A stretch of DNA of 64,000 bases from the NCBI GenBank assembly GCA_028284905.1, contig JANQQU010000022.1:62001-126000 (forward strand), in the 5' to 3' direction. Origin of the DNA: Calditrichia bacterium (lineage in GTDB: Bacteria > Calditrichota > Calditrichia > RBG-13-44-9 > J075). Position numbers and translations under genes: made by a program. The notes beneath the pieces are model-generated. The model saw only the letters and a list, made by a program, of their open reading frames with translations. It searched no databases and was not told the origin of the DNA. This document shows positions 1-64,000 of this stretch, in pieces. Positions within the stretch are counted from its first letter, which is position 1. Each line of letters begins with the position of its first letter.

Positions 1-449
1 TTATCGAGTGTGCGGAGCGCTTTTGCCGGCACGCCGGCCATTAGAGTAAATGGAGGCACTTCTGCGTTTTCCCTCACAACGGCACCGGCAGCAATAATGC
101 TTCCTTTGCCAATGGTTGCCCCGGAAAGAATTGTGGCGCCCATGCCAATCAGGCATCCGTCTTCAAGAATACATCCGTGAAGAATGGCGCCATGCCCAAC
201 GGTAACATCGTTGCCGACGATACATGGTTTTTCGTTTTCCAGATGCACGATGCAGCCATCCTGGATGTTGCTGCGCTCGCCGATAGATATGTAATTGATG
301 TCTCCGCGCAATACGGCGTTATACCAAACGGACGAATGGGATTTCATTTCTACATCGCCAATTACTTTTGCACCATCGGCAATAAAAGCACTCTCGGCAA
401 TTCGTGGTGTGCGCGTGAGGGTGTGGGGAGGGAGCTCGGTCTTTTTCAT
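1..449 (-). CDS. Gamma-carbonic anhydrase-like hexapeptide protein (3' end cut by window edge)
   Basis: About 149 residues are visible and the stop lies beyond the left edge. The protein is a left-handed beta-helix of hexapeptide repeats. The gamma-carbonic-anhydrase signature is complete: an RGD near residue 57, then NIQDGCIVH with the first zinc His, then GHGAILHG with the other two. The segment AGVPAK near the C-terminus is typical of the family. ATG at 449 is the natural start, because homologues begin shortly before the repeats. Family members act as zinc or iron carbonic anhydrases or as CoA-linked acyltransferase relatives (YrdA, PaaY), so the substrate cannot be fixed. No operon partner is visible. 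A second member (paaY) lies at 35149-35751. Confidence 0.85.
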   Translation of the reverse strand, partial: MKKTELPPHTLTRTPRIAESAFIADGAKVIGDVEMKSHSSVWYNAVLRGDINYISIGERSNIQDGCIVHLENEKPCIVGNDVTVGHGAILHGCILEDGCLIGMGATILSGATIGKGSIIAAGAVVRENAEVPPFTLMAGVPAKALRTLD

Positions 450-638
450 GTCTGCCTTCGCTGGTTAAATGTCTGTTCAATAATAACCGCCTGGAAAAAC
501 TTTCGCAAGTTACGAATGAATTGCCGGGAGAGGAAATGACAACATTTCCGGATATTTTAATATTTTGAAGCGTTTGCTCCAATTCGTATGCCCTTTGGCT
601 AACCGGCTGATTGCTATCCTCCTCTCCCGGATATGATA

Positions 639-899
639 TTATATCGGTAGTTTCTGACGGCAATCCTGGCAAAGCCCATCCGGCTGCAAGATAATCGTCG
701 GGGAGAAATGAAAACCGCATCCCCAGCAATAGCCATGAACTTCGCAATGGATCGGGCAAAAATATTCGATGAATCGATTGAAATCGATTGTCGTTTTCTC
801 TGCCGTTGGACTGGCAGCCGGTTTTATGAGAGAGAATAATTCCGGCTTGATACAGTCAATCACCAGCGTTCGCTGACAGTTTGGGTGTTGACACGTCAT
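639..899 (-). CDS. Small Cys/His-rich protein, possible zinc ribbon
   Basis: An 86-residue protein that I do not recognise. The ATG at 899 is chosen over an upstream in-frame start because AGGAGG stands 8 bases before it. Cysteines occur near both ends: an N-terminal CQHPNC pair, then a cluster with FCPIHC, YCWGCGFHF and LCQDC. The CxxC-like spacing and nearby His residues suggest that it folds around one or two zinc ions. No signal peptide or membrane segment is visible, so it is probably cytoplasmic. It sits alone between the carbonic-anhydrase-like gene and a non-coding stretch. Function unknown. Confidence 0.6.
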   Translation of the reverse strand: MTCQHPNCQRTLVIDCIKPELFSLIKPAASPTAEKTTIDFNRFIEYFCPIHCEVHGYCWGCGFHFSPTIILQPDGLCQDCRQKLPI

Positions 900-1274
900 T
901 AGTGAGCCTCCTGAATTTTGGATATAGTTCCCCCGATCTTTTTGCAGTCGCAAAAAAATTGCGCTATCGCCTCATCCGTTATTGCGGATTGACGGGGCTC
1001 ATTGTAATTGACATGGCGGCAGGATAAGTTGTATCAGAAAAGCGAAACCAATCAGGAGTGACTCAGTGAGCTGTTTTGTTCAATAAACTATTGGTAAAAA
1101 TAGCAGTTGGAACTGGCGCTAATAATAGCTTTATTAAAACTTGTTCTCTGAACTTCCCGATTTTTTTATGATAAGATAATCGTTCAGTGTGTTGCGAAAT
1201 TTTATCTCCCAAAAATAATTTAATTCGCGATAGCGGATAAAACAAGTCGAAAATGCAAAAATTCGCAAAAGCGT
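900..1274. other. Intergenic region before the XRE-Roco pair
   Basis: About 375 bases without a convincing gene. The first part is upstream of the minus-strand Cys-rich gene and the last 50 bases hold the two inverted repeats listed separately. A 14-codon ORF starts at 1253 and overlaps the regulator start, but it has no Shine-Dalgarno sequence. Nothing else is seen. Confidence 0.5.
1223..1238. promoter_or_regulatory. Possible operator 1 (ATTCGC-N4-GCGGAT)
   Basis: An imperfect inverted repeat with half-sites ATTCGC and GCGGAT separated by four bases. An almost identical element lies 38 bases downstream over the start codon of the XRE regulator. The size and symmetry suit a dimeric helix-turn-helix repressor, so autoregulation is a reasonable inference. 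Confidence 0.4.
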
Positions 1275-1276
1275 AT
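1261..1276. promoter_or_regulatory. Possible operator 2 overlapping the regulator start codon
   Basis: ATTCGC-AAAA-GCGTAT has the same layout as the element at 1223-1238. Its right half-site runs into the ATG at 1275. A bound protein here would block transcription or translation initiation of the regulator-Roco pair. The regulator has no clear Shine-Dalgarno sequence in front of this ATG. Confidence 0.4.
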
Positions 1277-1655
1277 GGACCTAATTGCCGCTGGTAAACG
1301 GATAAAACAACTTAGTAGGGCACAGAACTTAACACAGAAGTCGCTGGCCAGGCGTTCCGGAATTCCGGAGTCTTCTCTGAGCGATGTAATAAAAGGGAAG
1401 AAGAGTGCCAGCATTGAAAAATTTGCAATTATCGCGGAAGTCCTGAAAGTCGATTTGCACTGGTTGATCTTCGGCCATTCGTTTCAGGCAGAAACCCATG
1501 AAGGGGCAGTTGCAGAGAAAGATGGCCGCGCAGACTATCTTCCGGAAAAACAACGGATGTTGAACGAAATTAGTGATATTCTATTGAAGCTGGATAAGGA
1601 AGAACTAACCTTGATCCGGCAAATGGCAGAACGATTTATCAGTAAAAGTGAGTAG
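1275..1655 (+). CDS. XRE/Cro-family transcriptional regulator
   Basis: A 126-residue DNA-binding protein. Residues 6-65 form a Cro/CI helix-turn-helix: KRIKQLSRAQNLTQKSLA, then SGIPESSLSDVIKGK and the closing helix ending in LHWLIFG. The C-terminal 50 residues are charged and helical (DILLKLDKEELTLIRQMAE) and probably dimerise. The Roco gene begins 3 bases after the stop, so the two are almost certainly co-transcribed. Two similar inverted repeats just upstream are candidate self-operators. The ATG at 1275 lacks a good ribosome site, so initiation may be weak or leaderless. The target beyond its own operon is unknown. Confidence 0.85.
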   Translation: MDLIAAGKRIKQLSRAQNLTQKSLARRSGIPESSLSDVIKGKKSASIEKFAIIAEVLKVDLHWLIFGHSFQAETHEGAVAEKDGRADYLPEKQRMLNEISDILLKLDKEELTLIRQMAERFISKSE

Positions 1656-1658
1656 CCG

Positions 1659-3704
1659 ATGAAAACCAGTCCGGAAATATTAAAACTGATCAAATATGCA
1701 GAGAATAGCAATACCCTCAATCTCTCCGGAAAAGGACTGTATGAAATTCCTGAAGCAGTATTTTCTTTAACACACCTGACCCGCCTAAGTTTGCGAAACA
1801 ATCATATCGACCATATTCCCGAAACAATTTCAAACCTGACCGCCCTGAAGGAACTCCGCCTGGACGGTAATAAATTGTCTGCTCTGCCGGAAGCAATCGG
1901 GGCGCTCAAGCATTTGAAATGGTTGTCTCTAAACAACAATCAGCTTAGCGAGCTTCCGGAAGAAATCGCTGAATTGAAACACCTGGAAATTCTGGAACTA
2001 ATTGGCAATCAGTTGTCTTTGCCGATGGAAAACCTGGTGCGCCGTCCCCAGGAACTCATTTATTATATCCTGCGCCATCAGGAAAAGCGGCGTATTAATG
2101 AAGTGAAGCTATTGGTGCTTGGAGAGCCGGGCAGCGGAAAGACTTCTCTGGTGAGATATTTAGTTGAAAGGCAATTTAATGATGAAGAGCCATCAACGGC
2201 GGCATTGGAGGTACATCGCTGGCCGGTTCAAACCGGGCATAAACGCGTGCAATTGAATATCTGGGACTTTGGCCGGGAAGATATCGACAGCAACGTACAC
2301 AGTTTTTTTCTCAGTCGGCGCAGTTTTTATTTACTGGCATGGGATGCCCGGCAATCGGACGTCACCGAGCTGGAAAACTGGCTGAAGATGATTACATATT
2401 TTGGGGAAGGTTCTCCGGTTATCGTGGCTTTGACGAAGAGTGATCTCGGCAGCGAAGAAATTGACCGGCGACTACTTCAGGAAAAATATCCGTCCATTAA
2501 GGCCTTTTTGTATACCTCAGCAAAAACCGGCAATGGCATCAGCGAATTACGGGAACTGATCCGCAAATCCTTGTTGCCACTAGAGAATTTGAAATCTTCC
2601 TGGGAAGAGGGTTGGTTAAGTGTTCGGAACCGGATGGAGGTGGCCAAAAAAGAATTTATCCCGATGCGCGAGTACGAGGAAATCTGCCGGAATGAAGATA
2701 TCGATCAGGCCGGTCAAAAAGACCTGTTGCAATGGCTGCATGACCTCGGTGTGGTAACAAATTTCCAAAGCGATATTCGCTTGCAAAACACCCTGGTGTT
2801 ACAACCGCGTTGGTTGAATAATGCGATTCATCGAATTATCGCTGCGAAGCCTCCGACGCGCCCTCAGGCTATTTTAAATGCGGATGATCTTTCCTGGATT
2901 TTGAGTAGTGGTGGCAATTATCCGAAAACCCGTTATCCATTCATCCTGAATATGATGAAGAGCTATGAGCTGTTATTTGATATCGAGGAAAATGCTGACC
3001 GTGCTTACCTGGTTCCCCGCTGGTTGCCGGAAAAAGTGACGGTGCATCGCCATAGCTATGTCGATGGCTTAGCACTTCAATATCACTACAGTTTTTTACC
3101 CGGGGATATAATACCCAAGCTGATTGCAAAAATGTATCCCTTTATCGAAGAAAAATCTTTCTGGCAGTATGGTTTTGTCGTTGCTGATGGGGCAAATCAG
3201 GCCCTGGTAGAGTGCGTTCCGGAACAACACTTGATTCTTTTGAAGGTCATTGGCCGGCAAACGACTCGCCGGGATTTTCTGGCAAAAATTCGCAGTTATT
3301 TCGAATATACCCATACTTTGTTTCCGGCTATCGATGTCGTCGAAAAAGTGCCGCTGCCGGATAGCGCCACGGAAACGATCGACTACCATCATTTGCTTCG
3401 ACTGGAAGAAAAAGAGATTGAAACAATCTTTCCGGAAAACCGCGATGAGCCGATCTCGATTAAGATGCTCCTGAATGGCGGTGGCATTTCCCGGGCATCT
3501 TTCGAAGAAAAGCTGAACACGTTATCACTGGAAATCGAAGATTTGAACGAGCGGATCGAACGACTCTGGTTGGGCTATGCCCGTGAGTTAAGCGGCGAGA
3601 ATCGCTACAAGCTGGAGGCCGATATCAAAATGGCTGAAGGGGAGCGGGATCGAATGCTGCAGGTGCTGGAAGAAACCCGGGAAATGCTCGCCCAGGCTTA
3701 TTAG
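1659..3704 (+). CDS. Roco-family protein: LRR, Ras-like Roc GTPase, COR domain
   Basis: A 681-residue cytoplasmic protein. Residues 18-125 hold about five leucine-rich repeats of the LxxLxLxxNxLxxLP type. Residues 147-300 form a Roc GTPase with P-loop GEPGSGKTS (155-163), TKSD (259-262) and SAK (287-289). A COR dimerisation region follows, and a charged coiled coil ends the chain. In Roco proteins the LRR region usually regulates a GTPase that cycles between monomer and dimer. Switch II reads WDFGRED where the family usually has WDFGGQE, so the DxxG glycine is Arg and the Gln61 equivalent is Glu. GTP hydrolysis may therefore be altered. No kinase or other effector domain is fused. It is transcribed with the XRE regulator, which suggests a dosage-controlled signalling or stress module. 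Confidence 0.88.
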   Translation: MKTSPEILKLIKYAENSNTLNLSGKGLYEIPEAVFSLTHLTRLSLRNNHIDHIPETISNLTALKELRLDGNKLSALPEAIGALKHLKWLSLNNNQLSELPEEIAELKHLEILELIGNQLSLPMENLVRRPQELIYYILRHQEKRRINEVKLLVLGEPGSGKTSLVRYLVERQFNDEEPSTAALEVHRWPVQTGHKRVQLNIWDFGREDIDSNVHSFFLSRRSFYLLAWDARQSDVTELENWLKMITYFGEGSPVIVALTKSDLGSEEIDRRLLQEKYPSIKAFLYTSAKTGNGISELRELIRKSLLPLENLKSSWEEGWLSVRNRMEVAKKEFIPMREYEEICRNEDIDQAGQKDLLQWLHDLGVVTNFQSDIRLQNTLVLQPRWLNNAIHRIIAAKPPTRPQAILNADDLSWILSSGGNYPKTRYPFILNMMKSYELLFDIEENADRAYLVPRWLPEKVTVHRHSYVDGLALQYHYSFLPGDIIPKLIAKMYPFIEEKSFWQYGFVVADGANQALVECVPEQHLILLKVIGRQTTRRDFLAKIRSYFEYTHTLFPAIDVVEKVPLPDSATETIDYHHLLRLEEKEIETIFPENRDEPISIKMLLNGGGISRASFEEKLNTLSLEIEDLNERIERLWLGYARELSGENRYKLEADIKMAEGERDRMLQVLEETREMLAQAY

Positions 3705-3706
3705 TA

Positions 3707-4603
3707 TCAACGATGTTGTGCGTAGGCATTTACCGGCAAAACACCTTGTAACGTTTCCAATTCAGTTGTAACTAGTGCGGGCGCAGTAGCATAGCCTAAA
3801 CAATCATCCAGTTGGGAATGGGTACGAATGCCGGCAGCGATGGTTGTTACTGCTGGAGGATGCAATGCAAAGGCAAGAGCAGTTTGGGCCGGCGAGCGTT
3901 GCGCATGAGAAATTTCCCCAATAGCATCGGCCGCTTTTTCGACCTCCGCTGCGGTATAGTTCAAATAATCCTTTGTTGCTTTACCAGCAAGCAAGCCCTT
4001 CCCCAGCGCGCCACGCACGATAACACCCACTTTATTTTTTTCCAGCAAAGGAAAGCAGGTCTCTTCCGGACGGCGGTCCAGCAGACTGTATTGCATCATA
4101 ACACTGGCGAGATTCGAGCGCTGCACATATTCCCAAATAACATTCGGGCGAATGGAAGAGATACCATATGCACGAATTTTCCCCTGTTCTCTGAGCAACT
4201 CAAAGGCTTCGATGGTTTCATCCATCGGATCGTCGATCGTTCCCCCATGTAATTGGTAGAGATCAATGTAATCTGTTTGTAATCGTTGCAAACTTGCTTC
4301 AACAGCCGTCAGAATATATTCCTTTCTCGGATTCCAGTCCCAGCCAGAACCATCCGCCCGCCATTGATTACCAACCTTTGTCGCCAGGACTATTTGATGC
4401 CGCAACCCCCTAAATGCCTTCCCAACGCTGCGTTCGTTATCCCCTTGTTGATATAAATCTGCGGTATCAAAAAAGTTGATGCCCCCATCGAGTGCACGAT
4501 GAAGCAACTTTTCATTCTCCGCATCATCGTTCCCCAGCGACATACAGCCGAAACTGATTTCACTGACTTTCAGATCGCTCTTACCAAGTTGATAATATTT
4601 CAT
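3707..4603 (-). CDS. Aldo/keto reductase
   Basis: A 298-residue NAD(P)H-dependent oxidoreductase with a TIM barrel. The catalytic tetrad is visible: Asp in FFDTADLY, Tyr in the same motif, Lys in LATKVG and His in YQLHGG. The N-terminus (MKYYQLGKSDLKVSEISFG) is the standard family start, so the ATG at 4603 is chosen over an upstream one at 4789 that would add 62 unrelated residues. It is convergent with the Roco gene, with only two bases between the stops, and divergent from speE across about 200 bases. The physiological carbonyl substrate cannot be read from the sequence. Confidence 0.88.
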   Translation of the reverse strand: MKYYQLGKSDLKVSEISFGCMSLGNDDAENEKLLHRALDGGINFFDTADLYQQGDNERSVGKAFRGLRHQIVLATKVGNQWRADGSGWDWNPRKEYILTAVEASLQRLQTDYIDLYQLHGGTIDDPMDETIEAFELLREQGKIRAYGISSIRPNVIWEYVQRSNLASVMMQYSLLDRRPEETCFPLLEKNKVGVIVRGALGKGLLAGKATKDYLNYTAAEVEKAADAIGEISHAQRSPAQTALAFALHPPAVTTIAAGIRTHSQLDDCLGYATAPALVTTELETLQGVLPVNAYAQHR

Positions 4604-4810
4604 AGAAACTGTTTCCAATGCTTGATTAATGATTGGTTTGTACTTTGCCACTGCCACTGAAAATATCTCTATTAGCATCCCCCCGCAAGTAAATTCCTTG
4701 CCGTATAAGCCCTGAGCGGCATTAAAAAAAATTACATCCTGAACATTTCTGTTTGAAAAAATCGGAAATTTTCCTAAAATATGCGCCAAATTTTATAGAG
4801 GAGAAAACCG

Positions 4811-5659
4811 ATGGGGATTCGCTATACTGAAGAATATCCGGAAGTAAAAGGCGCCTTAAGCTTTGACATGGAAAAGACTCTTTTCTATGAGCAAACCCCT
4901 TTCCAGAAAATCGAAATTGTCGAAACACCGGGCTTTGGCCGGGTGCTGATTATCGACGGCTTTATTATGCTAACGGAAAAGGATGAGTTTGTTTACCATG
5001 AAATGATCGCTCATGTGCCGTTGTATGTTCATCCCAATCCGCAAAGGGTGCTGGTGATCGGTGGGGGAGATGGGGGCACTGTGCGGGAGTGTTTGCGCCA
5101 TAAATCGGTTGCCCATGTTGATCTGGTCGATATCGACGAAGCTGTTTCCCGGGCCTGCCTGGAGTTTATGCCGACAGTTGCAGATAAGCTGTTATCAGAA
5201 AGAGTTACCTGTCGCTTTGAAGATGGCGTGGCGTTTGTTAAAAACTGTAAAGAAAAATATGATGTTATTATTATCGATTCCACCGATCCGATCAGTGTCG
5301 GGGAAGGACTGTTCTCGCCGGAATTTTATCAGGACTGCTACAACTTACTGACGGATGACGGTATTCTCGTCAACCAAAGTGAATCTCCTTCCTGGCTGCC
5401 GGAGCTTGTTCGTGGCATTTACCTGAAACTGAATAAGCTCTTCCCAAAGATGTTCTTCTTTAATGCTCATATTCCAACGTATCCTTCAGGACATTGGGCC
5501 TTTGGCTTTGCCAGTAAGAAATACCATCCGGTGGAGGATTTTCAGTTGGAAAAGTGTTTGGCGGATAATCTGGATTTCCGTTATTATAATGCCGATATTC
5601 ACCGGGCCGCTTTTGCATTGCCATCTTTCTTTCGGGAGATCCTCCGTGAAACTGAATAA
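4811..5659 (+). CDS. speE: Spermidine synthase (polyamine aminopropyltransferase)
   Basis: A 282-residue cytoplasmic enzyme that transfers the aminopropyl group of decarboxylated S-adenosylmethionine to putrescine. It has the small N-terminal beta domain with YHEMIAHVPL, the nucleotide-binding GGGDGG motif, VDIDE, and the catalytic segment IIDSTDP. The Shine-Dalgarno AGAGGAGAAA precedes the ATG. The agmatinase gene begins inside its last codons. The pair therefore links agmatine to putrescine to spermidine. The arginine decarboxylase and AdoMet decarboxylase partners are not in the window. Confidence 0.93.
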   Translation: MGIRYTEEYPEVKGALSFDMEKTLFYEQTPFQKIEIVETPGFGRVLIIDGFIMLTEKDEFVYHEMIAHVPLYVHPNPQRVLVIGGGDGGTVRECLRHKSVAHVDLVDIDEAVSRACLEFMPTVADKLLSERVTCRFEDGVAFVKNCKEKYDVIIIDSTDPISVGEGLFSPEFYQDCYNLLTDDGILVNQSESPSWLPELVRGIYLKLNKLFPKMFFFNAHIPTYPSGHWAFGFASKKYHPVEDFQLEKCLADNLDFRYYNADIHRAAFALPSFFREILRETE

Positions 5660-6506
5660 CATGCTCCCGCGAACCCCCTATGAGGGCTGCTTGTCCAGCG
5701 CTACCGATGCCGGGATTATTCTCTTTGGCGCCGGTTTTGATGGCACTTCCAGCTATCGTCCCGGTTCCCGTTTTGCACCGGCGGCGATTCGGGCGGAAAC
5801 GCTGTATTCCCAGGAAAATTATAGTCCCTACTTTCGTAAAGATCTCAGCGAAAAAGCGATCCATGATGCCGGTGATCTGGATTTGCCATTTGGCAATAAG
5901 GGTAATGCACTGGCAATGATCGAAGAAACTATAAAGCAAATTGTGCAAAAGGGAAAGAAACCTTGCATGATCGGCGGCGAGCATCTGGTGACATTGGCAG
6001 CAGTGAAAGCAATGCTGCCGGCTTATCCGGGGCTCTGTATTGTACAGATTGATGCGCATCTGGATTTAATGGATGAACTCTTTGGAGAATCTCTCTCCCA
6101 TGGTACGGTGATGCGGCGCTGCTGTGATTTGATCGGGGAGAAGCAGCGTATTTTTCAGGGAGCGATTCGCAGCGGTAGTCCGGAAGAGTATGCCTTTGCA
6201 GAACAGCATACCCGCCTGTTTCAATTCGATTGTAAAGGATTGATCGCGGCATTACCGGAGTTGAAAGGACGCCCGGTTTATCTGACAATCGATTTGGATG
6301 GTTTCGATCCTTCATTGATACCTGGCACCGGCACGCCGGAAGCCGGCGGTATCTTCTTTGCTGAGTTTATCGAATTTCTTCAGGCAGCAAGTGAGTTGAA
6401 TATTGTTGGCTGCGATCTGGTGGAACTGGCGCCCCGGATTGATCCAACCAATAATTCAACAATTATCGCAGCAAAAATTTTACGGGAATTATTAATGATT
6501 CTTTGA
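5646..6506 (+). CDS. speB: Agmatinase (ureohydrolase family)
   Basis: A 286-residue arginase-fold enzyme that hydrolyses agmatine to putrescine and urea with two manganese ions. The metal-binding motifs are GGEH, DAHLDL, SHGT and DLDGFDP. The first is usually GGDH or GGNH. The GTG at 5646 is preferred because GGGAG ends 7 bases upstream. The ATG at 5661 lacks a ribosome site. With the GTG the gene overlaps speE by 14 bases, which implies translational coupling. A related ureohydrolase such as guanidinobutyrase is possible, but adjacency to speE favours agmatinase. Confidence 0.88.
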   Translation: MKLNNMLPRTPYEGCLSSATDAGIILFGAGFDGTSSYRPGSRFAPAAIRAETLYSQENYSPYFRKDLSEKAIHDAGDLDLPFGNKGNALAMIEETIKQIVQKGKKPCMIGGEHLVTLAAVKAMLPAYPGLCIVQIDAHLDLMDELFGESLSHGTVMRRCCDLIGEKQRIFQGAIRSGSPEEYAFAEQHTRLFQFDCKGLIAALPELKGRPVYLTIDLDGFDPSLIPGTGTPEAGGIFFAEFIEFLQAASELNIVGCDLVELAPRIDPTNNSTIIAAKILRELLMIL

Positions 6507-6538
6507 AAAGCAGAAAAGTGCTATTGGAAAAATATACA

Positions 6539-7768
6539 CTACTTCATTACTGAAGATGTTTCCAGATCCATGATGCCAATCTGCTTGATGATCGGACTAT
6601 CGGTTGGCAGAAAGCGATTGTAGTAGCTTTTACTAATGTCCCAAAGTTTCCGGGCTTCCTCTTCAAATCCCTGCTCATGCATTAAATTCCCTCGAAAGCG
6701 ATAGATATTCCCCATTGCTTCGTCATAATGCTCAAACTTACCGATCATTTCTTCCAGCAGGTTTTCGGCAAAGCGATAAGCACCGTGCTTAATGCTGTGT
6801 TTTTCCAGGCACTTAAATCCAGCCAGGTCAAACGGGTTGTTTAGCAACATCTGCCGAATCATCCGCTCGCTTCGAACCAGCATGTTTGTGTTCTCATAAT
6901 GCCGGATTACATCCAGATAGGCATCTTGAATGTCCGGAAATTGTTGTATGCATTCGAAAATATAATCGAGAAATTGATCTTCCACACCTAGATGATATAA
7001 AGAAAGGGCCGCAATACGGGTAATATTATACCGCTCTACCGGAGAAATTAAAGTATCTCCCTGAATAGATAGAAGTGCATTTTTATACGCCTCATTGTAT
7101 TTTTTCTCTTTCAGGTATATTTGCGCTAAGCGAGTGTAAGTTGGAGAATCATCAAGATTGTGCGTAATGTTTCGGCGAAAATATTGCTTGGCAAGATCCT
7201 GCCTGCCGGCATTGGTGAAGTAATCACCCAGCCAGCGATTTACACAAGCATCAATATACCCCAGTTCAACCGATTTTCGATAATTCGCAAAAACTTGCTC
7301 GTAGACTAATTGCCCGGTAGAATCCGCTGGTATTAATGCCCGCCCTTTTTGATTCAGGGTCATTCGATAATAATCGCCAAGTAGTTTGTAAGTCCAGGCA
7401 TAGTGAGGATAGTTGGCAATTACTTTGTTGAGCAGCTGATTCGGTTGACGGAAGGCAATAACTTCTTTATTCTGCAATTTCTCCGGAAGCGCTAATTCTT
7501 CTTCGCTTAGATGGTCTTTTAAGTAAAAGACAGCATATTCGCGATGCATGTGATGATGCTTTAAAGTATTGTCTACTAAGGGGTTAATGAAGGTGGGTAA
7601 GAAGCCACGTTTATGAATGGCATCCTCTAATAACAAATGCGCAGATGCATATTTTTTTTCCTGAATGTGGCGTTCAGCATCACGAATGTAATGTTCATTT
7701 GGTTGTGCCTGTAGCATGCAGGCGAAGAAGAGAAATAGGTAGCAAAGATAAAATCTGTTCATGATCAT
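6539..7768 (-). CDS. Exported TPR-repeat protein
   Basis: A 409-residue protein with an N-terminal signal sequence (YLCYLFLFFACMLQAQ) and probable cleavage after QAQ. The rest is helical with several degenerate tetratricopeptide units, such as AHLLLEDAI near residue 45, LAKQYFRRNI in the middle and AENLLEEMI towards the end. Such proteins are periplasmic or outer-membrane scaffolds. No catalytic motif is seen. The start could also be the second Met, two codons later. It is convergent with speB and lies downstream of a 445-base gap. No function can be assigned. Confidence 0.75.
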   Translation of the reverse strand: MIMNRFYLCYLFLFFACMLQAQPNEHYIRDAERHIQEKKYASAHLLLEDAIHKRGFLPTFINPLVDNTLKHHHMHREYAVFYLKDHLSEEELALPEKLQNKEVIAFRQPNQLLNKVIANYPHYAWTYKLLGDYYRMTLNQKGRALIPADSTGQLVYEQVFANYRKSVELGYIDACVNRWLGDYFTNAGRQDLAKQYFRRNITHNLDDSPTYTRLAQIYLKEKKYNEAYKNALLSIQGDTLISPVERYNITRIAALSLYHLGVEDQFLDYIFECIQQFPDIQDAYLDVIRHYENTNMLVRSERMIRQMLLNNPFDLAGFKCLEKHSIKHGAYRFAENLLEEMIGKFEHYDEAMGNIYRFRGNLMHEQGFEEEARKLWDISKSYYNRFLPTDSPIIKQIGIMDLETSSVMK

Positions 7769-8213
7769 TTTTCCATTTTCAAATTACCGCAGATTCTGAA
7801 AAAATCGCAACCTAAAATAGGGAAGAAGGGCTGCAATCTTAACAACGCTTAGCAATAAAACGGTAACAAAATGATTGAGGCAAGATTGTTAGGAAAGCAT
7901 CATGAAGATTTCAATAGGTCTTTTACGACGAAGCAATGCTGAGGTCTATAAAGTGAATGCCGTAAAATAAATTGTCTCGCATTCGAAGTAGCTAATAGTA
8001 ACTAAAAAGGTAAAAAACTTATTGAAAAATTCAGTGTTCAATCTTGAATCTGAGCGGTTCCGGTATCACTTTCACTTAAAACACCACTTACAACATTCGC
8101 ACGCGCAATGAATCGTTAAAAAATCAACGAAATCAAATTGTAACCAGCTATAAATATATAGTGTTGAACCAGGGAAAGCAACCGCGTTTTCATTATAACG
8201 GGTAATAAGCGTT
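7769..8213. other. Intergenic region without recognised content
   Basis: About 445 AT-rich bases between two minus-strand genes. It must hold the promoter of the TPR gene and the 3' end of the upstream transcript. No convincing ORF, RNA fold or repeat was seen. Confidence 0.5.
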
Positions 8214-9149
8214 TTAAGGACGGATGACACGTTGATTCTTGGTCAAAAACTGTTCTTCTATTAATATCGGCACACCTTCTTCGGACCAGGGAAAATCCGG
8301 CACTACAGAGGGGCGAGTGACTTGCAATGAGAGATGAGGTTCCCGGGTGACGCCGGAATTTCCGACAGCAGCAATTGGTAAGCCTGCTGTCACAGTATCC
8401 CCGCTGGAAACGGTTATGCTTCCTTGCTTTAAACAACCGAGGTAGACAGAATACTCACCATTCTGAATAATGATATAATTCCCCAGTAATTCATCATCTT
8501 TCAGGGACGATTCCGGAGGTGTATAATCCGCTAAACTATCGACGACAGTGGTAATGATGCCATCGCAGGGGCTATAGACTGTTTCACCATGAATATAATA
8601 CTCCGAAAGTTTCTCCGGGAAATACCCTGCTGCTCTTTTGCCGGCATTATCCAGCTTAACAAAGGCGAGTGAATATTTTTCCGGAACCGGGGGTAATCTA
8701 TGGTTTTCATTGATAACCGGGCTATCCCCGCCTTCTATGACATAATATTTACCGTTTTTTAATGGAAATTGCAGGGGAATAGCCTTGCCGGAAAAGCTTT
8801 GTCCCAGGTATGCCCAAATCGTTATACCGAGAAAAACCAAAATGAACAATCCAAAGAAGAAAAAACCGAATTTTTCCCGGGGATGGCGCTGGATATTAAA
8901 AGGCAGGGATTTGTGCTTGATGAAAACATAAATAGTAATAAGAATGAATAGAACAAGGTAAACATAACGTAGCGCATAACCATACATATACCATTCACCC
9001 GTATAAAACAGACGCGCAACATAAACACCGACCAGGGCGGTCATAATAATGATGTCCAATGTGCTGCGGTAATACTTCCGGAGCTGCCAGAAGAGGAATG
9101 CGATGGGAATAATAAAATGTTCTGCAAGTAAGATAAAACTGTTTAGCAT
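8214..9149 (-). CDS. Membrane protein with degenerate M23 (LytM-like) domain
   Basis: A 311-residue protein. Residues 1-130 contain about five hydrophobic segments. Residues 135-305 resemble a peptidase M23 fold: YSLAFVKLD, VYSPCDGIITTV, GNYIIIQNG, then GSITVSSGDTV and AAVGNSG with EPHLSLQV. Active M23 enzymes have an HxxxD pair, an early His before the LxxGS strand and a final HxH. Here the early position reads YLGCLKQGSI and the last motif is HLS instead of HLH. At least two zinc ligands are therefore missing, and the domain is probably non-catalytic. It may act as a scaffold or regulator of cell-wall hydrolysis, as other LytM pseudo-enzymes do. Confidence 0.75.
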   Translation of the reverse strand: MLNSFILLAEHFIIPIAFLFWQLRKYYRSTLDIIIMTALVGVYVARLFYTGEWYMYGYALRYVYLVLFILITIYVFIKHKSLPFNIQRHPREKFGFFFFGLFILVFLGITIWAYLGQSFSGKAIPLQFPLKNGKYYVIEGGDSPVINENHRLPPVPEKYSLAFVKLDNAGKRAAGYFPEKLSEYYIHGETVYSPCDGIITTVVDSLADYTPPESSLKDDELLGNYIIIQNGEYSVYLGCLKQGSITVSSGDTVTAGLPIAAVGNSGVTREPHLSLQVTRPSVVPDFPWSEEGVPILIEEQFLTKNQRVIRP

Positions 9150-9190
9150 CTCGAAACCGGATTTTTGATGGTTTTTAGGGTGTTGTTATA

Positions 9191-9568
9191 TTAATCCATT
9201 TGTCGAATAACAGCGAAGGCAAGCAGTAACCACCCGGCCATAAATGCCAATCCGCCGATCGGTGTAATTGCACCAAAGGCGCGAATACCGCTAATACTCA
9301 TTATATATAAGCTGCCGGAAAAAAGCAGTGTGCCGGCCAAAAAACACCAACCACTCCAATGGACAAGCGGTGTCGGTAAAATGGTCTTTGCTATAACGCC
9401 GGTAATTAGTAATGCCAGTGCATGAACCAGATGATATAGCACCCCGGTTTGATATGCTGAAAACATATTCTCAGCCAATTTATTTTTGAGCATATGCGCG
9501 CCAAAAGCACCGAGTGCAATGCCTAAAAATGCGCTGAAACTGCCGATAACCAGAAATTGTTTTGCCAT
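9191..9568 (-). CDS. DUF423 family small membrane protein
   Basis: A 125-residue inner-membrane protein with four hydrophobic helices. The pattern GAFGAH near residue 24, YHLVHALALL and SGSLYIMSISG is that of the DUF423/YgdD family, whose function is not established. The ATG at 9568 is chosen because AAGGAG lies about 10 bases upstream. An in-frame start 24 codons earlier would add an unrelated segment. It lies 41 bases upstream of the M23-like gene on the same strand and may be co-transcribed with it. Confidence 0.88.
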   Translation of the reverse strand: MAKQFLVIGSFSAFLGIALGAFGAHMLKNKLAENMFSAYQTGVLYHLVHALALLITGVIAKTILPTPLVHWSGWCFLAGTLLFSGSLYIMSISGIRAFGAITPIGGLAFMAGWLLLAFAVIRQMD

Positions 9569-10217
9569 TCTTATTAACTCCTTCCAAAGCTTTGCTGTAA
9601 AGAGGCAAGTATAATTCCTTGAGCGATTAAATCCAAGCATCGGAAATAAATGGGGGATTAGACACAGCGATGGAGGCTAAACACCTGATTGATAGAGAAA
9701 ATAATTCACATAAAGGTGAGCAGCCGTTTTACAAATATACAATATTGCTAATTACATAGAGAATCGCTGCGAAGGCCTTTGAAAGACATTTTTCTATTTT
9801 GATTAGTAAAATTTCTTCAGAGAATTTCCTGTGCATTTGAAGGGATAGATCAGTTTGTTGAAAAAAAGTGAATTTATAAATATGCGAAAAGCGTTTTTAT
9901 GGCGAATATTTATCGAAATTTGTGAATTTATTGCACAAAAAATGACGAATATCACATTTTTCAAAATTGCTTTCAAAAAAAATAGCCCCTATTCTTGCCT
10001 ATTCAATTTTTTTTTTGTATACTTACGGGCGTTTCAACAAATGCTGCCTGCCTGGCAGTAAATCAATACGCTAAAGCCTTTTAAGCGTATGTCTATATTT
10101 CCGATGGTAATACAGTTTTTTCGATTTTTATACATTTGACTTTTTTGGCATCTTAGTTGCCGATTACTTGTCAAGACCAGGGGTCTGCTAAATAAAAAGT
10201 TATCAAGGAAGAACTTA
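9569..10217. other. AT-rich intergenic region
   Basis: About 650 bases, very AT-rich from 9720 to 10020. A 7-base inverted repeat (ATACGCT/AGCGTAT) lies at 10066-10090 and a short CTGCC/GGCAG palindrome just before it. A possible 68-codon reading frame at 9855 lacks a ribosome site and looks like chance. It presumably contains divergent promoters for the DUF423 gene and the small membrane gene at 10249. Confidence 0.45.
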
Positions 10218-10262
10218 ATGCAAACCCGAAACTATGGGGTACTGAAGTATGCAGCAAAATGA
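10218..10262 (+). CDS. Short upstream ORF (14 codons)
   Basis: The ATG at 10218 follows the strong ribosome site AAGGAAG. It encodes 14 residues ending at TGA 10260-10262, and so overlaps the first 14 bases of the next gene in a different frame. The downstream ATG at 10249 has only a weak ribosome site, so this ORF probably works as a translational leader. The peptide itself shows no recognised motif. Confidence 0.45.
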   Translation: MQTRNYGVLKYAAK

Positions 10263-10503
10263 TACGCGAAAGTTGATAGTCACACTATATGTGCTGACAG
10301 TTCTATTCCTTGGGGCGATCTATTTTCAAGGTGAAATGATCAAAGAACCCGGAGCGATTGCAACGCTCAAAAACGCCAATTATGCCGGCGGTGGCATTAT
10401 TCCATCTTTTCAATTGAGTGGCGAAATGGCATTTTTGACGCTTGTTTCGGTAACGTTGTTCTTTGGATTTGCCTGGTTAGTTTCCCGCGCTAGAAATTAT
10501 TAA
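10249..10503 (+). CDS. Small two-helix membrane protein
   Basis: An 84-residue protein with two hydrophobic segments (about residues 8-27 and 58-79) joined by a polar, Gly-rich loop (NYAGGGIIP), and a basic C-terminus (SRARNY). I do not recognise the family. A clear rho-independent terminator follows 28 bases after the stop, which supports a real monocistronic gene. Translation probably depends on the 14-codon ORF that overlaps its start. Confidence 0.6.
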   Translation: MQQNDTRKLIVTLYVLTVLFLGAIYFQGEMIKEPGAIATLKNANYAGGGIIPSFQLSGEMAFLTLVSVTLFFGFAWLVSRARNY

Positions 10504-10530
10504 TATTTCTATAAGATATTGTATGGAGAC

Positions 10531-10576
10531 ACCGAATGCTTCGGTTCGATTCGAACTGAGGTGTTCGGTTTTTTTC
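10531..10576 (+). terminator. Rho-independent terminator
   Basis: A long hairpin whose outer arms ACCGAATGC and GTGTTCGGT pair with two G-U wobbles, and whose inner arms form GTTCG/CGAAC around ATT. Seven T follow. It ends the small membrane gene transcript and separates it from the convergent aldolase-like gene. Confidence 0.85.
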
Positions 10577-10585
10577 GTACACTAT

Positions 10586-11674
10586 TTAGTCGATAATCTT
10601 TATATGCCCTCCCAGTAAGTTTGCTGCCAGGCAGGAATGCACCGGCAGAACTAAAACCAAACCTCCTATAGAAAATTGCGGAAATAATGTGCTGCTTGTT
10701 TTGATGATGCCATGCTCCTGAGACAATCGCATAAGCTTGGTATGTTGCAGAGATTGTGTCCATCCATCACTTGATGGAAATGCAATTCGTCCAAAGCTGC
10801 TGCTTTGTCCGTCTGGAAGAAAATCCTTCGAAAGATGAACAGCGCCTCCATAGATCACCACCTCCCGGCGTTCCGGGTGTTTCGCGACAATTGGGCAGGC
10901 GATTCCCAGCGAGATTTCCTGTTCGCTGCATGAACCGATCGCTTCTTGCATCAAGTCGTAAAAGATATAATTCCCAGGACGGAATTCATCGAATACTCCA
11001 AGGTCTTCAACTAATGAAGCTGTTGGCGTATCTCCCAGGGAAATTTTAAGGGAAGTGTAGCCTTCATTGCTCAGTATCTCGTTGATTTTTTCCAGGCGCG
11101 CTAAAGAAGCCTGATGAATCTCACTTACCTCGGATGGACTATCGACGCTATAGGTATGGCCGGCATGGGCCAGCAACCCGGTCAGCCCCAGGTGAGGCGA
11201 ATCGTTAAGAACGTTCGCAACAGCCGTTATCGCTTCGAAATTATCCCAGAAAATCCCGGTGCGATGATATCCTGTATCTATTTTTATCCAAACATTGATT
11301 GGGCTAGTGGTATGTTGGGAAAGATGCAAGGCGCTCTCTGTTGATTCAACCAAAATACCGAGTTGAACTTTCCGGGCCAGCGCATCAATGGCTGCGGCCT
11401 CCCGGGGATTGTAGGGGAAGGCGATAATAATATCCCGCCAGCCATCCCGGGCAAACTTCTCCGCCATTTCCAGGGAGGAAACTGTTATTGCTGTAATGCC
11501 TGCTGACCGGTACCAATTGCCAACTTCTACGGATTGATGGGTTTTAAAGTGCGGCCTGCAAAGGATGCCTCGTGACGTGGTTTTATCGAGCACTTTAGCG
11601 ATATTCTGCAATGCCTGGGACTTACGAATAACCAGGGTTGGGCGGGTAATGCTGTTATATACCGGGTGTTCCAT
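10586..11674 (-). CDS. PLP-dependent D-threonine aldolase / D-serine dehydratase-like enzyme
   Basis: A 362-residue fold-type III PLP enzyme. The PLP lysine is in RPHFKTHQS (about residue 44). KIDTGYHRTG and LLAHAGHTY match the alanine-racemase-like barrel. The C-terminal metal site is seen as a His and Cys in VHSCLAANL, as in D-threonine aldolase and eukaryotic-type D-serine dehydratase. It should cleave or dehydrate D-hydroxy amino acids with PLP and a divalent metal. The sequence does not tell which. A ribosome site AGGCGAG precedes the ATG. It is divergent from pbpC with only 17 bases between the starts. Confidence 0.85.
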   Translation of the reverse strand: MEHPVYNSITRPTLVIRKSQALQNIAKVLDKTTSRGILCRPHFKTHQSVEVGNWYRSAGITAITVSSLEMAEKFARDGWRDIIIAFPYNPREAAAIDALARKVQLGILVESTESALHLSQHTTSPINVWIKIDTGYHRTGIFWDNFEAITAVANVLNDSPHLGLTGLLAHAGHTYSVDSPSEVSEIHQASLARLEKINEILSNEGYTSLKISLGDTPTASLVEDLGVFDEFRPGNYIFYDLMQEAIGSCSEQEISLGIACPIVAKHPERREVVIYGGAVHLSKDFLPDGQSSSFGRIAFPSSDGWTQSLQHTKLMRLSQEHGIIKTSSTLFPQFSIGGLVLVLPVHSCLAANLLGGHIKIID

Positions 11675-11691
11675 CGGCTCGCCTGTTCTAA

Positions 11692-14082
11692 ATGATTTTT
11701 AAAATAGCAAATTATCAATTCTTTGGCGGATTGGGATACATTATATTCTGCTTAATGATTGTAATGATTCGCGAGATTTTATCCAAACGTTCTGTTCAGG
11801 TCACCCTGGCGCTCCTCCTTCTGTCCTTTTTAGCAATACCGCTTCCTTCACCCTTATTCCCGGATGATTACAGTGCTGTCGTTTTGGATCGGGAGAATAA
11901 AATCCTGCGGGCATTTCTAAATACGGAAGAGCAATGGTGCTTACCGCCAAGAGACGATTTCGTGGTTCCGGAAAAGCTGAAGACAGCTGTATTACTCTTC
12001 GAAGATCAGTATTTTAATTACCACCCCGGTATTAATCCTTTCGCAATTGCCCGGGCATTTTTTCAAAATATTAGCCGTGGAGAAAGGGTTAGTGGGGCCA
12101 GTACAATTACTATGCAGGTTGCCCGGCTGATGCAGCCGAAGCAACGAACCTACATGAACAAAATTCTGGAAATACTCCAGGCCTTGAAAATCGATGCGCT
12201 GTATAATAAAGCGGAAATCCTTCGGACGTATCTAGACCATGCGCCATATGGAGGCAACATTATTGGTTACCAGGCGGCTGCGCTACGCTATTTTCAAAAG
12301 ATGCCCGAGCAGCTGACCTGGGCAGAATCCGCTATGTTAGCAGTGCTTCCCAATGCGCCGGGGTTAATTTCTCCGGATGTTAACCCGGATAAATTAAAAG
12401 ATAAAAGGAATCACCTATTAAAGAAGCTAAAGAAGGAAGGCATTATTGATGATGCCGATTATGAACTGGCACTGCTGGAGAAAATTCCCCGTGGATCAGT
12501 CCCGTTTCGCATACAGGCAGCACATCTTGCCCGCTTCTTGAAAAATCGGGAAAAAGCAGGTTTAATTGAAACAACACTTGATGCCAATGTTCAGGAAAAT
12601 GTCGCAGTACTATTGAAACGACATGTGCGCTATTTAGCAGAACAGGGCATTTATAACGGCGCTGCTTTAGTGGCAGATACCCGCAGTGGGGAAGTGCTGG
12701 CCTATGTTGGCTCGCAGGATTTTTTCGACGCTGCTCATGATGGTCAGGTTGATGGCGTTCGCGCTGCCCGATCATCAGGGTCCCTGCTAAAACCGTTTTT
12801 ATTTGCATTGAGTATTGATGAAGGAATTATTGTTCCGCAAACTTTACTGAAAGATGTGCCGACCTACTACGGATCTTTTGCGCCGCAAAATGCCAACGAA
12901 TCATTTGATGGTATTGCATCGGCGCAATCTGCTTTAACCCGTTCTTTAAACGTCCCTGCTGCAAGATTGCTTTATACTTATGGTGTGCATCCGTTTTATT
13001 TGTATTTGCAGTCTAACGGCATGACCACTCTTTTTCGCAGCGCCAATGACTATGGTTTGCCGCTAATTCTTGGTGGGGCCGAAACGACCTTATGGGACAT
13101 GGCTAAGTTTTACCGGGGCCTGGGCACTGCCGGAAAAATTACCCCAATAAAGGTCTTGAAAAATCCTGTAAAAGTCCGAGCCGGTGCCCAGGTAGAAATT
13201 AGTCCCATGGCCAGCTATATGACCCTGAACATGCTGCGGGATCTGAAACGGCCCGGCGCAGAATATTACTGGGAGCAGTATAATAATCAATGGCCACTCG
13301 CCTGGAAAACCGGTACCAGTTATGGGCAGCGGGATGCCTGGGCAGTCGGTGTAAGTCCACAATGGACAATCGCAGTGTGGGTTGGGAACTTTAATGGCGA
13401 AGGAAATGCAAACCTTGGAGGCGCAAAAAGTGCCGGACCGCTTTTGTTTGATATCTTCAATTATTTACCGAAAGCAGCAGAACTGTCCTGGTTTGCCCAG
13501 CCTGAATCGGATCGAGCCTCTTTAGAAATTTGCCGGGATACCGGCTTTCGTGCCAGCAGCGATTGCCCGGAAAAGGATGTGATCGATGTGCCGCGTTATA
13601 TGAAACCGCTGCGATTGTGTCCGTATCATAACCGCATTTTTCTGGCCAATAATCAGCAATATCAAGTTTGCTCGCTTTGCTGGGATAGCGGTGAATATTT
13701 TATGACGCAACGTTTAATATATCCGCCGGATATTGTTCAGTATCTGCGGCAGCGGGGGGAGATGGTTCACAATGTGCCGGTACATCACCCGGATTGCCCG
13801 GCGCAAAATGATCAAAAGCCACTCCAGATATTATATCCGCAGGAAGATGCGCGGTTATGGGTACCGCGAGATTTTGGCGGCGAATTACAAAAGGTCGTAT
13901 TGAAGACAGCGCATCGGCAGGACGATGTGAAGATATATTGGTATCTTAATGAACATTATCTGGGTAGTACAGAGGACAGGCACGAAATGGCTGTTTCGCT
14001 GGAAAAAGGGTGGCATGTGCTCGAAGTGGTTGATGGGAAGGGATTCCGGGATAAAAAAAGATTCTATGCCGATTTGCGTTAA
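11692..14082 (+). CDS. pbpC: Penicillin-binding protein 1C
   Basis: A 796-residue bifunctional wall synthase anchored by one N-terminal helix (about residues 34-52). The glycosyltransferase domain has the catalytic Glu in FEDQYFNYHPG and SGASTITMQVARL. The transpeptidase domain has the nucleophile Ser364 in SGSLLK, SLN in TRSLNVPA, and KTGTS. The C-terminal 90 residues match the extra domain found in PBP1C. Cysteine motifs in the segment CRDTG...CPEKD...LCPYHN and CSLCW are usual for this family. The true start may be the Met at 11755 or 11764, since none has a clear ribosome site. The alpha-2-macroglobulin gene that often accompanies pbpC is absent. Confidence 0.92.
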   Translation: MIFKIANYQFFGGLGYIIFCLMIVMIREILSKRSVQVTLALLLLSFLAIPLPSPLFPDDYSAVVLDRENKILRAFLNTEEQWCLPPRDDFVVPEKLKTAVLLFEDQYFNYHPGINPFAIARAFFQNISRGERVSGASTITMQVARLMQPKQRTYMNKILEILQALKIDALYNKAEILRTYLDHAPYGGNIIGYQAAALRYFQKMPEQLTWAESAMLAVLPNAPGLISPDVNPDKLKDKRNHLLKKLKKEGIIDDADYELALLEKIPRGSVPFRIQAAHLARFLKNREKAGLIETTLDANVQENVAVLLKRHVRYLAEQGIYNGAALVADTRSGEVLAYVGSQDFFDAAHDGQVDGVRAARSSGSLLKPFLFALSIDEGIIVPQTLLKDVPTYYGSFAPQNANESFDGIASAQSALTRSLNVPAARLLYTYGVHPFYLYLQSNGMTTLFRSANDYGLPLILGGAETTLWDMAKFYRGLGTAGKITPIKVLKNPVKVRAGAQVEISPMASYMTLNMLRDLKRPGAEYYWEQYNNQWPLAWKTGTSYGQRDAWAVGVSPQWTIAVWVGNFNGEGNANLGGAKSAGPLLFDIFNYLPKAAELSWFAQPESDRASLEICRDTGFRASSDCPEKDVIDVPRYMKPLRLCPYHNRIFLANNQQYQVCSLCWDSGEYFMTQRLIYPPDIVQYLRQRGEMVHNVPVHHPDCPAQNDQKPLQILYPQEDARLWVPRDFGGELQKVVLKTAHRQDDVKIYWYLNEHYLGSTEDRHEMAVSLEKGWHVLEVVDGKGFRDKKRFYADLR

Positions 14083-14540
14083 TTTTTGCTGCCGTTCTTG
14101 ATTTCATGCCCTGATTGATTCGCATAGACATTCTCAATAATACGCCGGGCATTTTCATAATCGGATTCCAGGGTATCTTTGATCGCGGAAAGATTAAATG
14201 GCGTGGCTTCATATTCCAGGTTTTCCACGACCAGATGAACGAGAATGGTTGAGTGATCGCCGAGGGGAATTAGCCGCGAGCGATGTAATTCTTCCTTTTC
14301 GTTTTGCCGAATAACCCGAAAATCAACAATCCCAAAATCTTTATTTAAACATGGAATAACCTTGAAAGAATTTCCGGCAGCATCTTTGGCAAGATAATGG
14401 TTGAAGCGCAGTAAATTAATTTCTGAAATCCAATTCGGATAGAGCACCGGAAACATTAAAGGATTAGTGACATAGTTCCACAAGTAATCATATGATACCT
14501 GGAAAGCTTTGCTAATAACATCGGTTTTGGAAACAGTCAT
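14079..14540 (-). CDS. SRPBCC / START-like ligand-binding protein
   Basis: A 153-residue protein with the helix-grip pattern of polyketide-cyclase/SRPBCC proteins: an N-terminal beta strand, YDYLWNYVTNP, WISEINLLRF and a long C-terminal helix (LSAIKDTLESDYENARRIIENV). These bind hydrophobic ligands, and no ligand can be inferred. The ATG at 14540 has GGAGG just upstream and is chosen over one 26 codons earlier. Its stop shares the TTAA tetranucleotide with the stop of convergent pbpC. Confidence 0.75.
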   Translation of the reverse strand: MTVSKTDVISKAFQVSYDYLWNYVTNPLMFPVLYPNWISEINLLRFNHYLAKDAAGNSFKVIPCLNKDFGIVDFRVIRQNEKEELHRSRLIPLGDHSTILVHLVVENLEYEATPFNLSAIKDTLESDYENARRIIENVYANQSGHEIKNGSKN

Positions 14541-14729
14541 TACACCTCCGTCTTTCGGATATTTCCGGTAATTGAAGTTGAGCTGGTAAAGAGAGAGCCA
14601 ATATTGGGATAATATCACCGGTTCAGATGATCATTACCTTCAATACATAACTTCAATTTGTTGTCAAATCCCTGTCAAAGGGAGAAAAGCGTCATTACAG
14701 GAATAATGCAAAAGTTATGAGGAGAAATG

Positions 14730-14765
14730 ATGTCGTATAACCCAAAATTGGCAGAAAAAAAATAA
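14730..14765 (+). CDS. Possible 11-residue micro-ORF
   Basis: The ATG at 14730 follows a near-ideal GAGGAG and encodes 11 residues (MSYNPKLAEKK) before TAA. An adjacent ATG at 14727 is in the same frame. The 3' half overlaps the left arm of an inverted repeat. It could be a genuine small peptide, a decayed gene start, or chance. Confidence 0.25.
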   Translation: MSYNPKLAEKK

Positions 14766-14782
14766 ACGATGCCAAATTTGGG
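14741..14782. repeat. Inverted repeat (12-base arms)
   Basis: CCCAAAATTGGC at 14741-14752 pairs with GCCAAATTTGGG at 14771-14782 with a single mismatch around an 18-base AT-rich loop. It lies 13 bases beyond the stop of the minus-strand lipoprotein gene and may help to end that transcript. It lacks a clean T-run after the stem on that strand. Confidence 0.5.
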
Positions 14783-14794
14783 CAATTTAGGGGA

Positions 14795-15289
14795 TTACTC
14801 ACTTCCCGAGGGGCTGTCCAGTGGGGGAGCAATTTCGTCTTGTAAATTTAACCCGCTTTCCAAATTGTTTTCAAGAGATTTAATCGCATCCCGAAAACCA
14901 CACATGAGTAATTCCCGGCGGTCTTTTTCACGCAAAATCTGTGTCGTTTGTTCTGCATACTCATGATCGAGTGCGTATCTTTGGCTAAAACGGGGGATTT
15001 CCTGGTTGGCATAGATCCAACTTTCGATACATTGGAGTGTCCGGCAAAGCTTGATAGTGCCATAAAGTCTTTTGAATGCTTCCAGACGAGCTTTTCGTTC
15101 TTCGAGATCAATGGTGGACTTTACAAACTTAACCACTGCATCACGATGCATTTTGCAATATACTTCTTCGTCGCTGGCTGTCTTTTGGCGATCACAGCAA
15201 AGTTTTCCACTGCTGCAACTACTGAGGAGAAGGATACTGGTAATGAAAATTAGGAGCGTTGTTATCGAAAAATGTTTGAATGCATTCAT
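14795..15289 (-). CDS. Cys-containing lipoprotein, unknown function
   Basis: A 164-residue protein with a type II signal peptide (STLLIFITSILLLSSC by pattern) and lipobox LLSSC. The mature part is charged and helical, with scattered Cys pairs (LCC, LCRTLQC) and an Asp/Glu-rich tail. The ATG at 15289 with GGTGAT upstream is preferred over a GTG three codons earlier. I do not recognise the family. It is divergent from the caspase gene across 264 bases. Confidence 0.65.
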   Translation of the reverse strand: MNAFKHFSITTLLIFITSILLLSSCSSGKLCCDRQKTASDEEVYCKMHRDAVVKFVKSTIDLEERKARLEAFKRLYGTIKLCRTLQCIESWIYANQEIPRFSQRYALDHEYAEQTTQILREKDRRELLMCGFRDAIKSLENNLESGLNLQDEIAPPLDSPSGSE

Positions 15290-15553
15290 TGTTATCACCG
15301 TCTGTTTTCTGGCTTCAAAAATTATCCGGAGATGATCGAGTGAATTTGAGTGTTAATTTGTTTTCAAAGATCGGCATCTGCACAACTTTTCCGCAGATAG
15401 ACTCTTTTACTAATTTTGAAGCGATAGTATCCTGATTTTTTTATAAATATTCAAGTTAAGAATTATTTTCTGGTTGTGAAATTGGCACGGCGGTTGCCTA
15501 AAGCAATGTTAGTTGTTACTATAGAGTGAACAATTGGCAGGCAGGAGAGATAT

Positions 15554-17761
15554 ATGAAAAAGCAAATTCTTTATTGGCTAATTGCGATCTGGTCTTGCGG
15601 ATTAGTCGGTATTACTCAGGCACAATTTTCGGCCAGCGAATGGCAATCGATAAACGCTGGTGGGCATGTACTGAGTATCGATTATTCTGCTGATGGCCGT
15701 TATATGGCCATGGCTACCAGTCAGAAATATTTTATCTACAATAAGAAGATGCAGATCATCTGGCAGTATACCCGGAGTGGTTCTGGTGCAGGAGGGCATG
15801 TAAGTCTATCTCCTAAAGGACGTTACCTGGCCTTCGGGAATTATCGTTCTGATGGCGATATCGGAATACTGGATATTGCCAGTCAGCAAATTATCCTCAC
15901 AATCAACGCGCATCGGCATGGAGTAATCGGGTTGGCGTTTACCCCTGATGAGCGTTATCTTGCTTCTTCGGATTATTCTCCGGTATTTAAAATATGGAAT
16001 ATTGCGGGTCGTAGCACCAGCCCGGTCCAAACAATTAGCCGCCACAAACAATATGTTTTGGATCTGGCTTTTACTGCGGATGGTCAGCATTTGATCAGCA
16101 GCAGTGAAGATAATTCTCTGATTATTTGGGGATTTAACAACGGCCGCTGTCTGGAAAAACAGACAATTGCGCCCTGGGGGCATGATATTTATGCGATTGC
16201 AATCAGTCCCGATGGAAAATATCTCGCTGCCGGAGGGCAACACAACGCCGTTAAGATCTGGCAAATGCAATCGGGCAGAGCCACCTTTTTACAGGATTTA
16301 TCAATCACCAGCATTCCGATTCGCGATATGGCATTTAGTCCGGATAGCAAATACCTCGCAGCGCTTGGCTCCGGGAAAAAGGTCCATGTATGGGGTAAGC
16401 GGGGAAATAGTTTCGCTCAATCGGCAACTTTGCAAATGCCCAGTGCCGGGTTATTTGCAATGAATTACGCTGTCGATTTCAGTCAGGATGGAAATTATCT
16501 TGCAGCAGGCGGCACAGCCAGTACTATGAAGGTTTGGTCGTTGAATGGCGTTAGTGGTAATGTTGGACCGATCGCCCAGGAAGGACCGTCATCTGGTAAC
16601 TTATCCCGCCTGGATCTGCTGATTGGTAACGATAACAACGATAATTCACCTCCGGAAACCAACCGCCGGGAGGTTGAGCGGATTCCTCCTACGGTTCGGA
16701 TCACACAGCCGACAGACTTCCTGACAACCCGTGAAAAAAAGATCATTCTGAAAGGAACAGCAACCGATAATGCTGGTGTTTATGAAGTTTTGGTCGATGG
16801 CGAGGAAGTCGATTTACAACGTTCTGGAGAGTTTGTCGCAGAAGTGAAACTGGCGATTGGCAGCAATACGGTTCGTGTAAAAGTAGTTGATAAAAATGGC
16901 AATATTACCGAAAAGCAGTTGACGATTATTCGCCAGGAGCGCGCACAGATCGTTGACGTTGACATCAATATTCCCAAAGGGCGCACAAGTCGCCCCAATG
17001 CCGTTGCCGTGGTGATTGGTAACAAAAACTATAACGCTCAGGACATTCCTGCGGTTGAGTTCGCACATCGGGATGCGGAAATTATGAAGCGATATTTAAT
17101 CGATGCTTTCGGTTATCGTGAGGTAAACATCATTTATGAATTGGATGCCGGAAAGTCGGTCTTTGAAAGAGTGTTTGGTATCGCCAGTGATCATCGTGGA
17201 CAGCTCTATAATTACATTAAAGAAGGAGTGTCCGACGTATTTGTTTTCTACAGTGGCCACGGGGCCCCGCATGTGGAGAGCGGCAAAACTTTTTTTGTGC
17301 CGGTTGATGCGGATCCGCAAACCATTCACCTCAACGGATACTCGGTGGAAACGATGTATACGAATCTTGGTAAATTGCCGGCAAAATCTATCACTGTTTC
17401 AGTCGATGCATGCTTTAGTGGATTCTCTGAACGAGGTTCCTTGATTCAGAATATCAGCCCGGCTATGCTGGTAGTGGAAAACCCTGTCATGACGCGTGAT
17501 AATATGTGGGTTTTCTCCGCTGCTCAAAACAACCAGGTCAGTTCCTGGTATGCCGAAATGAAGCATGGACTGTTCACATATTTCTTCTTAAAAGGTTTGC
17601 AGGGAAGTGCTGACAGTAATAATGATCGCAAAATCACTACCGGCGAAATGAAATCATATCTCAGCGAAAACGTGCCGCATCTGGCTCGCCGTTTAAACAG
17701 TAGGGAACAGAACCCGCAGTCGATGGGGCAAAATCCTGCCCGCGAGCTGGTGAATTATTAA
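15554..17761 (+). CDS. Exported WD40-caspase (peptidase C14) protein
   Basis: A 735-residue protein with a signal peptide ending near TQAQ. Residues 30-340 contain about six WD40 blades (for example FSPDSKYLAALG and KIWNIAG). Residues 375-460 form an Ig-like/Big domain beginning PPTVRITQP. Residues 478-735 form a caspase-like domain with catalytic His569 in YSGHGA and Cys620 in DACFSG. Bacterial caspase-like (orthocaspase or metacaspase) proteins cleave after basic residues or Asp. Here the enzyme is exported, so it would act in the periplasm or at the surface. The beta-propeller presumably recognises a partner. It heads a same-strand cluster with a DUF4384 protein, an MltC-like transglycosylase and another exported protein. 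Confidence 0.9.
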   Translation: MKKQILYWLIAIWSCGLVGITQAQFSASEWQSINAGGHVLSIDYSADGRYMAMATSQKYFIYNKKMQIIWQYTRSGSGAGGHVSLSPKGRYLAFGNYRSDGDIGILDIASQQIILTINAHRHGVIGLAFTPDERYLASSDYSPVFKIWNIAGRSTSPVQTISRHKQYVLDLAFTADGQHLISSSEDNSLIIWGFNNGRCLEKQTIAPWGHDIYAIAISPDGKYLAAGGQHNAVKIWQMQSGRATFLQDLSITSIPIRDMAFSPDSKYLAALGSGKKVHVWGKRGNSFAQSATLQMPSAGLFAMNYAVDFSQDGNYLAAGGTASTMKVWSLNGVSGNVGPIAQEGPSSGNLSRLDLLIGNDNNDNSPPETNRREVERIPPTVRITQPTDFLTTREKKIILKGTATDNAGVYEVLVDGEEVDLQRSGEFVAEVKLAIGSNTVRVKVVDKNGNITEKQLTIIRQERAQIVDVDINIPKGRTSRPNAVAVVIGNKNYNAQDIPAVEFAHRDAEIMKRYLIDAFGYREVNIIYELDAGKSVFERVFGIASDHRGQLYNYIKEGVSDVFVFYSGHGAPHVESGKTFFVPVDADPQTIHLNGYSVETMYTNLGKLPAKSITVSVDACFSGFSERGSLIQNISPAMLVVENPVMTRDNMWVFSAAQNNQVSSWYAEMKHGLFTYFFLKGLQGSADSNNDRKITTGEMKSYLSENVPHLARRLNSREQNPQSMGQNPARELVNY

Positions 17762-17922
17762 ACGTTAGAATAAAGCACTGTCTGATTTTACAGACAAATC
17801 GAATCACCGGGTGTTTTTCTTGTACGACAATATCCCGATTTTCTGAGGAAATAAGTTGTTTTTACCAGCAATATTCAAATGGCATAAGCTTTGTCTAGTA
17901 TAAAAAGGTGGAAAAAATTAAG

Positions 17923-18759
17923 ATGAGAACCTTGCGCATATTTTTACTATTGATATTATTGCTCACTGTTGGAGGACAGGCTGGGGAGCCGGTGACCGTT
18001 ATAGCGGAAGGGCGTGTGGTTTTCGAAAATGTAACCCGCGATGAAGCAAAGAGTAAAGCGATTCGTCAGGCCTATAAAAAAGGGATTCGTAAAGCAATGG
18101 GCGTGGAGGTTCAGGCGCAGTCATTTGTCCGGGATGGAATGTTTGCCGGAGAATTTGTTCATGCCATCAGTTACGGCGATATTATCAGCGAAAAAATCCT
18201 TGAGCAGAAATTTGACGTCTGGCAGAAAACACCCGACAGCGATCCGGTACCGGTTTATTATGTTAAAATGGAATTAACAATCGTTGCCCAGGATGGCATG
18301 CCGGATCCGACTTTTAAAGTTGACGTCTCGCTCAACAAAACCGGATTTACCGCCGGGGATGAGCTTTGGATGAATGTCCGGGCTACCAAAGATTGTTATC
18401 TTATCGTTCTGAATATCGCCGCGAATAATGATATCTATGTTTTGTATCCCAATGATTATCAACCCGATAACCGTTTGGTAAAAAATCAAACCTTGCAAAT
18501 CCCCAGTAAAGCAGAACGCGAATCCGGGCTTCGGATACGGGTGGCAAATCTTGAAGGCCATACTGCCGATCGGGAATTTATTAAGGTGATTGCGACAAAA
18601 CAACCCATTGAGTTTCTCGATGAAATAGAAGAACAAAATGGGGTGAAAGTTTTTAAAAATACCCAGGTGGCGTTGACGGAGCTTGGCGAATGGTTATCAA
18701 CGCTTCCGGTTAGCGAACGTGCCGAGGATTTGGCTACTTACAGCGTCATCGCAAAGTGA
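17923..18759 (+). CDS. Exported DUF4384 protein
   Basis: A 278-residue protein with a signal peptide (FLLLILLLTVGGQAG). Residues 30-125 resemble the LPP20/FlgT-like fold (VIAEGRVVFENVTRDEAKSKA). Residues 135-240 match DUF4384 in the pattern TAGDELWMNVRATKDCYLIVLNI followed by YPN. DUF4384 is frequently fused to, or found beside, caspase-like proteases, which fits its position 160 bases after the WD40-caspase gene. The ATG at 17923 has AAGGTGG upstream and is chosen over an in-frame GTG at 17908. It probably acts in the periplasm as partner or substrate of the caspase. Confidence 0.8.
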   Translation: MRTLRIFLLLILLLTVGGQAGEPVTVIAEGRVVFENVTRDEAKSKAIRQAYKKGIRKAMGVEVQAQSFVRDGMFAGEFVHAISYGDIISEKILEQKFDVWQKTPDSDPVPVYYVKMELTIVAQDGMPDPTFKVDVSLNKTGFTAGDELWMNVRATKDCYLIVLNIAANNDIYVLYPNDYQPDNRLVKNQTLQIPSKAERESGLRIRVANLEGHTADREFIKVIATKQPIEFLDEIEEQNGVKVFKNTQVALTELGEWLSTLPVSERAEDLATYSVIAK

Positions 18760-18819
18760 GGGGCGAAAGAAGCCGGGTAGAATTAAGAACTGTTTCCCGG
18801 CAGTAAAATGGAGATGAGT

Positions 18820-19932
18820 ATGGTAAAACTAATGAAATATTGCTGCTGGATTGTGCTGGTTTTTCTGGCCGTTCCGGCGTTGGCCCAGGAAGATCCTTTT
18901 CAGCGGCTGGATGACAAATTTGAAGAGTTGGTCGATTGGCAGGAGCAAAGCCATAAAGATTACCTCGCCCGTCAGGATGCCAATTACAAGGCCTGGGTAA
19001 ACCGGATTGAATCAAAATGGCAGCGATTTGTCGATTCCGATCGGACGACCTATGTCGAATACAGCGACGACCTGAACAGCCGTAGCGATGTGGACTATGA
19101 TAACGGTTTGCTCCGTATCGAAATCCTGGTACGCAGGGACGATCCTGATCCAGGTCAAACAGCGCGGGACCGGGGAAGAGAGCATTTCCAAAGCCTTTTT
19201 CAACCGAATGATCAATCCGGCGAAGAGCCACTGGAGGATCAGATTCTCTTTCGCCCGGATGATGACCAAACTGTTGATGGTGATAACGCCACGCAATTCT
19301 TTGATCAGAATGCCGGGAATAATTTACAGCCGGCAGATAATTTCACTTCCCGGGATGGAGAGGGGCGCATCCGCTATCGCCTGGAAGTCCCCTTTGTGCA
19401 GAACCATGTTGTTCGCCGGGCAAAAGAGTATATCCCCATCGTGGTTAAGTATAGCGAAGAGCTGAAACTGCCACCGAAGCTGGTGCTGGCGATTATTTAT
19501 GCTGAGTCCGCATTTAATCCCATGGCCAAGTCTCACGCGGATGCCTATGGTTTAATGCAGTTGATTCCCCGTTGGGGCGCCCGCGATGCCTATCGTTTTC
19601 TCTTTAATGAAGATCGCATGGTTACTCCGGAATATCTCTACAACCCGGAGAATAATATCCAGCTTGGCTGCGGCTATCTTCACGTGCTGTTATACAAGGA
19701 ATGGAAGGTAGAACCGGTTTGGGAAAAGACTCGGGCACTGTCAATTTGCTCTTATAACTGGGGGCCACATAATGTCCGGAAAAAAGTGTATAAGCGGCAC
19801 AATGGCGCAGCTGCTTCATATGATGAATTATACCGGCTACTGCGGAATCATACCCCGGAAGAAACCAGCAATTACCTGGAAAGAGTCTTAAGCCGAATGA
19901 GTTATTTTGATGTGTTTTTTGAAGAAGGATAA
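18820..19932 (+). CDS. MltC-like membrane-bound lytic transglycosylase
   Basis: A 370-residue exported protein with signal peptide ending ALAQ. The N-terminal part (residues 60-110, YVEYSDDLNSRSDVDYDNG) resembles the DUF3393 domain of MltC. The C-terminal SLT goose-lysozyme domain carries the catalytic Glu in IYAESAFNP, then AYGLMQLIP, GCGYLHVLL and SYNWGP. It should cleave the MurNAc-GlcNAc bond to a 1,6-anhydro product. No lipobox is visible, so it may be periplasmic. The ATG at 18820 with GGAG 5 bases upstream is preferred. It lies within the caspase cluster, suggesting coordinated cell-envelope action. Confidence 0.9.
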   Translation: MVKLMKYCCWIVLVFLAVPALAQEDPFQRLDDKFEELVDWQEQSHKDYLARQDANYKAWVNRIESKWQRFVDSDRTTYVEYSDDLNSRSDVDYDNGLLRIEILVRRDDPDPGQTARDRGREHFQSLFQPNDQSGEEPLEDQILFRPDDDQTVDGDNATQFFDQNAGNNLQPADNFTSRDGEGRIRYRLEVPFVQNHVVRRAKEYIPIVVKYSEELKLPPKLVLAIIYAESAFNPMAKSHADAYGLMQLIPRWGARDAYRFLFNEDRMVTPEYLYNPENNIQLGCGYLHVLLYKEWKVEPVWEKTRALSICSYNWGPHNVRKKVYKRHNGAAASYDELYRLLRNHTPEETSNYLERVLSRMSYFDVFFEEG

Positions 19933-19976
19933 AATCGAATACAATGTGAATTCAGACATTTCTATCAGGAGGAAGT

Positions 19977-20912
19977 ATGTATAAACGTCAGGTATTACAG
20001 CGAATAATAATTGTTCTTCTCACAGTGTTTTGTGCACAGACAATCTACGGACAGGAATGGTGGGAAAGGGCGAAGCAGGAGCAGGAATCCGCTACCCGTT
20101 ACACAATGTCTGGTGATGTTCAGGGAAATAACGTTCGGGCGGTCGCAGATTTTGAAAATCAATTCCTGGAGTTTGAAGCCACCGGTACTGTGGACATGCG
20201 GGAAACGGTAAATGAAGTTCAGGCAGAAATTAATGCCAAGGAAGCTGCTACAGTTCGTGCATATGCCGAAGCCGCTCGTTTTATTTCCGGAATGTTGGTG
20301 CAGGCGGTTTACAGTGTGCGCCAGGGCTTGTTGAAGGATGCGGACATCGCCGCTAAAATCGAAAAAACATTGGTGAAGCATGCTGTAGAAATTGAAGAGC
20401 CGAAAGTGGAATGGCGCCGCAGTGCACCATTGGCCACAGCAAAGATTGGCATCCTTTTCCAGAACCGAAATGGGTTGATCGAAACCGTTTTACCCTTTAT
20501 CGACCAGGGCGTTGAGAATGCTGGAATTACCAATTATTCAGCGTCCGGAAATAATCGGGAATCTGCCGAGCGTTATACCGGTGTGATTATCGATACCCGT
20601 GAATTAGATGTCAGCCCTTCAATTGCACCTATGGTATTGACTGGTGAGGATAATCAGCAGGTGTATGGAAACCTGACGGTCAGCCGGGAATTTGCCGTTA
20701 TGCGAGGCATCGCCGGATATTATCGCGATATGGATGCCGCCAAAGCAGATACCGATCGAATAGGCGATAAGCCCTTGATTATCAAAGCGGAAAAAACAGC
20801 GATGAACAATCATCATGTCTGGATTAATAAGGATGATGCAACGAAACTCTATTATGCCAATCAGAATACGAATTTTCTGAAAGAGTGTCGTGTAGCGATT
20901 GTACTCAAGTAA
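19977..20912 (+). CDS. Exported LPP20/FlgT-like protein
   Basis: A 311-residue protein with a signal peptide (IIVLLTVFCAQTIYG) and no convincing lipobox. The mature domain includes TMSGDVQGNNVRAVADF and NAKEAATVRAYAEAARFI, which recall the LPP20-like domain with its Ala-rich helix. A tail of beta-rich sequence ends in LKECRVAIVLK. AGGAGG precedes the ATG. It is the last gene before a terminator, so it probably belongs to the transcript that starts with the caspase gene. Function unknown. Confidence 0.65.
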   Translation: MYKRQVLQRIIIVLLTVFCAQTIYGQEWWERAKQEQESATRYTMSGDVQGNNVRAVADFENQFLEFEATGTVDMRETVNEVQAEINAKEAATVRAYAEAARFISGMLVQAVYSVRQGLLKDADIAAKIEKTLVKHAVEIEEPKVEWRRSAPLATAKIGILFQNRNGLIETVLPFIDQGVENAGITNYSASGNNRESAERYTGVIIDTRELDVSPSIAPMVLTGEDNQQVYGNLTVSREFAVMRGIAGYYRDMDAAKADTDRIGDKPLIIKAEKTAMNNHHVWINKDDATKLYYANQNTNFLKECRVAIVLK

Positions 20913-20937
20913 AAAATTGGATTATTGCTCTGTAAAA

Positions 20938-20969
20938 GTCCGGGTGATCTATTCGCCCGGGCTTTTTTT
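20938..20969 (+). terminator. Rho-independent terminator of the caspase cluster
   Basis: Arms CGGGTGA and TCGCCCG close a five-base TCTAT loop, with further weaker pairing outside. Seven T follow. It stands 26 bases after the stop of the last gene of the cluster. Confidence 0.85.
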
Positions 20970-21084
20970 ATTCTTGACTTCTGAAACTATTTGCATGCTG
21001 AAAAGTGTAAAATTTATCTAAAAAATTGTTCTGTGAATCTTGTAATGTCTAGAAATTTTACACCTTGGAAGGAATGATTCAATA

Positions 21085-21585
21085 TTGATAAAATTTAGAA
21101 AAGAGCTTCTTGTTTGCATCGGCTTAGTCTTATTGCTGGGCGGTTGCAGTTATACCCAAATAAAACCATCCGCACAATCTGGAAAAGACTTGATATCGCC
21201 AGCAGTCGTTGAGTTGACTACTAATCAGCTTGAATATAACTACTCTGATGAATTTTCGCTCGATATTCGGATTATGAATCTTTCGCAGGATACAGTTGAA
21301 TGGATGCCTTGTAACGGCATCTATTTGGAAGTCTTCGAAAATAACATGCTACTGGAGAGGCGCAATTTAGGACCTTTCTGTAAAAATGCGTATCGGGCAC
21401 AAATACCCGGCAGAGAAGCTCGCAATTATGTGATATCCAAAGCCGATTTATTTAAAAGTACAAGTAATCTGATTGTTAACGCTCACCGCGAGTATCGAAT
21501 CGTTTTTCCAGGATTTTGGGACATCGTCCGCAAGCAACCACTCCCGAAAAAAATGCAGTATACCAACTTTTTCTCCATCATATAA
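21085..21585 (+). CDS. Small lipoprotein (TTG start)
   Basis: A 166-residue protein with lipobox LLLGGC at about residue 21. The only in-frame start that gives a complete signal peptide is TTG at 21085, with GGAAGGA 11 bases upstream. The mature domain (VELTTNQLEYNYSDEFSLDI, FENNMLLERRNLGPFC) is beta-rich and looks like an Ig-like sandwich with two Cys (in MPCN and FCKN) that could form a disulphide. Outer or periplasmic membrane attachment is expected. Function unknown. Confidence 0.7.
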   Translation: MIKFRKELLVCIGLVLLLGGCSYTQIKPSAQSGKDLISPAVVELTTNQLEYNYSDEFSLDIRIMNLSQDTVEWMPCNGIYLEVFENNMLLERRNLGPFCKNAYRAQIPGREARNYVISKADLFKSTSNLIVNAHREYRIVFPGFWDIVRKQPLPKKMQYTNFFSII

Positions 21586-21952
21586 GTCTTATCAAAAGCC
21601 CTGGCTGTTCTTAAGAATCAAAAAAATCCTCACTCTGATGCTTTTCTAAGGTTTTAATTATTTGGATTTAAATTACCTGCATTGTTGAGTGTGCCTCTCC
21701 TTTATCCCTTCTATCTAAATTTTTGTTCCGAAAAATTATTCTTTCTGAGATAATTCTATCCATGCCTGTCTCATGTATCATGATGGCGATAGAGAGTGGG
21801 TTGATTGGCTGGTTTGTTGACGAGCAGTTTTGGAGCGCCTTTGCGTCAAAGAGCATTTTTTTCCTTGTCCCATCCTAATAGAAATTTATTCCGAAAATTT
21901 CTGGCCGCAAATATCAGGCGGATAATAACCACGCATCCTCAAAGAGATTACT
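21586..21952. other. Intergenic region upstream of the PatA-like protease
   Basis: About 367 bases with no convincing ORF. It must contain the promoter of the protease-peptide cassette. No strong -35/-10 pair, operator or RNA fold could be read. The ribosome site before the ATG at 21953 is AAAGAGA. Confidence 0.4.
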
Positions 21953-23959
21953 ATGAACGCATTCGAAATCAGTGATATACCCGGTTTAACAGATTTATGG
22001 GCGGAAACAATGGGTGAACCGGAAATCTCCATTGCAATCCTGGACGGGCCGATTGATGTTACGCATCCGGACCTTCAGAAAGCTAATATAATTCAGTTCG
22101 GTTCATCTTTTACAGCTTCTGCCAATTATAGTGCTGCATCTGCACATGGTACTCATGTTGCGAGTATTATTTTCGGGAATCATGACAGTGCGATTAAAGG
22201 AATTGCACCACGATGCAGGGGAATTAGTATCCCGATTTTCAAAGATAAAAAGGATGGGGGTATTGCACCGTGTTCGCAAGTGGATCTTGCCCGGGCAATC
22301 TCGCTGGCAATTGAACAAGGTGCTGATATTATTAATATCAGTGGCGGAGAGTTATCTACAACCGGAAAGGCCCATCCGCTATTAGCCAAGGCTGTTCAGG
22401 ATTGTATTAAAAGGGGCATTTTGATTGTTGCCGCTGCCGGAAATCAGGGATGCAATTGTCTTCACATTCCCGGTGCACTGCCTTCGGTTATTGCTGTCGG
22501 AGCAATGGATCGGGAAGGCCTACCCTTAGATTTTAGCAACTGGGGAGATTTGTATCAAAGTCAGGGAGTGTTGGCACCCGGTAGCGGTATCATTGGTGCA
22601 TCTCCTGATGGCGAAACTGTCCTAAAAAGTGGTACCAGTTATGCAACGCCCATCGTTGCCGGTGCTGCAGCCCTCCTGCTGAGTATTCAATTAAAAAAGA
22701 ATAAAAAGACTAATCCAGAAATGGTAAGAGGCGCAATCCTCGGCAATACTATCGGTTGTGATGTACAGCCGGTAGCGAATTGCCGCCGCCTGCTTGCCGG
22801 CCGTTTGAATCTTAAAAACATCATATTTCAAATTACAAAAGGAGAGAATCTTATGTCTGAAACAAAAGAAGTTTATGAGAGCCAACTGGCGCATGAAATC
22901 GTAGAGAATGCTACGAATAATGCTTGTTCGCTGCCGCAGGTTCATAACAATTCAGTGATGGCCGCCGAAGCTAATGGGGCTGTTGAAAAGGATAATACAG
23001 TGGATGTGTCTTCCACGATGATTTCGGTAAACCCACAAGGGGTGGATGTAAATAAACAAAATTCAGCAATCAACGAATCAGTTGCAGCATCATCATGTGG
23101 TTGTAGTAGCAATACTGAAGAAAGCAATCCAATACAAATGGGGTTTGTTTTGGGTCAAATCGGTTTTGATTTGAGGTCTGAGGCCCGGCGGGATTCTATC
23201 CAACAACATATGGAACCAGCTTCGGCAACCAATGGTTTTTCGGCAAATCCGCATGACCCCGCCCAGATGCTTACCTATTTAAGTGATAATCCCTGGGAAG
23301 CCGCTTCCATTACCTGGACGTTAAATCTGGATTCCACACCATTATATGCTATTCAGGCCCAGGGGCCCTATGCGAATGAAGTATATCAGCGATTAAGGGA
23401 GTTTTTGAGGGAGCAGAGTGAAGGGCGAATTGAGCGGATATCTCTGGGCGGATACATTACCGGTGAACTGCAATTGTTGTCTGGCCAAGTTGTGCCGGTT
23501 ATCTGGCCGGAAATCCGCTGCATGTATAGTTGGAACACAACGGAACTTATTAAGGCTGTTTGTGGCGAGCCTCCCACCGGAAGTGCAAAAGTAAAAGAGA
23601 AGGATACCTATCAGCGGAATTGCGATTCTGTCGTCAATTTTTTGCAGCGAGTATATCATGAATTAAGGAATTTTGGCGTAACCTCCTGCGATCGGGCAAT
23701 TAATTACGCTGCGACAAATGCATTGAATGCGGCTAAAATTTTTGAAGCAGCCCTTAAGGATAATATGCAACTAGATACGATCGAATGTGAACGTAGCCCG
23801 GTTTGCCGTGCTGAATCTGATTGCTGGGACATCAAACTCGGTTTTTTTGATCCGGAAAATCAACTTACCCGCGCTCGAAAAGTATATCGGTTTACCATCG
23901 ATGTTAGTGATGTTTGCCCGGTAACGGTTGGAGCGGTGCGTAGCTGGTTTGTGCGTTGA
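21953..23959 (+). CDS. PatA/PatG-type subtilisin (cyanobactin maturation protease family)
   Basis: A 668-residue serine protease without a signal peptide. Residues 10-285 are a subtilase domain with catalytic Asp31 (ILDG), His65 (HGTH), Ser229 (SGTSYA) and oxyanion Asn164. The sequence around each, for example PGLTDLWAETMGEP, GCNCLH and LDFSNWG, matches PatA. Residues 390-668 correspond to the conserved C-terminal domain of PatA/PatG: FVLGQIGFDLRSEARRDS, RNFGVTSCDRAINYAATNA, CWDIKLGFFDPEN and ending in VGAVRSWFVR. A variable Cys-poor linker (about 301-385) contains SSCGCSS. In cyanobactin biosynthesis PatA removes the leader peptide and PatG cyclises. No YcaO cyclodehydratase, prenyltransferase or dehydrogenase is nearby. 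Its natural substrates are probably the three small proteins that follow. A perfect internal start lies at Met301. Confidence 0.9.
   Translation: MNAFEISDIPGLTDLWAETMGEPEISIAILDGPIDVTHPDLQKANIIQFGSSFTASANYSAASAHGTHVASIIFGNHDSAIKGIAPRCRGISIPIFKDKKDGGIAPCSQVDLARAISLAIEQGADIINISGGELSTTGKAHPLLAKAVQDCIKRGILIVAAAGNQGCNCLHIPGALPSVIAVGAMDREGLPLDFSNWGDLYQSQGVLAPGSGIIGASPDGETVLKSGTSYATPIVAGAAALLLSIQLKKNKKTNPEMVRGAILGNTIGCDVQPVANCRRLLAGRLNLKNIIFQITKGENLMSETKEVYESQLAHEIVENATNNACSLPQVHNNSVMAAEANGAVEKDNTVDVSSTMISVNPQGVDVNKQNSAINESVAASSCGCSSNTEESNPIQMGFVLGQIGFDLRSEARRDSIQQHMEPASATNGFSANPHDPAQMLTYLSDNPWEAASITWTLNLDSTPLYAIQAQGPYANEVYQRLREFLREQSEGRIERISLGGYITGELQLLSGQVVPVIWPEIRCMYSWNTTELIKAVCGEPPTGSAKVKEKDTYQRNCDSVVNFLQRVYHELRNFGVTSCDRAINYAATNALNAAKIFEAALKDNMQLDTIECERSPVCRAESDCWDIKLGFFDPENQLTRARKVYRFTIDVSDVCPVTVGAVRSWFVR
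22837..22855 (+). promoter_or_regulatory. Internal ribosome site and in-frame start inside the PatA-like gene
   Basis: AAAAGGAG at 22837-22844 stands 8 bases before ATG 22853-22855, which is codon 301 of the protease and in the same frame. Translation from it would give a separate 368-residue protein consisting of the linker and the C-terminal domain, without the catalytic triad. Sites this good are unusual inside a coding frame, so the gene may make two products. Confidence 0.55.
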
Positions 23960-24024
23960 TGAGCCAACTCAGTTAGGCAGTTAAACACATATAAACTAAC
24001 GTTTTACTAATGAAAGGATTTATT

Positions 24025-24417
24025 ATGAAATTACCAAAGCAATCTGTACCGGTCGAAAGAAACAGTGGAGAATTAATTGACAAGTCGGAACTTCCCGGAA
24101 GCGGACTTTTTCCTTCTGCGGCCAGAGGCGGCTCCGGGCAAGCAGGAGGAAAATGTAAAGTTACTTCGGGATCCAATGCCGGAAAAACGGGCACTTATAC
24201 CGAGGATGGAGAAGGGCTTTGGTGTGAAGGCGATTGGGGCGGCACACAATGCACCGATTCGCAAGGAAACTCCAATGGTAAATGTAGCAATGCCAGACAG
24301 TGGATGGGTGGACTTGGCACTGTTGATGATTTTGGCAGTAGAGAATTAAGAGTATTTTTTGCGCCTTCCAGACCAAGGTTCCGTTTTCGTTCTCCCGGCT
24401 TCTTCCGCTTCTTTTAA
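24025..24417 (+). CDS. Small Gly/Cys-rich protein 1, candidate protease substrate
   Basis: A 130-residue protein. The ATG at 24025 has AAAGGA 6 bases upstream. An in-frame ATG five codons earlier has none. It begins MKLPKQSVPVERNSG, a motif shared in part with the two following small proteins and reminiscent of cyanobactin leader starts. Residues 35-42 are Gly-rich, so a cleavage site may lie there. Four cysteines (44, 67, 76, 87) lie in a hydrophilic Gly/Ser/Asn-rich region. The tail (116-130) is rich in Arg and Phe. No signal peptide is seen. It follows the protease by 65 bases. A precursor role is inference. Confidence 0.65.
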   Translation: MKLPKQSVPVERNSGELIDKSELPGSGLFPSAARGGSGQAGGKCKVTSGSNAGKTGTYTEDGEGLWCEGDWGGTQCTDSQGNSNGKCSNARQWMGGLGTVDDFGSRELRVFFAPSRPRFRFRSPGFFRFF

Positions 24418-24492
24418 ACGTCAGGAAAGCTCAAAGCTGTTTAAAGAAAACGCATCGTTGTAAGCAATCATTAATTAAAAGGAGAATTTAGA

Positions 24493-24768
24493 ATGGGAAT
24501 GCCAATTCAATCAATCGGTAGTACTCGTAAGGTCGAAATAATCCCGGGTAAAAATCTTGTTAAACCGAGCCTTTTTAGTTGGGTGAATTTAGGATACGAA
24601 GACCTGGTTTATGGCCCGCAAATCTCCATCGATCCCTCACCTGCAGCGTGCGATCTGGCCTGTGGGGAAGGACGCAGCGATTGCGCGAGAGAAGGAGGCA
24701 GTCGTTGGGAATGTCATCAGGAACACCGGCAATGCCTCTGGGATTGCGCTACTGGTATGGCTTTTTAG
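24493..24768 (+). CDS. Small six-Cys protein 2, candidate protease substrate
   Basis: A 91-residue protein preceded by AAAAGGAG 9 bases before the ATG. It starts MGMPIQSIG, related to the neighbouring small proteins. The C-terminal half carries six cysteines (53, 57, 64, 74, 81, 85) with the mirror-symmetric spacing C-x3-C-x6-C-x9-C-x6-C-x3-C. That spacing puts Cys on the same face of two antiparallel helices, so a disulphide-locked helical hairpin (1-6, 2-5, 3-4) is plausible. No signal peptide is evident, so export would need the leader or a dedicated route. Function unknown, assignment as precursor inferred. Confidence 0.65.
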   Translation: MGMPIQSIGSTRKVEIIPGKNLVKPSLFSWVNLGYEDLVYGPQISIDPSPAACDLACGEGRSDCAREGGSRWECHQEHRQCLWDCATGMAF

Positions 24769-24787
24769 TCGTTTTAGATTTTTGGAG

Positions 24788-24824
24788 CTCCCGGGAATAC
24801 AGAATACTTTCTTTATTCCCGGAG
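24788..24824 (+). repeat. Stem-loop between small proteins 2 and 3
   Basis: CTCCCGGGAATA at 24788-24799 pairs with TATTCCCGGAG at 24814-24824 with one bulged C. No T-run follows, so it is more likely an mRNA-stabilising or attenuating hairpin than a full terminator. It lies 19 bases after the stop of small protein 2. Confidence 0.6.
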
Positions 24825-24937
24825 TCTGCAGGACTTCGAAGTGTCGATTCTATTGAACTTCTTTAACCAATGAATTCAAATCAAACACCTGCTTACAAAT
24901 TGAAATTGTCAGCAGGTGATATTCCAGGAGGAAAAAA

Positions 24938-25165
24938 ATGAAATTGCCCAGACAAGCTGAAGGCACTAGTCATCGAAATTTAACTGATAGCAACTCCCGG
25001 CAATTGCGCATCTCTTTACCCGGAGGGCTGGCGAAAGAAATTGGGCTCGGAGATGTTGTCAAAAGTATAACGTCCAAGGTAGGGTTTAAGCCGTGTGGCG
25101 GCTGTCAGAAACGAGCCGCCGTATTGAACCAACGAATGGTATTTGTTCCTGCCCGGAAAAAGTGA
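24938..25165 (+). CDS. Small CGGC protein 3, candidate protease substrate
   Basis: A 75-residue protein with AGGAGG before the ATG. It starts MKLPRQAEG, like small protein 1. Residues 35-66 (EIGLGDVVKSITSKVGF then KPCGGCQKRAAVLN) match a short motif seen in various phage and bacterial small proteins, in which the CxxC may bind a metal or form a redox pair. Cys53 and Cys56 are the only cysteines. The tail is basic. No signal peptide. It is the last gene of the protease cassette and is convergent with the NhaC gene 45 bases away. Confidence 0.6.
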   Translation: MKLPRQAEGTSHRNLTDSNSRQLRISLPGGLAKEIGLGDVVKSITSKVGFKPCGGCQKRAAVLNQRMVFVPARKK

Positions 25166-25186
25166 GAGATGTTCGTTGTCGCTCAA

Positions 25187-25202
25187 AAGCAAGAGATTGC
25201 TT
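25187..25202. terminator. Weak hairpin between convergent genes
   Basis: AAGCAA and TTGCTT pair around a GAGA loop in the 44-base gap between small protein 3 and the antiporter gene. The stem is short and there is no good T-run on either strand, so it is at best a weak terminator. Confidence 0.3.
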
Positions 25203-25209
25203 CTTCTGG

Positions 25210-26727
25210 CTACATCAATGCCACATAAGATAAAATCGTATACAATGCTGCCGATATGCCTGCAGCGCCAAGCGCCATTGGTAACTGCGTTAAAACATGG
25301 TCCATGAGATCCGCCCCGCAAGCCATCGCGGAGAGTATCGTCGTGTCCGAGATCGGCGAGCATTGATCACCAAAGATCGCACCTCCCAGAATCGCAGCAA
25401 AATTCAGGGTGAAGTAGAATGGGTCAGGACTGAGAGCAAATGCCAGCGGTAATGCCAGCGGATACATTACTGCATAAGTACCGAATGATGATCCGATTGA
25501 AAACGAAATAAACATACACAATACCATCAGAATTGCCGGTAGAATAAAAGGAACGTTTTCCAGAACGCCAGCGGTAACGTCGATAATATAATGTGATGTT
25601 CCTAAAGAGCGGGAAACCATGCCAAGGGTAACTGCAAAACCGAGAATAATCGCTCCGAGAGTGACACCCTTAATACCATCCAATACAGCGTCGAACACAT
25701 CGTTCAATTGCATCCCGCGAATTCGGGAAGTGACCATTCCGGTAATGACCGAAAGACCAAATGCTTCGAAAATCATCGGGGAGCCCGCCAGCGGCCAAGA
25801 GATTATTGAGAATCCCAACAAAACGGAAATCGGCAGAAGAAAGTCAATCATGCCCGGTTTGTAATATTCCGGCACGTTCGTCGTGTTTAGTTCCTTGGCA
25901 AGCATCGGCTGGGCATCGTCGGCATCCAGCTTGCCTTCTTCCTGAGCGCGATTGATGGCTTTTCGCATTTTCTTCCCGACAAACGGCATCAGGTCCAGGG
26001 AAAATAGCAAGGTAAAGGTAATCGCAAAAATACTGTAAAAATTGTAGGGAATCGCTTTAAAGATATAGCCAATTGCTGTTTCAGTATCCGGAATAATTGC
26101 CGCTATTTCCGGTAGCAACACCAATCCACCGATGTAAGCCGGCCAGGCATTAAAAGGAATTAGCGCGGCAATAGGGGATGCGGTAGAATCTACGATGTAT
26201 GACAATTCTTCGTGGGAAACTTTCTCTTCATCCGCTACCGGTTTCACCGTTGTGCCGGTAAGAACAGTACTAATTGTGCCACCCTGATGAAAAATAACTC
26301 CCATGATCCAGGTAAATAATTTCGCTGACCGGCGGGATTTAATAAAGTTTTGAGCGACATAATTGGCAAAATATAGCGCGCCGCCGTTTTTATTCCACAT
26401 ACCTATCAATCCACCGAGCGCCCACAGGTATACTAGTAGAATTTTCGCATAACTTTCACTGCCCAGACTTGGTATCAAATAAGCGTTGATGATATTATAT
26501 TGCATCGTTATCAACCCACCGAGGGCGACCCCAACAAATAGGGCAAGTATGACATTTCTGGTGATAAAACAGATCAGTAGTGTTACTAACGCCGGCACCA
26601 ACGAAAAGAAACCAAAATGCTTTCGGGTTGGATCATCTACGCCGCCTTCGCTGACGCCATACCAGGTTGCAGCAATAATAAGAACAACAACAACAGTCCA
26701 GAGATACTTGTTATACTTGGATACCAT
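25210..26727 (-). CDS. NhaC-family Na+/H+ antiporter
   Basis: A protein of about 505 residues with more than ten predicted helices. The family signature is visible in GSSFGTYAVMYPLALPLAFAL by pattern, and in the C-terminal GDQCSPISDTTILSAMACG. It should exchange sodium (or an organic substrate such as malate for lactate in some members) for protons across the inner membrane. The ATG about 11 codons inside the longest frame is preferred because AGGA precedes it. It is alone on its transcript: the upstream operon ends at a terminator at 26846-26880. Confidence 0.88.
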   Translation of the reverse strand: MVSKYNKYLWTVVVVLIIAATWYGVSEGGVDDPTRKHFGFFSLVPALVTLLICFITRNVILALFVGVALGGLITMQYNIINAYLIPSLGSESYAKILLVYLWALGGLIGMWNKNGGALYFANYVAQNFIKSRRSAKLFTWIMGVIFHQGGTISTVLTGTTVKPVADEEKVSHEELSYIVDSTASPIAALIPFNAWPAYIGGLVLLPEIAAIIPDTETAIGYIFKAIPYNFYSIFAITFTLLFSLDLMPFVGKKMRKAINRAQEEGKLDADDAQPMLAKELNTTNVPEYYKPGMIDFLLPISVLLGFSIISWPLAGSPMIFEAFGLSVITGMVTSRIRGMQLNDVFDAVLDGIKGVTLGAIILGFAVTLGMVSRSLGTSHYIIDVTAGVLENVPFILPAILMVLCMFISFSIGSSFGTYAVMYPLALPLAFALSPDPFYFTLNFAAILGGAIFGDQCSPISDTTILSAMACGADLMDHVLTQLPMALGAAGISAALYTILSYVALM

Positions 26728-26845
26728 AGAAAGTCCTGTGAGATAGAGGTTAACCGACACATAAATTGTGTTTATTCAGGAAGGATGATAATACGGGGAT
26801 TATTTGAAATATTCAAGGGATTGCTGGTGGGCGGATATAATTACT

Positions 26846-26880
26846 AAAAAAACAGGCCGGCCGCAATCCTGCAGCCAGCC
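26846..26880 (-). terminator. Strong rho-independent terminator (minus strand)
   Basis: On the minus strand GGCTGGCTGCA and TGCGGCCGGCC pair over all 11 bases around GGAT and are followed by TG and a run of seven T. It lies 53 bases beyond the stop of the small Cys protein gene and ends that operon before the NhaC gene. Confidence 0.85.
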
Positions 26881-26932
26881 CGGTGGTCTTGGTGGGGTTT
26901 TAAACTTGGATGTCTGAATGAAAGAACAGCGG

Positions 26933-27118
26933 TTATTCTTTCACCCATATTCTGCTGTATTTTATACCAGTCTGCTTATTGACAATAATATTGGGGGTGC
27001 CTGGCGGTATTTCCTTTCCGGTAACCAAAACGCGTTTATAACCGTTGCAGCACTTCGCAGCATCTTCGCGACTTTTCCAGACATGGTTTTTAGTGCGGCA
27101 TAAAAACATGTTTTTCAT
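26933..27118 (-). CDS. Small Cys protein, coupled to the upstream membrane protein
   Basis: A 61-residue basic protein that I do not recognise. It overlaps the preceding gene by four bases (ATGA) and has GGAGGAAGC just before the ATG, so the two are translationally coupled. Residues 7 and 23-24 are Cys (LCRTKNHVW, KCCNGYKR). The C-terminal half is beta-like (NIIVNKQTG, YSRIWVKE). Length, charge and context suggest a small soluble partner of the membrane protein. Confidence 0.6.
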   Translation of the reverse strand: MKNMFLCRTKNHVWKSREDAAKCCNGYKRVLVTGKEIPPGTPNIIVNKQTGIKYSRIWVKE

Positions 27119-27687
27119 GCTTCCTCCATCACTTTCGCAGGTCTACGAGTTTGAACAGGTTGCTTGATAACCGGTTTCGGTGCGGCTGTCTTAATTGCCG
27201 GCCGGGTAGACTTCTGGCGGGGAGTACGTTTTACGGTTTGCTTCTGGGCGATCAGGTTACGGGTACCGATAGTGTCACACATAATATATGCGAGAATCGG
27301 GAATATGACGGTGCCGGCAAGCCATTGCGTCATCATCAGGGGATCGAGGGTGCTTAGATTGGCATAGGTCAATTCCGCCCCGTAAGCAGATTTGAATCCT
27401 TCTGACATATTTGCAATGCCCGATGCAAACAAGACGATACTGGTGACTACCCGCACCATCCAGGCCAGTTCGCCGGTTTTTAATAGCTCATCTTTAAAGA
27501 TAGACATGGCTACGACGCCGGCATCAATCGCAAATGCAGCGACAGCGCCAAGTATAATATTATGATAAAAGAACTGACTCATAAAGGTAGTTGTATGAAG
27601 AAAAGTGGCAGATAATATACCAATCAAACAAAGCGCCCCGGCACGATACTTTACCAGCTCCCGAAATTTATTACTGTTTTTTGCCAT
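27115..27687 (-). CDS. Four-helix membrane protein of unknown function
   Basis: A 190-residue protein with four hydrophobic segments (about residues 17-35, 42-62, 78-95 and 118-137) and a basic, Lys/Arg/Pro-rich cytoplasmic tail of 45 residues. AGGAGG precedes the ATG at 27687. An upstream in-frame Met 19 codons earlier is not needed. The pattern AIDAGVVAMSIFKDE recalls DUF-type membrane proteins of mobile elements, but I cannot place it. It is coupled to the 61-residue Cys protein and both end at the terminator at 26846-26880. Confidence 0.6.
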   Translation of the reverse strand: MAKNSNKFRELVKYRAGALCLIGILSATFLHTTTFMSQFFYHNIILGAVAAFAIDAGVVAMSIFKDELLKTGELAWMVRVVTSIVLFASGIANMSEGFKSAYGAELTYANLSTLDPLMMTQWLAGTVIFPILAYIMCDTIGTRNLIAQKQTVKRTPRQKSTRPAIKTAAPKPVIKQPVQTRRPAKVMEEA

Positions 27688-27800
27688 CTTTCCTCCTTGT
27701 AATCGAATTTTCCGTGAAATCAAAACTAGTGAACATAAATTCACTTAAAATATGTACTGCGAAAATTGAAATGTCAAGCACTTTCTTGGGGAATTTTTAA

Positions 27801-28014
27801 AAAGTTCAGAGTTCAGAGTTTAGAGTTCAGAGTTGAGAGAGGAGGGTTTAAATGGGCAAATGGCAAATGAGCAATTGAGCAGATGAGCAATTGGCAATTG
27901 AGCAATTGACAATTAAGTCTTGGTAATCCTTAAGATTGGTTGAGTGAACGGCAAGTGACTGATTACTGATTTTTTCTAACTCTGAACTTTGAACCCTGAA
28001 CTCCGAACTTTGAA
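27801..28014. repeat. Large imperfect inverted repeat of short words upstream of paaA
   Basis: The left arm (27801-27835) is built from TTCAGAGT words and the right arm (27978-28014) from their complement (TCTGAACTTTGAACC). Between them lie repeats of GAGCAATT and GGCAATTG. It forms a long imperfect hairpin of about 35 base pairs flanking roughly 140 bases. It is not a classical insertion sequence. Similar elements occur at 34549, 35752 and 38661. The remainder of the gap between 27688 and 28130 holds nothing else recognisable. Confidence 0.65.
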
Positions 28015-28130
28015 GTTTACCCCACAATTTTATGAATTTATACCGTTCTTGATTTTTGTGATTTTTTTAATATATTCAATTTTAGGGCCTGTAATGAATC
28101 GAAAGTATATAGCCGGAAAGGGTTGTAAAT

Positions 28131-29072
28131 ATGGAAGATAATGCCAAAATGGAACAGTTTCAGCAGCGGATTGATGCCGGTGAAAAAATAGAACCGAAAG
28201 ATAGTATGCCGGAGAAATACCGAAAGCAGTTAATTCGTATGATTTCCCAGCATGCACACTCTGAAATTGTCGGTATGTTACCGGAAGGAAACTGGATTAC
28301 CCGGGCACCCTCTTTACAGCGTAAATTATCTTTGATCGCAAAAGTGCAGGATGAAGCCGGCCACGGCTTATATCTCTATTGTGCCGCGGAAACCCTTGGT
28401 ATAGACCGGGACGAACTGGTTCAACAGCTGCTTGATGGCAAGGCAAAATATTCCAGTATCTTTAACTATCCAACCCTTACCTGGGCCGATATCGGGGTGA
28501 TTGGCTGGCTGGTCGATGGTGCCGCGATTGTCAACCAGACTATGCTGGCAAAGGCATCCTATGGGCCATATTCCCGGGCGATGATCCGTATTTGCAAAGA
28601 AGAAAACTTCCATAAGCGACAGGGGATGGAAATTGTCGCTACGATGGCAGCAGGAGTACCGGCGCAAAAGAAAATGGCACAGGATGCTGTTAACCGCTGG
28701 TGGTGGCCTTCCCTGATGATGTTCGGCCCGCATGACAGCGATTCTCCCAATAGTGGCGTATTACTGAAGTGGAAAGTGAAAACGAAAACCAATGATGAAC
28801 TCCGGCAGCGTTTCGTGAATTTGACCGTACCGCAGGCAAGGGCAATGGGATTAAGTATTCCCGATCCTAACCTGAAATACGATCCGGAAACCAAAAACTG
28901 GAATTTTGGTGAAATCGATTGGGATGAATTTTACCAGGTGATCAAGGGAAATGGTCCTTGTAATGAAGAGAGGATTGAGGCTCGCCGCAAGGCGCATCGT
29001 GATGGTGCCTGGGTGCGGGATGCAGCAGCGGCTTATGCTGCAAAGCATGCAGACAAGAGTAATGTCGCCTGA
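28131..29072 (+). CDS. paaA: Phenylacetyl-CoA epoxidase subunit A
   Basis: The 313-residue catalytic subunit of the diiron monooxygenase that converts phenylacetyl-CoA to ring-1,2-epoxyphenylacetyl-CoA. Metal-binding motifs are visible: [18 protein letters not shown] and [10 protein letters not shown] (ExxH). The length equals that of E. coli PaaA. AAAGGG precedes the ATG. It is followed by paaB, paaC and paaD in the usual order. It works as a complex with PaaC, PaaB and a reductase. The reductase gene paaE is not found in the window. Confidence 0.95.
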
Positions 29073-29158
29073 CCTGATGGAAATGACTACCGTGATCATT
29101 TATAGAGGGATAAATGATTGCGGCAACGATAAATGCTTGAAAAGTGTAGGGTAGTTGT

Positions 29159-29473
29159 ATGAGCGAACAAAAGAAATCAACCGCACCAGACAGTGGCGAC
29201 GGGGCACTCTGGGAAATTTTTGTGCAGGAAAAACAAGGCGCCCCCCATTTGCACGCCGGCAGTTTGCATGCACCGGACGCTGAAATGGCGTTACAAAACG
29301 CCCGGGATGTATATGCCCGTCGGGGCAGGGTGTTAAGCATCTGGGTTGTGCCTGCCGTGGCAATCACTGCATCTTCTCCGGAAGATGACGGGCCTTTCTT
29401 CGAACCAGGCAATGATAAGGTTTACCGGCATCCGCAATTCTACAAGGTGCCGAGAGGGGTAAAGGTGTTTTGA
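29159..29473 (+). CDS. paaB: Phenylacetyl-CoA epoxidase subunit B
   Basis: A 104-residue bridging subunit of the epoxidase. LWEIFVQEKQGAPHLHAGSL and DVYARRGRVLSIWVV are characteristic of PaaB. It lies 86 bases after paaA, and its stop TGA overlaps the paaC start by one base, so PaaB and PaaC are translationally coupled. Typical length is about 95 residues. The N-terminus here is slightly longer. Confidence 0.93.
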   Translation: MSEQKKSTAPDSGDGALWEIFVQEKQGAPHLHAGSLHAPDAEMALQNARDVYARRGRVLSIWVVPAVAITASSPEDDGPFFEPGNDKVYRHPQFYKVPRGVKVF

Positions 29474-30252
29474 TGAGCGAAACTTTCGATAAGCAAACCC
29501 GTGCGGACCTCTTCGATTATTTGCTGCGGCTGGGAGATGACCGTTTAATTCTCGGACATCGCCTTTCCGAATGGTGTGGTCACGGACCGATGCTGGAAGA
29601 GGATATCGCCCTTTCAAATATTTCCCTGGATTGTATCGGGCAGGCCATCAGTCTGCTGAAATTAGCCGGAGAGGTAGAAGGGGAAGGACGTTCAGAAGAT
29701 GACCTGGCCTATTTCCGGGAAGCGATTGATTTTCGCAATTTAATGCTGCTCGAGCAGCCGAATGGCGATTTCGGTTATACGATTATGCGGCAATTCCTTT
29801 TTGATGTTTACAGTTTTTATTTATACGAAGCACTTCAGGAAAGCACCTTCCAGCCCCTGGCGGAAATCGCCGTGAAATCCTTAAAAGAAGTTCGTTATCA
29901 CCTGCGCCATAGCAGTCAGTGGGTTTTGCGTCTTGGCGATGGCACCGAGGAAAGCCGGCAGCGCATACAGCAGGCCCTCGATAATCAGTGGCGATATGTC
30001 GAGGAAATGTTTGTGCTGGATGATATCGAAGAGCGGCTGATCGTAGAAAATATTGCCGCGGATGCCAGTGCTTTGCAGGAAAAATGGCGGGAAATGGTGG
30101 AGAAAATAATCCATCAGGCAACTTTGCAGATACCAGGGGATAATATTTACAAAACCCAAGGGAGCCGGCAGGGGAAACATTCCGAGCACCTGGGATATCT
30201 CCTCTCCGAAATGCAGATTCTTTCCCGCTCTTATCCCGATGCGCAGTGGTAG
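29473..30252 (+). CDS. paaC: Phenylacetyl-CoA epoxidase subunit C
   Basis: The 259-residue structural subunit that pairs with PaaA. It has the diiron-like four-helix fold without a full metal site (LEEDIALSNISLDCIGQA, DFRNLMLLEQPNGDF). The start is ATG 29473, inside TGATG. A TTG one codon earlier is also in frame. AAAGGTG stands upstream. The length matches the family. Confidence 0.93.
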   Translation: MSETFDKQTRADLFDYLLRLGDDRLILGHRLSEWCGHGPMLEEDIALSNISLDCIGQAISLLKLAGEVEGEGRSEDDLAYFREAIDFRNLMLLEQPNGDFGYTIMRQFLFDVYSFYLYEALQESTFQPLAEIAVKSLKEVRYHLRHSSQWVLRLGDGTEESRQRIQQALDNQWRYVEEMFVLDDIEERLIVENIAADASALQEKWREMVEKIIHQATLQIPGDNIYKTQGSRQGKHSEHLGYLLSEMQILSRSYPDAQW

Positions 30253-30298
30253 TTGATCAACAGGAATCCTGAAAATTTAAACAATGGATAAAGGCCTC

Positions 30299-30784
30299 AT
30301 GGAGCCAGCACAAATTTATGAGTATTTAAAGGCGGTTAAAGATCCCGAAGTGCCGGCGATTAATGTTGTGGAATTGGGCGTCGTCCGGGATGTAAAGTGT
30401 GCTGATGAAGGCGTGGAAATTGACATCACCCCAACCTATACCGGCTGCCCGGCAATGAAAATTATGGAAGCGGATATTCGTGCCGAACTCACCCGTCAGG
30501 GCATCGCAAATATTACCATTCGCACCGTAATGTTTCCACCCTGGACGACAGATGATATGAGCGAATCGACACGCGCCAAGCTGAAGGCGGTGGGTATTGC
30601 GCCGCCGGAAAAGGTGCGCGAGGAAGATCTTGATCCTTTAAATTTTCAAGAGAAGAAAGTGCCCTGCCCGATGTGTGATTCTGCGAATACCCGATTGACC
30701 AGCCAATTTGGGTCGACCGCTTGCAAAGCACTATATTATTGCGATGCATGTTTGCAGCCGTTTGAGCATTTTAAATGCATTTAA
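30299..30784 (+). CDS. paaD: PaaD, Fe-S/maturation protein of the epoxidase
   Basis: A 161-residue MIP18/DUF59 family protein needed for epoxidase function, probably in iron-sulphur assembly of the reductase subunit. The signature TYTGCPAMKIME is present. The C-terminal zinc-like cysteines (PCPMCDSANT and YYCDACLQP) are typical of PaaD. ATG 30299 with AAAGG upstream is chosen over one at 30284. A terminator lies 50 bases downstream, so paaABCD form one unit. Confidence 0.92.
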   Translation: MEPAQIYEYLKAVKDPEVPAINVVELGVVRDVKCADEGVEIDITPTYTGCPAMKIMEADIRAELTRQGIANITIRTVMFPPWTTDDMSESTRAKLKAVGIAPPEKVREEDLDPLNFQEKKVPCPMCDSANTRLTSQFGSTACKALYYCDACLQPFEHFKCI

Positions 30785-30833
30785 TATACTGCCCGATTAG
30801 AAGGTAGATATAAAAACATTTGTATAAGTATTC

Positions 30834-30867
30834 GAAAAAGGAATGGCGATCGCCGTTCCTTATTTTG
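30834..30867 (+). terminator. Terminator-like hairpin between paaD and paaG
   Basis: AAGGAATGGC pairs with GCCGTTCCTT around GATC, with an A-run on the left and ATTTTG on the right. The T-run is short, so read-through into paaG is possible. An A-run on the left would make it also work weakly on the opposite strand. Confidence 0.65.
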
Positions 30868-30897
30868 TTATGAGAAATATGATAAAGGAAGTAATGG

Positions 30898-31686
30898 ATG
30901 AGTGACTCGCTTATTAAATTTTCTGTGAATGACGGCGTCGGGAAGATTATTCTCAACCGGCCGACAGTGCTCAATAGCTTTACAATGGAGATGGGCACCC
31001 AGTTTCAGGATGCACTGAAACAATGCCGCGATGATGGTGCCGTCCGTGCCGTCCTGATCAGCGGGGAAGGCCGCGCCTTTTGTGCCGGTCAGGATCTCGC
31101 CGAAGCCGCCCCTCCCGGAAAACCGCTCGCAGATATTCGGAAAATTGTTCAGCATACTTATAATCCTTCCATACTGTTAATACGGGAAATCGAGAAGCCA
31201 GTAATTTGTGCCGTAAACGGCGTTGCTGCCGGTGCCGGCGCCAACATTGCCCTCGCCTGTGATATCGTCCTTGCTTCCGAAAAAGCGTCTTTTTTACAGG
31301 CGTTTTGCCATATCGGCCTGGTGCCGGATAGTGGCGGCACCTTTTTTCTGCCGCGCTTAACGGGGCTCCCCCGTGCCACGGCGATGATGATGCTTGGGGA
31401 AAAGATTCCCGCCGCAGATGCGCTGGCAATGGGTATGATTTATAAAGTTTGTGCAGCGGAGGAATTGCAGGATACAGCGCTGAAATTAGCAATGCATCTC
31501 GCTACACAGCCAACGAAAGGGTTGGGGCTAACAAAGCGGGCATTGAATGCTACATTTAGCAACGACCTTGCCGCGCAACTGGCGCTGGAAGAGGAATTTC
31601 AGGCAATGGCCGGCAGCAGCGAAGATTATAAGGAAGGGGTCGCAGCCTTTCTGGAAAAGCGAAAACCTCAGTTCAAAGGAAAATAA
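30898..31686 (+). CDS. paaG: Ring-1,2-epoxyphenylacetyl-CoA isomerase (crotonase)
   Basis: A 262-residue crotonase-fold enzyme. FCAGQDL and CAVNGVAAGAGANIALACD mark the CoA and oxyanion sites. The catalytic Asp in GLVPDSGGTFFLPRLTG is the PaaG pattern, where ordinary hydratases have Glu. It should convert the epoxide to oxepin-CoA. AAAGGAAG precedes the ATG. It begins the second transcription unit of the paa cluster. Confidence 0.92.
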   Translation: MSDSLIKFSVNDGVGKIILNRPTVLNSFTMEMGTQFQDALKQCRDDGAVRAVLISGEGRAFCAGQDLAEAAPPGKPLADIRKIVQHTYNPSILLIREIEKPVICAVNGVAAGAGANIALACDIVLASEKASFLQAFCHIGLVPDSGGTFFLPRLTGLPRATAMMMLGEKIPAADALAMGMIYKVCAAEELQDTALKLAMHLATQPTKGLGLTKRALNATFSNDLAAQLALEEEFQAMAGSSEDYKEGVAAFLEKRKPQFKGK

Positions 31687-31688
31687 TC

Positions 31689-32879
31689 GTGAGTGATATT
31701 GAAACACCAATAGTTATCGGGGTGCTCGGCGCCGGAACGATGGGACGCGGCATTGCCCAGGTGGCTGCCAGCAAAGGCCATCGGGTGGTGCTGAACGATG
31801 CCAGCCGCTACGTGCTGGATGATGCCGAGGCCGGTCTGAAAAAGATACTTAATCGCCTGGTTGAAAAAGACCGCTTATCTGCAGATGAAGCTAAAAATAT
31901 TCTTGGCCGCATCGATTTTACCGAGCGCCTTTCCGATTTTTGCGATTGCCATTTCATTATCGAGGCCATCGTGGAAAATCTCGATATTAAGAAATCTGTT
32001 TTCCGGGAAATTGAGGAAAGAGCGCCCGATAATGCTATTCTGGCCAGTAATACCTCATCTCTGTCGATTGCTGCCATTGGCGCTGCCTGTAAACAGCCGG
32101 AGCGCGTGCTCGGGGTTCATTTCTTTAATCCTGCCCCGCTAATGCCGCTGGTGGAAATCGTCCCCGGCGTCGCTTCCGATCCGGCGATTGTCCGCCAGGC
32201 CAGAAAGCTGATTGATGACTGGGGAAAAGTAACTGTGCTTGCCAAGGATACGCCCGGATTTATTGTTAATCGCGTTGCCAGGCCCTTCTATGGCGAGGCA
32301 TTGCGTATCTTAGAGGAAAATGTTGCCGATGTCGCAACGATTGATTGGGCGATGAAAGAGATCGGTGGGTTTCGGATGGGGCCTTTTCAATTGATGGATT
32401 TTATTGGTAATGATATCAATTACAAAGTTACGGAAACAGTCTTCGAAGCGTTCTTCTACGACCCTCGCTATAAACCTTCCTTTACCCAAAAGCGCATGAC
32501 AGAAGCGGGATTTCTCGGTCGGAAATCCGGTCGGGGATACTATCATTACGGAGAAGACGCTGTTAATCCTGAACCGGTGAAAGATAGCGCTTTGGCTGAG
32601 GCGATTGTCAGTCGGATTCGTGCGATGTTAATCAACGAAGCTGTCGATGCGGTTTTTCTCAATATAGCCTCGCCGGAAGATATTGATCTGGCGATGACGC
32701 GCGGCGTGAATTATCCGAAAGGATTATTGGCCTGGGCGGATGAACTTGGCCTGGAAACGGTGCTGCGGCAACTGGAAGAATTGCAAGAGGAATATGGAGA
32801 GGATCGTTACCGCCCCAGTCCTTTAATGAAACGCATGGTTCGTAACCAGCGCACTTTTTTCCCGGGCGGAGAAAAATGA
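31689..32879 (+). CDS. paaH: 3-hydroxyadipyl-CoA dehydrogenase
   Basis: A 396-residue 3-hydroxyacyl-CoA dehydrogenase. GAGTMGRGIAQ is the NAD site, SNTSSLSIAAI and HFFNPAPLMPLVEIV are the standard substrate motifs, and DTPGFIVNRVARP starts the C-terminal domain. GTG at 31689 with AAAGGA upstream is the start, two bases after paaG. The length lies between the short type (about 280) and E. coli PaaH (about 475). A partial second C-terminal domain is present. It oxidises 3-hydroxyadipyl-CoA to 3-oxoadipyl-CoA. Confidence 0.92.
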   Translation: MSDIETPIVIGVLGAGTMGRGIAQVAASKGHRVVLNDASRYVLDDAEAGLKKILNRLVEKDRLSADEAKNILGRIDFTERLSDFCDCHFIIEAIVENLDIKKSVFREIEERAPDNAILASNTSSLSIAAIGAACKQPERVLGVHFFNPAPLMPLVEIVPGVASDPAIVRQARKLIDDWGKVTVLAKDTPGFIVNRVARPFYGEALRILEENVADVATIDWAMKEIGGFRMGPFQLMDFIGNDINYKVTETVFEAFFYDPRYKPSFTQKRMTEAGFLGRKSGRGYYHYGEDAVNPEPVKDSALAEAIVSRIRAMLINEAVDAVFLNIASPEDIDLAMTRGVNYPKGLLAWADELGLETVLRQLEELQEEYGEDRYRPSPLMKRMVRNQRTFFPGGEK

Positions 32880-33325
32880 GTTTAACTGATCAACTGCCTA
32901 AGAAAGTCGTCGATAATATGATGGCACGGGATGCCTACAGCCAATGGCTAGGTATTGAGGTGCTATCTGTGGCTGCAGGCCATGTAAAGTTGCAGATGAC
33001 TGTTCGTAAGGAAATGCTTAATGGCTTTGGCGTTTGCCATGGAGGCGTCACCTTTGCGCTGGCGGATAGCGCACTGGCATTTGCTTGTAATTCCCATGGC
33101 CGCTTAAGTGTGTTGCTAAACGCAAGTATGGCTTATCCCGCTGCGGTAAATGAAGGCGATGTTTTGCTGGCGGAAGCCCGGGAAGAATCGCTGAGTAACA
33201 AGGTCGGTATTTATTCGGTAACCGTAAAAAAGGCGGCGGATGAAACCAAGGTAGGTGTCTTTTCCGCTACAGTATATCGCACCGGCAAGAATTTTTTAGA
33301 TACGATTGAAAGTGAGGAAAAATGA
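32876..33325 (+). CDS. paaI: PaaI hotdog-fold thioesterase
   Basis: A 149-residue acyl-CoA thioesterase with GVCHGGVTFALADSALAFA, the PaaI signature (HGG and a catalytic Asp). PaaI removes dead-end CoA intermediates of phenylacetate breakdown. It overlaps paaH and paaJ by four bases each (ATGA), so translation is coupled along the operon. Confidence 0.92.
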   Translation: MSLTDQLPKKVVDNMMARDAYSQWLGIEVLSVAAGHVKLQMTVRKEMLNGFGVCHGGVTFALADSALAFACNSHGRLSVLLNASMAYPAAVNEGDVLLAEAREESLSNKVGIYSVTVKKAADETKVGVFSATVYRTGKNFLDTIESEEK

Positions 33326-34536
33326 CAGAAGCATACATCATTGATGCGATCCGTACGCCGATTGGCAAATTCCGCGGATCACTCTCTACAGTAAGAACTG
33401 ATGATTTGGCGGCGCTGCCGATTATCGAGTTACTAAAACGCAATCCCGATATCGATCCGGCTCGTATTGATGACCTTATTCTCGGCTGTGCCAATCAGGC
33501 CGGGGAAGATAATCGCAATGTGGCCCGGATGGCTGGCCTGCTCGCCGGTCTACCGGTAACAGTGCCCGGGGAAACTGTGAATCGCCTCTGCGCATCCGGG
33601 ATGAGTGCGGTGGTGCATGCTGCCCGGGCGATTCAGCTGCGTGATGGCGACCTTTATATTGCCGGCGGGGTAGAATCGATGACGCGGGCGCCATACGTGA
33701 TGGGAAAATCAACATCTGCGTTTGCCCGGGACGCAAAGATATATGATACCAGTATCGGCTGGCGTTTCGTTAATCCGCGTATGGTGGATATGTACGGTGC
33801 GGATGGCATGGGAAATACCGCTGAGAACGTGGCCGAACAGTTCAATATAAATCGGGAAGATCAGGATGCGTTTGCCCTGGCATCCCATCAAAAAGCGGAT
33901 CTGGCCCGGGAAATTGGACGGCTCTCCATCGAGATCGCCGCGGTAGAAATTCCCCGGCGAAAAGCGGATCCGTTAGTTTTCAACCATGATGAATTTATTC
34001 GTCCGGATACCAGTTTGGAAAAGCTGTCTTCCCTCAAGCCTGCATTTCGTAAGGATGGCAAAGGCAGCGTTACCGCCGGGAATTCTTCCGGGATTAATGA
34101 TGGTGCTTGTGTATTACTATTGGCATCGAAGGCAGCAGTAAATGAAATGGACTTGAAGCCGCGCGCCCGGGTGGTTGCTTCGGCTGTCGTTGGCTTACCG
34201 CCACGGATTATGGGGGTTGGACCGGTAGAAGCTTCCCGGAAAGTGCTCAAGAAAGTCGGCCTTTCTCTGGATGATATCGCCGTTATCGAGCTGAACGAAG
34301 CCTTTGCTGCCCAAAGCCTCGCTTGCCTGCGGGAATTGGGAATTGCCGATGACGATCGCCGGGTAAATCCGAATGGCGGCGCGATTGCCCTGGGGCATCC
34401 CCTTGGTATGTCCGGCGCTCGATTGATTACGACCGCGATGATTGAGCTGGAGCAAAAAAATGAACGCTTTGCGCTTTGCACCATGTGCGTTGGGGTCGGG
34501 CAAGGAATGGCCGTGGTCATTGAACGCGTGGAGTAA
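33322..34536 (+). CDS. paaJ: 3-oxoadipyl-CoA/3-oxo-5,6-didehydrosuberyl-CoA thiolase
   Basis: A 404-residue thiolase. The nucleophile Cys lies in NRLCASGMSAV. GHPLGMSGAR holds the catalytic His and CVGVGQGMA the second Cys. It performs both thiolytic steps of the pathway, giving acetyl-CoA and succinyl-CoA. Length and motifs fit the PaaJ/PcaF group. A PcaF role cannot be excluded from sequence alone, but context favours PaaJ. An imperfect hairpin follows after the stop. Confidence 0.92.
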   Translation: MTEAYIIDAIRTPIGKFRGSLSTVRTDDLAALPIIELLKRNPDIDPARIDDLILGCANQAGEDNRNVARMAGLLAGLPVTVPGETVNRLCASGMSAVVHAARAIQLRDGDLYIAGGVESMTRAPYVMGKSTSAFARDAKIYDTSIGWRFVNPRMVDMYGADGMGNTAENVAEQFNINREDQDAFALASHQKADLAREIGRLSIEIAAVEIPRRKADPLVFNHDEFIRPDTSLEKLSSLKPAFRKDGKGSVTAGNSSGINDGACVLLLASKAAVNEMDLKPRARVVASAVVGLPPRIMGVGPVEASRKVLKKVGLSLDDIAVIELNEAFAAQSLACLRELGIADDDRRVNPNGGAIALGHPLGMSGARLITTAMIELEQKNERFALCTMCVGVGQGMAVVIERVE

Positions 34537-34548
34537 CTGGCTGAGAAA

Positions 34549-34612
34549 GTAGCACTGGGCAGTGACAGCAGGCAGTAAGTAAAAGGTTTTTACTTTCTGC
34601 TGCCAATTGCTA
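34549..34612. repeat. Imperfect palindrome between paaJ and the unknown gene
   Basis: AAGTAAAA at 34577-34584 pairs with TTTTACTT after a few bases, and the outer segments (AGCAGGCAGT, CTGCTGCC) pair with gaps. It resembles the word-repeat elements at 27801 and 38661. It may reduce read-through downstream of paaJ. Confidence 0.5.
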
Positions 34613-34693
34613 CTCTTTTCGATCTTTAACAAATCTAGGTAACAATCCGGAAAATGAGTATACTCTGGCATTGTACATAAATAAGAGGGCGTT

Positions 34694-35152
34694 ATGGGTA
34701 CAGGTAATATAGACAGTTTTTTAGATGATGCAGTGAGCAATCGCTCCAATGAAGCATCCAATCTAACCCGCTTGTCGATCGAATATATTTTTGTTCGGGT
34801 GCAGGAAAAACCATTGGAGCGCGTTACCGAGCGGGTTCAGGATGTTATTGAGGTTGGCCTGGAAAATGGCGCGGACATCGATTCTATTATGTCTTCACTG
34901 GTGCTGATGACCTACAGCAGTCTGATCAGCGATACTGAAGTCGCAGAGCAGCGAACAGACTTGGTACGCGCAATAAAGGACAAATTAGGTGGTAGTGTTG
35001 CCATTTTACATGGAAACTGTTGGGGATTACGTGGAGACGTGCGCAACGATCGGCTCTTTTGTATCTCCGCAACGCTGCCGAATCTTTCCGATATGCTGAC
35101 GGAATTGGGGCAGCTGAATCTTAATGGGGAAAGGGAACTGAATTTCCAATGA
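34694..35152 (+). CDS. Unknown protein within the paa cluster
   Basis: A 152-residue cytoplasmic protein. It begins with a charged helical region (DDAVSNRSNEASNLTRLS) and has a central Ala/Leu-poor beta/alpha region ending with GSVAILHGNCWGLRGDV. I do not recognise it. AAGAGGGCG precedes the ATG. It overlaps paaY by four bases (ATGA), so it is co-translated with paaY. It might regulate or assist the pathway, but no DNA-binding or enzyme motif is visible. Confidence 0.7.
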   Translation: MGTGNIDSFLDDAVSNRSNEASNLTRLSIEYIFVRVQEKPLERVTERVQDVIEVGLENGADIDSIMSSLVLMTYSSLISDTEVAEQRTDLVRAIKDKLGGSVAILHGNCWGLRGDVRNDRLFCISATLPNLSDMLTELGQLNLNGERELNFQ

Positions 35153-35751
35153 GCAATATTTTTGAGTTCGATGGCTACCGCCCGGTTATTGATGAGAGTG
35201 CTTACGTGCATCCGAATGCCACGGTTACCGGCAATGTGATTATTGGAAAAGATGTGTATATCGGGCCGGGGGCAGCAATTCGTGGTGACTGGGGCGAGAT
35301 CATCATTAAGGATGGTTGCAATGTGCAGGAAAACTGCACGATTCATATGTTTCCCGGTGTAACCGTCGTGTTGGAAGAAGCAGCGCATATCGGCCATGGA
35401 GCGATTATTCATGGCGCGCATATCGGTAAAAATTGTTTGATCGGTATGAATGCTGTGGTGATGGATAATGTGCAGGTTGGCGATGAATGCATTGTCGGCG
35501 CACTTTGCTTTCTGAAAGAAGGCATGGAGATTCCCGGCCGCAAACTGGTGGTGGGGAACCCAGCGAAAATTATCAAGGATGTTAGCGACAAAATGATCGC
35601 CTGGAAAAGCAAAGGCACTGGATTGTATCAGTCATTACCGGCGCAACTGCGTAAAACGTTGAAGCCGTGTGAACCTTTACGGGAAGTGCCCGCCAATCGG
35701 CCTCCGCAATCGAAAATGTATGAGAGCTGGAAAAAACAGAAAGATCAGTGA
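35149..35751 (+). CDS. paaY: PaaY-like gamma-carbonic-anhydrase-fold protein
   Basis: A 200-residue hexapeptide-repeat protein with RGDWGEIIIKDGCNVQENCTIH and GHGAIIHGAHIG by pattern, carrying the three zinc His of the gamma-CA family. PaaY is reported to be a thioesterase that helps remove dead-end CoA esters. The length equals E. coli PaaY (about 196). A 60-residue tail (TLKPCEPLREVP) follows the helix. Located between the unknown gene and paaZ. The 14-base tandem repeat begins immediately after its stop codon. Confidence 0.9.
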   Translation: MSNIFEFDGYRPVIDESAYVHPNATVTGNVIIGKDVYIGPGAAIRGDWGEIIIKDGCNVQENCTIHMFPGVTVVLEEAAHIGHGAIIHGAHIGKNCLIGMNAVVMDNVQVGDECIVGALCFLKEGMEIPGRKLVVGNPAKIIKDVSDKMIAWKSKGTGLYQSLPAQLRKTLKPCEPLREVPANRPPQSKMYESWKKQKDQ

Positions 35752-35814
35752 ACAGTTATCAGTTGACAGTTATCAGTTGACAGTTATCAGTGAACAGTTG
35801 ACAGTTATCAAGTG
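35752..35814. repeat. 14-base tandem repeat after paaY
   Basis: About four copies of ACAGTTATCAGTTG with small variations and one shortened copy. It starts directly after the TGA of paaY. Similar words (CAGT, CAGTTG) recur in other gaps of the paa cluster. Copy number should vary between strains if slippage occurs. Confidence 0.85.
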
Positions 35815-35878
35815 AAAATTATTGGGTAAGATGAAGCGGGGAACGATCAACGATCAACGAATCATTCAGGAGTTTTTT

Positions 35879-37930
35879 ATGAAAATCAAGAGTTATGCCC
35901 AGGGAAAATGGATTGAGGGAAGTGGAGACGGGAAGCCGGTCTATAATGCCTACAATGGTGAGTTGATCGGTAGTGTAACCAGTGATGGATTGGATTTTAA
36001 GGCGATGCTCGCCTATGGGCGGAATGTTGGGGGACGCACCCTTCGCAAGATGACCTTTCATGAGCGTGGCCGTATGCTCAAGCAACTGGCATTATACCTT
36101 AACGAACGGCGAAAAACGTTCTACCCGACTTCAGCAATGACCGGTGCGACCAAGGGCGATACCTGGATTGACGTCGATGGCGGGATCGGTACGCTTTTCG
36201 TTTATGCCAGTAAAGGACGGAGGGAAATGCCCGACGAGCCTTTCTATGTCGATGGCCCGATGGAAGGATTGTCCCGGGAAGGCAGCTTCGTCGGACGGCA
36301 TATCTGCGTACCTCTGGAAGGGACCGCCGTTCACATTAATGCATTTAATTTCCCGGTGTGGGGAATGTTGGAAAAAATTGCCCCGTCTTTGCTGGCCGGC
36401 GTGCCGACGATCGTGAAACCGGCAACAGCGACTTGCTATCTTACCGAGAAAGTGGTTGCATCGATTATTGAGTCCGGTATCCTCCCCGAGGGGGCATTGC
36501 AATTAATCTGCGGCAGCACCGGCGACCTGCTCGATCATGTCGATTGTCAGGATGTGGTCACTTTTACCGGATCTGCCTGGACCGGCAAAAAGCTGAAGAT
36601 GCATCCGGCAATTGTCGACAATTCCGTGCGTTTTAATATGGAAGCGGATTCACTCAATTGTTCCATCCTTGGGCCGGACGTTACTCCGGATCATCCGGAG
36701 TTCGATCTTTTCGTAAAAGAGGTTGCCCGTGAGATGACTGTTAAGGCCGGGCAGAAGTGTACCGCTATCCGGCGCACCATTGTACCCCGCGAGCGGGTCA
36801 ACGATGTCATCGAAGCCTTGAAAGCCCGTTTAGATAAGGTGAAAATGGGCGATCCCACCCGCGAAGATGTGCGGATGGGTCCCCTCGCCAGCCGCGGGCA
36901 GGTGACGGAAGTACACGAACGAGTGCAGGAGTTGATGGCTGTTTCCGAACTGGTGTATGGCGATCTCGATAATTTTGAAATCCTCGGCGGCGACCGCGAT
37001 GCTGGTGCCTTCTTTCCAGCCTCTCTGCTTTATTGTGACGATCCCATTAGCAATACCGCACCCCATGATATTGAAGCATTTGGCCCGGTCAGCACAATTT
37101 TGCCTTACAAGGATGGTGATGAAGCGATCGAACTGGCCAAAATGGGGAAAGGCAGTCTGGTTGGCTCGCTTTTCACCGGGGATGATCAGGTGGCCCGGGA
37201 TATCGTTCTTGGCACCGCAGCCTATCACGGCCGGATTATGATTGTCAATCAGCACTCTGCAAAAGAATCTACCGGACATGGCTCGCCGCTGCCGCACATG
37301 GTGCATGGTGGCCCCGGCCGCGCTGGCGGTGGAGAAGAGCTCGGTGGCATGCGCAGCGTTCTGCACTATATGCAGCGCACCGCACTGCAGGGACATCCAA
37401 CTACCTTAACCCGCGTTACGAACGAGTGGATGCCCGGCGCTGCCCAACCGCAGGACCGCATCCATCCTTTCCAGAAATATTTCGAAGAAATTAATGTTGG
37501 GGACACCCTGAAAACCCATCGCCGAACCATTACCGAGGCGGATGTCGTTAATTTTGCCGGCATCAGCGGCGATTATTTTTACGCCCATACCGATAAACTG
37601 GCCGCCGAACGGCATTATGTCTTCCAGCAACGGGTGGCACACGGTTATTTTGTAGTTTCCGCCGCTGCTGGTCTTTTTGTTTGGCCGGGAGAAGGTCCGG
37701 TGCTCGCAAACTATGGTATGGACGATTTACGCTTCATCGAACCGGTTTACATTGGGGATACTATTTACCTGACATTAACCTGTAAACGCAAGACCCAGAA
37801 AGAAAAGCGGGAAGATGAACCGCGTCAGGGCGTAGTTGAATGGCATGTGGAAATATTCAACCAGGAAGATGTCATGGTTGCAGTCTATACCATTCTGACA
37901 CTGGTCGCCTGTAAACATCAGGAAGCGTAA
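35879..37930 (+). CDS. paaZ: Bifunctional oxepin-CoA hydrolase / 3-oxo-5,6-dehydrosuberyl-CoA semialdehyde dehydrogenase
   Basis: A 683-residue fusion enzyme. Residues 1-520 are an aldehyde dehydrogenase with catalytic Cys in [11 protein letters not shown] and Glu in NMEADSLNC. Residues 535-683 are a MaoC-like (R)-hydratase domain with [11 protein letters not shown] and RVAHGYFV. It opens the oxepin ring and oxidises the released aldehyde, as in E. coli PaaZ. The ATG at 35879 has AGGAG five bases upstream and replaces an in-frame start 19 codons earlier that runs through repeat sequence. Confidence 0.93.
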
Positions 37931-38016
37931 CAGAAATAGTGGCAGTGGACAGCTGGCAGTAGCAGTACTAAAGAATATTCAAATAGGTGAACGAACAACG
38001 AACAACGGATAACGAA

Positions 38017-38646
38017 ATGCTTAGAAAAACATTGATACTCCTGATAGGCCTTTCCCTGCTACCTGCCTGTAGCCCAGAGAAGGGACAAGACTCCAGCGAC
38101 ATGGAAACCTTAAAATCCTGGATGATCGGATCTTTCAGCAGCGCATCGCAGGCCGAAGCAGACTCTGCATTCTTTGACATCCGTCTGGAAATGTGCCCGA
38201 TTTGGCCGGAAGATCCTGATGGTCCCTGGCTGTATGTTGAACAGGCGGCGGCAGACTATCTCGATCAGCCCTATCGGCAGCGCGTCTATCGTTTACAGCA
38301 GCAGGAGGATGGTACTATTCACAGCGAAGTATATTCTTTCGAGGAGCCGTTACGATTTGCCGGCGCCTGGAAAACTGAGAATCCGCTCGCTTCCCTTACG
38401 CCCGATTCGTTGCTGGCAAGGGAAGGCTGTGCAGTTGTCCTGAAACGAATCGATGATAATATTTTTGTAGGCAGCACTGTCGAGCGAGCCTGCGTAAGCA
38501 ATCATCGCGGTGCCAGTTATGCAACCTCGGAGGTTTCCGTTACCGCGCAAGGAATCGTCAGTTGGGATCGTGGTTACGATGCGAATGGTGAGCAGGTTTG
38601 GGGCGCCGTAAAAGGTGGGTATGTTTTTGACAAAGTGAAGAAATAA
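38017..38646 (+). CDS. CpcT/CpeT-like lipoprotein
   Basis: A 209-residue protein with lipobox SLLPAC. The mature part matches the CpcT/CpeT (DUF1001) family: WMIGSFSSASQAEAD, WLYVEQA, PYRQRVYRLQQ and CVLKR-type strands ending WGAVKGGYVF. In cyanobacteria these proteins attach bilins to phycobiliproteins. In non-photosynthetic bacteria they occur without known function. A lipoprotein version implies an envelope location. It follows paaZ but has no obvious role in phenylacetate catabolism. The ATG at 38017 is chosen for the lipoprotein signal. Confidence 0.8.
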   Translation: MLRKTLILLIGLSLLPACSPEKGQDSSDMETLKSWMIGSFSSASQAEADSAFFDIRLEMCPIWPEDPDGPWLYVEQAAADYLDQPYRQRVYRLQQQEDGTIHSEVYSFEEPLRFAGAWKTENPLASLTPDSLLAREGCAVVLKRIDDNIFVGSTVERACVSNHRGASYATSEVSVTAQGIVSWDRGYDANGEQVWGAVKGGYVFDKVKK

Positions 38647-38660
38647 ATTTCCAACAGATG

Positions 38661-38730
38661 AATATTCAATGTAAAATCTCCAAATTAATAATAATGCTTA
38701 TTTTACATTGGAAATTGGATATTGAAAATT
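38661..38730. repeat. Imperfect inverted repeat before the second crotonase
   Basis: AATATTCAATGTAAAAT at about 38661-38677 pairs partly with ATTTTACATTG and GATATTG on the right arm (38699-38722). It belongs to the same class of word-like palindromic spacers as the elements at 27801 and 34549. Confidence 0.5.
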
Positions 38731-38773
38731 GATGTTTTTAAAGCACAATTTACAGATAGTTACAGAGGCAGAA

Positions 38774-39532
38774 ATGACAGATAACGGACGTGTAACAGTT
38801 GATATTCAGGACGGTATAGCAACCGTAACATTTTTTCATCCCAAAAAGAATTCACTCCCCGGTGTATTGCTGAAAGAAATTGCTGAGAGCATTGATGCGG
38901 TTGGTAAAAATGATGATGCGCGGGTGGTCATTTTGAAAAGTGAAGGAGACGGTCCTTTTTGTGCCGGCGCTTCTTTTGATGAATTACTGGCGATAGATTC
39001 TTTCGAAAGAGGAAAAGAATTTTTTATGGGTTTCGCCCGTTTGATTTTGGCCATGCGCAGATGCCCGAAGTTTATCGTTGGCCGGATCCAGGGGAAAGCC
39101 GTTGGCGGCGGTGTTGGCGTTGCTTCTGCGATGGATTATGCCCTGGCAACAGAGCGCTCCGCAATTAAACTAAGTGAGCTGGCATTGGGCATTGGACCGT
39201 TTGTTGTCGGCCCGGCAGTGGAACGGAAGATTGGCAATGGACCATTTACGGCGATGTCCATCGATGCGGATTGGCGGGATGCCGCCTGGGCAAAAAATCA
39301 TGGGCTTTATGTCGACACCTATGCTTCCATTGAAACGCTTGATGCTGCTGTCGAGACTACCGCGATACGCTTGGCCGGATTTAGTCCGGAGGCAATGCAA
39401 CGGCTGAAAACAGCTTGCTGGACCGGCACCGATCATTGGGAAACGCTACTGGAAGAACGGGCCGAAATGAGTGGGAAGCTGGTGCTTTCCGATTTCACTG
39501 CGAATGCAATTGCTGCTTTCAAGAAAAAGTAA
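38774..39532 (+). CDS. Enoyl-CoA hydratase/isomerase, possible PaaF
   Basis: A 252-residue crotonase with FCAGASFDELL and GKAVGGGVGVASAMD forming the oxyanion hole, and Glu in LSELALGIG where hydratases carry their second catalytic acid. It is the most likely 2,3-dehydroadipyl-CoA hydratase (PaaF) of the pathway, since no other candidate is seen. It is separated from paaZ by the CpcT-like gene and a palindrome. The ATG at 38774 has GAGGC upstream and is preferred over one 15 codons earlier. Confidence 0.75.
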   Translation: MTDNGRVTVDIQDGIATVTFFHPKKNSLPGVLLKEIAESIDAVGKNDDARVVILKSEGDGPFCAGASFDELLAIDSFERGKEFFMGFARLILAMRRCPKFIVGRIQGKAVGGGVGVASAMDYALATERSAIKLSELALGIGPFVVGPAVERKIGNGPFTAMSIDADWRDAAWAKNHGLYVDTYASIETLDAAVETTAIRLAGFSPEAMQRLKTACWTGTDHWETLLEERAEMSGKLVLSDFTANAIAAFKKK

Positions 39533-39544
39533 AGGATCAGCGCT

Positions 39545-40156
39545 ATGCTGCGTCTGCTGAAGAAGCACAACATTTCCCCGGCGGTATTGTTTATAGAAAT
39601 TGTGGCGATTTTCCTCAGTCTTTCCCTGGCTTTTTTTATCAATGAATGGCGGCAGAATGCCCGAGATGCGGCTACCGCGAATCATGCCCTAACGAGCATT
39701 CGCACAGAGTTACTGACGAATAAGCGCTTTATTGAAGACCGCCTGCCGTATTACCGGCAAATGCGGGATACGCTCACACAAATCCTGAAAAATTCCGATG
39801 ATGATATTTTAATCAGCGAGGTGGAGTTGAAAGGCTATCGGGGCGTAATGCCGCCGCTAATCCGAAAATCTTCACTGGAAACGGCGCAATCCATCGGGGC
39901 ATTCACCAATATTAAATATCAAGTGGCTGATCACATTGGGATGGTCTATGCCTTTCAGGATTTTTACCGCGATATCATCGATAAATATATTACCGCATTA
40001 ACGAACGGGAATCTGAAAACGGTTCGGTCGTTATTGAGCTTTTTTAGCGAACTGATTGTTGTCGGGGAAGAGTTGACCACTGCATATGGTGAATTGCTTG
40101 CTAAAATGGCTGAAATTGAAGGAATAGGAGAAGGAGAGGCATTGCATGTCAAATAA
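39545..40156 (+). CDS. Single-pass membrane protein (DUF6090-like)
   Basis: A 203-residue protein with one hydrophobic helix at residues 13-33 (VLFIEIVAIFLSLSLAFFINEW) by pattern, the layout seen in DUF6090-type proteins of FCB bacteria. The rest is helical and charged. It overlaps the next gene by 11 bases, so translation is coupled to the S9 peptidase. No function is known. Confidence 0.65.
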   Translation: MLRLLKKHNISPAVLFIEIVAIFLSLSLAFFINEWRQNARDAATANHALTSIRTELLTNKRFIEDRLPYYRQMRDTLTQILKNSDDDILISEVELKGYRGVMPPLIRKSSLETAQSIGAFTNIKYQVADHIGMVYAFQDFYRDIIDKYITALTNGNLKTVRSLLSFFSELIVVGEELTTAYGELLAKMAEIEGIGEGEALHVK

Positions 40157-42095
40157 CACCTTGCCGAAAATTGCGGAATATGGGAGTTGGCAATCACCGA
40201 TAACCTCGGAAATAATCGCTGCCGGGTCAATGCGCCTCGGGAATATCCATATCGACGGTGATACCATCTACTGGACGGAAAATCGCCCCTCAGAGGGAGG
40301 CCGCTTCACAATCATGCGTTGGTCGGCCGATGCTGCAATGGAGATGCTTACGCCAGCACCTTTCAATGTGCGAACCCGCGCTCATGAATACGGCGGTAAT
40401 GCTTTTACCGTTCGGAATGGCCAGGTCTTTTTCGTTAATGATACTGACCGTCAGGTTTATCGCATTGCTCCGGGCGGCACTCCCGAAGTAATAAGCGATG
40501 ATAATTCCCAGGCATATGCAGATCTCTGCTGGGACGAAAAAAGAGATCGCCTGGTGATGGTCCGGGAAACTCATTTTGAAGATGAGCGGGAGCCGGAGGA
40601 TCAAATCGTTGCCTTGCAAATGAATGGTACTGGAATAGCGGAAACGCTGTTGTCCGGCAATGATTTTTACAGCAATCCGGTAATGAATGATGCTGGCGAC
40701 AAGCTTGCCTGGATAACCTGGCACCATCCCAATATGCCCTGGAATGCCACCGAATTGTGGATGGCCGATCTCGATGATAAAGGGGCACCTGTCTCTCCGA
40801 GAAAAATTGCCGGTGGAGCGGATGTTTCCGTTTTTCAACCGCAATGGGGAGCGGATGGCGCCCTCTACTTTGTATCCGATCAGGAAAATGGCTGGTGGCA
40901 AATCTATCGTTGGCGGAATGGCGAAATCGAACAGATGACCGATCTTTCTGCGGAGTTTGGTTTGCCGCAATGGGTGTTCGGCATGTCCACCTATGCCTTG
41001 CAGGACGCTAATACACTCTTGGCGGCATACACGCAAAACGGCAGCTGGCAACTGGCCACGGTCGATCTGCAAAGCCGGGCAATAGAAACCATCGAATTAC
41101 CATTTAATGATATTACCCAGGTGCGGGCATCCGGGAACAGCGCCGCATTTCTCGGCGCATCTGCGACCGCTCCGGAAGGGGTGATTTCATTCGATCCGGT
41201 GACGAAAAGTTACGAAACCTTGCGGAAGTCCACGAAAGCAATTATTAGTACGGGATTCATCTCAATCGCAAAACCGATCTCCTTTATGAGTGGCGCTGGC
41301 CAGGAAGCACACGGATTCTCTTATCATCCGCAGAATGAAAATTATCTCGCCCCTGCCGGCACCCGGCCGCCGTTGATTGTGATGTGCCATGGTGGCCCGA
41401 CCGGTGCTACCAGCAGCGCTTTTCGATTTAAAATTCAATACTGGACCAGCCGGGGATTTGCCGTCCTGGACCTCAATTATCGAGGCAGCACCGGCTATGG
41501 CCGGAAATATCGTAACTTGCTGGATGGCAAGTGGGGAATCGCTGATGTGGAAGATTGCATCAATGGGGCCAGTTTTCTCGTCGAGCAGAATATGGTCAAT
41601 CCGGATCAGCTGGCGATTACCGGAGGCAGTGCCGGCGGATTCACCGTACTGGCAGCCTTAACCTTTTTTGATACCTTCAAGGCCGGCGCCAGCTATTACG
41701 GCATTAGCGATCTGGAAGCACTCTCTCTCGATACGCACAAGTTTGAGTCCCGCTATAATGATCGCCTGGTGGCGCCCTATCCGGCGCGGAAGGATATTTA
41801 CAAAGAACGTTCGCCGATTCATTCCACCGATCAATTGTCCAGCCCGATCATTTTTTTCCAGGGGTTGGAGGATAAGGTTGTTCCACCGACGCAGGCAGAA
41901 AATATGGTTAATGCATTACGGGAAAAGAAATTGCCAGTCGCCTATATTACCTTCCCCGAAGAAGGACATGGATTTAGAAAAGCAGAAAACATTAAGAAAG
42001 CACTCGATTGTGAATTATATTTTTACGCCAAAATTTTTGGCCTGGCATTGCCGGAAGGCATTGAACCGCCGGAAATTGAAAATTTGGATGCGTAA
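40146..42095 (+). CDS. S9 prolyl-oligopeptidase-family peptidase
   Basis: A 649-residue cytoplasmic enzyme. Residues 1-400 form a beta-propeller, and the C-terminal 250 residues an alpha/beta hydrolase. The nucleophile Ser lies in GGSAGGFT, the Asp in the DKVVPPTQAE region and the His in EEGHGFRKAEN. It should cleave dipeptides or oligopeptides. GGAGAGG precedes the ATG. No signal peptide. It is coupled to the membrane protein upstream and followed directly by an M16 peptidase. Confidence 0.9.
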   Translation: MSNNTLPKIAEYGSWQSPITSEIIAAGSMRLGNIHIDGDTIYWTENRPSEGGRFTIMRWSADAAMEMLTPAPFNVRTRAHEYGGNAFTVRNGQVFFVNDTDRQVYRIAPGGTPEVISDDNSQAYADLCWDEKRDRLVMVRETHFEDEREPEDQIVALQMNGTGIAETLLSGNDFYSNPVMNDAGDKLAWITWHHPNMPWNATELWMADLDDKGAPVSPRKIAGGADVSVFQPQWGADGALYFVSDQENGWWQIYRWRNGEIEQMTDLSAEFGLPQWVFGMSTYALQDANTLLAAYTQNGSWQLATVDLQSRAIETIELPFNDITQVRASGNSAAFLGASATAPEGVISFDPVTKSYETLRKSTKAIISTGFISIAKPISFMSGAGQEAHGFSYHPQNENYLAPAGTRPPLIVMCHGGPTGATSSAFRFKIQYWTSRGFAVLDLNYRGSTGYGRKYRNLLDGKWGIADVEDCINGASFLVEQNMVNPDQLAITGGSAGGFTVLAALTFFDTFKAGASYYGISDLEALSLDTHKFESRYNDRLVAPYPARKDIYKERSPIHSTDQLSSPIIFFQGLEDKVVPPTQAENMVNALREKKLPVAYITFPEEGHGFRKAENIKKALDCELYFYAKIFGLALPEGIEPPEIENLDA

Positions 42096-42103
42096 TAGAA
42101 TTA

Positions 42104-43375
42104 TTGAAAGCTGTTAATAACGAAGCGAGCAAGCAATTGACAATACAGGAAAACGCAACAAAAACAACCCTGGATAACGGACTGACCGTTGTTTCCGAAT
42201 ATATCTCCTATGTTCGTTCTGTCTCTATCGGGGTTTGGGTAAAGACCGGCTCCCGTTTCGAGAATGAAGTGCAAATGGGGATCAGCCACTTCCTTGAGCA
42301 CCTCATGTTTAAAGATACCGACAAACGCTCAGCGCGGGATATTGTCCGCACCATCGAGTCCCTCGGCGGAATGATCAATGCATTTACGACCAAGGAATAC
42401 ACTTGTTATCACATCGAAATTCTGGACGAATATCTGCCCCATGCGGTTGATGTGCTTTCCGATATGCTTTGCCGCAGCGGTTTTCCGGAGAAGGAGTTTG
42501 AAAAGGAGCGCAATGTCATCCTGGATGAAATTTATTCCATGGAAGACACCCCGGAAGAAATGGTGCAGGAACTATTCATGGATAAGCTTTTTCCTAAGCA
42601 TAGTCTCGGCTATTCTATTCTCGGGACGGAATCTTCCGTCGGCAGCATGAAAATGGCCGACGTGATGCGTTTTTTTCAGGAAGAGTATCGGGCAGAAAAT
42701 ATTGTCATCGCTGCCGCCGGTAACCTGAAACATAAGGAGCTGGTGGCGTTGGTTGAGAAGAACTTTCAATTTCCCGCTGCATCCCGGCCAGCGACAATTG
42801 AAGAGCCGAAGGATTTCGGCCGTGGGGAATTCTTCCTCGAACGTCCCATCGTGCAAAGCCATATTTGCCTGGGTGTGCCGGCAATTTCCTATAATGATCC
42901 GCGTCGTTTCGATCTGTTGCTGCTAAACACGGTGCTCGGCGGTGGCATGGGCGCCCGGCTGTTTCAAAACATTCGGGAAAGCCACGGCATTGCTTACGGG
43001 ATATACTCCTATTATGAGCTGTATTTGGATAGCGGCATGTTTGGAATTTATCTCGGTACCGATCAGAAAAATATGTCCCGCGCGCTGGAGTTGCTGGACG
43101 AAGAGTTGAATTCATTAACCGGCCAGCCAATTTCCGAAGAGGAACTCCGGGAAGCGAAATCACAATTAAAGGGAAATATTGTGCTCGGCCTGGAAAGTAC
43201 TGCCGCTCGTATGAACCGCATGGCGGTGATGGAAATGTACCATCAGAAATTCTTTTCTATCGATAATGTTATTGAAAAAATCGACGCCACTACGACCGAT
43301 TCCATACAGGAAATTGCCCGGGAATTATTTGATGCCAGGGATGTTTTGAAGGTTGTTTTCGTTGCCAAGAACTAG
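42104..43375 (+). CDS. M16-family (processing-peptidase-like) zinc protease
   Basis: A 423-residue protease. The inverted zinc motif HFLEHLMFK appears near residue 65, with the downstream Glu in ERNVILDEI. The C-terminal half (GGGMGARLFQNIRESHGIAYGIYSYY) is the usual second domain. It cleaves short peptides or processes precursors. The start appears to be TTG at 42104. No ATG is available before the N-terminal strand. It follows the S9 gene by only 8 bases. Confidence 0.9.
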   Translation: MKAVNNEASKQLTIQENATKTTLDNGLTVVSEYISYVRSVSIGVWVKTGSRFENEVQMGISHFLEHLMFKDTDKRSARDIVRTIESLGGMINAFTTKEYTCYHIEILDEYLPHAVDVLSDMLCRSGFPEKEFEKERNVILDEIYSMEDTPEEMVQELFMDKLFPKHSLGYSILGTESSVGSMKMADVMRFFQEEYRAENIVIAAAGNLKHKELVALVEKNFQFPAASRPATIEEPKDFGRGEFFLERPIVQSHICLGVPAISYNDPRRFDLLLLNTVLGGGMGARLFQNIRESHGIAYGIYSYYELYLDSGMFGIYLGTDQKNMSRALELLDEELNSLTGQPISEEELREAKSQLKGNIVLGLESTAARMNRMAVMEMYHQKFFSIDNVIEKIDATTTDSIQEIARELFDARDVLKVVFVAKN

Positions 43376-43425
43376 TTTGACTATATTACTGTTTTACAAG
43401 TGCGATTAATTGAGGTATCGGAGGA

Positions 43426-44511
43426 ATGATATTTGGAATTCCGCTGGAAATGCGGAACTTGGAATACCGGGTCGGCGCTGTGCCGTCCCTGGTTGCAGAA
43501 CTTGTAAAACACGGGCATAAGGTCTATGTCGAATCCCGCGCGGGTGAAAAATGCGGATATGACGATAATGCCTATGAAGATGCCGGCGCAGTAATTGCCC
43601 CTTCTCCGGAGAAATTATATGGTCAGTCAGAATTTATCCTGAAGATCCGCGATCCAAAACTTTTTGAAGTCGACCTCATTAGCCCGGAACATACCATTTT
43701 TTCTTTTGCGAACATTTTTCATCAACCGGAATATTCCCGCGCGCTCGCCGGGCGTGGTTGTAGTTGGTATACTTACGATATGTTGCTGGAAGGCAGCGGC
43801 CGGCCACTGATTGATACCATGCTGCACATTGAAGGGCAGCTAGCCATACAGCAAGGGGCGAACTCTTTGCTGGGCAACACCGGGGGACTGGGCGTCTTAA
43901 TAGGGAATGCGCCCGGTAACGCCATTGCCCGGGTAACCATCATCGGTAATAGCGCCGCGGCGGAAAGTGCGGCTAACTGGGCTGCAAATAACGGTGCAAC
44001 CGTCAACCGGCTATTACCATTTGAGAGTGATGGGGAAGAGGGGCCCAATTTGTTTGAAGAAAATCTTCGGGCCATATTACCGGAAACGGATTTGTTATTA
44101 AGTGCGGTGATAGATATCGAAAATAACGCCAATCATTCATTGCCGGGTGAATTATTCCGTGAAATGCCCAAGGGAAGTGTCGTGGTCGATCTCGACGTCG
44201 ATTACGGCGGAGGATTCGATATGAGCAACCCGACCCGCCCGGAAGCGCCGTTGCATTTTCTTGAACATATTTGGTATTACGGCCTTTCTAATCTTGCTGG
44301 TGTCGTGCAGCGTACATCTTCCGATGCACTCAGTAATGTGCTGCTTTCTTACCTGATCGATTTTGGCGAAAATGGCTTTCAAAAAACACTGCTTAAAAAC
44401 GCTGATCTCGGGAATGGACTGTTGATTTACGAAGGCCGTATCGCCAACGAACGTCTCGCCGATTTAACAGATTTACCTTTCTATAATTTACGGGAGAACG
44501 GTGGGGAATAA
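43426..44511 (+). CDS. Alanine dehydrogenase-like protein with altered nucleotide site
   Basis: A 361-residue protein of the AlaDH/PNT family. EMRNLEYRVG (substrate Arg), LKIRDP (Lys) and VDLDVDYGGGF (Asp) are retained. The dinucleotide loop, normally GGGxxGxxAA, reads IIGNSAAAESAA, and the acidic residue at the end of the next strand is missing (LLPFES). The usual catalytic-site His of the LHLA segment is Asn in SFANIFHQ. NAD-dependent alanine oxidation is therefore doubtful. GGAGGAATG precedes the start. The deacetylase gene overlaps its last codons. Confidence 0.8.
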   Translation: MIFGIPLEMRNLEYRVGAVPSLVAELVKHGHKVYVESRAGEKCGYDDNAYEDAGAVIAPSPEKLYGQSEFILKIRDPKLFEVDLISPEHTIFSFANIFHQPEYSRALAGRGCSWYTYDMLLEGSGRPLIDTMLHIEGQLAIQQGANSLLGNTGGLGVLIGNAPGNAIARVTIIGNSAAAESAANWAANNGATVNRLLPFESDGEEGPNLFEENLRAILPETDLLLSAVIDIENNANHSLPGELFREMPKGSVVVDLDVDYGGGFDMSNPTRPEAPLHFLEHIWYYGLSNLAGVVQRTSSDALSNVLLSYLIDFGENGFQKTLLKNADLGNGLLIYEGRIANERLADLTDLPFYNLRENGGE

Positions 44512-45334
44512 GCGGCCGCTCCCGGAAATCATATCGATTCTGAATCGCACTCCGGTGCTGATGTATCATAAGATCGACCCGCGAATGGAAGTGGGCATCA
44601 ATGCGCTTTCTCCCCCCCAGTTTCAGGAGCAAATGGCCTATCTGCATCAGGAAGGATACCAGACAATAACCTTTCAGGATTTGCTGTTTACCGTGGAAAT
44701 TCCGGAGAAAACAGTCATCATAACATTTGACGATGCTTATGCCTCGGTATACGAAAATGCCTTGCCGGTGATGGAGAAATATGGGCAACGCGGCATTGTT
44801 TATGTGATTGGCAAATTTATCGGTAAGCTCAACGAATGGGATGCCAACTTTGCCGGCATCAAATTCCGCCATATGTCTGAACAGCAGCTGCTGGCGATTG
44901 CAAATCTTGGGTGGGAATTAGGCGCGCATACCATGACTCACCGGGCACTCTCCTGGATAAATGAGGACCATCTCAAATCTGAAATTGTGCAGTCCCGGAA
45001 TATCTTAGAAGCATTGTCCGAACGGCCGATTGTCAGCCTGGCCTATCCGTTTGGGATGCAAAATGAGGAAGTGCGGAATTTGGCTAAAGAAACCGGCATT
45101 GTATTTGGATGCAAGGGAATGCGTAAACGTTCCGATCCACCCGATTTATTACAGCTGCCGCGCATTCCCGTCTATCAGTTCGAAAGCTTGTCTGCATTCC
45201 GGCGAAAACTGCGACTGCCAATGCCACCCGCCCGGGAACGGTGGAAATTAGCGACCCTTAGCAGTCCGGCAATATTGACACCGATGTTTCAATATTTCTT
45301 TCGCCGCCAATTATTCCTTGATCATAGCCCCTAA
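44501..45334 (+). CDS. Polysaccharide deacetylase (NodB fold)
   Basis: A 277-residue hydrolase with ITFDDAY (TFDD motif), GAHTMTHRAL (second metal motif) and LAYPFGMQN. It should remove N- or O-acetyl groups from a polysaccharide using a divalent metal. No signal peptide is visible, which is unusual for the family. The GTG at 44501, with GGGAG upstream, overlaps the previous gene by 11 bases. A second start may lie inside. Confidence 0.85.
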   Translation: MGNKRPLPEIISILNRTPVLMYHKIDPRMEVGINALSPPQFQEQMAYLHQEGYQTITFQDLLFTVEIPEKTVIITFDDAYASVYENALPVMEKYGQRGIVYVIGKFIGKLNEWDANFAGIKFRHMSEQQLLAIANLGWELGAHTMTHRALSWINEDHLKSEIVQSRNILEALSERPIVSLAYPFGMQNEEVRNLAKETGIVFGCKGMRKRSDPPDLLQLPRIPVYQFESLSAFRRKLRLPMPPARERWKLATLSSPAILTPMFQYFFRRQLFLDHSP

Positions 45335-45414
45335 GTGAATGTATATTCAAATATTATCGTTCATTAGCCGCAGGATTTCAGAAGAAAAGCCCGTATCGAA
45401 ACCCGGACCATGCG

Positions 45415-45765
45415 ATGAGTATCCAAAAGCCGTCCAAAAAACTCTACTATTCCCTTCGCCAAACTGCTGCGATGGTCGGGCTTACTGTCACGACCCTAAA
45501 AAATTGGGAAAAAGAGTTCCCGCAATTAAAACCCAATCGCAATAAAGCCGGCAACCGCTTTTACACCGACAATGATATCACCCTGTTATTTCGGATTAAA
45601 TCATACATGCAAGATGATAAATTATCGACAGAGGCGATTCAGGATAAATTAAAAGATGGAGAGAGCTTGTCCGCCAGTGATAACGCAAACCTGAAGCTGC
45701 GAAAAATTCTTGCAGAAGTAAAAATGGAAGTTGCTGAAATTCTTGATTTGTTGAATAACCGTTAG
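45415..45765 (+). CDS. MerR-type transcriptional regulator
   Basis: A 116-residue DNA-binding protein. LYYSLRQTAAMVGLTVTTLKNWEKEFP is by pattern a MerR helix-turn-helix, then GNRFYTDNDITLLFRIKSY forms the wing. A short C-terminal coiled coil (KLRKILAEVKMEVAEILDLL) may dimerise. No metal-binding Cys is present, so it is not a heavy-metal sensor. It lies 80 bases after the deacetylase on the same strand. Target unknown. Confidence 0.85.
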   Translation: MSIQKPSKKLYYSLRQTAAMVGLTVTTLKNWEKEFPQLKPNRNKAGNRFYTDNDITLLFRIKSYMQDDKLSTEAIQDKLKDGESLSASDNANLKLRKILAEVKMEVAEILDLLNNR

Positions 45766-45981
45766 ATCAAACGGCTGGGAGAAGTTGTAAATAATTATTT
45801 TTAAGAATCGACACTTTCTAAATTATCATATATCCGCTGAAAATAATCCCTCCAATTTTCCATTGATGATATGCTTTCGTCATCGGGTTTCAAATATTTC
45901 CCTGAGATGATGATATTACCCTTTTAGAAAAAATCGATTTGTTAAATAGAAATAATCTGTGTTTAATTTGCAGGAGAAATT

Positions 45982-46350
45982 ATGTCTGAAGATAAAAAAC
46001 AAGTAGTAATGAGTGGTGGAATTAAAGCGTATTGGGAAGAGCGGGAGGCACTAAATGAGGTTGTTCTGGAAAATGCTGCCCTGGTTACCAAACGCTTTTT
46101 TAGTCTGGATCATCAAGCCTACCAGGAAGGTGCCTTGCCGGTGAAAACCAAGGAATTGCTTGGTCTGGTCGCTTCCCTGGTGTTGCGCTGCGACGATTGC
46201 ATCAATTATCATTTAGTGCGCTGTCGGGAAGAAGGCGTTAATGAGGCAGAACTGCAGGAATCACTTTCTATCGGTTTGGTTGTCGGCGGATCGATCACGA
46301 TTCCTCACCTGCGTCGTGCTGCTAAATCCTGGCGGGAAATGGATGGCTAA
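45982..46350 (+). CDS. AhpD-like / carboxymuconolactone decarboxylase family protein
   Basis: A 122-residue all-helical protein. The motif LRCDDCINYHLVRC has the CxxCxxxH arrangement of AhpD, which reduces disulphides or peroxides. KTKELLGLVASLV is the usual N-terminal part. AGGAG precedes the ATG. It may help detoxify peroxides or reduce a thiol partner. Isolated on the strand. Confidence 0.88.
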   Translation: MSEDKKQVVMSGGIKAYWEEREALNEVVLENAALVTKRFFSLDHQAYQEGALPVKTKELLGLVASLVLRCDDCINYHLVRCREEGVNEAELQESLSIGLVVGGSITIPHLRRAAKSWREMDG

Positions 46351-46464
46351 ACGGTATTACTTAAATGAACGTGCGGGGATGATTCTGATAAATTGCATCT
46401 CTCAATACAGATAAAATTTGCTCAGCTTTATAGGTTTGAAAATAGAATAAATTCAGGATAAAAA

Positions 46465-49400
46465 ATGCCACGTATCTTTTCTTTGCTTTTTCTTCTTTTT
46501 GCGGGATTCGCCCTTAACGCACAAAGTCTTCAGATCAACGAATTCCTTGCCAGCAATATTGCTAAGGGTGCTGATGAGTATGAGGAGTATGAAGATTGGG
46601 TGGAAATTTTTAACGGCAGCGCTCAATCCATAGACCTTGCCGGCTACTATGTTACCGATAATCTCAATGATCTCACCAAATGGCAGATTCCCGGCGGAAA
46701 TCCAGCTGCGACAGTAATTCCTGCCGGCGGCTACCTGCTATTGTGGGCGGATGATCAAACCTTTCAGGGGGCAACACATCTCCCGTTCGGTTTGTCCCGG
46801 AGCGGCGAGGATATTGCCCTGGTTGCGCCGGATGGGATCAACGTGGTTGATGCCATCAGCTTTTCGACCCAGCATACCAATATTTCCCTGGGCAGAGATC
46901 CCGGAAACAATGCGAACTGGCGTTTTTATGATGTCCCAACGCCGGGGGAAGCGAATGGCGCCACGAATTATCTTGGCGTAACATCCCCGCCGTTAATTGC
47001 CTTTCCTGCCGGTAGTTACAATGGCGGCTTTCAAACAGAGATATCCTCCACCGATCCCCAGGCGACCATCCGTTATACCCTCGATGGACATAATCCGGAA
47101 GCCAGTTCTTTTGAGTATCAGGGAGCGATTGATATAAGCGGCACAATGGCTTTGCGGGCCCGGGCCTTCAAGGACCAATACATTCCCGGGGAAATGCCCA
47201 GCAACATGTATTTTGTTGATGAAACCTTCACCCTGCCCGTGTTGTCTGTCGTAATTGATCCGGACGATTTATTTGATAATCAGTTCGGCATTTACACCAA
47301 TTATAACCAGGAAGGGGTAGAATGGGAACGGCCCGCTTACAATTTGTTTTTGAAAGATGGGGCAGCTGCGTTTAACATTAAATCGGGGATTCGCATTCAG
47401 GGACGCTCTTCTCGGCTAAGGCCGAAAAAATCGTTTCGACTGTTCTTCAAGAGCGGGTATGGCGCTGATCGCCTGGAGTATCCTCTATTCGAAAATTCAT
47501 CTGTGCAATCCTTCAAGAATATCGTGCTGCGTTCCGGCTATGATGACGATATCCAGATGCCAACCGGTAGCTTATTGCGTGATCCGTTGACGAACGAACA
47601 TTGGCGGGGAATGGGGGAATTGGCCACAGAAAGCAACTTTGCCATCCTTTATCTTAACGATGAATACTGGGGGATTTATAACCTGCGCGAAAGCGTTAAT
47701 GATCATTTTATTACTGATCATACCGGTTATGAGGATTTCGACTTAATTCGTTATCTCAAACAGGCTGTCGATGTAAAAGCCGGCGACCTCAATGAATTTA
47801 ACGCGCTTTATGCGTTCATCCGGCAAAACGATTTTTCTCAGAATGCGGCATACCAGGAAGCGCTGCAACGCATCGATATGGAGAACTTTCTCAATCTGCA
47901 GGCGATGGTGATTTGCGCTGAATACCGAAGCTGGTTATGGGGCGTTTCCGCATACCGGGAAAGAACACCGGATAGCAAATGGCGCTGGACAATCTGGGAT
48001 ATGGATCGCACCTATACCAATGTAAACTGGAATGGTTTTACAATCCTAAATGATACGACTGGCCTGGAACAACCCAATTTGCTGGTAAATCGTTTACTGG
48101 CGAATCAGCAGTTTAAAAATGACTATATCAACCGAATCGCGGATTTTCTGAATTCCCGCTTTCTGCCGGATCGGGTGATTGCCAAGATCGACTCTCTGGC
48201 AGATCATATTGCCCCGGAAATACCGAATGAGGCCAGCCGTTGGAGCAGATCCGTATTTCAATGGGAAAATGGTGTGCAGAGTTTACGAACTTTTGCCGAG
48301 GGGCGGCCGGCGGTAGTCCGCAACCAGCTGGAGGCCTACTTTCTGGTGCCCGGCTGGGCGCAGCTGACTCTAAATGCGAATCCCCAGGAAGGGCAAGTCC
48401 GCATCAATACCCTGCAACTGGATAGTTATCCCTGGAGTGGTCAATATGTGCAAACAATCCCGGTAGAATTAGAAGCGACCCCAATGCCCGGTTTTGAGTT
48501 TGTCGGTTGGTCCGATAGTAATCTCGGTAATTCTCCGGTTGTAACGGTGACGCTGGATGGTGATAAAACGATTGATGCGATCTTTGCGCCAACGGATACG
48601 ACCGAGAAAATCGAAATTGTCGCACCCCTGCGGGTGCGAACCGGAGAAAGGCTACCGATTGTCTTTCGGGTAAAAACACCCAGCGGCAAAATGAGTCCGT
48701 ATTACACTTTCGAAAGTGGGCTGCAGCCACAAGTGGCATTGGCGGATACACTGGTGAAATTCAAAAAAGGAACTGCGACACTCGCCCCAGTTGTGAATAG
48801 CAGCGACGATTTTATTTTGACCATGAATCACCCGGATTTACAGGCCCTCAGTCGCAATGTACAGGTCGTCAACTCACCGTCGGTCGCCACTTACAACGGG
48901 CAATTGCCAGCTGGGCAAACCGTTTGGGATGCCAGTGCAGACCGTTTAATCGATGGCGATTTGACGGTGCCAAATGGCAGTGAATTGCGCATTGAAGCGG
49001 GCACACGAATTTTGCTCGGGGAGCATGTAAATATTTTTGTCGATGGTACCCTTACTGTTGAAGGTACGAAAGCCGCACCGGTATTGTTTACTTCAGATAG
49101 CTGGAGTGCCCCCTGGGGCGGCATTGAATTGCATAATGCCCTTGGAAATATCGAATACTGCTTCTTTGTCAATGGCGGTGCGGATCCCGCCAAGGGCTGG
49201 GCGCATACCAGCACGCAGCCATTGATATTTGCTCAGGATTTTTCCGAACTGAACTTAAAAAACACCTTCATTCTCTACTCGCCCGGTAAAGCACTGGGAG
49301 GCTTGCGCAGCACAATCAATGTCGATCAATCGGTGACGGCGTTTGTCTTTCATGGAGGCGAATTCCATTACACCATTCTCGATTATGGCAATTCCTACGT

Positions 49401-50826
49401 AATGAATATTCCCAATGATGACGGCGTGTTTGCCGATGATGACAATGATGGTTTTCACATCGACTACGTCCATCCGGATGCCACTGGTCCATCCCGCATC
49501 TATAACAGCTTCTTCCTGACGGGTAAGGATGATGCGATTGACCATAATCGCAGCCGTCTGGAGATAATCAATTGTTGGTTGGAAGACTGGATTCACGAGG
49601 GTGTTGCGGCATCTTCCTGGGATACTGTTCGGGTAATTAATACGGTGGCATTACGCTGTGAGCAAGGATTTGAAGCAGGTTGGGGGAGTCCCCAGATGAT
49701 ACTCGATCATTGCGTTTCGGCGCTGAATGATGTCGGCCTGCGCTTCGGAGATAATTACAATACACCGGCTACCGGACAAATAACTGCGACAAATATGGTT
49801 ATCTACGATAATGCTGACAATATTAAGAATTTTGTCAAAAATATTCAGGGCCCGCGCCCCGGTGCGATCGATATCTCATTCTCAATGACCAATGATGTCG
49901 AATTTGATAGCTTCCCTAACTGCATTACCGGTATCCCGGAGTTCGACGAAGTTTATCATCTCTTACCCGGTTCTCCCGGACGGGGAATGGGGACAGCCGG
50001 GAAGGCAATGGGAATTATCGACTCGCTAATGCTGACCTATGGCCCCTTAATGGTAAATGAGTTAATGTATCGCCCTGCAGCTGGTCAGGATTCTGATGAT
50101 TGGCTGGAACTCTATAATCCGAATAAAACGCCGATTGATATTGGCAATTGGGTGCTGAAAGATGACGACGATGCTCACGCTTACACGATTCCCGCAGGTA
50201 CCAAAGTTCCTGCAAACGATTTTTGGGTGATTGCCCGGGATAGTCTGGCATTCCAGACGATCCATCCGGAAGTGTTTAATATTGTCGGGAATATCGGGTT
50301 TGGATTTGGGCAGGGAGACCAGGTCCGTTTGTATGCAACCACCGGGGAGGTTGTCGATAGTTTCGCCTATGATGCAGTCGCCCCCTGGCCAACCCAGCCA
50401 AATGGGGGAGGACCGAGTCTGGAGTTGATCAACCGCCTGGATAATACGCTGCCTGGCAGTTGGGTTGCCTCAGCGGTTTCCGGCGGTACTCCCGGCTATC
50501 AAAACAGTCTGGTCAGTATTGATGACGATAAGGAGACATCTTTACCGGAACGATTTGAACTGGCACAGAATTTTCCTAATCCTTTTAATCCGGAAACGAC
50601 GATACACTACAGTCTGCCGAAAGCCGGCATCATTCGTTTGGTAATCTATGACGTTCTTGGTCGAAAAATTCGTACGCTGGTTAATCAACGCCAGGCGGCC
50701 GGCAGTAAACAGGTGCGCTGGAATGGCCGAAATGATCAAGGAGACATAGTCGGATCCGGTATTTACTTCTACCGCTTAAGTTCCGAAGAATTCAACCGGG
50801 TTAAGAAAATGGTTCTATTGCGCTGA
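46465..50826 (+). CDS. Giant secreted protein: lamin tail, CotH, beta-helix, C-terminal sorting domain
   Basis: A 1453-residue protein with signal peptide ending LNAQ. Lamin-tail domains lie at about 22-150 and 1190-1340. A chitobiase-like strand domain lies at 180-245. The CotH kinase-like domain (255-620) has the RWTIWDMDRTYTN region. An InlB-like repeat follows at 630-710, then a right-handed beta-helix at 850-1175 (VPNGSELRIEAGTRILLG). The C-terminus (1365-1453) carries FNPETT, YDVLGRKIRT and a final KKMVLLR, a type IX secretion sorting domain. CotH proteins can be protein kinases on spores or at surfaces. The combination suggests a surface-attached protein of unknown ligand. Confidence 0.88.
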   Translation: MPRIFSLLFLLFAGFALNAQSLQINEFLASNIAKGADEYEEYEDWVEIFNGSAQSIDLAGYYVTDNLNDLTKWQIPGGNPAATVIPAGGYLLLWADDQTFQGATHLPFGLSRSGEDIALVAPDGINVVDAISFSTQHTNISLGRDPGNNANWRFYDVPTPGEANGATNYLGVTSPPLIAFPAGSYNGGFQTEISSTDPQATIRYTLDGHNPEASSFEYQGAIDISGTMALRARAFKDQYIPGEMPSNMYFVDETFTLPVLSVVIDPDDLFDNQFGIYTNYNQEGVEWERPAYNLFLKDGAAAFNIKSGIRIQGRSSRLRPKKSFRLFFKSGYGADRLEYPLFENSSVQSFKNIVLRSGYDDDIQMPTGSLLRDPLTNEHWRGMGELATESNFAILYLNDEYWGIYNLRESVNDHFITDHTGYEDFDLIRYLKQAVDVKAGDLNEFNALYAFIRQNDFSQNAAYQEALQRIDMENFLNLQAMVICAEYRSWLWGVSAYRERTPDSKWRWTIWDMDRTYTNVNWNGFTILNDTTGLEQPNLLVNRLLANQQFKNDYINRIADFLNSRFLPDRVIAKIDSLADHIAPEIPNEASRWSRSVFQWENGVQSLRTFAEGRPAVVRNQLEAYFLVPGWAQLTLNANPQEGQVRINTLQLDSYPWSGQYVQTIPVELEATPMPGFEFVGWSDSNLGNSPVVTVTLDGDKTIDAIFAPTDTTEKIEIVAPLRVRTGERLPIVFRVKTPSGKMSPYYTFESGLQPQVALADTLVKFKKGTATLAPVVNSSDDFILTMNHPDLQALSRNVQVVNSPSVATYNGQLPAGQTVWDASADRLIDGDLTVPNGSELRIEAGTRILLGEHVNIFVDGTLTVEGTKAAPVLFTSDSWSAPWGGIELHNALGNIEYCFFVNGGADPAKGWAHTSTQPLIFAQDFSELNLKNTFILYSPGKALGGLRSTINVDQSVTAFVFHGGEFHYTILDYGNSYVMNIPNDDGVFADDDNDGFHIDYVHPDATGPSRIYNSFFLTGKDDAIDHNRSRLEIINCWLEDWIHEGVAASSWDTVRVINTVALRCEQGFEAGWGSPQMILDHCVSALNDVGLRFGDNYNTPATGQITATNMVIYDNADNIKNFVKNIQGPRPGAIDISFSMTNDVEFDSFPNCITGIPEFDEVYHLLPGSPGRGMGTAGKAMGIIDSLMLTYGPLMVNELMYRPAAGQDSDDWLELYNPNKTPIDIGNWVLKDDDDAHAYTIPAGTKVPANDFWVIARDSLAFQTIHPEVFNIVGNIGFGFGQGDQVRLYATTGEVVDSFAYDAVAPWPTQPNGGGPSLELINRLDNTLPGSWVASAVSGGTPGYQNSLVSIDDDKETSLPERFELAQNFPNPFNPETTIHYSLPKAGIIRLVIYDVLGRKIRTLVNQRQAAGSKQVRWNGRNDQGDIVGSGIYFYRLSSEEFNRVKKMVLLR

Positions 50827-50895
50827 TGCGCAAATCGTGTTAACTAATTTGAGGTGAGTGAGTCGGTTAAAATACAAGGGCATTGTAAGCGCTTT

Positions 50896-53895
50896 ATGGG
50901 TAAAAGAGTGAATTCGATTTGGGGATTAATCCTGGTTTTAGGACTGTTGCTGCCTATCGCCGGCATCAACGCACAGCAATTATTTATCAATGAATTTTTG
51001 GCTGATAATGTCGATGACATCATGGATGAATATGGTGATCATGACGATTGGATCGAGTTATATAATGGCGGGGATGATTCCGTAAATGTCGCCGGCCTCT
51101 ATATTACAGACGATCTAAGCGAGCCATTGAAATGGCAAATTCCATTTATCGATTCTACCCGTACGACAATTCCTCCGAAAGGGTTTTTGATACTCTGGGC
51201 AGATGGCACGCCTACGCAAAGCCTCATCCATCTCGGTTTTCGTTTGTCTGCGGATGGAGAAGAAATCGGTTTATACGATGCCGATAGCAGTCGATATATT
51301 GATTCCTTATCTTTTGGCGCACAAACCGCGGATATTTCCCAGGGGCGGCAACCGGATGGAGGCCCGGTATGGAATTTCTTTAATGAAACCACTCCCGGAG
51401 CCGCCAATAATACCAATGGCACTTTTGGATTTACGCAAGCCCCGCAGTTCTCGGTGCAAGGGGGGATGTTTAATAACGCATTTTCCCTGGAACTCAGCTG
51501 TCCGGATACAAACGCGGTTATTTACTATACATTAAATAGCAGCACGCCTACCGGCGCTACAGCGGTATATGACAGCGCTTTAACCATCGATAGGCTTACC
51601 ACACTTCGGGCCGTTGCCATTGCCCCAGGTTATTTACCCAGTGCGGTTGTTACACATACTTACCTGCTTAATTTTCCCACAACGATACCGGTTGTTTCTC
51701 TTGTGACAGATTCCAGCAATATTTGGGGCCCAACCGGCATTTACAATAACCGGACTGCCAATTGGGAAAAACCAGTTTCTGTCGAGCTCTTTGAACCGGA
51801 TGGTCAAACCGGCATCCGCCAGAATGGCGGTATAAAAATCCATGCGCCCGATAGTCGTCCGCAGCAATCCTTTCGCATTTATGCTCGGGATAGTTATGGC
51901 GATTCCTATTTTCGCTACCGCTTATTCCCGGATAAACCAATTACAATTTTTAAAAGATTTGTGCTGCGGAATGGTGGCAATGACGGCTCGCAGCTAGGCG
52001 TAAAATCCCACATGCGTGATGCGATTATGCACGTGCTCTATCGCCAGGAAAATGTCGCAAATATCACCGCCGGATATCGCCCGTCGCACGTTTTCCTCAA
52101 TGGTAATTACTGGGGGCTCTATAATATTCGTGAACGGCAGGATGAACATTTTATTGAAACGAATTATGGCAGTTCCGATATCGACTTACTGGAAAGAGCG
52201 TTTAATTTCCCCGGTAACCGAAATGCGATAGTCGGGAATTGGACGGAATATAATTTACTGGAAGCTTTTGCCGATGAAAATGATCTGAATGATCCGGCGA
52301 ACTTTGCCCAAATTCAAACGATGATGGATGTAGAGAATTTTCGGGATTACTGGATCTTCGAAATCTTTGCCGGAAACTTTGACTGGCTCAGTAATAATAT
52401 TCGCATGTGGCGGCCTCGCACAGCAGATGGCATTTTCCGCTGGATGATGTGGGATCTTGACCATGGATTAGGCTTGCCGTTTCAGAACTATGGGATACCT
52501 TCCTGGAATACACTGGAGTGGGCAACAGATACAACCGGCGTGCGAATTGAAAGTGGAAAAAACACCCTGCTCATTCGGAATTTACTGGAGAATGATCATT
52601 TCCGGTATGGGTTTATCAACCGTTTTGCAGATTTGTTGAACACCACCTTTTCAACCGCTCATACACATCATGTTGTTGATTCTTTAAGAAATCACCTGCT
52701 GCCGGAAATGCCCTTGCAAATTGAGCAATGGGGACATGATATCTCTTTTTGGGAAGAAGGCGTGCTAAGTGTGAAGTTTTATTTGCAAAAACGCCCGGGC
52801 TTCGTGAAACAGCATATCATGAGTAAATTTAATATCGAAGATTCCATATCGGTCAACCTCGCAGTATCGCCACCTGGTAGCGGGCATATTCGAATCAACA
52901 CACTTTCCTTGGACAGCTATCCCTGGGAAGGTGTCTACTTTAAAAATGTACCGATTACCTTTCGCGCAAATCCGTTGCCAGGATATCGCTTTGTTGGCTG
53001 GTCCGCTGGACCGAAGCCTAACGCACAAGTCTTTCAGTCGCAGTTGGCCGGAGATTTGGAAATGACCGCTCTTTTTGAGGCTGATACCAGTCAAACAGAT
53101 TTGCCTCCATTGGTTATTAACGAGATTAATTATGCTGCCGCTCAGAATTTTGACACGAAAGATTGGGTAGAGTTATACAATACACAATCGACCGACCTTG
53201 ACGTCTCTGGATGGTTTTTTCAGGATAACAATACCAGCGATCGCTTTGTTTTCCCAATCGGTAGTTCCATTCCTGCCAGAGGGTATGCCATACTTTCCCG
53301 GGACTCAATTGCCTTTCGTCAGTTCTTTCCGGAAGAAGGCAAAATTTATGGTGAAATCGATTTTGGATTGAGCAGTGCGGGAGAACTTCTGCAGCTCTTC
53401 GATAATGCCAGTAATTTAATTGACGAATTGACCTACAGCAGTAGCACCCCCTGGCCGACAGCGGCTAATGGAGATGGACCAACACTCGAATTGCTGAACA
53501 TCAGCCGGGATAATGAGGTGGCGGAAAACTGGCAGGCTTCCTGGGAAATTGGTGGCTCGCCCGGGCGGGAAAACAGTACTTTAGTGGGAATTCCCGGTAG
53601 AGAAAATGGATTACCAACGACTTTAAGCCTGGCGCAAAACTATCCCAATCCGTTTAATCCGCAGACAACCGTCGCTTATGGCCTACCCGGCACTGGCGAA
53701 GTAGATCTGGCAATTTATGATATTCTCGGCCGGAAAGTTGCTCAATTAGTGCGGAAGAAACAAAGTGCCGGCTATTATCAAGTTGTTTGGGATGGCAGGA
53801 ATCATCTGCGCGAGCAGGCCGGGTCGGGAATTTACATTTATCGCCTGACAGTGAACGGAGTGAATCGTTACCGCAAAATGATTTTGCTGCGTTAA
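50896..53895 (+). CDS. Second giant secreted LTD-CotH protein (paralogue)
   Basis: A 999-residue protein with signal peptide ending in INAQ. Layout: lamin tail (about 30-150), chitobiase-like strand domain (185-250), CotH with WDLDHGLGLPF in place of its neighbour's WDMD, InlB-like repeat (640-715), second lamin tail (730-875) and a C-terminal sorting domain with FNPQTT, YDILGRKVAQ and KMILLR. It lacks the beta-helix of the preceding gene. The first 14 codons of a longer frame (GTG at 50854) are less likely than ATG 50896. It probably arose from tandem duplication. Confidence 0.85.
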   Translation: MGKRVNSIWGLILVLGLLLPIAGINAQQLFINEFLADNVDDIMDEYGDHDDWIELYNGGDDSVNVAGLYITDDLSEPLKWQIPFIDSTRTTIPPKGFLILWADGTPTQSLIHLGFRLSADGEEIGLYDADSSRYIDSLSFGAQTADISQGRQPDGGPVWNFFNETTPGAANNTNGTFGFTQAPQFSVQGGMFNNAFSLELSCPDTNAVIYYTLNSSTPTGATAVYDSALTIDRLTTLRAVAIAPGYLPSAVVTHTYLLNFPTTIPVVSLVTDSSNIWGPTGIYNNRTANWEKPVSVELFEPDGQTGIRQNGGIKIHAPDSRPQQSFRIYARDSYGDSYFRYRLFPDKPITIFKRFVLRNGGNDGSQLGVKSHMRDAIMHVLYRQENVANITAGYRPSHVFLNGNYWGLYNIRERQDEHFIETNYGSSDIDLLERAFNFPGNRNAIVGNWTEYNLLEAFADENDLNDPANFAQIQTMMDVENFRDYWIFEIFAGNFDWLSNNIRMWRPRTADGIFRWMMWDLDHGLGLPFQNYGIPSWNTLEWATDTTGVRIESGKNTLLIRNLLENDHFRYGFINRFADLLNTTFSTAHTHHVVDSLRNHLLPEMPLQIEQWGHDISFWEEGVLSVKFYLQKRPGFVKQHIMSKFNIEDSISVNLAVSPPGSGHIRINTLSLDSYPWEGVYFKNVPITFRANPLPGYRFVGWSAGPKPNAQVFQSQLAGDLEMTALFEADTSQTDLPPLVINEINYAAAQNFDTKDWVELYNTQSTDLDVSGWFFQDNNTSDRFVFPIGSSIPARGYAILSRDSIAFRQFFPEEGKIYGEIDFGLSSAGELLQLFDNASNLIDELTYSSSTPWPTAANGDGPTLELLNISRDNEVAENWQASWEIGGSPGRENSTLVGIPGRENGLPTTLSLAQNYPNPFNPQTTVAYGLPGTGEVDLAIYDILGRKVAQLVRKKQSAGYYQVVWDGRNHLREQAGSGIYIYRLTVNGVNRYRKMILLR

Positions 53896-53912
53896 GCAGA
53901 TTCTCGTCAAAT

Positions 53913-55094
53913 TTAGAAAACCTCCGATTCTTCCATCGTTTCCGGTGCCGGCGGCAGGTGGCTGTTGCCGGCGAGTGTCTCCATGTATGATTTAACAAAC
54001 GATGGCCGGAAAATCTTCCGGTCGAATCCAACTTTACCATCTTCCGCCATTTGCCGAATCATTTTCTTGTAATCCCGGAAAGCACGGATTTTTGCATAGA
54101 AGGGAATAATGCCCATCGGTATTTTCAGTGAACCAAGCTCGAACTGTTGCCGGCTGTAAAACTTTTCCAGATTGTCCGGATCGAGGAAAGTGAGCAGCTG
54201 TTGGGCACCGCTGTCGATGAGGGCACGGTATCCTTTCAACGTTGCCTTCTCATGCAATAAATGCTCTTCAATTTGCAGCTTGATGTTCTCCAACCGTCTT
54301 TCGTATTCCTCACGGGTTATATCCGGAGAAAAGAGATACTCCCGAAATTCCTCCGGTGAAGAGAGATAGAGTGGATGTTCGCTGAAAACCGTAGCGATAT
54401 CCATAAACTCTTTACGAAATTTAGCATCCGCCTTGGCGGTTTGAATTAAGCCGTCAATGATAACATCCGCAACCGTATTAAGGTCATCCCTGACCGGTGC
54501 TGTACGGGTATTGCTGGCCGGCGCACTCGCGGCCGGTTGCTCGAGGTCTTCCGGGCAGGACTTTTGCAGAATGGATAGGATTTCTCCGGAACTATCTGCA
54601 GTGTCTGCCAATGCGGCAACCAGGGCTTCCCGTAACGCATCCTTACGGATATTTTCATTCTCTTTGGCATACTTTTCCTGAAGCTCCGCCAGCCAGTCAA
54701 ACAGGGCGCGGGCATCACTTAAAAACGGGTTTTGATAAAGGACTGTACGGTTCTCAGATATGTCGTCAGCTTCGGTGGTGTCTTCCGGGGCGTAGTAGGT
54801 TAGCAAATAATCCCCGATCTTGATCAGGTCGCCATTCTGCAACTGGTAAGGATGATCGGCAACCAACTTCTCATCATTAACAAATGTAGAGTTCGCACTT
54901 TGGCAATCGACCAGGGAGTATCCGCCTTCTTCCCGGATAACTTCCGCATGTTTACGGGAAACTATCTTCTTCGGGTCCTCCAGCCGCACGGCATTAGAGG
55001 AATGACGGCCAATAGTGATAACTGATGCATCTAAATCTGCTTCCAGACGCCAATCGGCATCGGTGACTTTACTGACGGTTATACGGGCTGGCAT
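53913..55094 (-). CDS. FHA-domain protein with TagH-like C-terminal domain
   Basis: A 393-residue cytoplasmic protein. Residues 20-100 form a forkhead-associated domain (TIGRHSSNAVRL, VSRKHAEV, NSTFVN) that binds phosphothreonine. Residues 105-215 are linker. Residues 215-330 (VIIDGLIQTAKADAKFRKEF, then HPLYLSSPEEF and RALIDSGAQQLL) resemble the C-terminal domain of type VI secretion TagH. No other type VI gene is in the window. It follows the FHA-GAF-PAS gene on the same strand with a 34-base gap. Confidence 0.75.
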   Translation of the reverse strand: MPARITVSKVTDADWRLEADLDASVITIGRHSSNAVRLEDPKKIVSRKHAEVIREEGGYSLVDCQSANSTFVNDEKLVADHPYQLQNGDLIKIGDYLLTYYAPEDTTEADDISENRTVLYQNPFLSDARALFDWLAELQEKYAKENENIRKDALREALVAALADTADSSGEILSILQKSCPEDLEQPAASAPASNTRTAPVRDDLNTVADVIIDGLIQTAKADAKFRKEFMDIATVFSEHPLYLSSPEEFREYLFSPDITREEYERRLENIKLQIEEHLLHEKATLKGYRALIDSGAQQLLTFLDPDNLEKFYSRQQFELGSLKIPMGIIPFYAKIRAFRDYKKMIRQMAEDGKVGFDRKIFRPSFVKSYMETLAGNSHLPPAPETMEESEVF

Positions 55095-55128
55095 ACTGAT
55101 TCTCCTTATAATCAGCGTAAATGCTTAC

Positions 55129-56574
55129 TTACTGTTTTTTAGCAAAATCCGGGTATAATACTTTAATACATTCTTCGCAAATGCCATGACTGAATTCTGC
55201 TTCGGAATGCTCTTGAATATATAATTCCAGCTGTTTCCAGGATCCCTGGTCATCACGAATTTTTTTACAGGACGAACAGATCGGAATCAAGCCTTTTAGT
55301 GTCTTTATCTTGTGAAGCGCGTCTTGCAATTCTGCAATCAGGTCTGCCTGCATTCGTTCTGCTTCCACCCGGTCGGTAATATCACGAATGATCGACAATA
55401 CTTCCGAATGACCGCAGGCCATAATTCTGTTTTCGTAATAACGTACTTTCTTGTCCAGCTTTAGCTGAAACTCGAACACCTGAATAGTGCCGACATAAAG
55501 TGCTTGCTCAATGTAGGAAAGCGTTTCTTCCTTGATGCTTTCCGGTAAAAATTCTTCCAGCTTTTTCCCGGGAATATCTTCACCGAAAAGCGGCATGGTA
55601 TTTTTCGGCATCTTGCAGGAGAGCACGGTGCCATCCTGCTGAAGGTGCATCATCAAATCCGGAATGGCATTTAAAAGCGCGCGGTTCGTATGCTCATTTT
55701 TTTGAAGACTTTTCAGAAAGTCTTCCATGTTTTGCCGCGCCATTTTTTCTTTTCGCACCCGCTGGTTGAGAATCATCCGTTCTAAACCGGCGGCGGTATG
55801 ATTCGCAATATCGCTGATGAGGCGAATATCCTGCCGGGAAAACTGTTTGTTGGATTTGTCTTCGATATAGATGATCCCCAACAAATCATTTTTGTTCACA
55901 ATAGGAATACAAATAACTGAGCGATCTTCAACGATGCTTTCGAACGCTTCTTCGGTTTCTTCCGGATGAATATGTAAGATCTCTTTGCTGGATTTAACCC
56001 GGTTAAACAATGGTTGTAAATCATTGATCCCCGGCGATCCATATTCTGCCTGATACAATTCCTGTTCATGATCGTAGACTTCGATCAGGCCGGATTCATT
56101 GCCGGTGGAATGGCAGGCCAGTTTTATCAGCCAGCCGATGATATCCTGCAGAGAGGTGGTTTTCGCAAATTGCTCGTTGATCCGTTGCAAAATGAGATAG
56201 TTGAGATCGACAGTGTTTCCTGCATCGGGAGAAACTTTGTTGATGGTTGCGCTGGTAATGGTTTGATCCCTGGTGTCGGATTCAAATACGATACTGGTAA
56301 ATCCAATCCGGATATGGTCCTGGCCCCGCAAACGCGCCCGCTTGATACGCTCGTCATTTACATATGTGTGGTTCCTGCTGCCAAGATCTTCGATGTAGTA
56401 GTGATTGTTCTCGAAGTAAATTCTGGCATGGCGGCGGGATACAGTTTCATCATCAAACGCCAAATCATTCTTGATTTGTTTGCTTCGATCGTTTTTGCCA
56501 ATGAGCACTGAATCGGATGACAATATGTATTCTTTTTCTTCCCCGGTATGATGGCGGATGCGTAATTTTGCCAT
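55129..56574 (-). CDS. FHA-GAF-PAS signalling protein
   Basis: A 481-residue cytoplasmic protein. Residues 20-100 form an FHA domain (DSVLIGKNDR, VSRRHARIYF, NHTYVND). Residues 135-280 form a GAF domain, and 290-400 a PAS domain (LLNAIPDLMMHLQQDG). The C-terminal 55 residues (LKGLIPICSSCKKIRDDQG and FSHGICEECIK) are the Cys-rich tail often found at the end of PAS proteins without kinase domains. It presumably senses a signal and passes it to a partner, perhaps through its FHA neighbour. AAGGG precedes the ATG. Confidence 0.85.
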   Translation of the reverse strand: MAKLRIRHHTGEEKEYILSSDSVLIGKNDRSKQIKNDLAFDDETVSRRHARIYFENNHYYIEDLGSRNHTYVNDERIKRARLRGQDHIRIGFTSIVFESDTRDQTITSATINKVSPDAGNTVDLNYLILQRINEQFAKTTSLQDIIGWLIKLACHSTGNESGLIEVYDHEQELYQAEYGSPGINDLQPLFNRVKSSKEILHIHPEETEEAFESIVEDRSVICIPIVNKNDLLGIIYIEDKSNKQFSRQDIRLISDIANHTAAGLERMILNQRVRKEKMARQNMEDFLKSLQKNEHTNRALLNAIPDLMMHLQQDGTVLSCKMPKNTMPLFGEDIPGKKLEEFLPESIKEETLSYIEQALYVGTIQVFEFQLKLDKKVRYYENRIMACGHSEVLSIIRDITDRVEAERMQADLIAELQDALHKIKTLKGLIPICSSCKKIRDDQGSWKQLELYIQEHSEAEFSHGICEECIKVLYPDFAKKQ

Positions 56575-57245
56575 AAAAAACCCTTGTTGTTAAAGATCGC
56601 AACTGGAAAGACCGGTGAACAATATTTCCGACGCTTTCGCTAAATGTTAACATACTTTGAAATTTTTAGCGTTAACGCACGTCACATGGCTATTTCTTAA
56701 CCGGGCAATCTGACGATAAAATGAAATGTTTATCTTTTGTGCAATAATTTTACCTAAATTAACAAAATTTAACAAGTTTGCCAATCTTTTTGATTCGAGC
56801 AAAAACCATTCCGTATACCGCTTAAAACCGATGATTTTGACCGGCGTCAAAACCTGCCGTAAATCCCCTGTTTTCAGATTGCCGAAAAAATCCACTAAAG
56901 TAGGTGCAGAAAGGAATACTCGCTGATATGTTTCGTAAAAACCAGCCAATGAACACTGCTTTTCGTGTGAGCCAATCCCTAACATTCTGCTGATGCTGGA
57001 TGACCTTGAGAAAAGCATCATAACAGACTTAAGTTTATGTAGCATAACCGTTTTAGATTTATTATATTTATCATGTTAGCGGAAGTGACTGAGTATTCAG
57101 ACATTTCCGCTCTTTGTTTTACTTTAAAGGAATTAGTGGTTTTGGGAAGATGTAGCAGTATTGTAATACAGCTGATATTTCCCGGACACAGAGAATATGT
57201 TCTTTGATCAGGGAAGATGTAAAAGCCTTCTGGAGTGCCTAAAGT
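56575..57245. other. Long AT-rich intergenic region
   Basis: About 670 bases between the divergent FHA and PIG-L genes. A 132-codon frame on the minus strand (56647-57045) has no ribosome site and an odd composition, so I do not call it. A terminator-like hairpin sits at 57078-57121. A non-coding RNA is possible. No promoter could be defined. Confidence 0.45.
57078..57121 (+). terminator. Orphan terminator-like hairpin
   Basis: AGCGGAAGT pairs with ACATTTCCGCT (one G-U) around a loop that itself contains a CTGA/TCAG stem. CTTTGTTTTAC follows. No annotated plus-strand gene precedes it, so it may end an unrecognised transcript. Confidence 0.45.
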
Positions 57246-57950
57246 ATGAAAATTTTATACATTTATCCCCACCCGGACGATGAATCATTCGGACCGGGGC
57301 AGGTAATGTCCAAACAGGTACGGGAAGGCCACGAGGTTTATCTACTAACCCTTACTCGTGGGGGAGCTACCAGGCAACGGCATAAGTATGGTTATTCGAT
57401 TGCGGAAATGGGAGAAGTTCGCTATCAGGAAATGCGTAATGTCGCTAAAGCGCTAAACCTTACCGGAATGACCGTTCTCGATCTGCCTGATGGCGGACTA
57501 AAGGAGATGGATCCACAGGCATTGGAAGAAGTGCTGCTGCGTGAAATTCATAAAATTGCCCCGGATGTTGTTGCAACTTACGCTTATCACGGCATTAGTG
57601 GATTTCATGATCACCTGGTAGCGCATACCGCCGTAAAGCGCGCATTTCTGAAGCTTAAGGAAGCATATGGCTATCCCCGCCGCTTTGCCATGGTAACGCT
57701 AACCGGCGAAGTCGCTTCGCAAGCGACCTATTTTAAGCTGAATGCTTCCAAGCCGGAAGACATTGATTGCGTTGTTACCGTCGATGATATCGACATTGAA
57801 AATTGCCATAAAGCCCTCGATTGTTATGTGACTTTCCAGGAGACAATCGAGAAGACAAATGTAAAGGATTTTATTTTGCATGAGGCTGCGTTTGAGATCT
57901 TTCAGGAAGACCATAAACCGCCCTTGCAGAATTTATTTGATAAACTGTAA
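57246..57950 (+). CDS. PIG-L/LmbE-family deacetylase
   Basis: A 234-residue zinc hydrolase. HPDDESFGPG is the metal motif. TLTRGGATRQRHK and the C-terminal HDHLVAHTAV complete the site. These enzymes remove N-acetyl groups from sugars, as in bacillithiol or mycothiol biosynthesis and in antibiotic pathways. The ATG at 57246 has no strong ribosome site. It stands alone. Confidence 0.88.
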   Translation: MKILYIYPHPDDESFGPGQVMSKQVREGHEVYLLTLTRGGATRQRHKYGYSIAEMGEVRYQEMRNVAKALNLTGMTVLDLPDGGLKEMDPQALEEVLLREIHKIAPDVVATYAYHGISGFHDHLVAHTAVKRAFLKLKEAYGYPRRFAMVTLTGEVASQATYFKLNASKPEDIDCVVTVDDIDIENCHKALDCYVTFQETIEKTNVKDFILHEAAFEIFQEDHKPPLQNLFDKL

Positions 57951-58095
57951 AAATATACAACTTCAGTTGGGTTAGGCGCTTGAAATTTATATTACTTGGC
58001 ATGTAGGTTTCAAAGGCCTTTTGGCTTGATTGTTGCCATTCTATCCGGCTACGGGAAGGAGTTGTATAAATAACCACATCAGGAGGTTCGTAACT

Positions 58096-58755
58096 ATGTA
58101 TTTTCACCGGAGAATACTGGCAACCGTGTTTTTATTAATTGGATTCCTTGCGGCCTGTGCCCCAATCAACAGTCAGCGGGATAAGAATGATCGGGATTAT
58201 GGCGAGTCGGACTATAGTCCTCCCCCGGAAAAAGTGTCCGATGTTTCTTCAAGTGAGAACACAACCAGTGGGGGAAATAACACTAACACGGTTGAAAAAA
58301 CCGACAGTACCGGGGACTTTCACGGGCCGTTTTTGCAGTATCAGCCTGAAGAAGAGAAAAAGGAAGTCCGGGAAAAGCGGGATGTTCAGGACGACAGGGG
58401 CATTCAGCAGGAAACCTATTCCCAGGATCCGCCGGTTAATATCAAAAAAACCTATTACGGAAAAGCCGTCTATATCAGCGACGATTTACATGGCCGTCCT
58501 ACTGCCAGTGGGGAAAGATACGATCGCAATAAATTAACAGCCGCGCACCCGTTTTTACCATTCGGGACAATTTGCCGGGTGACAAACGTTGCGAACGGAC
58601 GCACCGTGAACGTTCGGATCAATGATCGTTGTAAAAGTTGGAACGGACGGATCATCGACCTTTCTTACGAAGCCGCAACACGCCTGGATGCCATCCTGGC
58701 TGGCGTTATTAAGGTAAAACTGGACGTAATCAAGACCATCGATTTCCCGGAATAA
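58096..58755 (+). CDS. RlpA-like septal-ring lipoprotein
   Basis: A 219-residue lipoprotein with lipobox FLAAC. A low-complexity Ser/Asn/Pro-rich linker covers residues 25-115. The C-terminal DPBB domain (125-215) has YYGKAVYISDDLHGRPTASG, FLPFGTICRVTNV and the double-psi strands, with the Asp of the active site in INDRC. RlpA cleaves denuded glycan strands at the septum. AGGAGG precedes the ATG at 58096. The SPOR domain typical of E. coli RlpA is missing. Confidence 0.88.
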   Translation: MYFHRRILATVFLLIGFLAACAPINSQRDKNDRDYGESDYSPPPEKVSDVSSSENTTSGGNNTNTVEKTDSTGDFHGPFLQYQPEEEKKEVREKRDVQDDRGIQQETYSQDPPVNIKKTYYGKAVYISDDLHGRPTASGERYDRNKLTAAHPFLPFGTICRVTNVANGRTVNVRINDRCKSWNGRIIDLSYEAATRLDAILAGVIKVKLDVIKTIDFPE

Positions 58756-58892
58756 CAACAATATTCCGTGCCGAAAATTAATGATCTTAAAGCTGCATTG
58801 TATGTAACCTTCGGAAAGCGTATATTTTGCCACCGATGCTTTATTAAAGACGAATAAGTGAGCGTCAAAAAGTTAGATACAAGGTAGCCAAG

Positions 58893-60233
58893 ATGGAAAA
58901 ACAAGCATGTATTATCGGCGCGGGATCCTCCGGAATTACTGCCGCAAAGACATTTAAAGAAGCCGGTATCTCTTACGATTGTTTTGAAAAGGGGTCCGGT
59001 ATTGGGGGAAATTGGCGTTATAACAACGACAATGGCCTTTCCTCAGCTTACAAATCCCTGCACATCATTTCCAGCAAATGGAATATGCAATATTCCGATT
59101 ATCCCATGCCGGAAGAATTCCCCGATTATGGGCATCACTCCGATGTGCTTCAATATTTCGAAGATTATGTCGACCACTTCGGATTTCGTGATAGCCTGAC
59201 CTTTAACACAGAAGTCACCAATGTCTCCCCGGCGGGAGAAAATCGTTGGCGGGTGCGGCTTAGCACTGGTGAAGAAAAAGAATATGGCGCCGTGGTTATT
59301 GCCAATGGGCACCATTGGGATCCGCGCCTGCCGAATTTTCCCGGCACTTTTAATGGGGACGTTACCCATTCCCATTTTTATAAAACCCCGGAACAATACA
59401 AGGGAAAACGGGTGCTGCTGGTGGGCATAGGCAATTCTTCCTGCGACATCGCTGTAGATATTTCCCGCACGGCAGAAAGTGTTTATATCTCAACCCGGCG
59501 AAGTGCGTATGTTCTCCCCAAATACATTCTTGGTATTCCCAATGATCAATGGTTGAAACCATCCCTGGACTATTTGCCGTTTTGGCTCCGCCGCAATCTA
59601 TTCCGTTTATTAGCTTTCCTGACAGTTGGTAATCAGGAACGATACGGATTGCCAAGGCCGCCTCACAAATTGTTACATGAACATCCTACCCTGAACCAGG
59701 AGTTCCTCTCATATGTCGGTCATGGGCGAATTAAAATCAAGCCTGATGTAAAGGAGCTAAAAGGCGAATCAGTTACTTTCGTTGATGATACTAGTTTACT
59801 TTTCGACAACATCATTTACGCGACCGGTTACAACATTACTTTCCCATTCCTCGATCCGGCATTATTTACAGCGCAGGACAACCGGGTATCCCTGTATCGC
59901 CGGGTTGTCGACCCGACATTGCCCAATCTGTTTTTTCTGGGGCTGATCCAGCCACTGGGCGCTGTAATGCCCCTGGCGGAGCTGCAGGCAAAATGGATTG
60001 CCCGGTTATTAAGCGGCGAGTGTGCATTGCCCTCGGTAAAAGCGATGGAGGCAGTGATCGAAAAAGACCGCCGTGCATTGGATAAACGATACGTCTCTTC
60101 AGCCCGTCATACAATTCAGGTGGATTTTTTTGCCTATATTCGCGAACTGGAACGAGAGATGAAGCGGGGAAGGCGACTGGCCGGGAAAAAAGGAAAAACA
60201 ACCATACCTGCGCAAGCGTTACAAGAAGTCTAA
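58893..60233 (+). CDS. Flavin-containing monooxygenase
   Basis: A 446-residue FAD/NADPH enzyme. GAGSSG is the FAD site and GIGNSS the NADPH site. FPGTFNGDVTHSHFY is the FMO identification motif (FxGxxxHxxxY). It oxygenates soft nucleophiles such as amines or sulphides. Baeyer-Villiger activity is possible. The C-terminal 20 residues are basic. It is followed 78 bases later by an SDR gene on the same strand, so the two could act in one pathway. Confidence 0.88.
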   Translation: MEKQACIIGAGSSGITAAKTFKEAGISYDCFEKGSGIGGNWRYNNDNGLSSAYKSLHIISSKWNMQYSDYPMPEEFPDYGHHSDVLQYFEDYVDHFGFRDSLTFNTEVTNVSPAGENRWRVRLSTGEEKEYGAVVIANGHHWDPRLPNFPGTFNGDVTHSHFYKTPEQYKGKRVLLVGIGNSSCDIAVDISRTAESVYISTRRSAYVLPKYILGIPNDQWLKPSLDYLPFWLRRNLFRLLAFLTVGNQERYGLPRPPHKLLHEHPTLNQEFLSYVGHGRIKIKPDVKELKGESVTFVDDTSLLFDNIIYATGYNITFPFLDPALFTAQDNRVSLYRRVVDPTLPNLFFLGLIQPLGAVMPLAELQAKWIARLLSGECALPSVKAMEAVIEKDRRALDKRYVSSARHTIQVDFFAYIRELEREMKRGRRLAGKKGKTTIPAQALQEV

Positions 60234-60311
60234 ATTTATTGCCTGATCAGAAAATCAAACCCGGTGAGGCCGATTGCATTTCAATCACCGGGATGAAGGA
60301 CAGAGGAATTT

Positions 60312-61073
60312 TTGAAATCAATCTTTATCACCGGAGCAGCCTCCGGTATCGGGAAAGCGGCAGCGGAATTATTTGCGGCGAAAGGGTGGTATGTCGGTCT
60401 GTATGATCTTAATGATAGAAATTTACCGGATATTGCGAAGTCGCTCGGTGCGAATACTTGTTGGCAACGGCTGGATGTTACCGATCTGGCATCCGTGGAA
60501 AGCGCGCTAAAGCAGTTTACAGCGCAAACCGATGGTAAGATAGATGTCTTGTTTAATTCGGCAGGGATTGCCCATTTCGGGCGGTTTATGAGTCTTTCAG
60601 CAGAGGAACACCAACGAACCGTGGCAGTTAATTTCCAAGGGGTAATAAATTGTGCCTATGCCGCTTTTCCCTGGCTGAAAGCCACCCCCGGCGCTCGGAT
60701 GATTTCTATGAGCTCTGCATCGGCTGTTTATGGTACCCCGGATTTCGCCAGTTACTCTGCCACTAAATTCGCGGTAAAAGCATTGACTGAAGCCCTGAAT
60801 GTGGAGTGGCAACCGCATGACATACGGGTAAGTGATATTCTGCCTCCATTTGTCGATACGCCAATGGTGCAGAATAATCCCCAGGTGAAAAGTATGGATC
60901 GATTAGGTGTTAAGCTAAATGCAGAACAAGTCGCGAATATTGCCTGGAAAGCGGCACATAGCAATCGCATTCATTGGCCGGTGGGACTGCAGTTTAAATT
61001 TCTTTATCAATTATCGGGCATTCTCCCCACCCGCATCAATCACGCGTTGGTAAAGTTCATTGCCGGCATATAA
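60312..61073 (+). CDS. Short-chain dehydrogenase/reductase
   Basis: A 253-residue NAD(P)-dependent enzyme. GAASGIGKAAA is the cofactor site, FNSAGIAHFG the NAG motif, and YSATK the catalytic Tyr and Lys. The start is TTG at 60312 with AGAGGA upstream. It probably reduces or oxidises a substrate linked with the flavin monooxygenase, but the substrate is unknown. It is convergent with glgC. Confidence 0.9.
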   Translation: MKSIFITGAASGIGKAAAELFAAKGWYVGLYDLNDRNLPDIAKSLGANTCWQRLDVTDLASVESALKQFTAQTDGKIDVLFNSAGIAHFGRFMSLSAEEHQRTVAVNFQGVINCAYAAFPWLKATPGARMISMSSASAVYGTPDFASYSATKFAVKALTEALNVEWQPHDIRVSDILPPFVDTPMVQNNPQVKSMDRLGVKLNAEQVANIAWKAAHSNRIHWPVGLQFKFLYQLSGILPTRINHALVKFIAGI

Positions 61074-61125
61074 AGCTTGCCTTTAATAAACAGACCTGAA
61101 CAGTTTTCACTTTCCTGATGGAGGT

Positions 61126-62409
61126 TTAGATTACCAGTCCATCCGGAATAATTGCATCTTTCGGGATGACCACAATACCGTCGCGAATAACATATCCATT
61201 GCCTTCTTCATAGTCGACATTGCGCTCGTTGGCAATCGTAACGTTTTTACCGATACGGGCGTTTTTGTCAATGATGGCATGGGATATTGTCGTATTGTCG
61301 CCAATGCCAACATCCGGCCGGCCAATTTTTCGGTTTTTGGTTCTTTCCTCCGGTGTTTCGATATAATCCGCCCCCATCATCACCACATGATCGAGATGGC
61401 AATTCGTGCCAACAGAGGATCTCGCACCAATAATTGAATTCTTGATTACGGATGGATTAATAATACTGCCATCACCAAGGATCGCATTCTCGGTACTCGC
61501 ATGCAGCACCTTCGCGCCGGGTAAGTAGCGGGGATGGGTATAAATCGGCATAGATTCATCGTAAAAATTGAATTGCGGCAGCGGCTTGGTGAGATCGATT
61601 TGTGCATCAAAGAAGGCACGAATCGTTCCAATATCTTCCCAGTAGCCGTCAAAAAAGTAACCATATACTTTCTTGTTAGAAATGGCAAAGGGAATAACCT
61701 CTTTCCCAAAATCCGAGTAGGATGTTCCGTTCAGCAGTTCCTGTAATACTTCCCGGTTAAACACATAAATTCCCATTGAAGCGAGATGGGTACGCCCCTT
61801 TGCCTCAATATTGTGAGTGGCGAAGGCTTCTTCAGGAACAGCAAGATCGTTAAGCTCTTTTTCCTTGGTTGGTTTTTCCTGGAAAGTGGTGATTTTGCTA
61901 TCCTCATCCACTTTCATAACGCCGAACTGCGAAGCGACTTGCTCGGAAACCGGAATTACCCCGATGGAAATTTCCGCCCCTTTTTCGATATGATATTCGA
62001 CAAATTTGCTGTAGTCCATTCGGTATAGATGATCCCCGGAAAGAATCAGAACATAATCCCCATGGTCCTGAATAAATTGCAGATTTTGCCGAACGGCATC
62101 GGCGGTACCTTGATACCAGTCCCGATTGTCCACGGTTTGTTGTGCGGAAAGAATTGTGATAAAATCGCGCGAAAAGATGCTGAACCGGTATGTCAAAAAG
62201 ATATGCCGATGCAAAGACTCCGCGCTAAACTGGGTACAGATATAAATTCGTGAATATCCGGAATGCAGGCAATTTGAGATGGGAATATCAATTAAGCGAA
62301 ATTTTCCGGCGATCGGCACTGCCGGTTTGGAGCGCTGTTGGGTTAAAGGGTATAACCGGGAGCCTTGTCCGCCGGCCAGAATCATCGTCACTACCTTGGG
62401 CTTTGCCAT
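61126..62409 (-). CDS. glgC: Glucose-1-phosphate adenylyltransferase (ADP-glucose pyrophosphorylase)
   Basis: A 427-residue nucleotidyltransferase. LAGGQGSRLYPLT is the ATP-binding loop, and KPAVPIAGKFRLIDIPISN, WYQGTADAVRQN and LSGDHLYRMDY are characteristic. The C-terminal beta-helix (IIGARSSVGTNCHLD) is the usual regulatory domain. It makes ADP-glucose for glycogen. No other glycogen gene is in the window. Confidence 0.94.
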   Translation of the reverse strand: MAKPKVVTMILAGGQGSRLYPLTQQRSKPAVPIAGKFRLIDIPISNCLHSGYSRIYICTQFSAESLHRHIFLTYRFSIFSRDFITILSAQQTVDNRDWYQGTADAVRQNLQFIQDHGDYVLILSGDHLYRMDYSKFVEYHIEKGAEISIGVIPVSEQVASQFGVMKVDEDSKITTFQEKPTKEKELNDLAVPEEAFATHNIEAKGRTHLASMGIYVFNREVLQELLNGTSYSDFGKEVIPFAISNKKVYGYFFDGYWEDIGTIRAFFDAQIDLTKPLPQFNFYDESMPIYTHPRYLPGAKVLHASTENAILGDGSIINPSVIKNSIIGARSSVGTNCHLDHVVMMGADYIETPEERTKNRKIGRPDVGIGDNTTISHAIIDKNARIGKNVTIANERNVDYEEGNGYVIRDGIVVIPKDAIIPDGLVI

Positions 62410-62735
62410 GAGTAATCCCTCTCTTTTGAATGCGAAAAATTGAAAATCCGGAAGTAAAATCTGCAGATATTGCTCTACCCGGAAGGTGTCTCGCTTTGTT
62501 TACCGGGCATGCCAAGTTAAAGCTTTTTATTATTTTATACAAATAGTAAAAGTTTCGTTTCGGTGAATAATTCGCAATGGAAAAGAAACTATTCTCCAAT
62601 TTAATGATGAGCATTAAGAATAGACCGCGGTCACATTGTAGGGGGCACATGCTCGCTGTCACAGATTTCAAAAAATGAATTATCCATTTTAAGAACGACT
62701 AACAGGAAGGTTCACCAATTTAAGGAGGTGTCATC
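62410..62735. other. Divergent promoter region, glgC and CsgG-like gene
   Basis: About 326 bases. No ORF or RNA gene is recognised. The region holds both promoters and the strong ribosome site AAGGAGGTG before the CsgG-like gene. Confidence 0.4.
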
Positions 62736-63791
62736 ATGAAAAATTTCATCGGACATCTTTACAGATTTTGCGACCAGCGTGCGACAGGCGCATTTGCCCT
62801 GATGCTGGGAGCCGTATTCGTTTTCAGTATTGGGTTTGCTAATTCTAACGCCCATCAGCTGGATTTGCAAACAGCAATTGTTAGCTATAAATCCGCCGAT
62901 TATGATACGGCGATTCAGCTGTTGTCAGCTATTGTCGCGGATGAAAGCGCAGATATTGAGCATCGCAAGGATGCATTGCGATATCTGGGTAGATGCTATA
63001 TGGCCAAGCGCTTAACCGACAAAGCCCGCGATGTAGTCCTGGAATTATTGGAGTTGGAGCCACCAATTGTGGAGTTTGATCCCGATAGCGAATCCCCGGC
63101 CCTAATGAAGGTTTACTACGAAGCCCGTAAGAATATGACCGGCAGCTATCAGGTAGAACGGGCAGATCCTGGTATTAAAACCATGGCAATTATGGATTTT
63201 CAGAACAGTTCAATCGATCAGAAAGAAAAATTCGACCCAATGGAAAAAGGGTTCTCGGATTTGATGATCAACCGCTTGAACGGCTCCACCCAGCTGAAAG
63301 TGGTTGAGCGGGAACGGATCCAGTGGATATTAGATGAGCTGAAAATTCAAAACCAGTTTAATATGAAAGATGCTGTTCGCGCCGGTGAACAGTTAGGGGT
63401 TCATGTCGTATTGTTTGGCAGTTTTATCATTGTCAAAAAGGAGCTTTGGCTCAGTGCCCGATTGGTAAAAGTAGAGAGTAGTGAAATTCTGCTGACCGAG
63501 GAAGTGCGCGGCAAGGTGGATGATTTTTTTACCCTGATCGATGATTTAAGCCGAAAAGTTTCCCGGGCAATCGATGAAGATGTTGAAGTTACAGCAGCAG
63601 AAAAATCTGCCAAACCAAATTCACTGGAAGCGATGATTGCATATTCCGAGGGACTGGCGCTGCTGGAAAAATCCGAGTATGACCTTGCCTACGAAAAATT
63701 TCAGGACGCCCTGAAGTATGATCCCAAGTATACCCGGGCCCGCCAAAAAGCGGAAAGTATCAAATATCTTCTGCTTTATAGCGAAGGTTAG
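62736..63791 (+). CDS. Exported CsgG-like / TPR protein
   Basis: A 351-residue protein. One hydrophobic segment (residues 18-35) may act as a signal peptide. TPR-like units occur at about 45-105. A CsgG-like domain spans 145-280 (TMAIMDFQNSSIDQKEKF, LMINRLNGSTQLKVVERE, LGVHVVLFGSFI). A last TPR (YDLAYEKFQDALKYDP) ends the chain. AAGGAGGTG precedes the ATG. It probably assembles with the lipoprotein downstream in the cell envelope. Confidence 0.8.
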   Translation: MKNFIGHLYRFCDQRATGAFALMLGAVFVFSIGFANSNAHQLDLQTAIVSYKSADYDTAIQLLSAIVADESADIEHRKDALRYLGRCYMAKRLTDKARDVVLELLELEPPIVEFDPDSESPALMKVYYEARKNMTGSYQVERADPGIKTMAIMDFQNSSIDQKEKFDPMEKGFSDLMINRLNGSTQLKVVERERIQWILDELKIQNQFNMKDAVRAGEQLGVHVVLFGSFIIVKKELWLSARLVKVESSEILLTEEVRGKVDDFFTLIDDLSRKVSRAIDEDVEVTAAEKSAKPNSLEAMIAYSEGLALLEKSEYDLAYEKFQDALKYDPKYTRARQKAESIKYLLLYSEG

Positions 63792-63847
63792 AGTTAAACT
63801 GCCGCTGTGGCTAAAATCAGAATCTTGAGACAATGAAAGAATATTTG

Positions 63848-64000
63848 ATGAAATCTACTTTATGGCGTTGGGGACTACTGGCCAGCCTTTTACTGGGCTG
63901 GTCCTGTGCTTCAGTTAACTATCAGGCGGATGAATCCAACTTCCGGGAAGAGATCGATCGGCTGGAAGCAAAAGTGCTCGATAATCCCAATGATATGGAA
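63848..64000 (+). CDS. Lipoprotein (3' end beyond window)
   Basis: The first 51 codons of a lipoprotein with lipobox LGWSC. An in-frame ATG at 63833 is an alternative start. The mature N-terminus is acidic and helical (NFREEIDRLEAKVLDNP). It follows the CsgG-like gene closely on the same strand and is probably its partner. No family can be assigned from the fragment. Confidence 0.65.
   Translation, partial: MKSTLWRWGLLASLLLGWSCASVNYQADESNFREEIDRLEAKVLDNPNDME

What the first reader, a model, noticed from the sequence alone, without database searches (positions are those of the whole stretch)
21953..25165. PatA-type protease followed by three small Cys-containing proteins, no YcaO: possible uncharacterised peptide-maturation cassette
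The sequence shows a full-length PatA/PatG-type subtilase with intact triad, then three small genes on the same strand, each with a good ribosome site and close spacing. Cyanobactin proteases normally work with a YcaO cyclodehydratase and short PatE precursors. Neither is present. Small proteins of 75-130 residues with 2, 4 and 6 Cys may be the new substrates, matured by leader cleavage and perhaps disulphide formation rather than heterocycles. That they are substrates is inference from adjacency and shared N-termini.
Basis: partly seen in the sequence, partly recalled or inferred. Interest (0 to 1): 0.9.

Follow-up and report, generated by a model that had tools for sequence, protein, structure and literature searches.

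The report
PatA-only cassette with disulphide-type peptides
A protease known only from making small ring-shaped cyanobacterial peptides is found here, and in bacteria of about ten phyla, without its usual partner enzymes and next to small proteins that carry the same cleavable front end but larger, cysteine-paired bodies, which points to a simpler and overlooked way for bacteria to make peptides.

Summary
In detail: an intact PatA-type protease (711 bits to TIGR03895; S8 + PatG_D + PatG_C) is followed by three same-strand small ORFs with 4, 6 and 2 Cys. No YcaO exists in the 8.55-Mb genome. Among 80 public loci plus the window, 48 lack all other cyanobactin genes ('PatA-only'), spanning Cyanobacteriota and at least seven other phyla; Streptomyces plasmids also fit. 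Small ORFs downstream carry the N-terminal motif of cyanobactin precursors, LPxQxxPVxR: 90 matches on PatA's strand, 0 on the other, against about 0.2 for permuted motifs. A PatA-type site GφxPS follows in 36 of 90 precursors (1.2 expected). Cores almost always hold an even number of Cys (63 of 66; p = 6e-12); twin CX3C hairpins are enriched (18 vs 2.2). P0003 has mirror-spaced Cys (4-7-10-7-4) and a predicted helical hairpin starting right after SIDPS. Best reading: PatA alone removes the leader from disulphide-braced peptides; a new variant of the cyanobactin kind, not a cyanobactin cluster. P0004 is less clear: its body matches a CGGC protein beside split PatA/DUF genes on rhizobial and Streptomyces plasmids. 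Cleavage, disulphides and function are untested.

The parts
21953..23959 (+). PatA-type subtilase (P0001), no macrocyclase insert
   Evidence: TIGR03895 711 bits; Asp-His spacing 34 as in PatA, against 70-167 in PatG; nearest solved structure 4h6w, N-terminal cyanobactin protease, 319 bits
22022..22747 (+). S8 peptidase domain; Asp31, His65, Asn164, Ser229
   Evidence: Pfam PF00082; alignment columns DHNS in 52 of 52 PatA-only proteins
23144..23455 (+). PatG_D domain (first part of the cyanobactin DUF)
   Evidence: PF18047 3.5e-11
23624..23947 (+). PatG_C domain (second part of the cyanobactin DUF)
   Evidence: PF18065 2.6e-37; only copy in the genome
24025..24417 (+). precursor 1 (P0002 from its second start): leader MKLPKQSVPVER..., 4 Cys
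   Evidence: strict leader match; 11.2 bits to a leader model trained without the window, top hit of the scanned 22 kb
24025..24117 (+). proposed leader of precursor 1, ending at the PatA-type site GLFPS (residues 27-31)
   Evidence: sequence; site statistics; PatA consensus G(L/V)E(A/P)S from PMC10885120
24118..24414 (+). proposed core of precursor 1, 99 aa, 4 Cys, Arg/Phe-rich C-terminus
   Evidence: sequence
24493..24768 (+). precursor 2 (P0003): variant leader MGMPIQSIGSTR, 6 Cys
   Evidence: same [LIM]PxQSxG leader variant in precursors of the window's PatA subclade (L016-L021)
24640..24765 (+). proposed core of precursor 2 after SIDPS (residues 45-49): helical hairpin with Cys 53, 57, 64, 74, 81, 85
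   Evidence: mirror spacing 4-7-10-7-4; AlphaFold helices 50-66 and 71-87, pLDDT blocks 72-81
24938..25165 (+). small protein 3 (P0004): leader-like start MKLPRQAEG, body of the GLGD...CGGC...LN type, 2 Cys
   Evidence: 53-55% identical to small proteins next to split PatA/DUF genes

Best explanation
A PatA-only peptide cassette. The small genes encode precursors with a cyanobactin-type leader (LPxQxxPVxR or its local variant [LIM]PxQxxG), which the protease, probably through its C-terminal PatG_D/PatG_C part, recognises. The S8 domain cuts after a G-hydrophobic-x-P-S-like site (GLFPS in precursor 1, SIDPS in precursor 2) and frees a core that is neither heterocyclised nor head-to-tail cyclised and is stabilised by paired Cys, in precursor 2 as a helical hairpin with nested disulphides 53-85, 57-81, 64-74. 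Shown by computation: homology, leader, site, Cys parity, absence of YcaO and of a second PatG_C protein, absence of the macrocyclase insert. Inferred: recognition by the DUF, cleavage, disulphides, export by unlinked machinery, and an antagonistic or signalling role.
For: Leader motif 90:0 by strand, 78 within 4 kb downstream of PatA, permuted motifs 0.16/0.19/0.04. Leader ORFs at 42 of 46 PatA-only loci. Other precursors give sub-threshold hits to the cyanobactin leader models TIGR04446, TIGR03678 and TIGR04220, over the leader. Tight site G[VILMF]x[PA]S in 36 of 90 against 1.2 shuffled. Even Cys in 63 of 66 non-redundant cores, control ORFs 58% even, p = 6e-12. Twin CX3C in 18 of 75 cores against 2.2 shuffled, twin CX4C 0. 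No gene other than PatA is shared by more than 9 of the 48 PatA-only loci. Catalytic residues kept throughout. P0004-type protein recurs beside a PatG_D/PatG_C protein in a split architecture.
Against: No experiment. No exporter, immunity or thiol-oxidase gene is conserved in the cassettes, so how a peptide cut in the reducing cytosol gains disulphides is open. P0004 has no canonical cleavage site and its homologues lack the LPxQ leader. P0003 and P0004 carry only the weaker leader variant, and the trained model does not rank P0003. The nearest relatives by tree, the two Bacteroidota loci, give one leader ORF (L021) and none (L022). Codon usage inconclusive. AlphaFold model made from a single sequence, mean pLDDT 58, no PDB match.
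Confidence: 0.72

Rival explanations
1. Decayed or partial cyanobactin cluster: PatA and leader-bearing remnants survive after loss of PatG/D/B/C, with no current function.
For: Only the window's own genome among 146 searched carries PatA, so it was probably acquired; the cassette is short and isolated.
Against: PatA-only proteases have intact catalytic residues in 52 of 52, the class is broad and forms large starred groups apart from the cyanobactin clade, and precursors have regular Cys parity and several copies.
Confidence: 0.08
2. The small proteins are substrates, but the Cys bind metal or carry another crosslink made by an unlinked enzyme.
For: CxxC in P0004; no disulphide-forming gene nearby; unlinked RiPP enzymes are known (PMC8960859 abstract).
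Against: Even Cys counts over diverse cores and CX3C hairpin spacing are typical of disulphides (alpha-hairpinins, PMC7191063); no YcaO in the genome.
Confidence: 0.15
3. P0004 (and its relatives) is a conserved partner or regulator of the PatA/DUF system rather than a peptide product, while P0002 and P0003 are the products. This is compatible with the main explanation for the other two.
For: Body conserved at 53-55% across phyla next to split S8 + PatG_D/PatG_C genes, unlike the variable cores; single copy in the genome.
Against: It starts with MKLPRQ and sits last in the same gene series.
Confidence: 0.4
4. Spurious small ORFs downstream of an orphan subtilase.
For: Codon usage does not separate them from chance ORFs; no database family.
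Against: Leader, ribosome sites, strand and position statistics, P0004 homologues.
Confidence: 0.03

Closest known systems
Cyanobactin pathways (patellamide type, PatA-G)
   Same: PatA protease with DUF, precursor N-terminal motif LPxQxxPVxR, PatA-type cleavage site
   Different: no PatG, PatB, PatC, PatD in the cassette; no LAELSEEAL heterocyclase site; proposed cores of 42 and 99 aa instead of short hypervariable cassettes; paired Cys instead of azolines; no macrocyclase
Double-glycine or subtilase-processed unmodified bacteriocins (own knowledge)
   Same: leader peptide, small Cys-containing core, dedicated protease
   Different: protease of the PatA family with DUF, no linked transporter, different leader
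Plant alpha-hairpinins (PMC7191063)
   Same: CX3C...CX3C helix-loop-helix with nested disulphides
   Different: no homology claimed; bacterial, PatA-type leader; precursor 2 would have three nested pairs instead of two
Split PatA cassettes on rhizobial and Streptomyces plasmids (L104-L107, seen here)
   Same: S8 protease, PatG_D/PatG_C protein, P0004-type CGGC small protein (no S8 gene listed in L107)
   Different: protease and DUF on separate genes; small protein without LPxQ leader

Membership tests
PatA/PatG family protease (TIGR03895) | score above the curated cut-off over the full model | tested here: met
   711 against 421 bits, positions 1-606 of 606
PatA/PatG family protease (TIGR03895) | catalytic Asp/His/Ser and oxyanion Asn | tested here: met
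   D31, H65, N164, S229
PatG macrocyclase | macrocyclisation insert in the protease domain | tested here: not met
   Asp-His spacing 34, PatG 70-167
Cyanobactin gene cluster | A protease | tested here: met
Cyanobactin gene cluster | G protease (always present per PMC4663559) | tested here: not met
   only one PatG_C protein and one TIGR03895 match over cut-off in the genome
Cyanobactin gene cluster | PatE-type precursor | tested here: not met
   no NCBIfam precursor match for P0002-P0004 and no TIGR03678 match in the genome (though no control genome rang); only the N-terminal leader motif is shared
Cyanobactin gene cluster | B and C genes | tested here: not met
   no tblastn hit within 10 kb; not searched genome-wide
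Cyanobactin gene cluster | D (YcaO) where heterocycles occur (optional) | tested here: not met
   no PF02624 in the genome
PatA-only class (proposed here) | PatA with DUF, no B/C/D/G nearby, downstream leader-bearing ORFs on the same strand | tested here: met
PatA-only class (proposed here) | cleavage of the precursors by PatA | not testable with these tools
   needs biochemistry
alpha-hairpinin fold for precursor 2 | two CX3C motifs, one in each antiparallel helix, nested disulphides | tested here: inconclusive
   CX3C at 53-57 and 81-85, two predicted helices; single-sequence model, no PDB match

The most novel reading that the evidence does not exclude
Cyanobactins would share this base system with YcaO, PatG and PatB/C added. 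Which came first is unresolved: an outgroup-rooted tree gave low support.
Probability: 0.5. Interest if true: 0.85.

Novelty: new variant of a known kind. Interest (0 to 1): 0.74.

Why it matters
The reviewed literature has cyanobactin clusters only in cyanobacteria and always with two proteases plus B and C (PMC4663559), and the shared C-terminal DUF of PatA and PatG has a solved structure but no role (PMC4259220). A class that keeps PatA, the DUF and the leader but drops heterocyclase, macrocyclase and B/C separates these functions. By subtraction it ties the N-terminal precursor motif to the PatA family and makes the DUF's role testable with one enzyme and one peptide. The ten other precursors scanned have no NCBIfam family above cut-off, and one (L010) is not annotated in its record, so such genes are likely missed by annotation.

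Tried and rejected
Codon-usage test of the small ORFs: inconclusive. Promoter/terminator scan: no more than chance. Viral contigs: no relatives. tblastn of P0002 against plasmids: no match. Foldseek of the P0003 model against PDB: nothing significant. Rooting the PatA tree with the genome's other subtilases: branch too long, supports low, so polarity left open. Conserved neighbour genes (exporter, modification enzyme): none found. Other MKLPxQ starts in the genome: three, in L096, L099 and L101, are without a clear ribosome site or lie inside longer frames; L097, L098 and L100 gave no ORF line and were not examined further. Literature searches for PatA-only or non-cyanobacterial cyanobactin-like systems found none in the open-access library; paywalled work cannot be excluded.

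Full report
Observation. The window holds, at 21953-23959 (+), a 668-aa PatA-type protease that scores 711 bits against TIGR03895 (cut-off 421) over the whole model, with Pfam S8, PatG_D and PatG_C domains and all catalytic residues. Its closest solved relatives are PatA-type proteases (4h6w 319 bits, 4h6v 289 bits), with PatG far behind at 162 bits. Three small ORFs follow on the same strand with ribosome sites. The P0002 frame has two starts; the second (24025) gives the 130-aa protein beginning MKLPKQ. None has a family. The genome (8.55 Mb, 93 contigs, 100% complete) has no YcaO and no other PatG_C protein. The protease was found in no other of the 146 genomes searched, so it was probably acquired.

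Relatives. tblastn on plasmids found PatA homologues in Acaryochloris, Gloeocapsa, Gloeothece, Nostoc and Streptomyces. Annotation of the neighbourhoods showed several without a YcaO but with small ORFs, some unannotated, that begin M[KN]LPxQxxP[VI]xR. A scan of 85,000 species genomes with an alignment gave 80 loci. By tblastn with PatB, PatC, PatD and SagB-type queries, 33 loci are cyanobactin-like and 48, the window included, are PatA-only. Two of the 33 are doubtful: L035 (weak PatD, SagB) and L043 (PatB-like ORF only). In the tree the cyanobactin PatAs form one supported group, and the window lies in a supported group of 13 PatA-only proteins from Bacteroidota, Hydrogenedentota, Nitrospinota, Planctomycetota, Pseudomonadota and Cyanobacteriota. 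PatA-only loci also come from Bacillota and Acidobacteriota, and from Streptomyces plasmids; several are MAG contigs, where binning errors are possible.

Leader. The pattern [LM]PxQxxP[VI]xR occurs 90 times in the 81 loci, always on PatA's strand, 78 times within 4 kb downstream; 200 permuted patterns average 0.16 on + and 0.19 on -. By a looser start rule or the strict pattern, 42 of 46 PatA-only loci with downstream sequence have at least one such ORF; L060 (MNSPTQARPVQR) and L037 (strict match, no upstream start kept) are further cases, which leaves L022 and L051. True cyanobactin precursors (KKNILPQQGKPVIR) and PatB (MKLPKQSPPVKR) carry the same motif, and NCBIfam models of those families touch the PatA-only precursors essentially over the leader, below cut-off. 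Since PatA is the only enzyme common to all these settings, the motif is most simply a PatA-family recognition element (inference). A leader model trained without the window ranks P0002 first in the 22-kb stretch (11.2 bits) and P0004 fourth (3.9 bits); it does not pick up P0003. P0003 and P0004 fit the variant [LIM]PxQxxG seen in the window's own PatA subclade (L016-L021).

Cleavage site. G[VILMF]x[PA]S occurs 10-45 residues after the motif in 36 of 90 precursors, 1.2 expected by shuffling. The published PatA consensus is G(L/V)E(A/P)S (PMC10885120). P0002 has GLFPS; P0003 has SIDPS directly before its folded part.

Cores. Non-redundant cores with Cys hold an even number in 63 of 66 cases; opposite-strand ORFs are even in 58%; p = 6e-12. 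Twin CX3C hairpins occur in 18 of 75 cores, 2.2 by shuffling, with 0 for CX4C. P0003 has Cys at 53, 57, 64, 74, 81, 85, an exact mirror (0.9% by chance), and AlphaFold on the single sequence predicts helices 50-66 and 71-87 at pLDDT blocks 72-81, with a low-confidence, unstructured leader. This is the alpha-hairpinin arrangement (PMC7191063) with a third pair. Parity and hairpins favour disulphides over azolines or metal, but do not prove them. A related branch (L025, L044, L045, L078, L095) carries Cys-free cores after GVEAS-like sites that look like amphipathic helices (by eye).

P0004. Its body is 53-55% identical to small proteins on plasmids of Streptomyces, Sinorhizobium and Mesorhizobium. 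There the small gene lies between a short S8 protease and a protein whose only confident domains are PatG_D and PatG_C: a split PatA (in L107 no S8 gene is listed nearby). This ties P0004 to the PatA/DUF system independently of the leader, but also suggests a conserved role rather than a variable product.

Mechanism. PatA here lacks the macrocyclase insert, so a linear product is expected. No exporter or immunity gene is conserved; the route out of the cell is unknown. Sporadic, partly plasmid-borne occurrence and variable cores suggest antagonism or signalling (inference).

Limits. Regular expressions were chosen after looking at sequences; the strand and permutation controls guard against that. 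Loci are not independent. YcaO was excluded genome-wide only in the window's genome. Literature was searched only in the open-access library.

Noticed in passing
L055 13170, L061 13111, L069 13637, L011 12571-12786: PatB/AcyB/McaB proteins, of unknown role, begin with the same leader (MKLPKQSPPVKR; MRLPKLAPPVKR in L011), and PatB-like leader ORFs also occur in PatA clusters without YcaO (L043, L078). PatB may itself be a PatA client.
   Followed up: partly
L104 3246-5219, L105 4091-6120, L106 4054-6145: Split PatA on Streptomyces, Sinorhizobium and Mesorhizobium plasmids: S8 protease and PatG_D/PatG_C protein as separate genes with a CGGC small protein between them (unannotated in L105 and L106).
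   Followed up: partly
L013 10773-11759: Streptomyces plasmid with four tandem small genes sharing MPQQVPPVDR...SGVEAN leaders, two of them identical, with short helix-like cores after a PatA homologue.
   Followed up: partly
L025, L026, L030, L032, L045, about 2.2-4.5 kb from the middle of PatA: A 285-311 aa protein resembling an S-adenosylmethionine-dependent methyltransferase recurs downstream in one PatA-only branch; possible extra modification.
   Followed up: no
window 25034-25144: The GLGD...CGGC...LN motif of P0004 also matches a phage protein family of unknown function (phrog_32048, E 4e-4) and, weakly, Nonlabens phage proteins.
   Followed up: no
window 24785-24825: CTCCCGGGAATA...TATTCCCGGAG stem between precursors 2 and 3, possibly an RNA processing or attenuation hairpin.
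   Followed up: no
L017, L018, L019, L021, 1.6-3.1 kb upstream of the middle of PatA: Related proteins (up to about 300 aa) that look like AraC-type regulators lie upstream in the subclade nearest the window.
   Followed up: no

What the first reader, a model, noticed from the sequence alone, without database searches (positions are those of the whole stretch)
24493..24768. Mirror-symmetric cysteine spacing C-x3-C-x6-C-x9-C-x6-C-x3-C
Six Cys at 53, 57, 64, 74, 81 and 85 give a palindromic spacing. In two antiparallel helices this places each Cys opposite its mirror partner, giving a helical hairpin closed by three disulphides. It resembles the idea of alpha-hairpinins (CX3C...CX3C) with one extra bridge. 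It is a specific structural prediction for an otherwise unknown protein.
Basis: seen in the sequence. Interest (0 to 1): 0.7.

Follow-up and report, generated by a model that had tools for sequence, protein, structure and literature searches.

The report
Six-cysteine hairpin substrate of PatA-type protease
The 91-residue protein looks like the precursor of a small helical-hairpin peptide, cut out by the cyanobactin-type protease encoded just upstream; the same protease-plus-peptide unit, once with the identical mirrored cysteine spacing, sits in unrelated bacteria, so the symmetry is real and belongs to a widely spread and apparently undescribed peptide-maturation module.

Summary
The ORF and its C-x3-C-x6-C-x9-C-x6-C-x3-C spacing are real and unlikely by chance (about 0.001-0.003 per six-Cys protein). 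The protein is not an isolated unknown. It is the second of three small genes directly downstream of a complete PatA/PatG-family cyanobactin maturation protease (711 bits, cut-off 421). All three begin with the leader M-x-[LM]-P-x-Q-[SA]; two, this one included, also carry a site resembling PatA's cleavage site (here LVKPS|). Around 37 related proteases from several phyla, 68 small ORFs with such leaders lie downstream on the same strand, against 7-11 in each control set, and 49 carry a cleavage-like site (9.5 expected). One core, in a Planctomycetota genome, has exactly 3,6,9,6,3; two in a Desulfobulbaceae genome have 3,10,9,10,3, each arm longer by four residues. AlphaFold gives a helical hairpin with three Cys per helix (core pLDDT 86; helices at the same places without an alignment). 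The genome has no YcaO heterocyclase, so this is not an azoline cyanobactin. Best reading: a cyanobactin-like, leader-directed precursor releasing a six-Cys helical hairpin, probably closed by three mirrored disulphides. Bonds, export and activity are unproven; metal binding is the main rival.

The parts
21953..23959 (+). PatA-type maturation protease: subtilase domain (catalytic D31, H65 and S229 by alignment) plus the C-terminal PatG_D/PatG_C domain of unknown function
   Evidence: TIGR03895 711 bits (cut-off 421.05), Pfam Peptidase_S8, PatG_D, PatG_C; triad residues fall in invariant alignment columns; 42% identical to a cyanobactin-cluster PatA over its full length
24025..24417 (+). First small ORF (130 aa), leader MKLPKQSVPVER, cleavage-like site GLFPS, 4 Cys
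   Evidence: Sequence, AAAGGA upstream of ATG 24025; motif scan
24493..24570 (+). Leader of the 91-aa protein, aa 1-26: MGMPIQSIGSTRKVEIIPGKNLVKPS; proposed PatA-type cut after S26
   Evidence: Leader and site motifs shared with many of 68 ORFs downstream of related proteases; leader predicted disordered; consensus G(L/V)E(A/P)S from PMC10885120
24571..24765 (+). Proposed core peptide, aa 27-91 (65 aa, acidic: 10 D/E, 4 K/R)
   Evidence: Inference from the cleavage-like site; composition
24640..24753 (+). Six-Cys helical hairpin, helices aa 50-66 and 71-87; mirror pairs C53/C85, C57/C81, C64/C74
   Evidence: AlphaFold with and without alignment; Cys columns invariant in alignment A4; geometry
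24938..25165 (+). Third small ORF (75 aa), leader MKLPRQ, GLGDVV...KPCGGC...RAAVLN family
   Evidence: AGGAGG upstream; phmmer 1.8e-13 to L116; homologues beside S8 proteases on Streptomyces and rhizobial plasmids

Best explanation
The 91-aa protein is a precursor for the PatA-type subtilase encoded upstream. Residues 1-26 are a leader that the protease recognises (M-x-M-P-x-Q-S-x(4)-R), ending in a PatA-like cleavage site (LVKPS|). Cleavage releases a 65-residue core whose C-terminal part folds as an antiparallel helical hairpin with three Cys per helix facing each other, most simply closed by three mirrored disulphides (53-85, 57-81, 64-74) once the peptide leaves the reducing cytoplasm. No heterocyclase or macrocyclase takes part: it uses the proteolytic half of a cyanobactin pathway to deliver a Cys-rich mini-protein. 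Steps: gene neighbourhood, leader and site motifs, and Cys conservation are shown by sequence; the hairpin is predicted; cleavage (about 0.75), disulphides (about 0.55) and export with a role outside the cell (about 0.35, for instance competition or signalling) are inferred.
For: Adjacent complete PatA/PatG protease with intact triad. Around 37 related proteases: 68 leader-start ORFs downstream on the same strand, against 11 downstream on the opposite strand and 7 and 11 upstream; a cleavage-like site in 49 of 68, 9.5 expected on shuffling. PatA-like enzymes cut after G(L/V)E(A/P)S (PMC10885120). Identical 3,6,9,6,3 spacing in a Planctomycetota locus and 3,10,9,10,3 in a Desulfobulbaceae locus, both leader-bearing and downstream of the same kind of protease. 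Helical hairpin at pLDDT 85.9, and again without an alignment at 72-81, with the leader disordered. No YcaO in the genome.
Against: Site LVKPS departs from the canonical GLEAS/GVEPS at two positions. No significant sequence similarity to any other core beyond leader and Cys pattern (phmmer E 0.08 or worse). No conserved exporter or oxidase next to these proteases, so how the peptide would reach an oxidising place is unknown. Only four sequences, two of them near-identical, support the hairpin alignment. Leader expression, site pattern and helix-face measure were chosen after seeing the data.
Confidence: 0.65

Rival explanations
1. The six Cys are thiolate ligands, not disulphides: two hairpins pair into a four-helix bundle, or one hairpin alone, binding Cu(I) or Zn in the cytoplasm, as CX3C-rich helical copper-storage proteins do (recalled, not tested). 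The protease then only activates or turns over a metal-binding protein.
For: Both arms place all Cys on one helix face (mean resultant length 0.96); the core is acidic and two His lie in arm 2; the protease and the leader show no signal peptide by eye, so maturation is probably cytoplasmic; no exporter found nearby.
Against: Leader and cleavage site are shared with precursors of many unrelated Cys patterns, and with Cys-free Streptomyces and Mycolicibacterium ones, so metal binding is not a property of the system. Copper-storage proteins were not found by fold or sequence search, though that is weak evidence.
Confidence: 0.22
2. The Cys (and Ser/Thr) are post-translationally modified by enzymes encoded elsewhere, such as thioether or heterocycle formation, so it is a conventional modified RiPP whose mirror spacing reflects the modifying enzyme.
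For: The protease family belongs to RiPP pathways, and precursors can be encoded apart from their modifying enzymes (PMC4603692).
Against: No YcaO anywhere in the genome; only the protease and the peptides recur among the loci compared; gaps of 4, 7 and 11 residues suit a helix. Lanthionine synthetases and radical-SAM maturases were not searched genome-wide.
Confidence: 0.1
3. The protein is not cut; it is a bystander or an accessory like PatB, whose leader resembles it, and the mirror spacing is a chance of composition.
For: PatB-type proteins share the start of the leader (L032:10571), and PatB is reported as non-essential with unknown role (PMC4259220).
Against: The exact spacing recurs in a distant genome in the same gene context; PatB's ANYNDP block is absent here.
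Confidence: 0.08

Closest known systems
Cyanobactin pathway (patellamide type: PatA, PatE, PatG)
   Same: PatA-type subtilase with its C-terminal domain; leader resembling the [LM]PQxxxPVxR start of PatE-type precursors (for example L063, L105); PatA-like cleavage site before the core
   Different: No YcaO heterocyclase in the genome, no second (PatG) protease above cut-off, no LAELSEE block, no AYDG-type C-terminal site; core is 65 aa rather than a short cyclised peptide, and predicted to be folded
Plant alpha-hairpinins, including six-Cys Nigellin-1.1 (PDB 2NB2; PMC11591084)
   Same: Helix-loop-helix closed by mirrored Cys pairs; outer CX3C motifs; six Cys in the 6C class
   Different: Spacing 3,3,n,3,3 there against 3,6,9,6,3 here; plant, secreted with a signal peptide; no sequence similarity shown; here the release is proposed to be by a PatA-type protease
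Twin CX3C small Tim proteins
   Same: Two antiparallel helices joined by mirrored CX3C pairs
   Different: Four Cys, mitochondrial; recalled from general knowledge, not tested by alignment here
PatB/AcyB/McaB family (TIGR04220)
   Same: N-terminal M[KR]LPxx(S/A)xPVKR block
   Different: ANYNDP core block, few Cys, found in heterocyclase-containing clusters

Membership tests
Cyanobactin biosynthetic cluster | PatA/PatG-family protease | tested here: met
   TIGR03895 711 bits, cut-off 421
Cyanobactin biosynthetic cluster | Precursor with PatA cleavage site G(L/V)E(A/P)S | tested here: inconclusive
   LVKPS at aa 22-26: departs at two positions
Cyanobactin biosynthetic cluster | YcaO heterocyclase (in azoline cyanobactins) | tested here: not met
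   No PF02624 match in the genome, controls ring
Cyanobactin biosynthetic cluster | PatG-type macrocyclase and C-terminal AYDG-like site | tested here: not met
   Only one TIGR03895 match above cut-off in the genome; C-terminus reads CATGMAF
alpha-Hairpinin | CX3C-X4-20-CX3C or CX3CX3C-X4-20-CX3CX3C motif | tested here: not met
   Observed CX3CX6CX9CX6CX3C; motif definition from PMC11591084
alpha-Hairpinin | Helix-loop-helix fold | tested here: met
   AlphaFold models
alpha-Hairpinin | Mirrored disulphides | not testable with these tools
   Geometry permits them; no oxidation data
PatB/AcyB/McaB (TIGR04220) | Score above curated cut-off | tested here: not met
   No NCBIfam match for the 91-aa protein at E 0.1
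Any Pfam or NCBIfam family | Significant match | tested here: not met
   None at E 0.1

The most novel reading that the evidence does not exclude
PatA-type proteases outside heterocyclase clusters form a separate, cross-phylum system that releases leader-tagged, mostly Cys-rich mini-proteins, including a six-Cys mirror-symmetric helical hairpin not described before; the shared leader and the conserved C-terminal domain of unknown function would be each other's partners.
Probability: 0.5. Interest if true: 0.75.

Novelty: new variant of a known kind. Interest (0 to 1): 0.62.

Why it matters
It links an anonymous Cys-rich protein to a concrete maturation enzyme and indicates that the cyanobactin protease is used, without the chemistry that defines cyanobactins, in Cyanobacteriota, Planctomycetota, Gemmatimonadota, Desulfobacterota, Pseudomonadota, Nitrospirota and Actinomycetota. 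It gives a source of candidate disulphide-rich peptides that current families do not name, and it bears on an open question: the role of the conserved domain at the C-terminus of PatA and PatG, for which no ligand was found (PMC4259220). That domain accompanies the M-x-L-P-x-Q leader in clusters that have little else in common.

Tried and rejected
Homologues of the 91-aa protein by sequence: none convincing in 60 relatives (best 0.007, with a stop inside) or on plasmids. The first genome scan with the protease alone found nothing; the profile scan worked. Further TIGR03895 searches of Desulfobacterota, the order of Janthinobacterium and Gemmatimonadota added no new genome; Planctomycetota added one, decisively. 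Viral contigs held only weak subtilase matches. Copper-storage and other known folds: Foldseek best E 6.2, Z 6.0 or less; a short helical hairpin matches many things, so this is uninformative. PDB by sequence: nothing. Conserved neighbours other than protease and peptides: none across phyla; an AAA-like gene recurs in seven cyanobacterial loci only. Searching for a published account of heterocyclase-free PatA loci with Cys-rich peptides found none in the held open-access library, which does not cover most subscription journals. The geometry test is weak: five free parameters against three distances, and a non-mirrored control also fitted.

Full report
Observation. The ORF at 24493-24768 (+) encodes 91 residues and starts at an ATG with a good ribosome-binding site. 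Its six Cys (53, 57, 64, 74, 81, 85) have gaps 3,6,9,6,3. Random placement of six Cys is mirror-symmetric in 0.09% of cases over the protein and 0.3% within the observed span. Among 14 window ORFs with six Cys within 60 residues, only this one is symmetric. The figures are after the fact, so recurrence elsewhere matters more.

Context. The gene directly upstream (21953-23959) is a complete PatA/PatG-family cyanobactin maturation protease: TIGR03895 711 bits against a cut-off of 421, with subtilase, PatG_D and PatG_C domains. It matches a cyanobactin-cluster PatA over its whole length at 42%. It is the only one in its genome above cut-off and the only one among 40 genomes of its class. Three small genes follow on the same strand, each with a Shine-Dalgarno sequence: 24025-24417 (the mechanical ORF list begins at 24010, but ATG 24025 fits leader and ribosome-binding site better), 24493-24768 and 24938-25165. 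All three begin M-x-[LM]-P-x-Q-[SA].

Related loci. Plasmid records and one profile scan of genome contigs gave about 90 loci. Just downstream of the proteases lie small ORFs with the same leader, roughly M-[KRN]-[LIM]-P-x-Q-[SA]-x-[PG]-[VI]-x-R, in Cyanobacteriota, Janthinobacterium, Shewanella, Gemmatimonadota, Nitrospira, Desulfobulbaceae, Planctomycetota, Mycolicibacterium and Streptomyces. Counted over 37 loci: 68 downstream on the same strand, 11 downstream on the other strand, 7 and 11 upstream. Some of the 68 will be chance, as the controls show. Between residues 14 and 45, 49 of 68 have a site like G[VIL]x[PA]S; shuffling predicts 9.5. PatA-like enzymes cut after G(L/V)E(A/P)S (PMC10885120). 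In the window protein the site reads LVKPS, aa 22-26. Canonical cyanobactin precursors and PatB-type proteins in the same loci share the start of the leader.

The Cys pattern in relatives. In a Planctomycetota genome (G915; L129/L140) the second small ORF after the protease, with a Shine-Dalgarno sequence, ends LCQIGCNLAHGACIAAGIPPAVCNAGLAACLSAC, whose spacing is exactly 3,6,9,6,3. In a Desulfobulbaceae genome (L097) two paralogues have 3,10,9,10,3. The alignment places all six Cys in register and puts a four-residue insertion in each arm, as expected if both helices grew by about one turn. Of 53 leader-like ORFs with six Cys within 60 residues, six are mirror-symmetric where 0.67 is expected (related and overlapping ORFs count apart); three of the six are those just named, the others have short gaps or come from repeats. 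Other cores are nearly symmetric (3,6,8,8,2; 3,6,14,8,2) or follow different patterns, and some have no Cys.

Fold. AlphaFold on the 42-residue core with four sequences gives two helices, mean pLDDT 85.9, pTM 0.57. The full protein without any alignment gives helices at 50-66 and 71-87 (pLDDT 72-81 by block) and a disordered leader. Cys positions 0, 4, 11 lie on one helix face. An ideal-helix model satisfies 53-85, 57-81 and 64-74 simultaneously and none of the five other inter-arm pairings, though it also accepts one non-mirrored control spacing. Coordinates could not be inspected, so Cys-Cys distances in the models are not known.

What is absent. No YcaO protein is encoded in the genome, with positive controls ringing; no second PatG-type protease above cut-off; no conserved modifying enzyme or exporter beside the proteases. 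The core is acidic (10 D/E, 4 K/R), so a standard cationic membrane-active peptide is unlikely.

Interpretation. The best-supported account is a leader-directed, protease-released six-Cys helical hairpin: the cyanobactin proteolytic step used without cyanobactin chemistry. The leader-protease pairing rests on co-occurrence and motif statistics, the hairpin on prediction and mirrored conservation, and the disulphides on geometry alone. Metal binding by the same Cys is the main rival. The conserved C-terminal domain, which showed no binding to PatE in earlier work (PMC4259220), accompanies these leaders in otherwise different clusters and is a candidate partner; that earlier negative result counts against it.

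Comparison. It works like a three-bridge alpha-hairpinin in architecture but fails the family's Cys motif. It shares the protease and leader of cyanobactins but lacks the heterocyclase, macrocyclase and C-terminal site. It is therefore filed as a new variant of a known kind.

Noticed in passing
window 24938-25165: Third small ORF belongs to a GLGDxxK...KPCGGC...RAxxLN peptide family. On Streptomyces and Sinorhizobium plasmids the homologue sits between a short S8 protease gene and a separate gene that by eye resembles the PatG C-terminal domain, i.e. perhaps a split PatA (L146, L147).
   Followed up: partly
window 24780-24835: Strong RNA stem-loop (-27.6 kcal/mol, z -3.95) between the second and third small ORFs, without a T run; perhaps an mRNA processing or stability element.
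   Followed up: partly
window 15554-17761: WD40 propeller fused to a caspase-like domain (EACC1-associated type), followed by DUF4384 and lytic transglycosylase genes, a few kb upstream of the protease.
   Followed up: no
L097:8572-8901: Third leader-bearing precursor in the Desulfobulbaceae locus starts its core with CX3CX6C like the window protein but is not symmetric afterwards.
   Followed up: no
L035:8773-9759: Four tandem, near-identical, Cys-free leader-bearing ORFs after a PatA-like protease on a Streptomyces plasmid.
   Followed up: no
L032:10571-10786: PatB/AcyB/McaB proteins carry the same N-terminal block as these precursors, suggesting PatB is itself recognised by PatA/PatG.
   Followed up: partly
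L033, L047, L094, L095, L102, L110: An AAA-like ATPase gene on the opposite strand upstream of the protease recurs in cyanobacterial loci.
   Followed up: no
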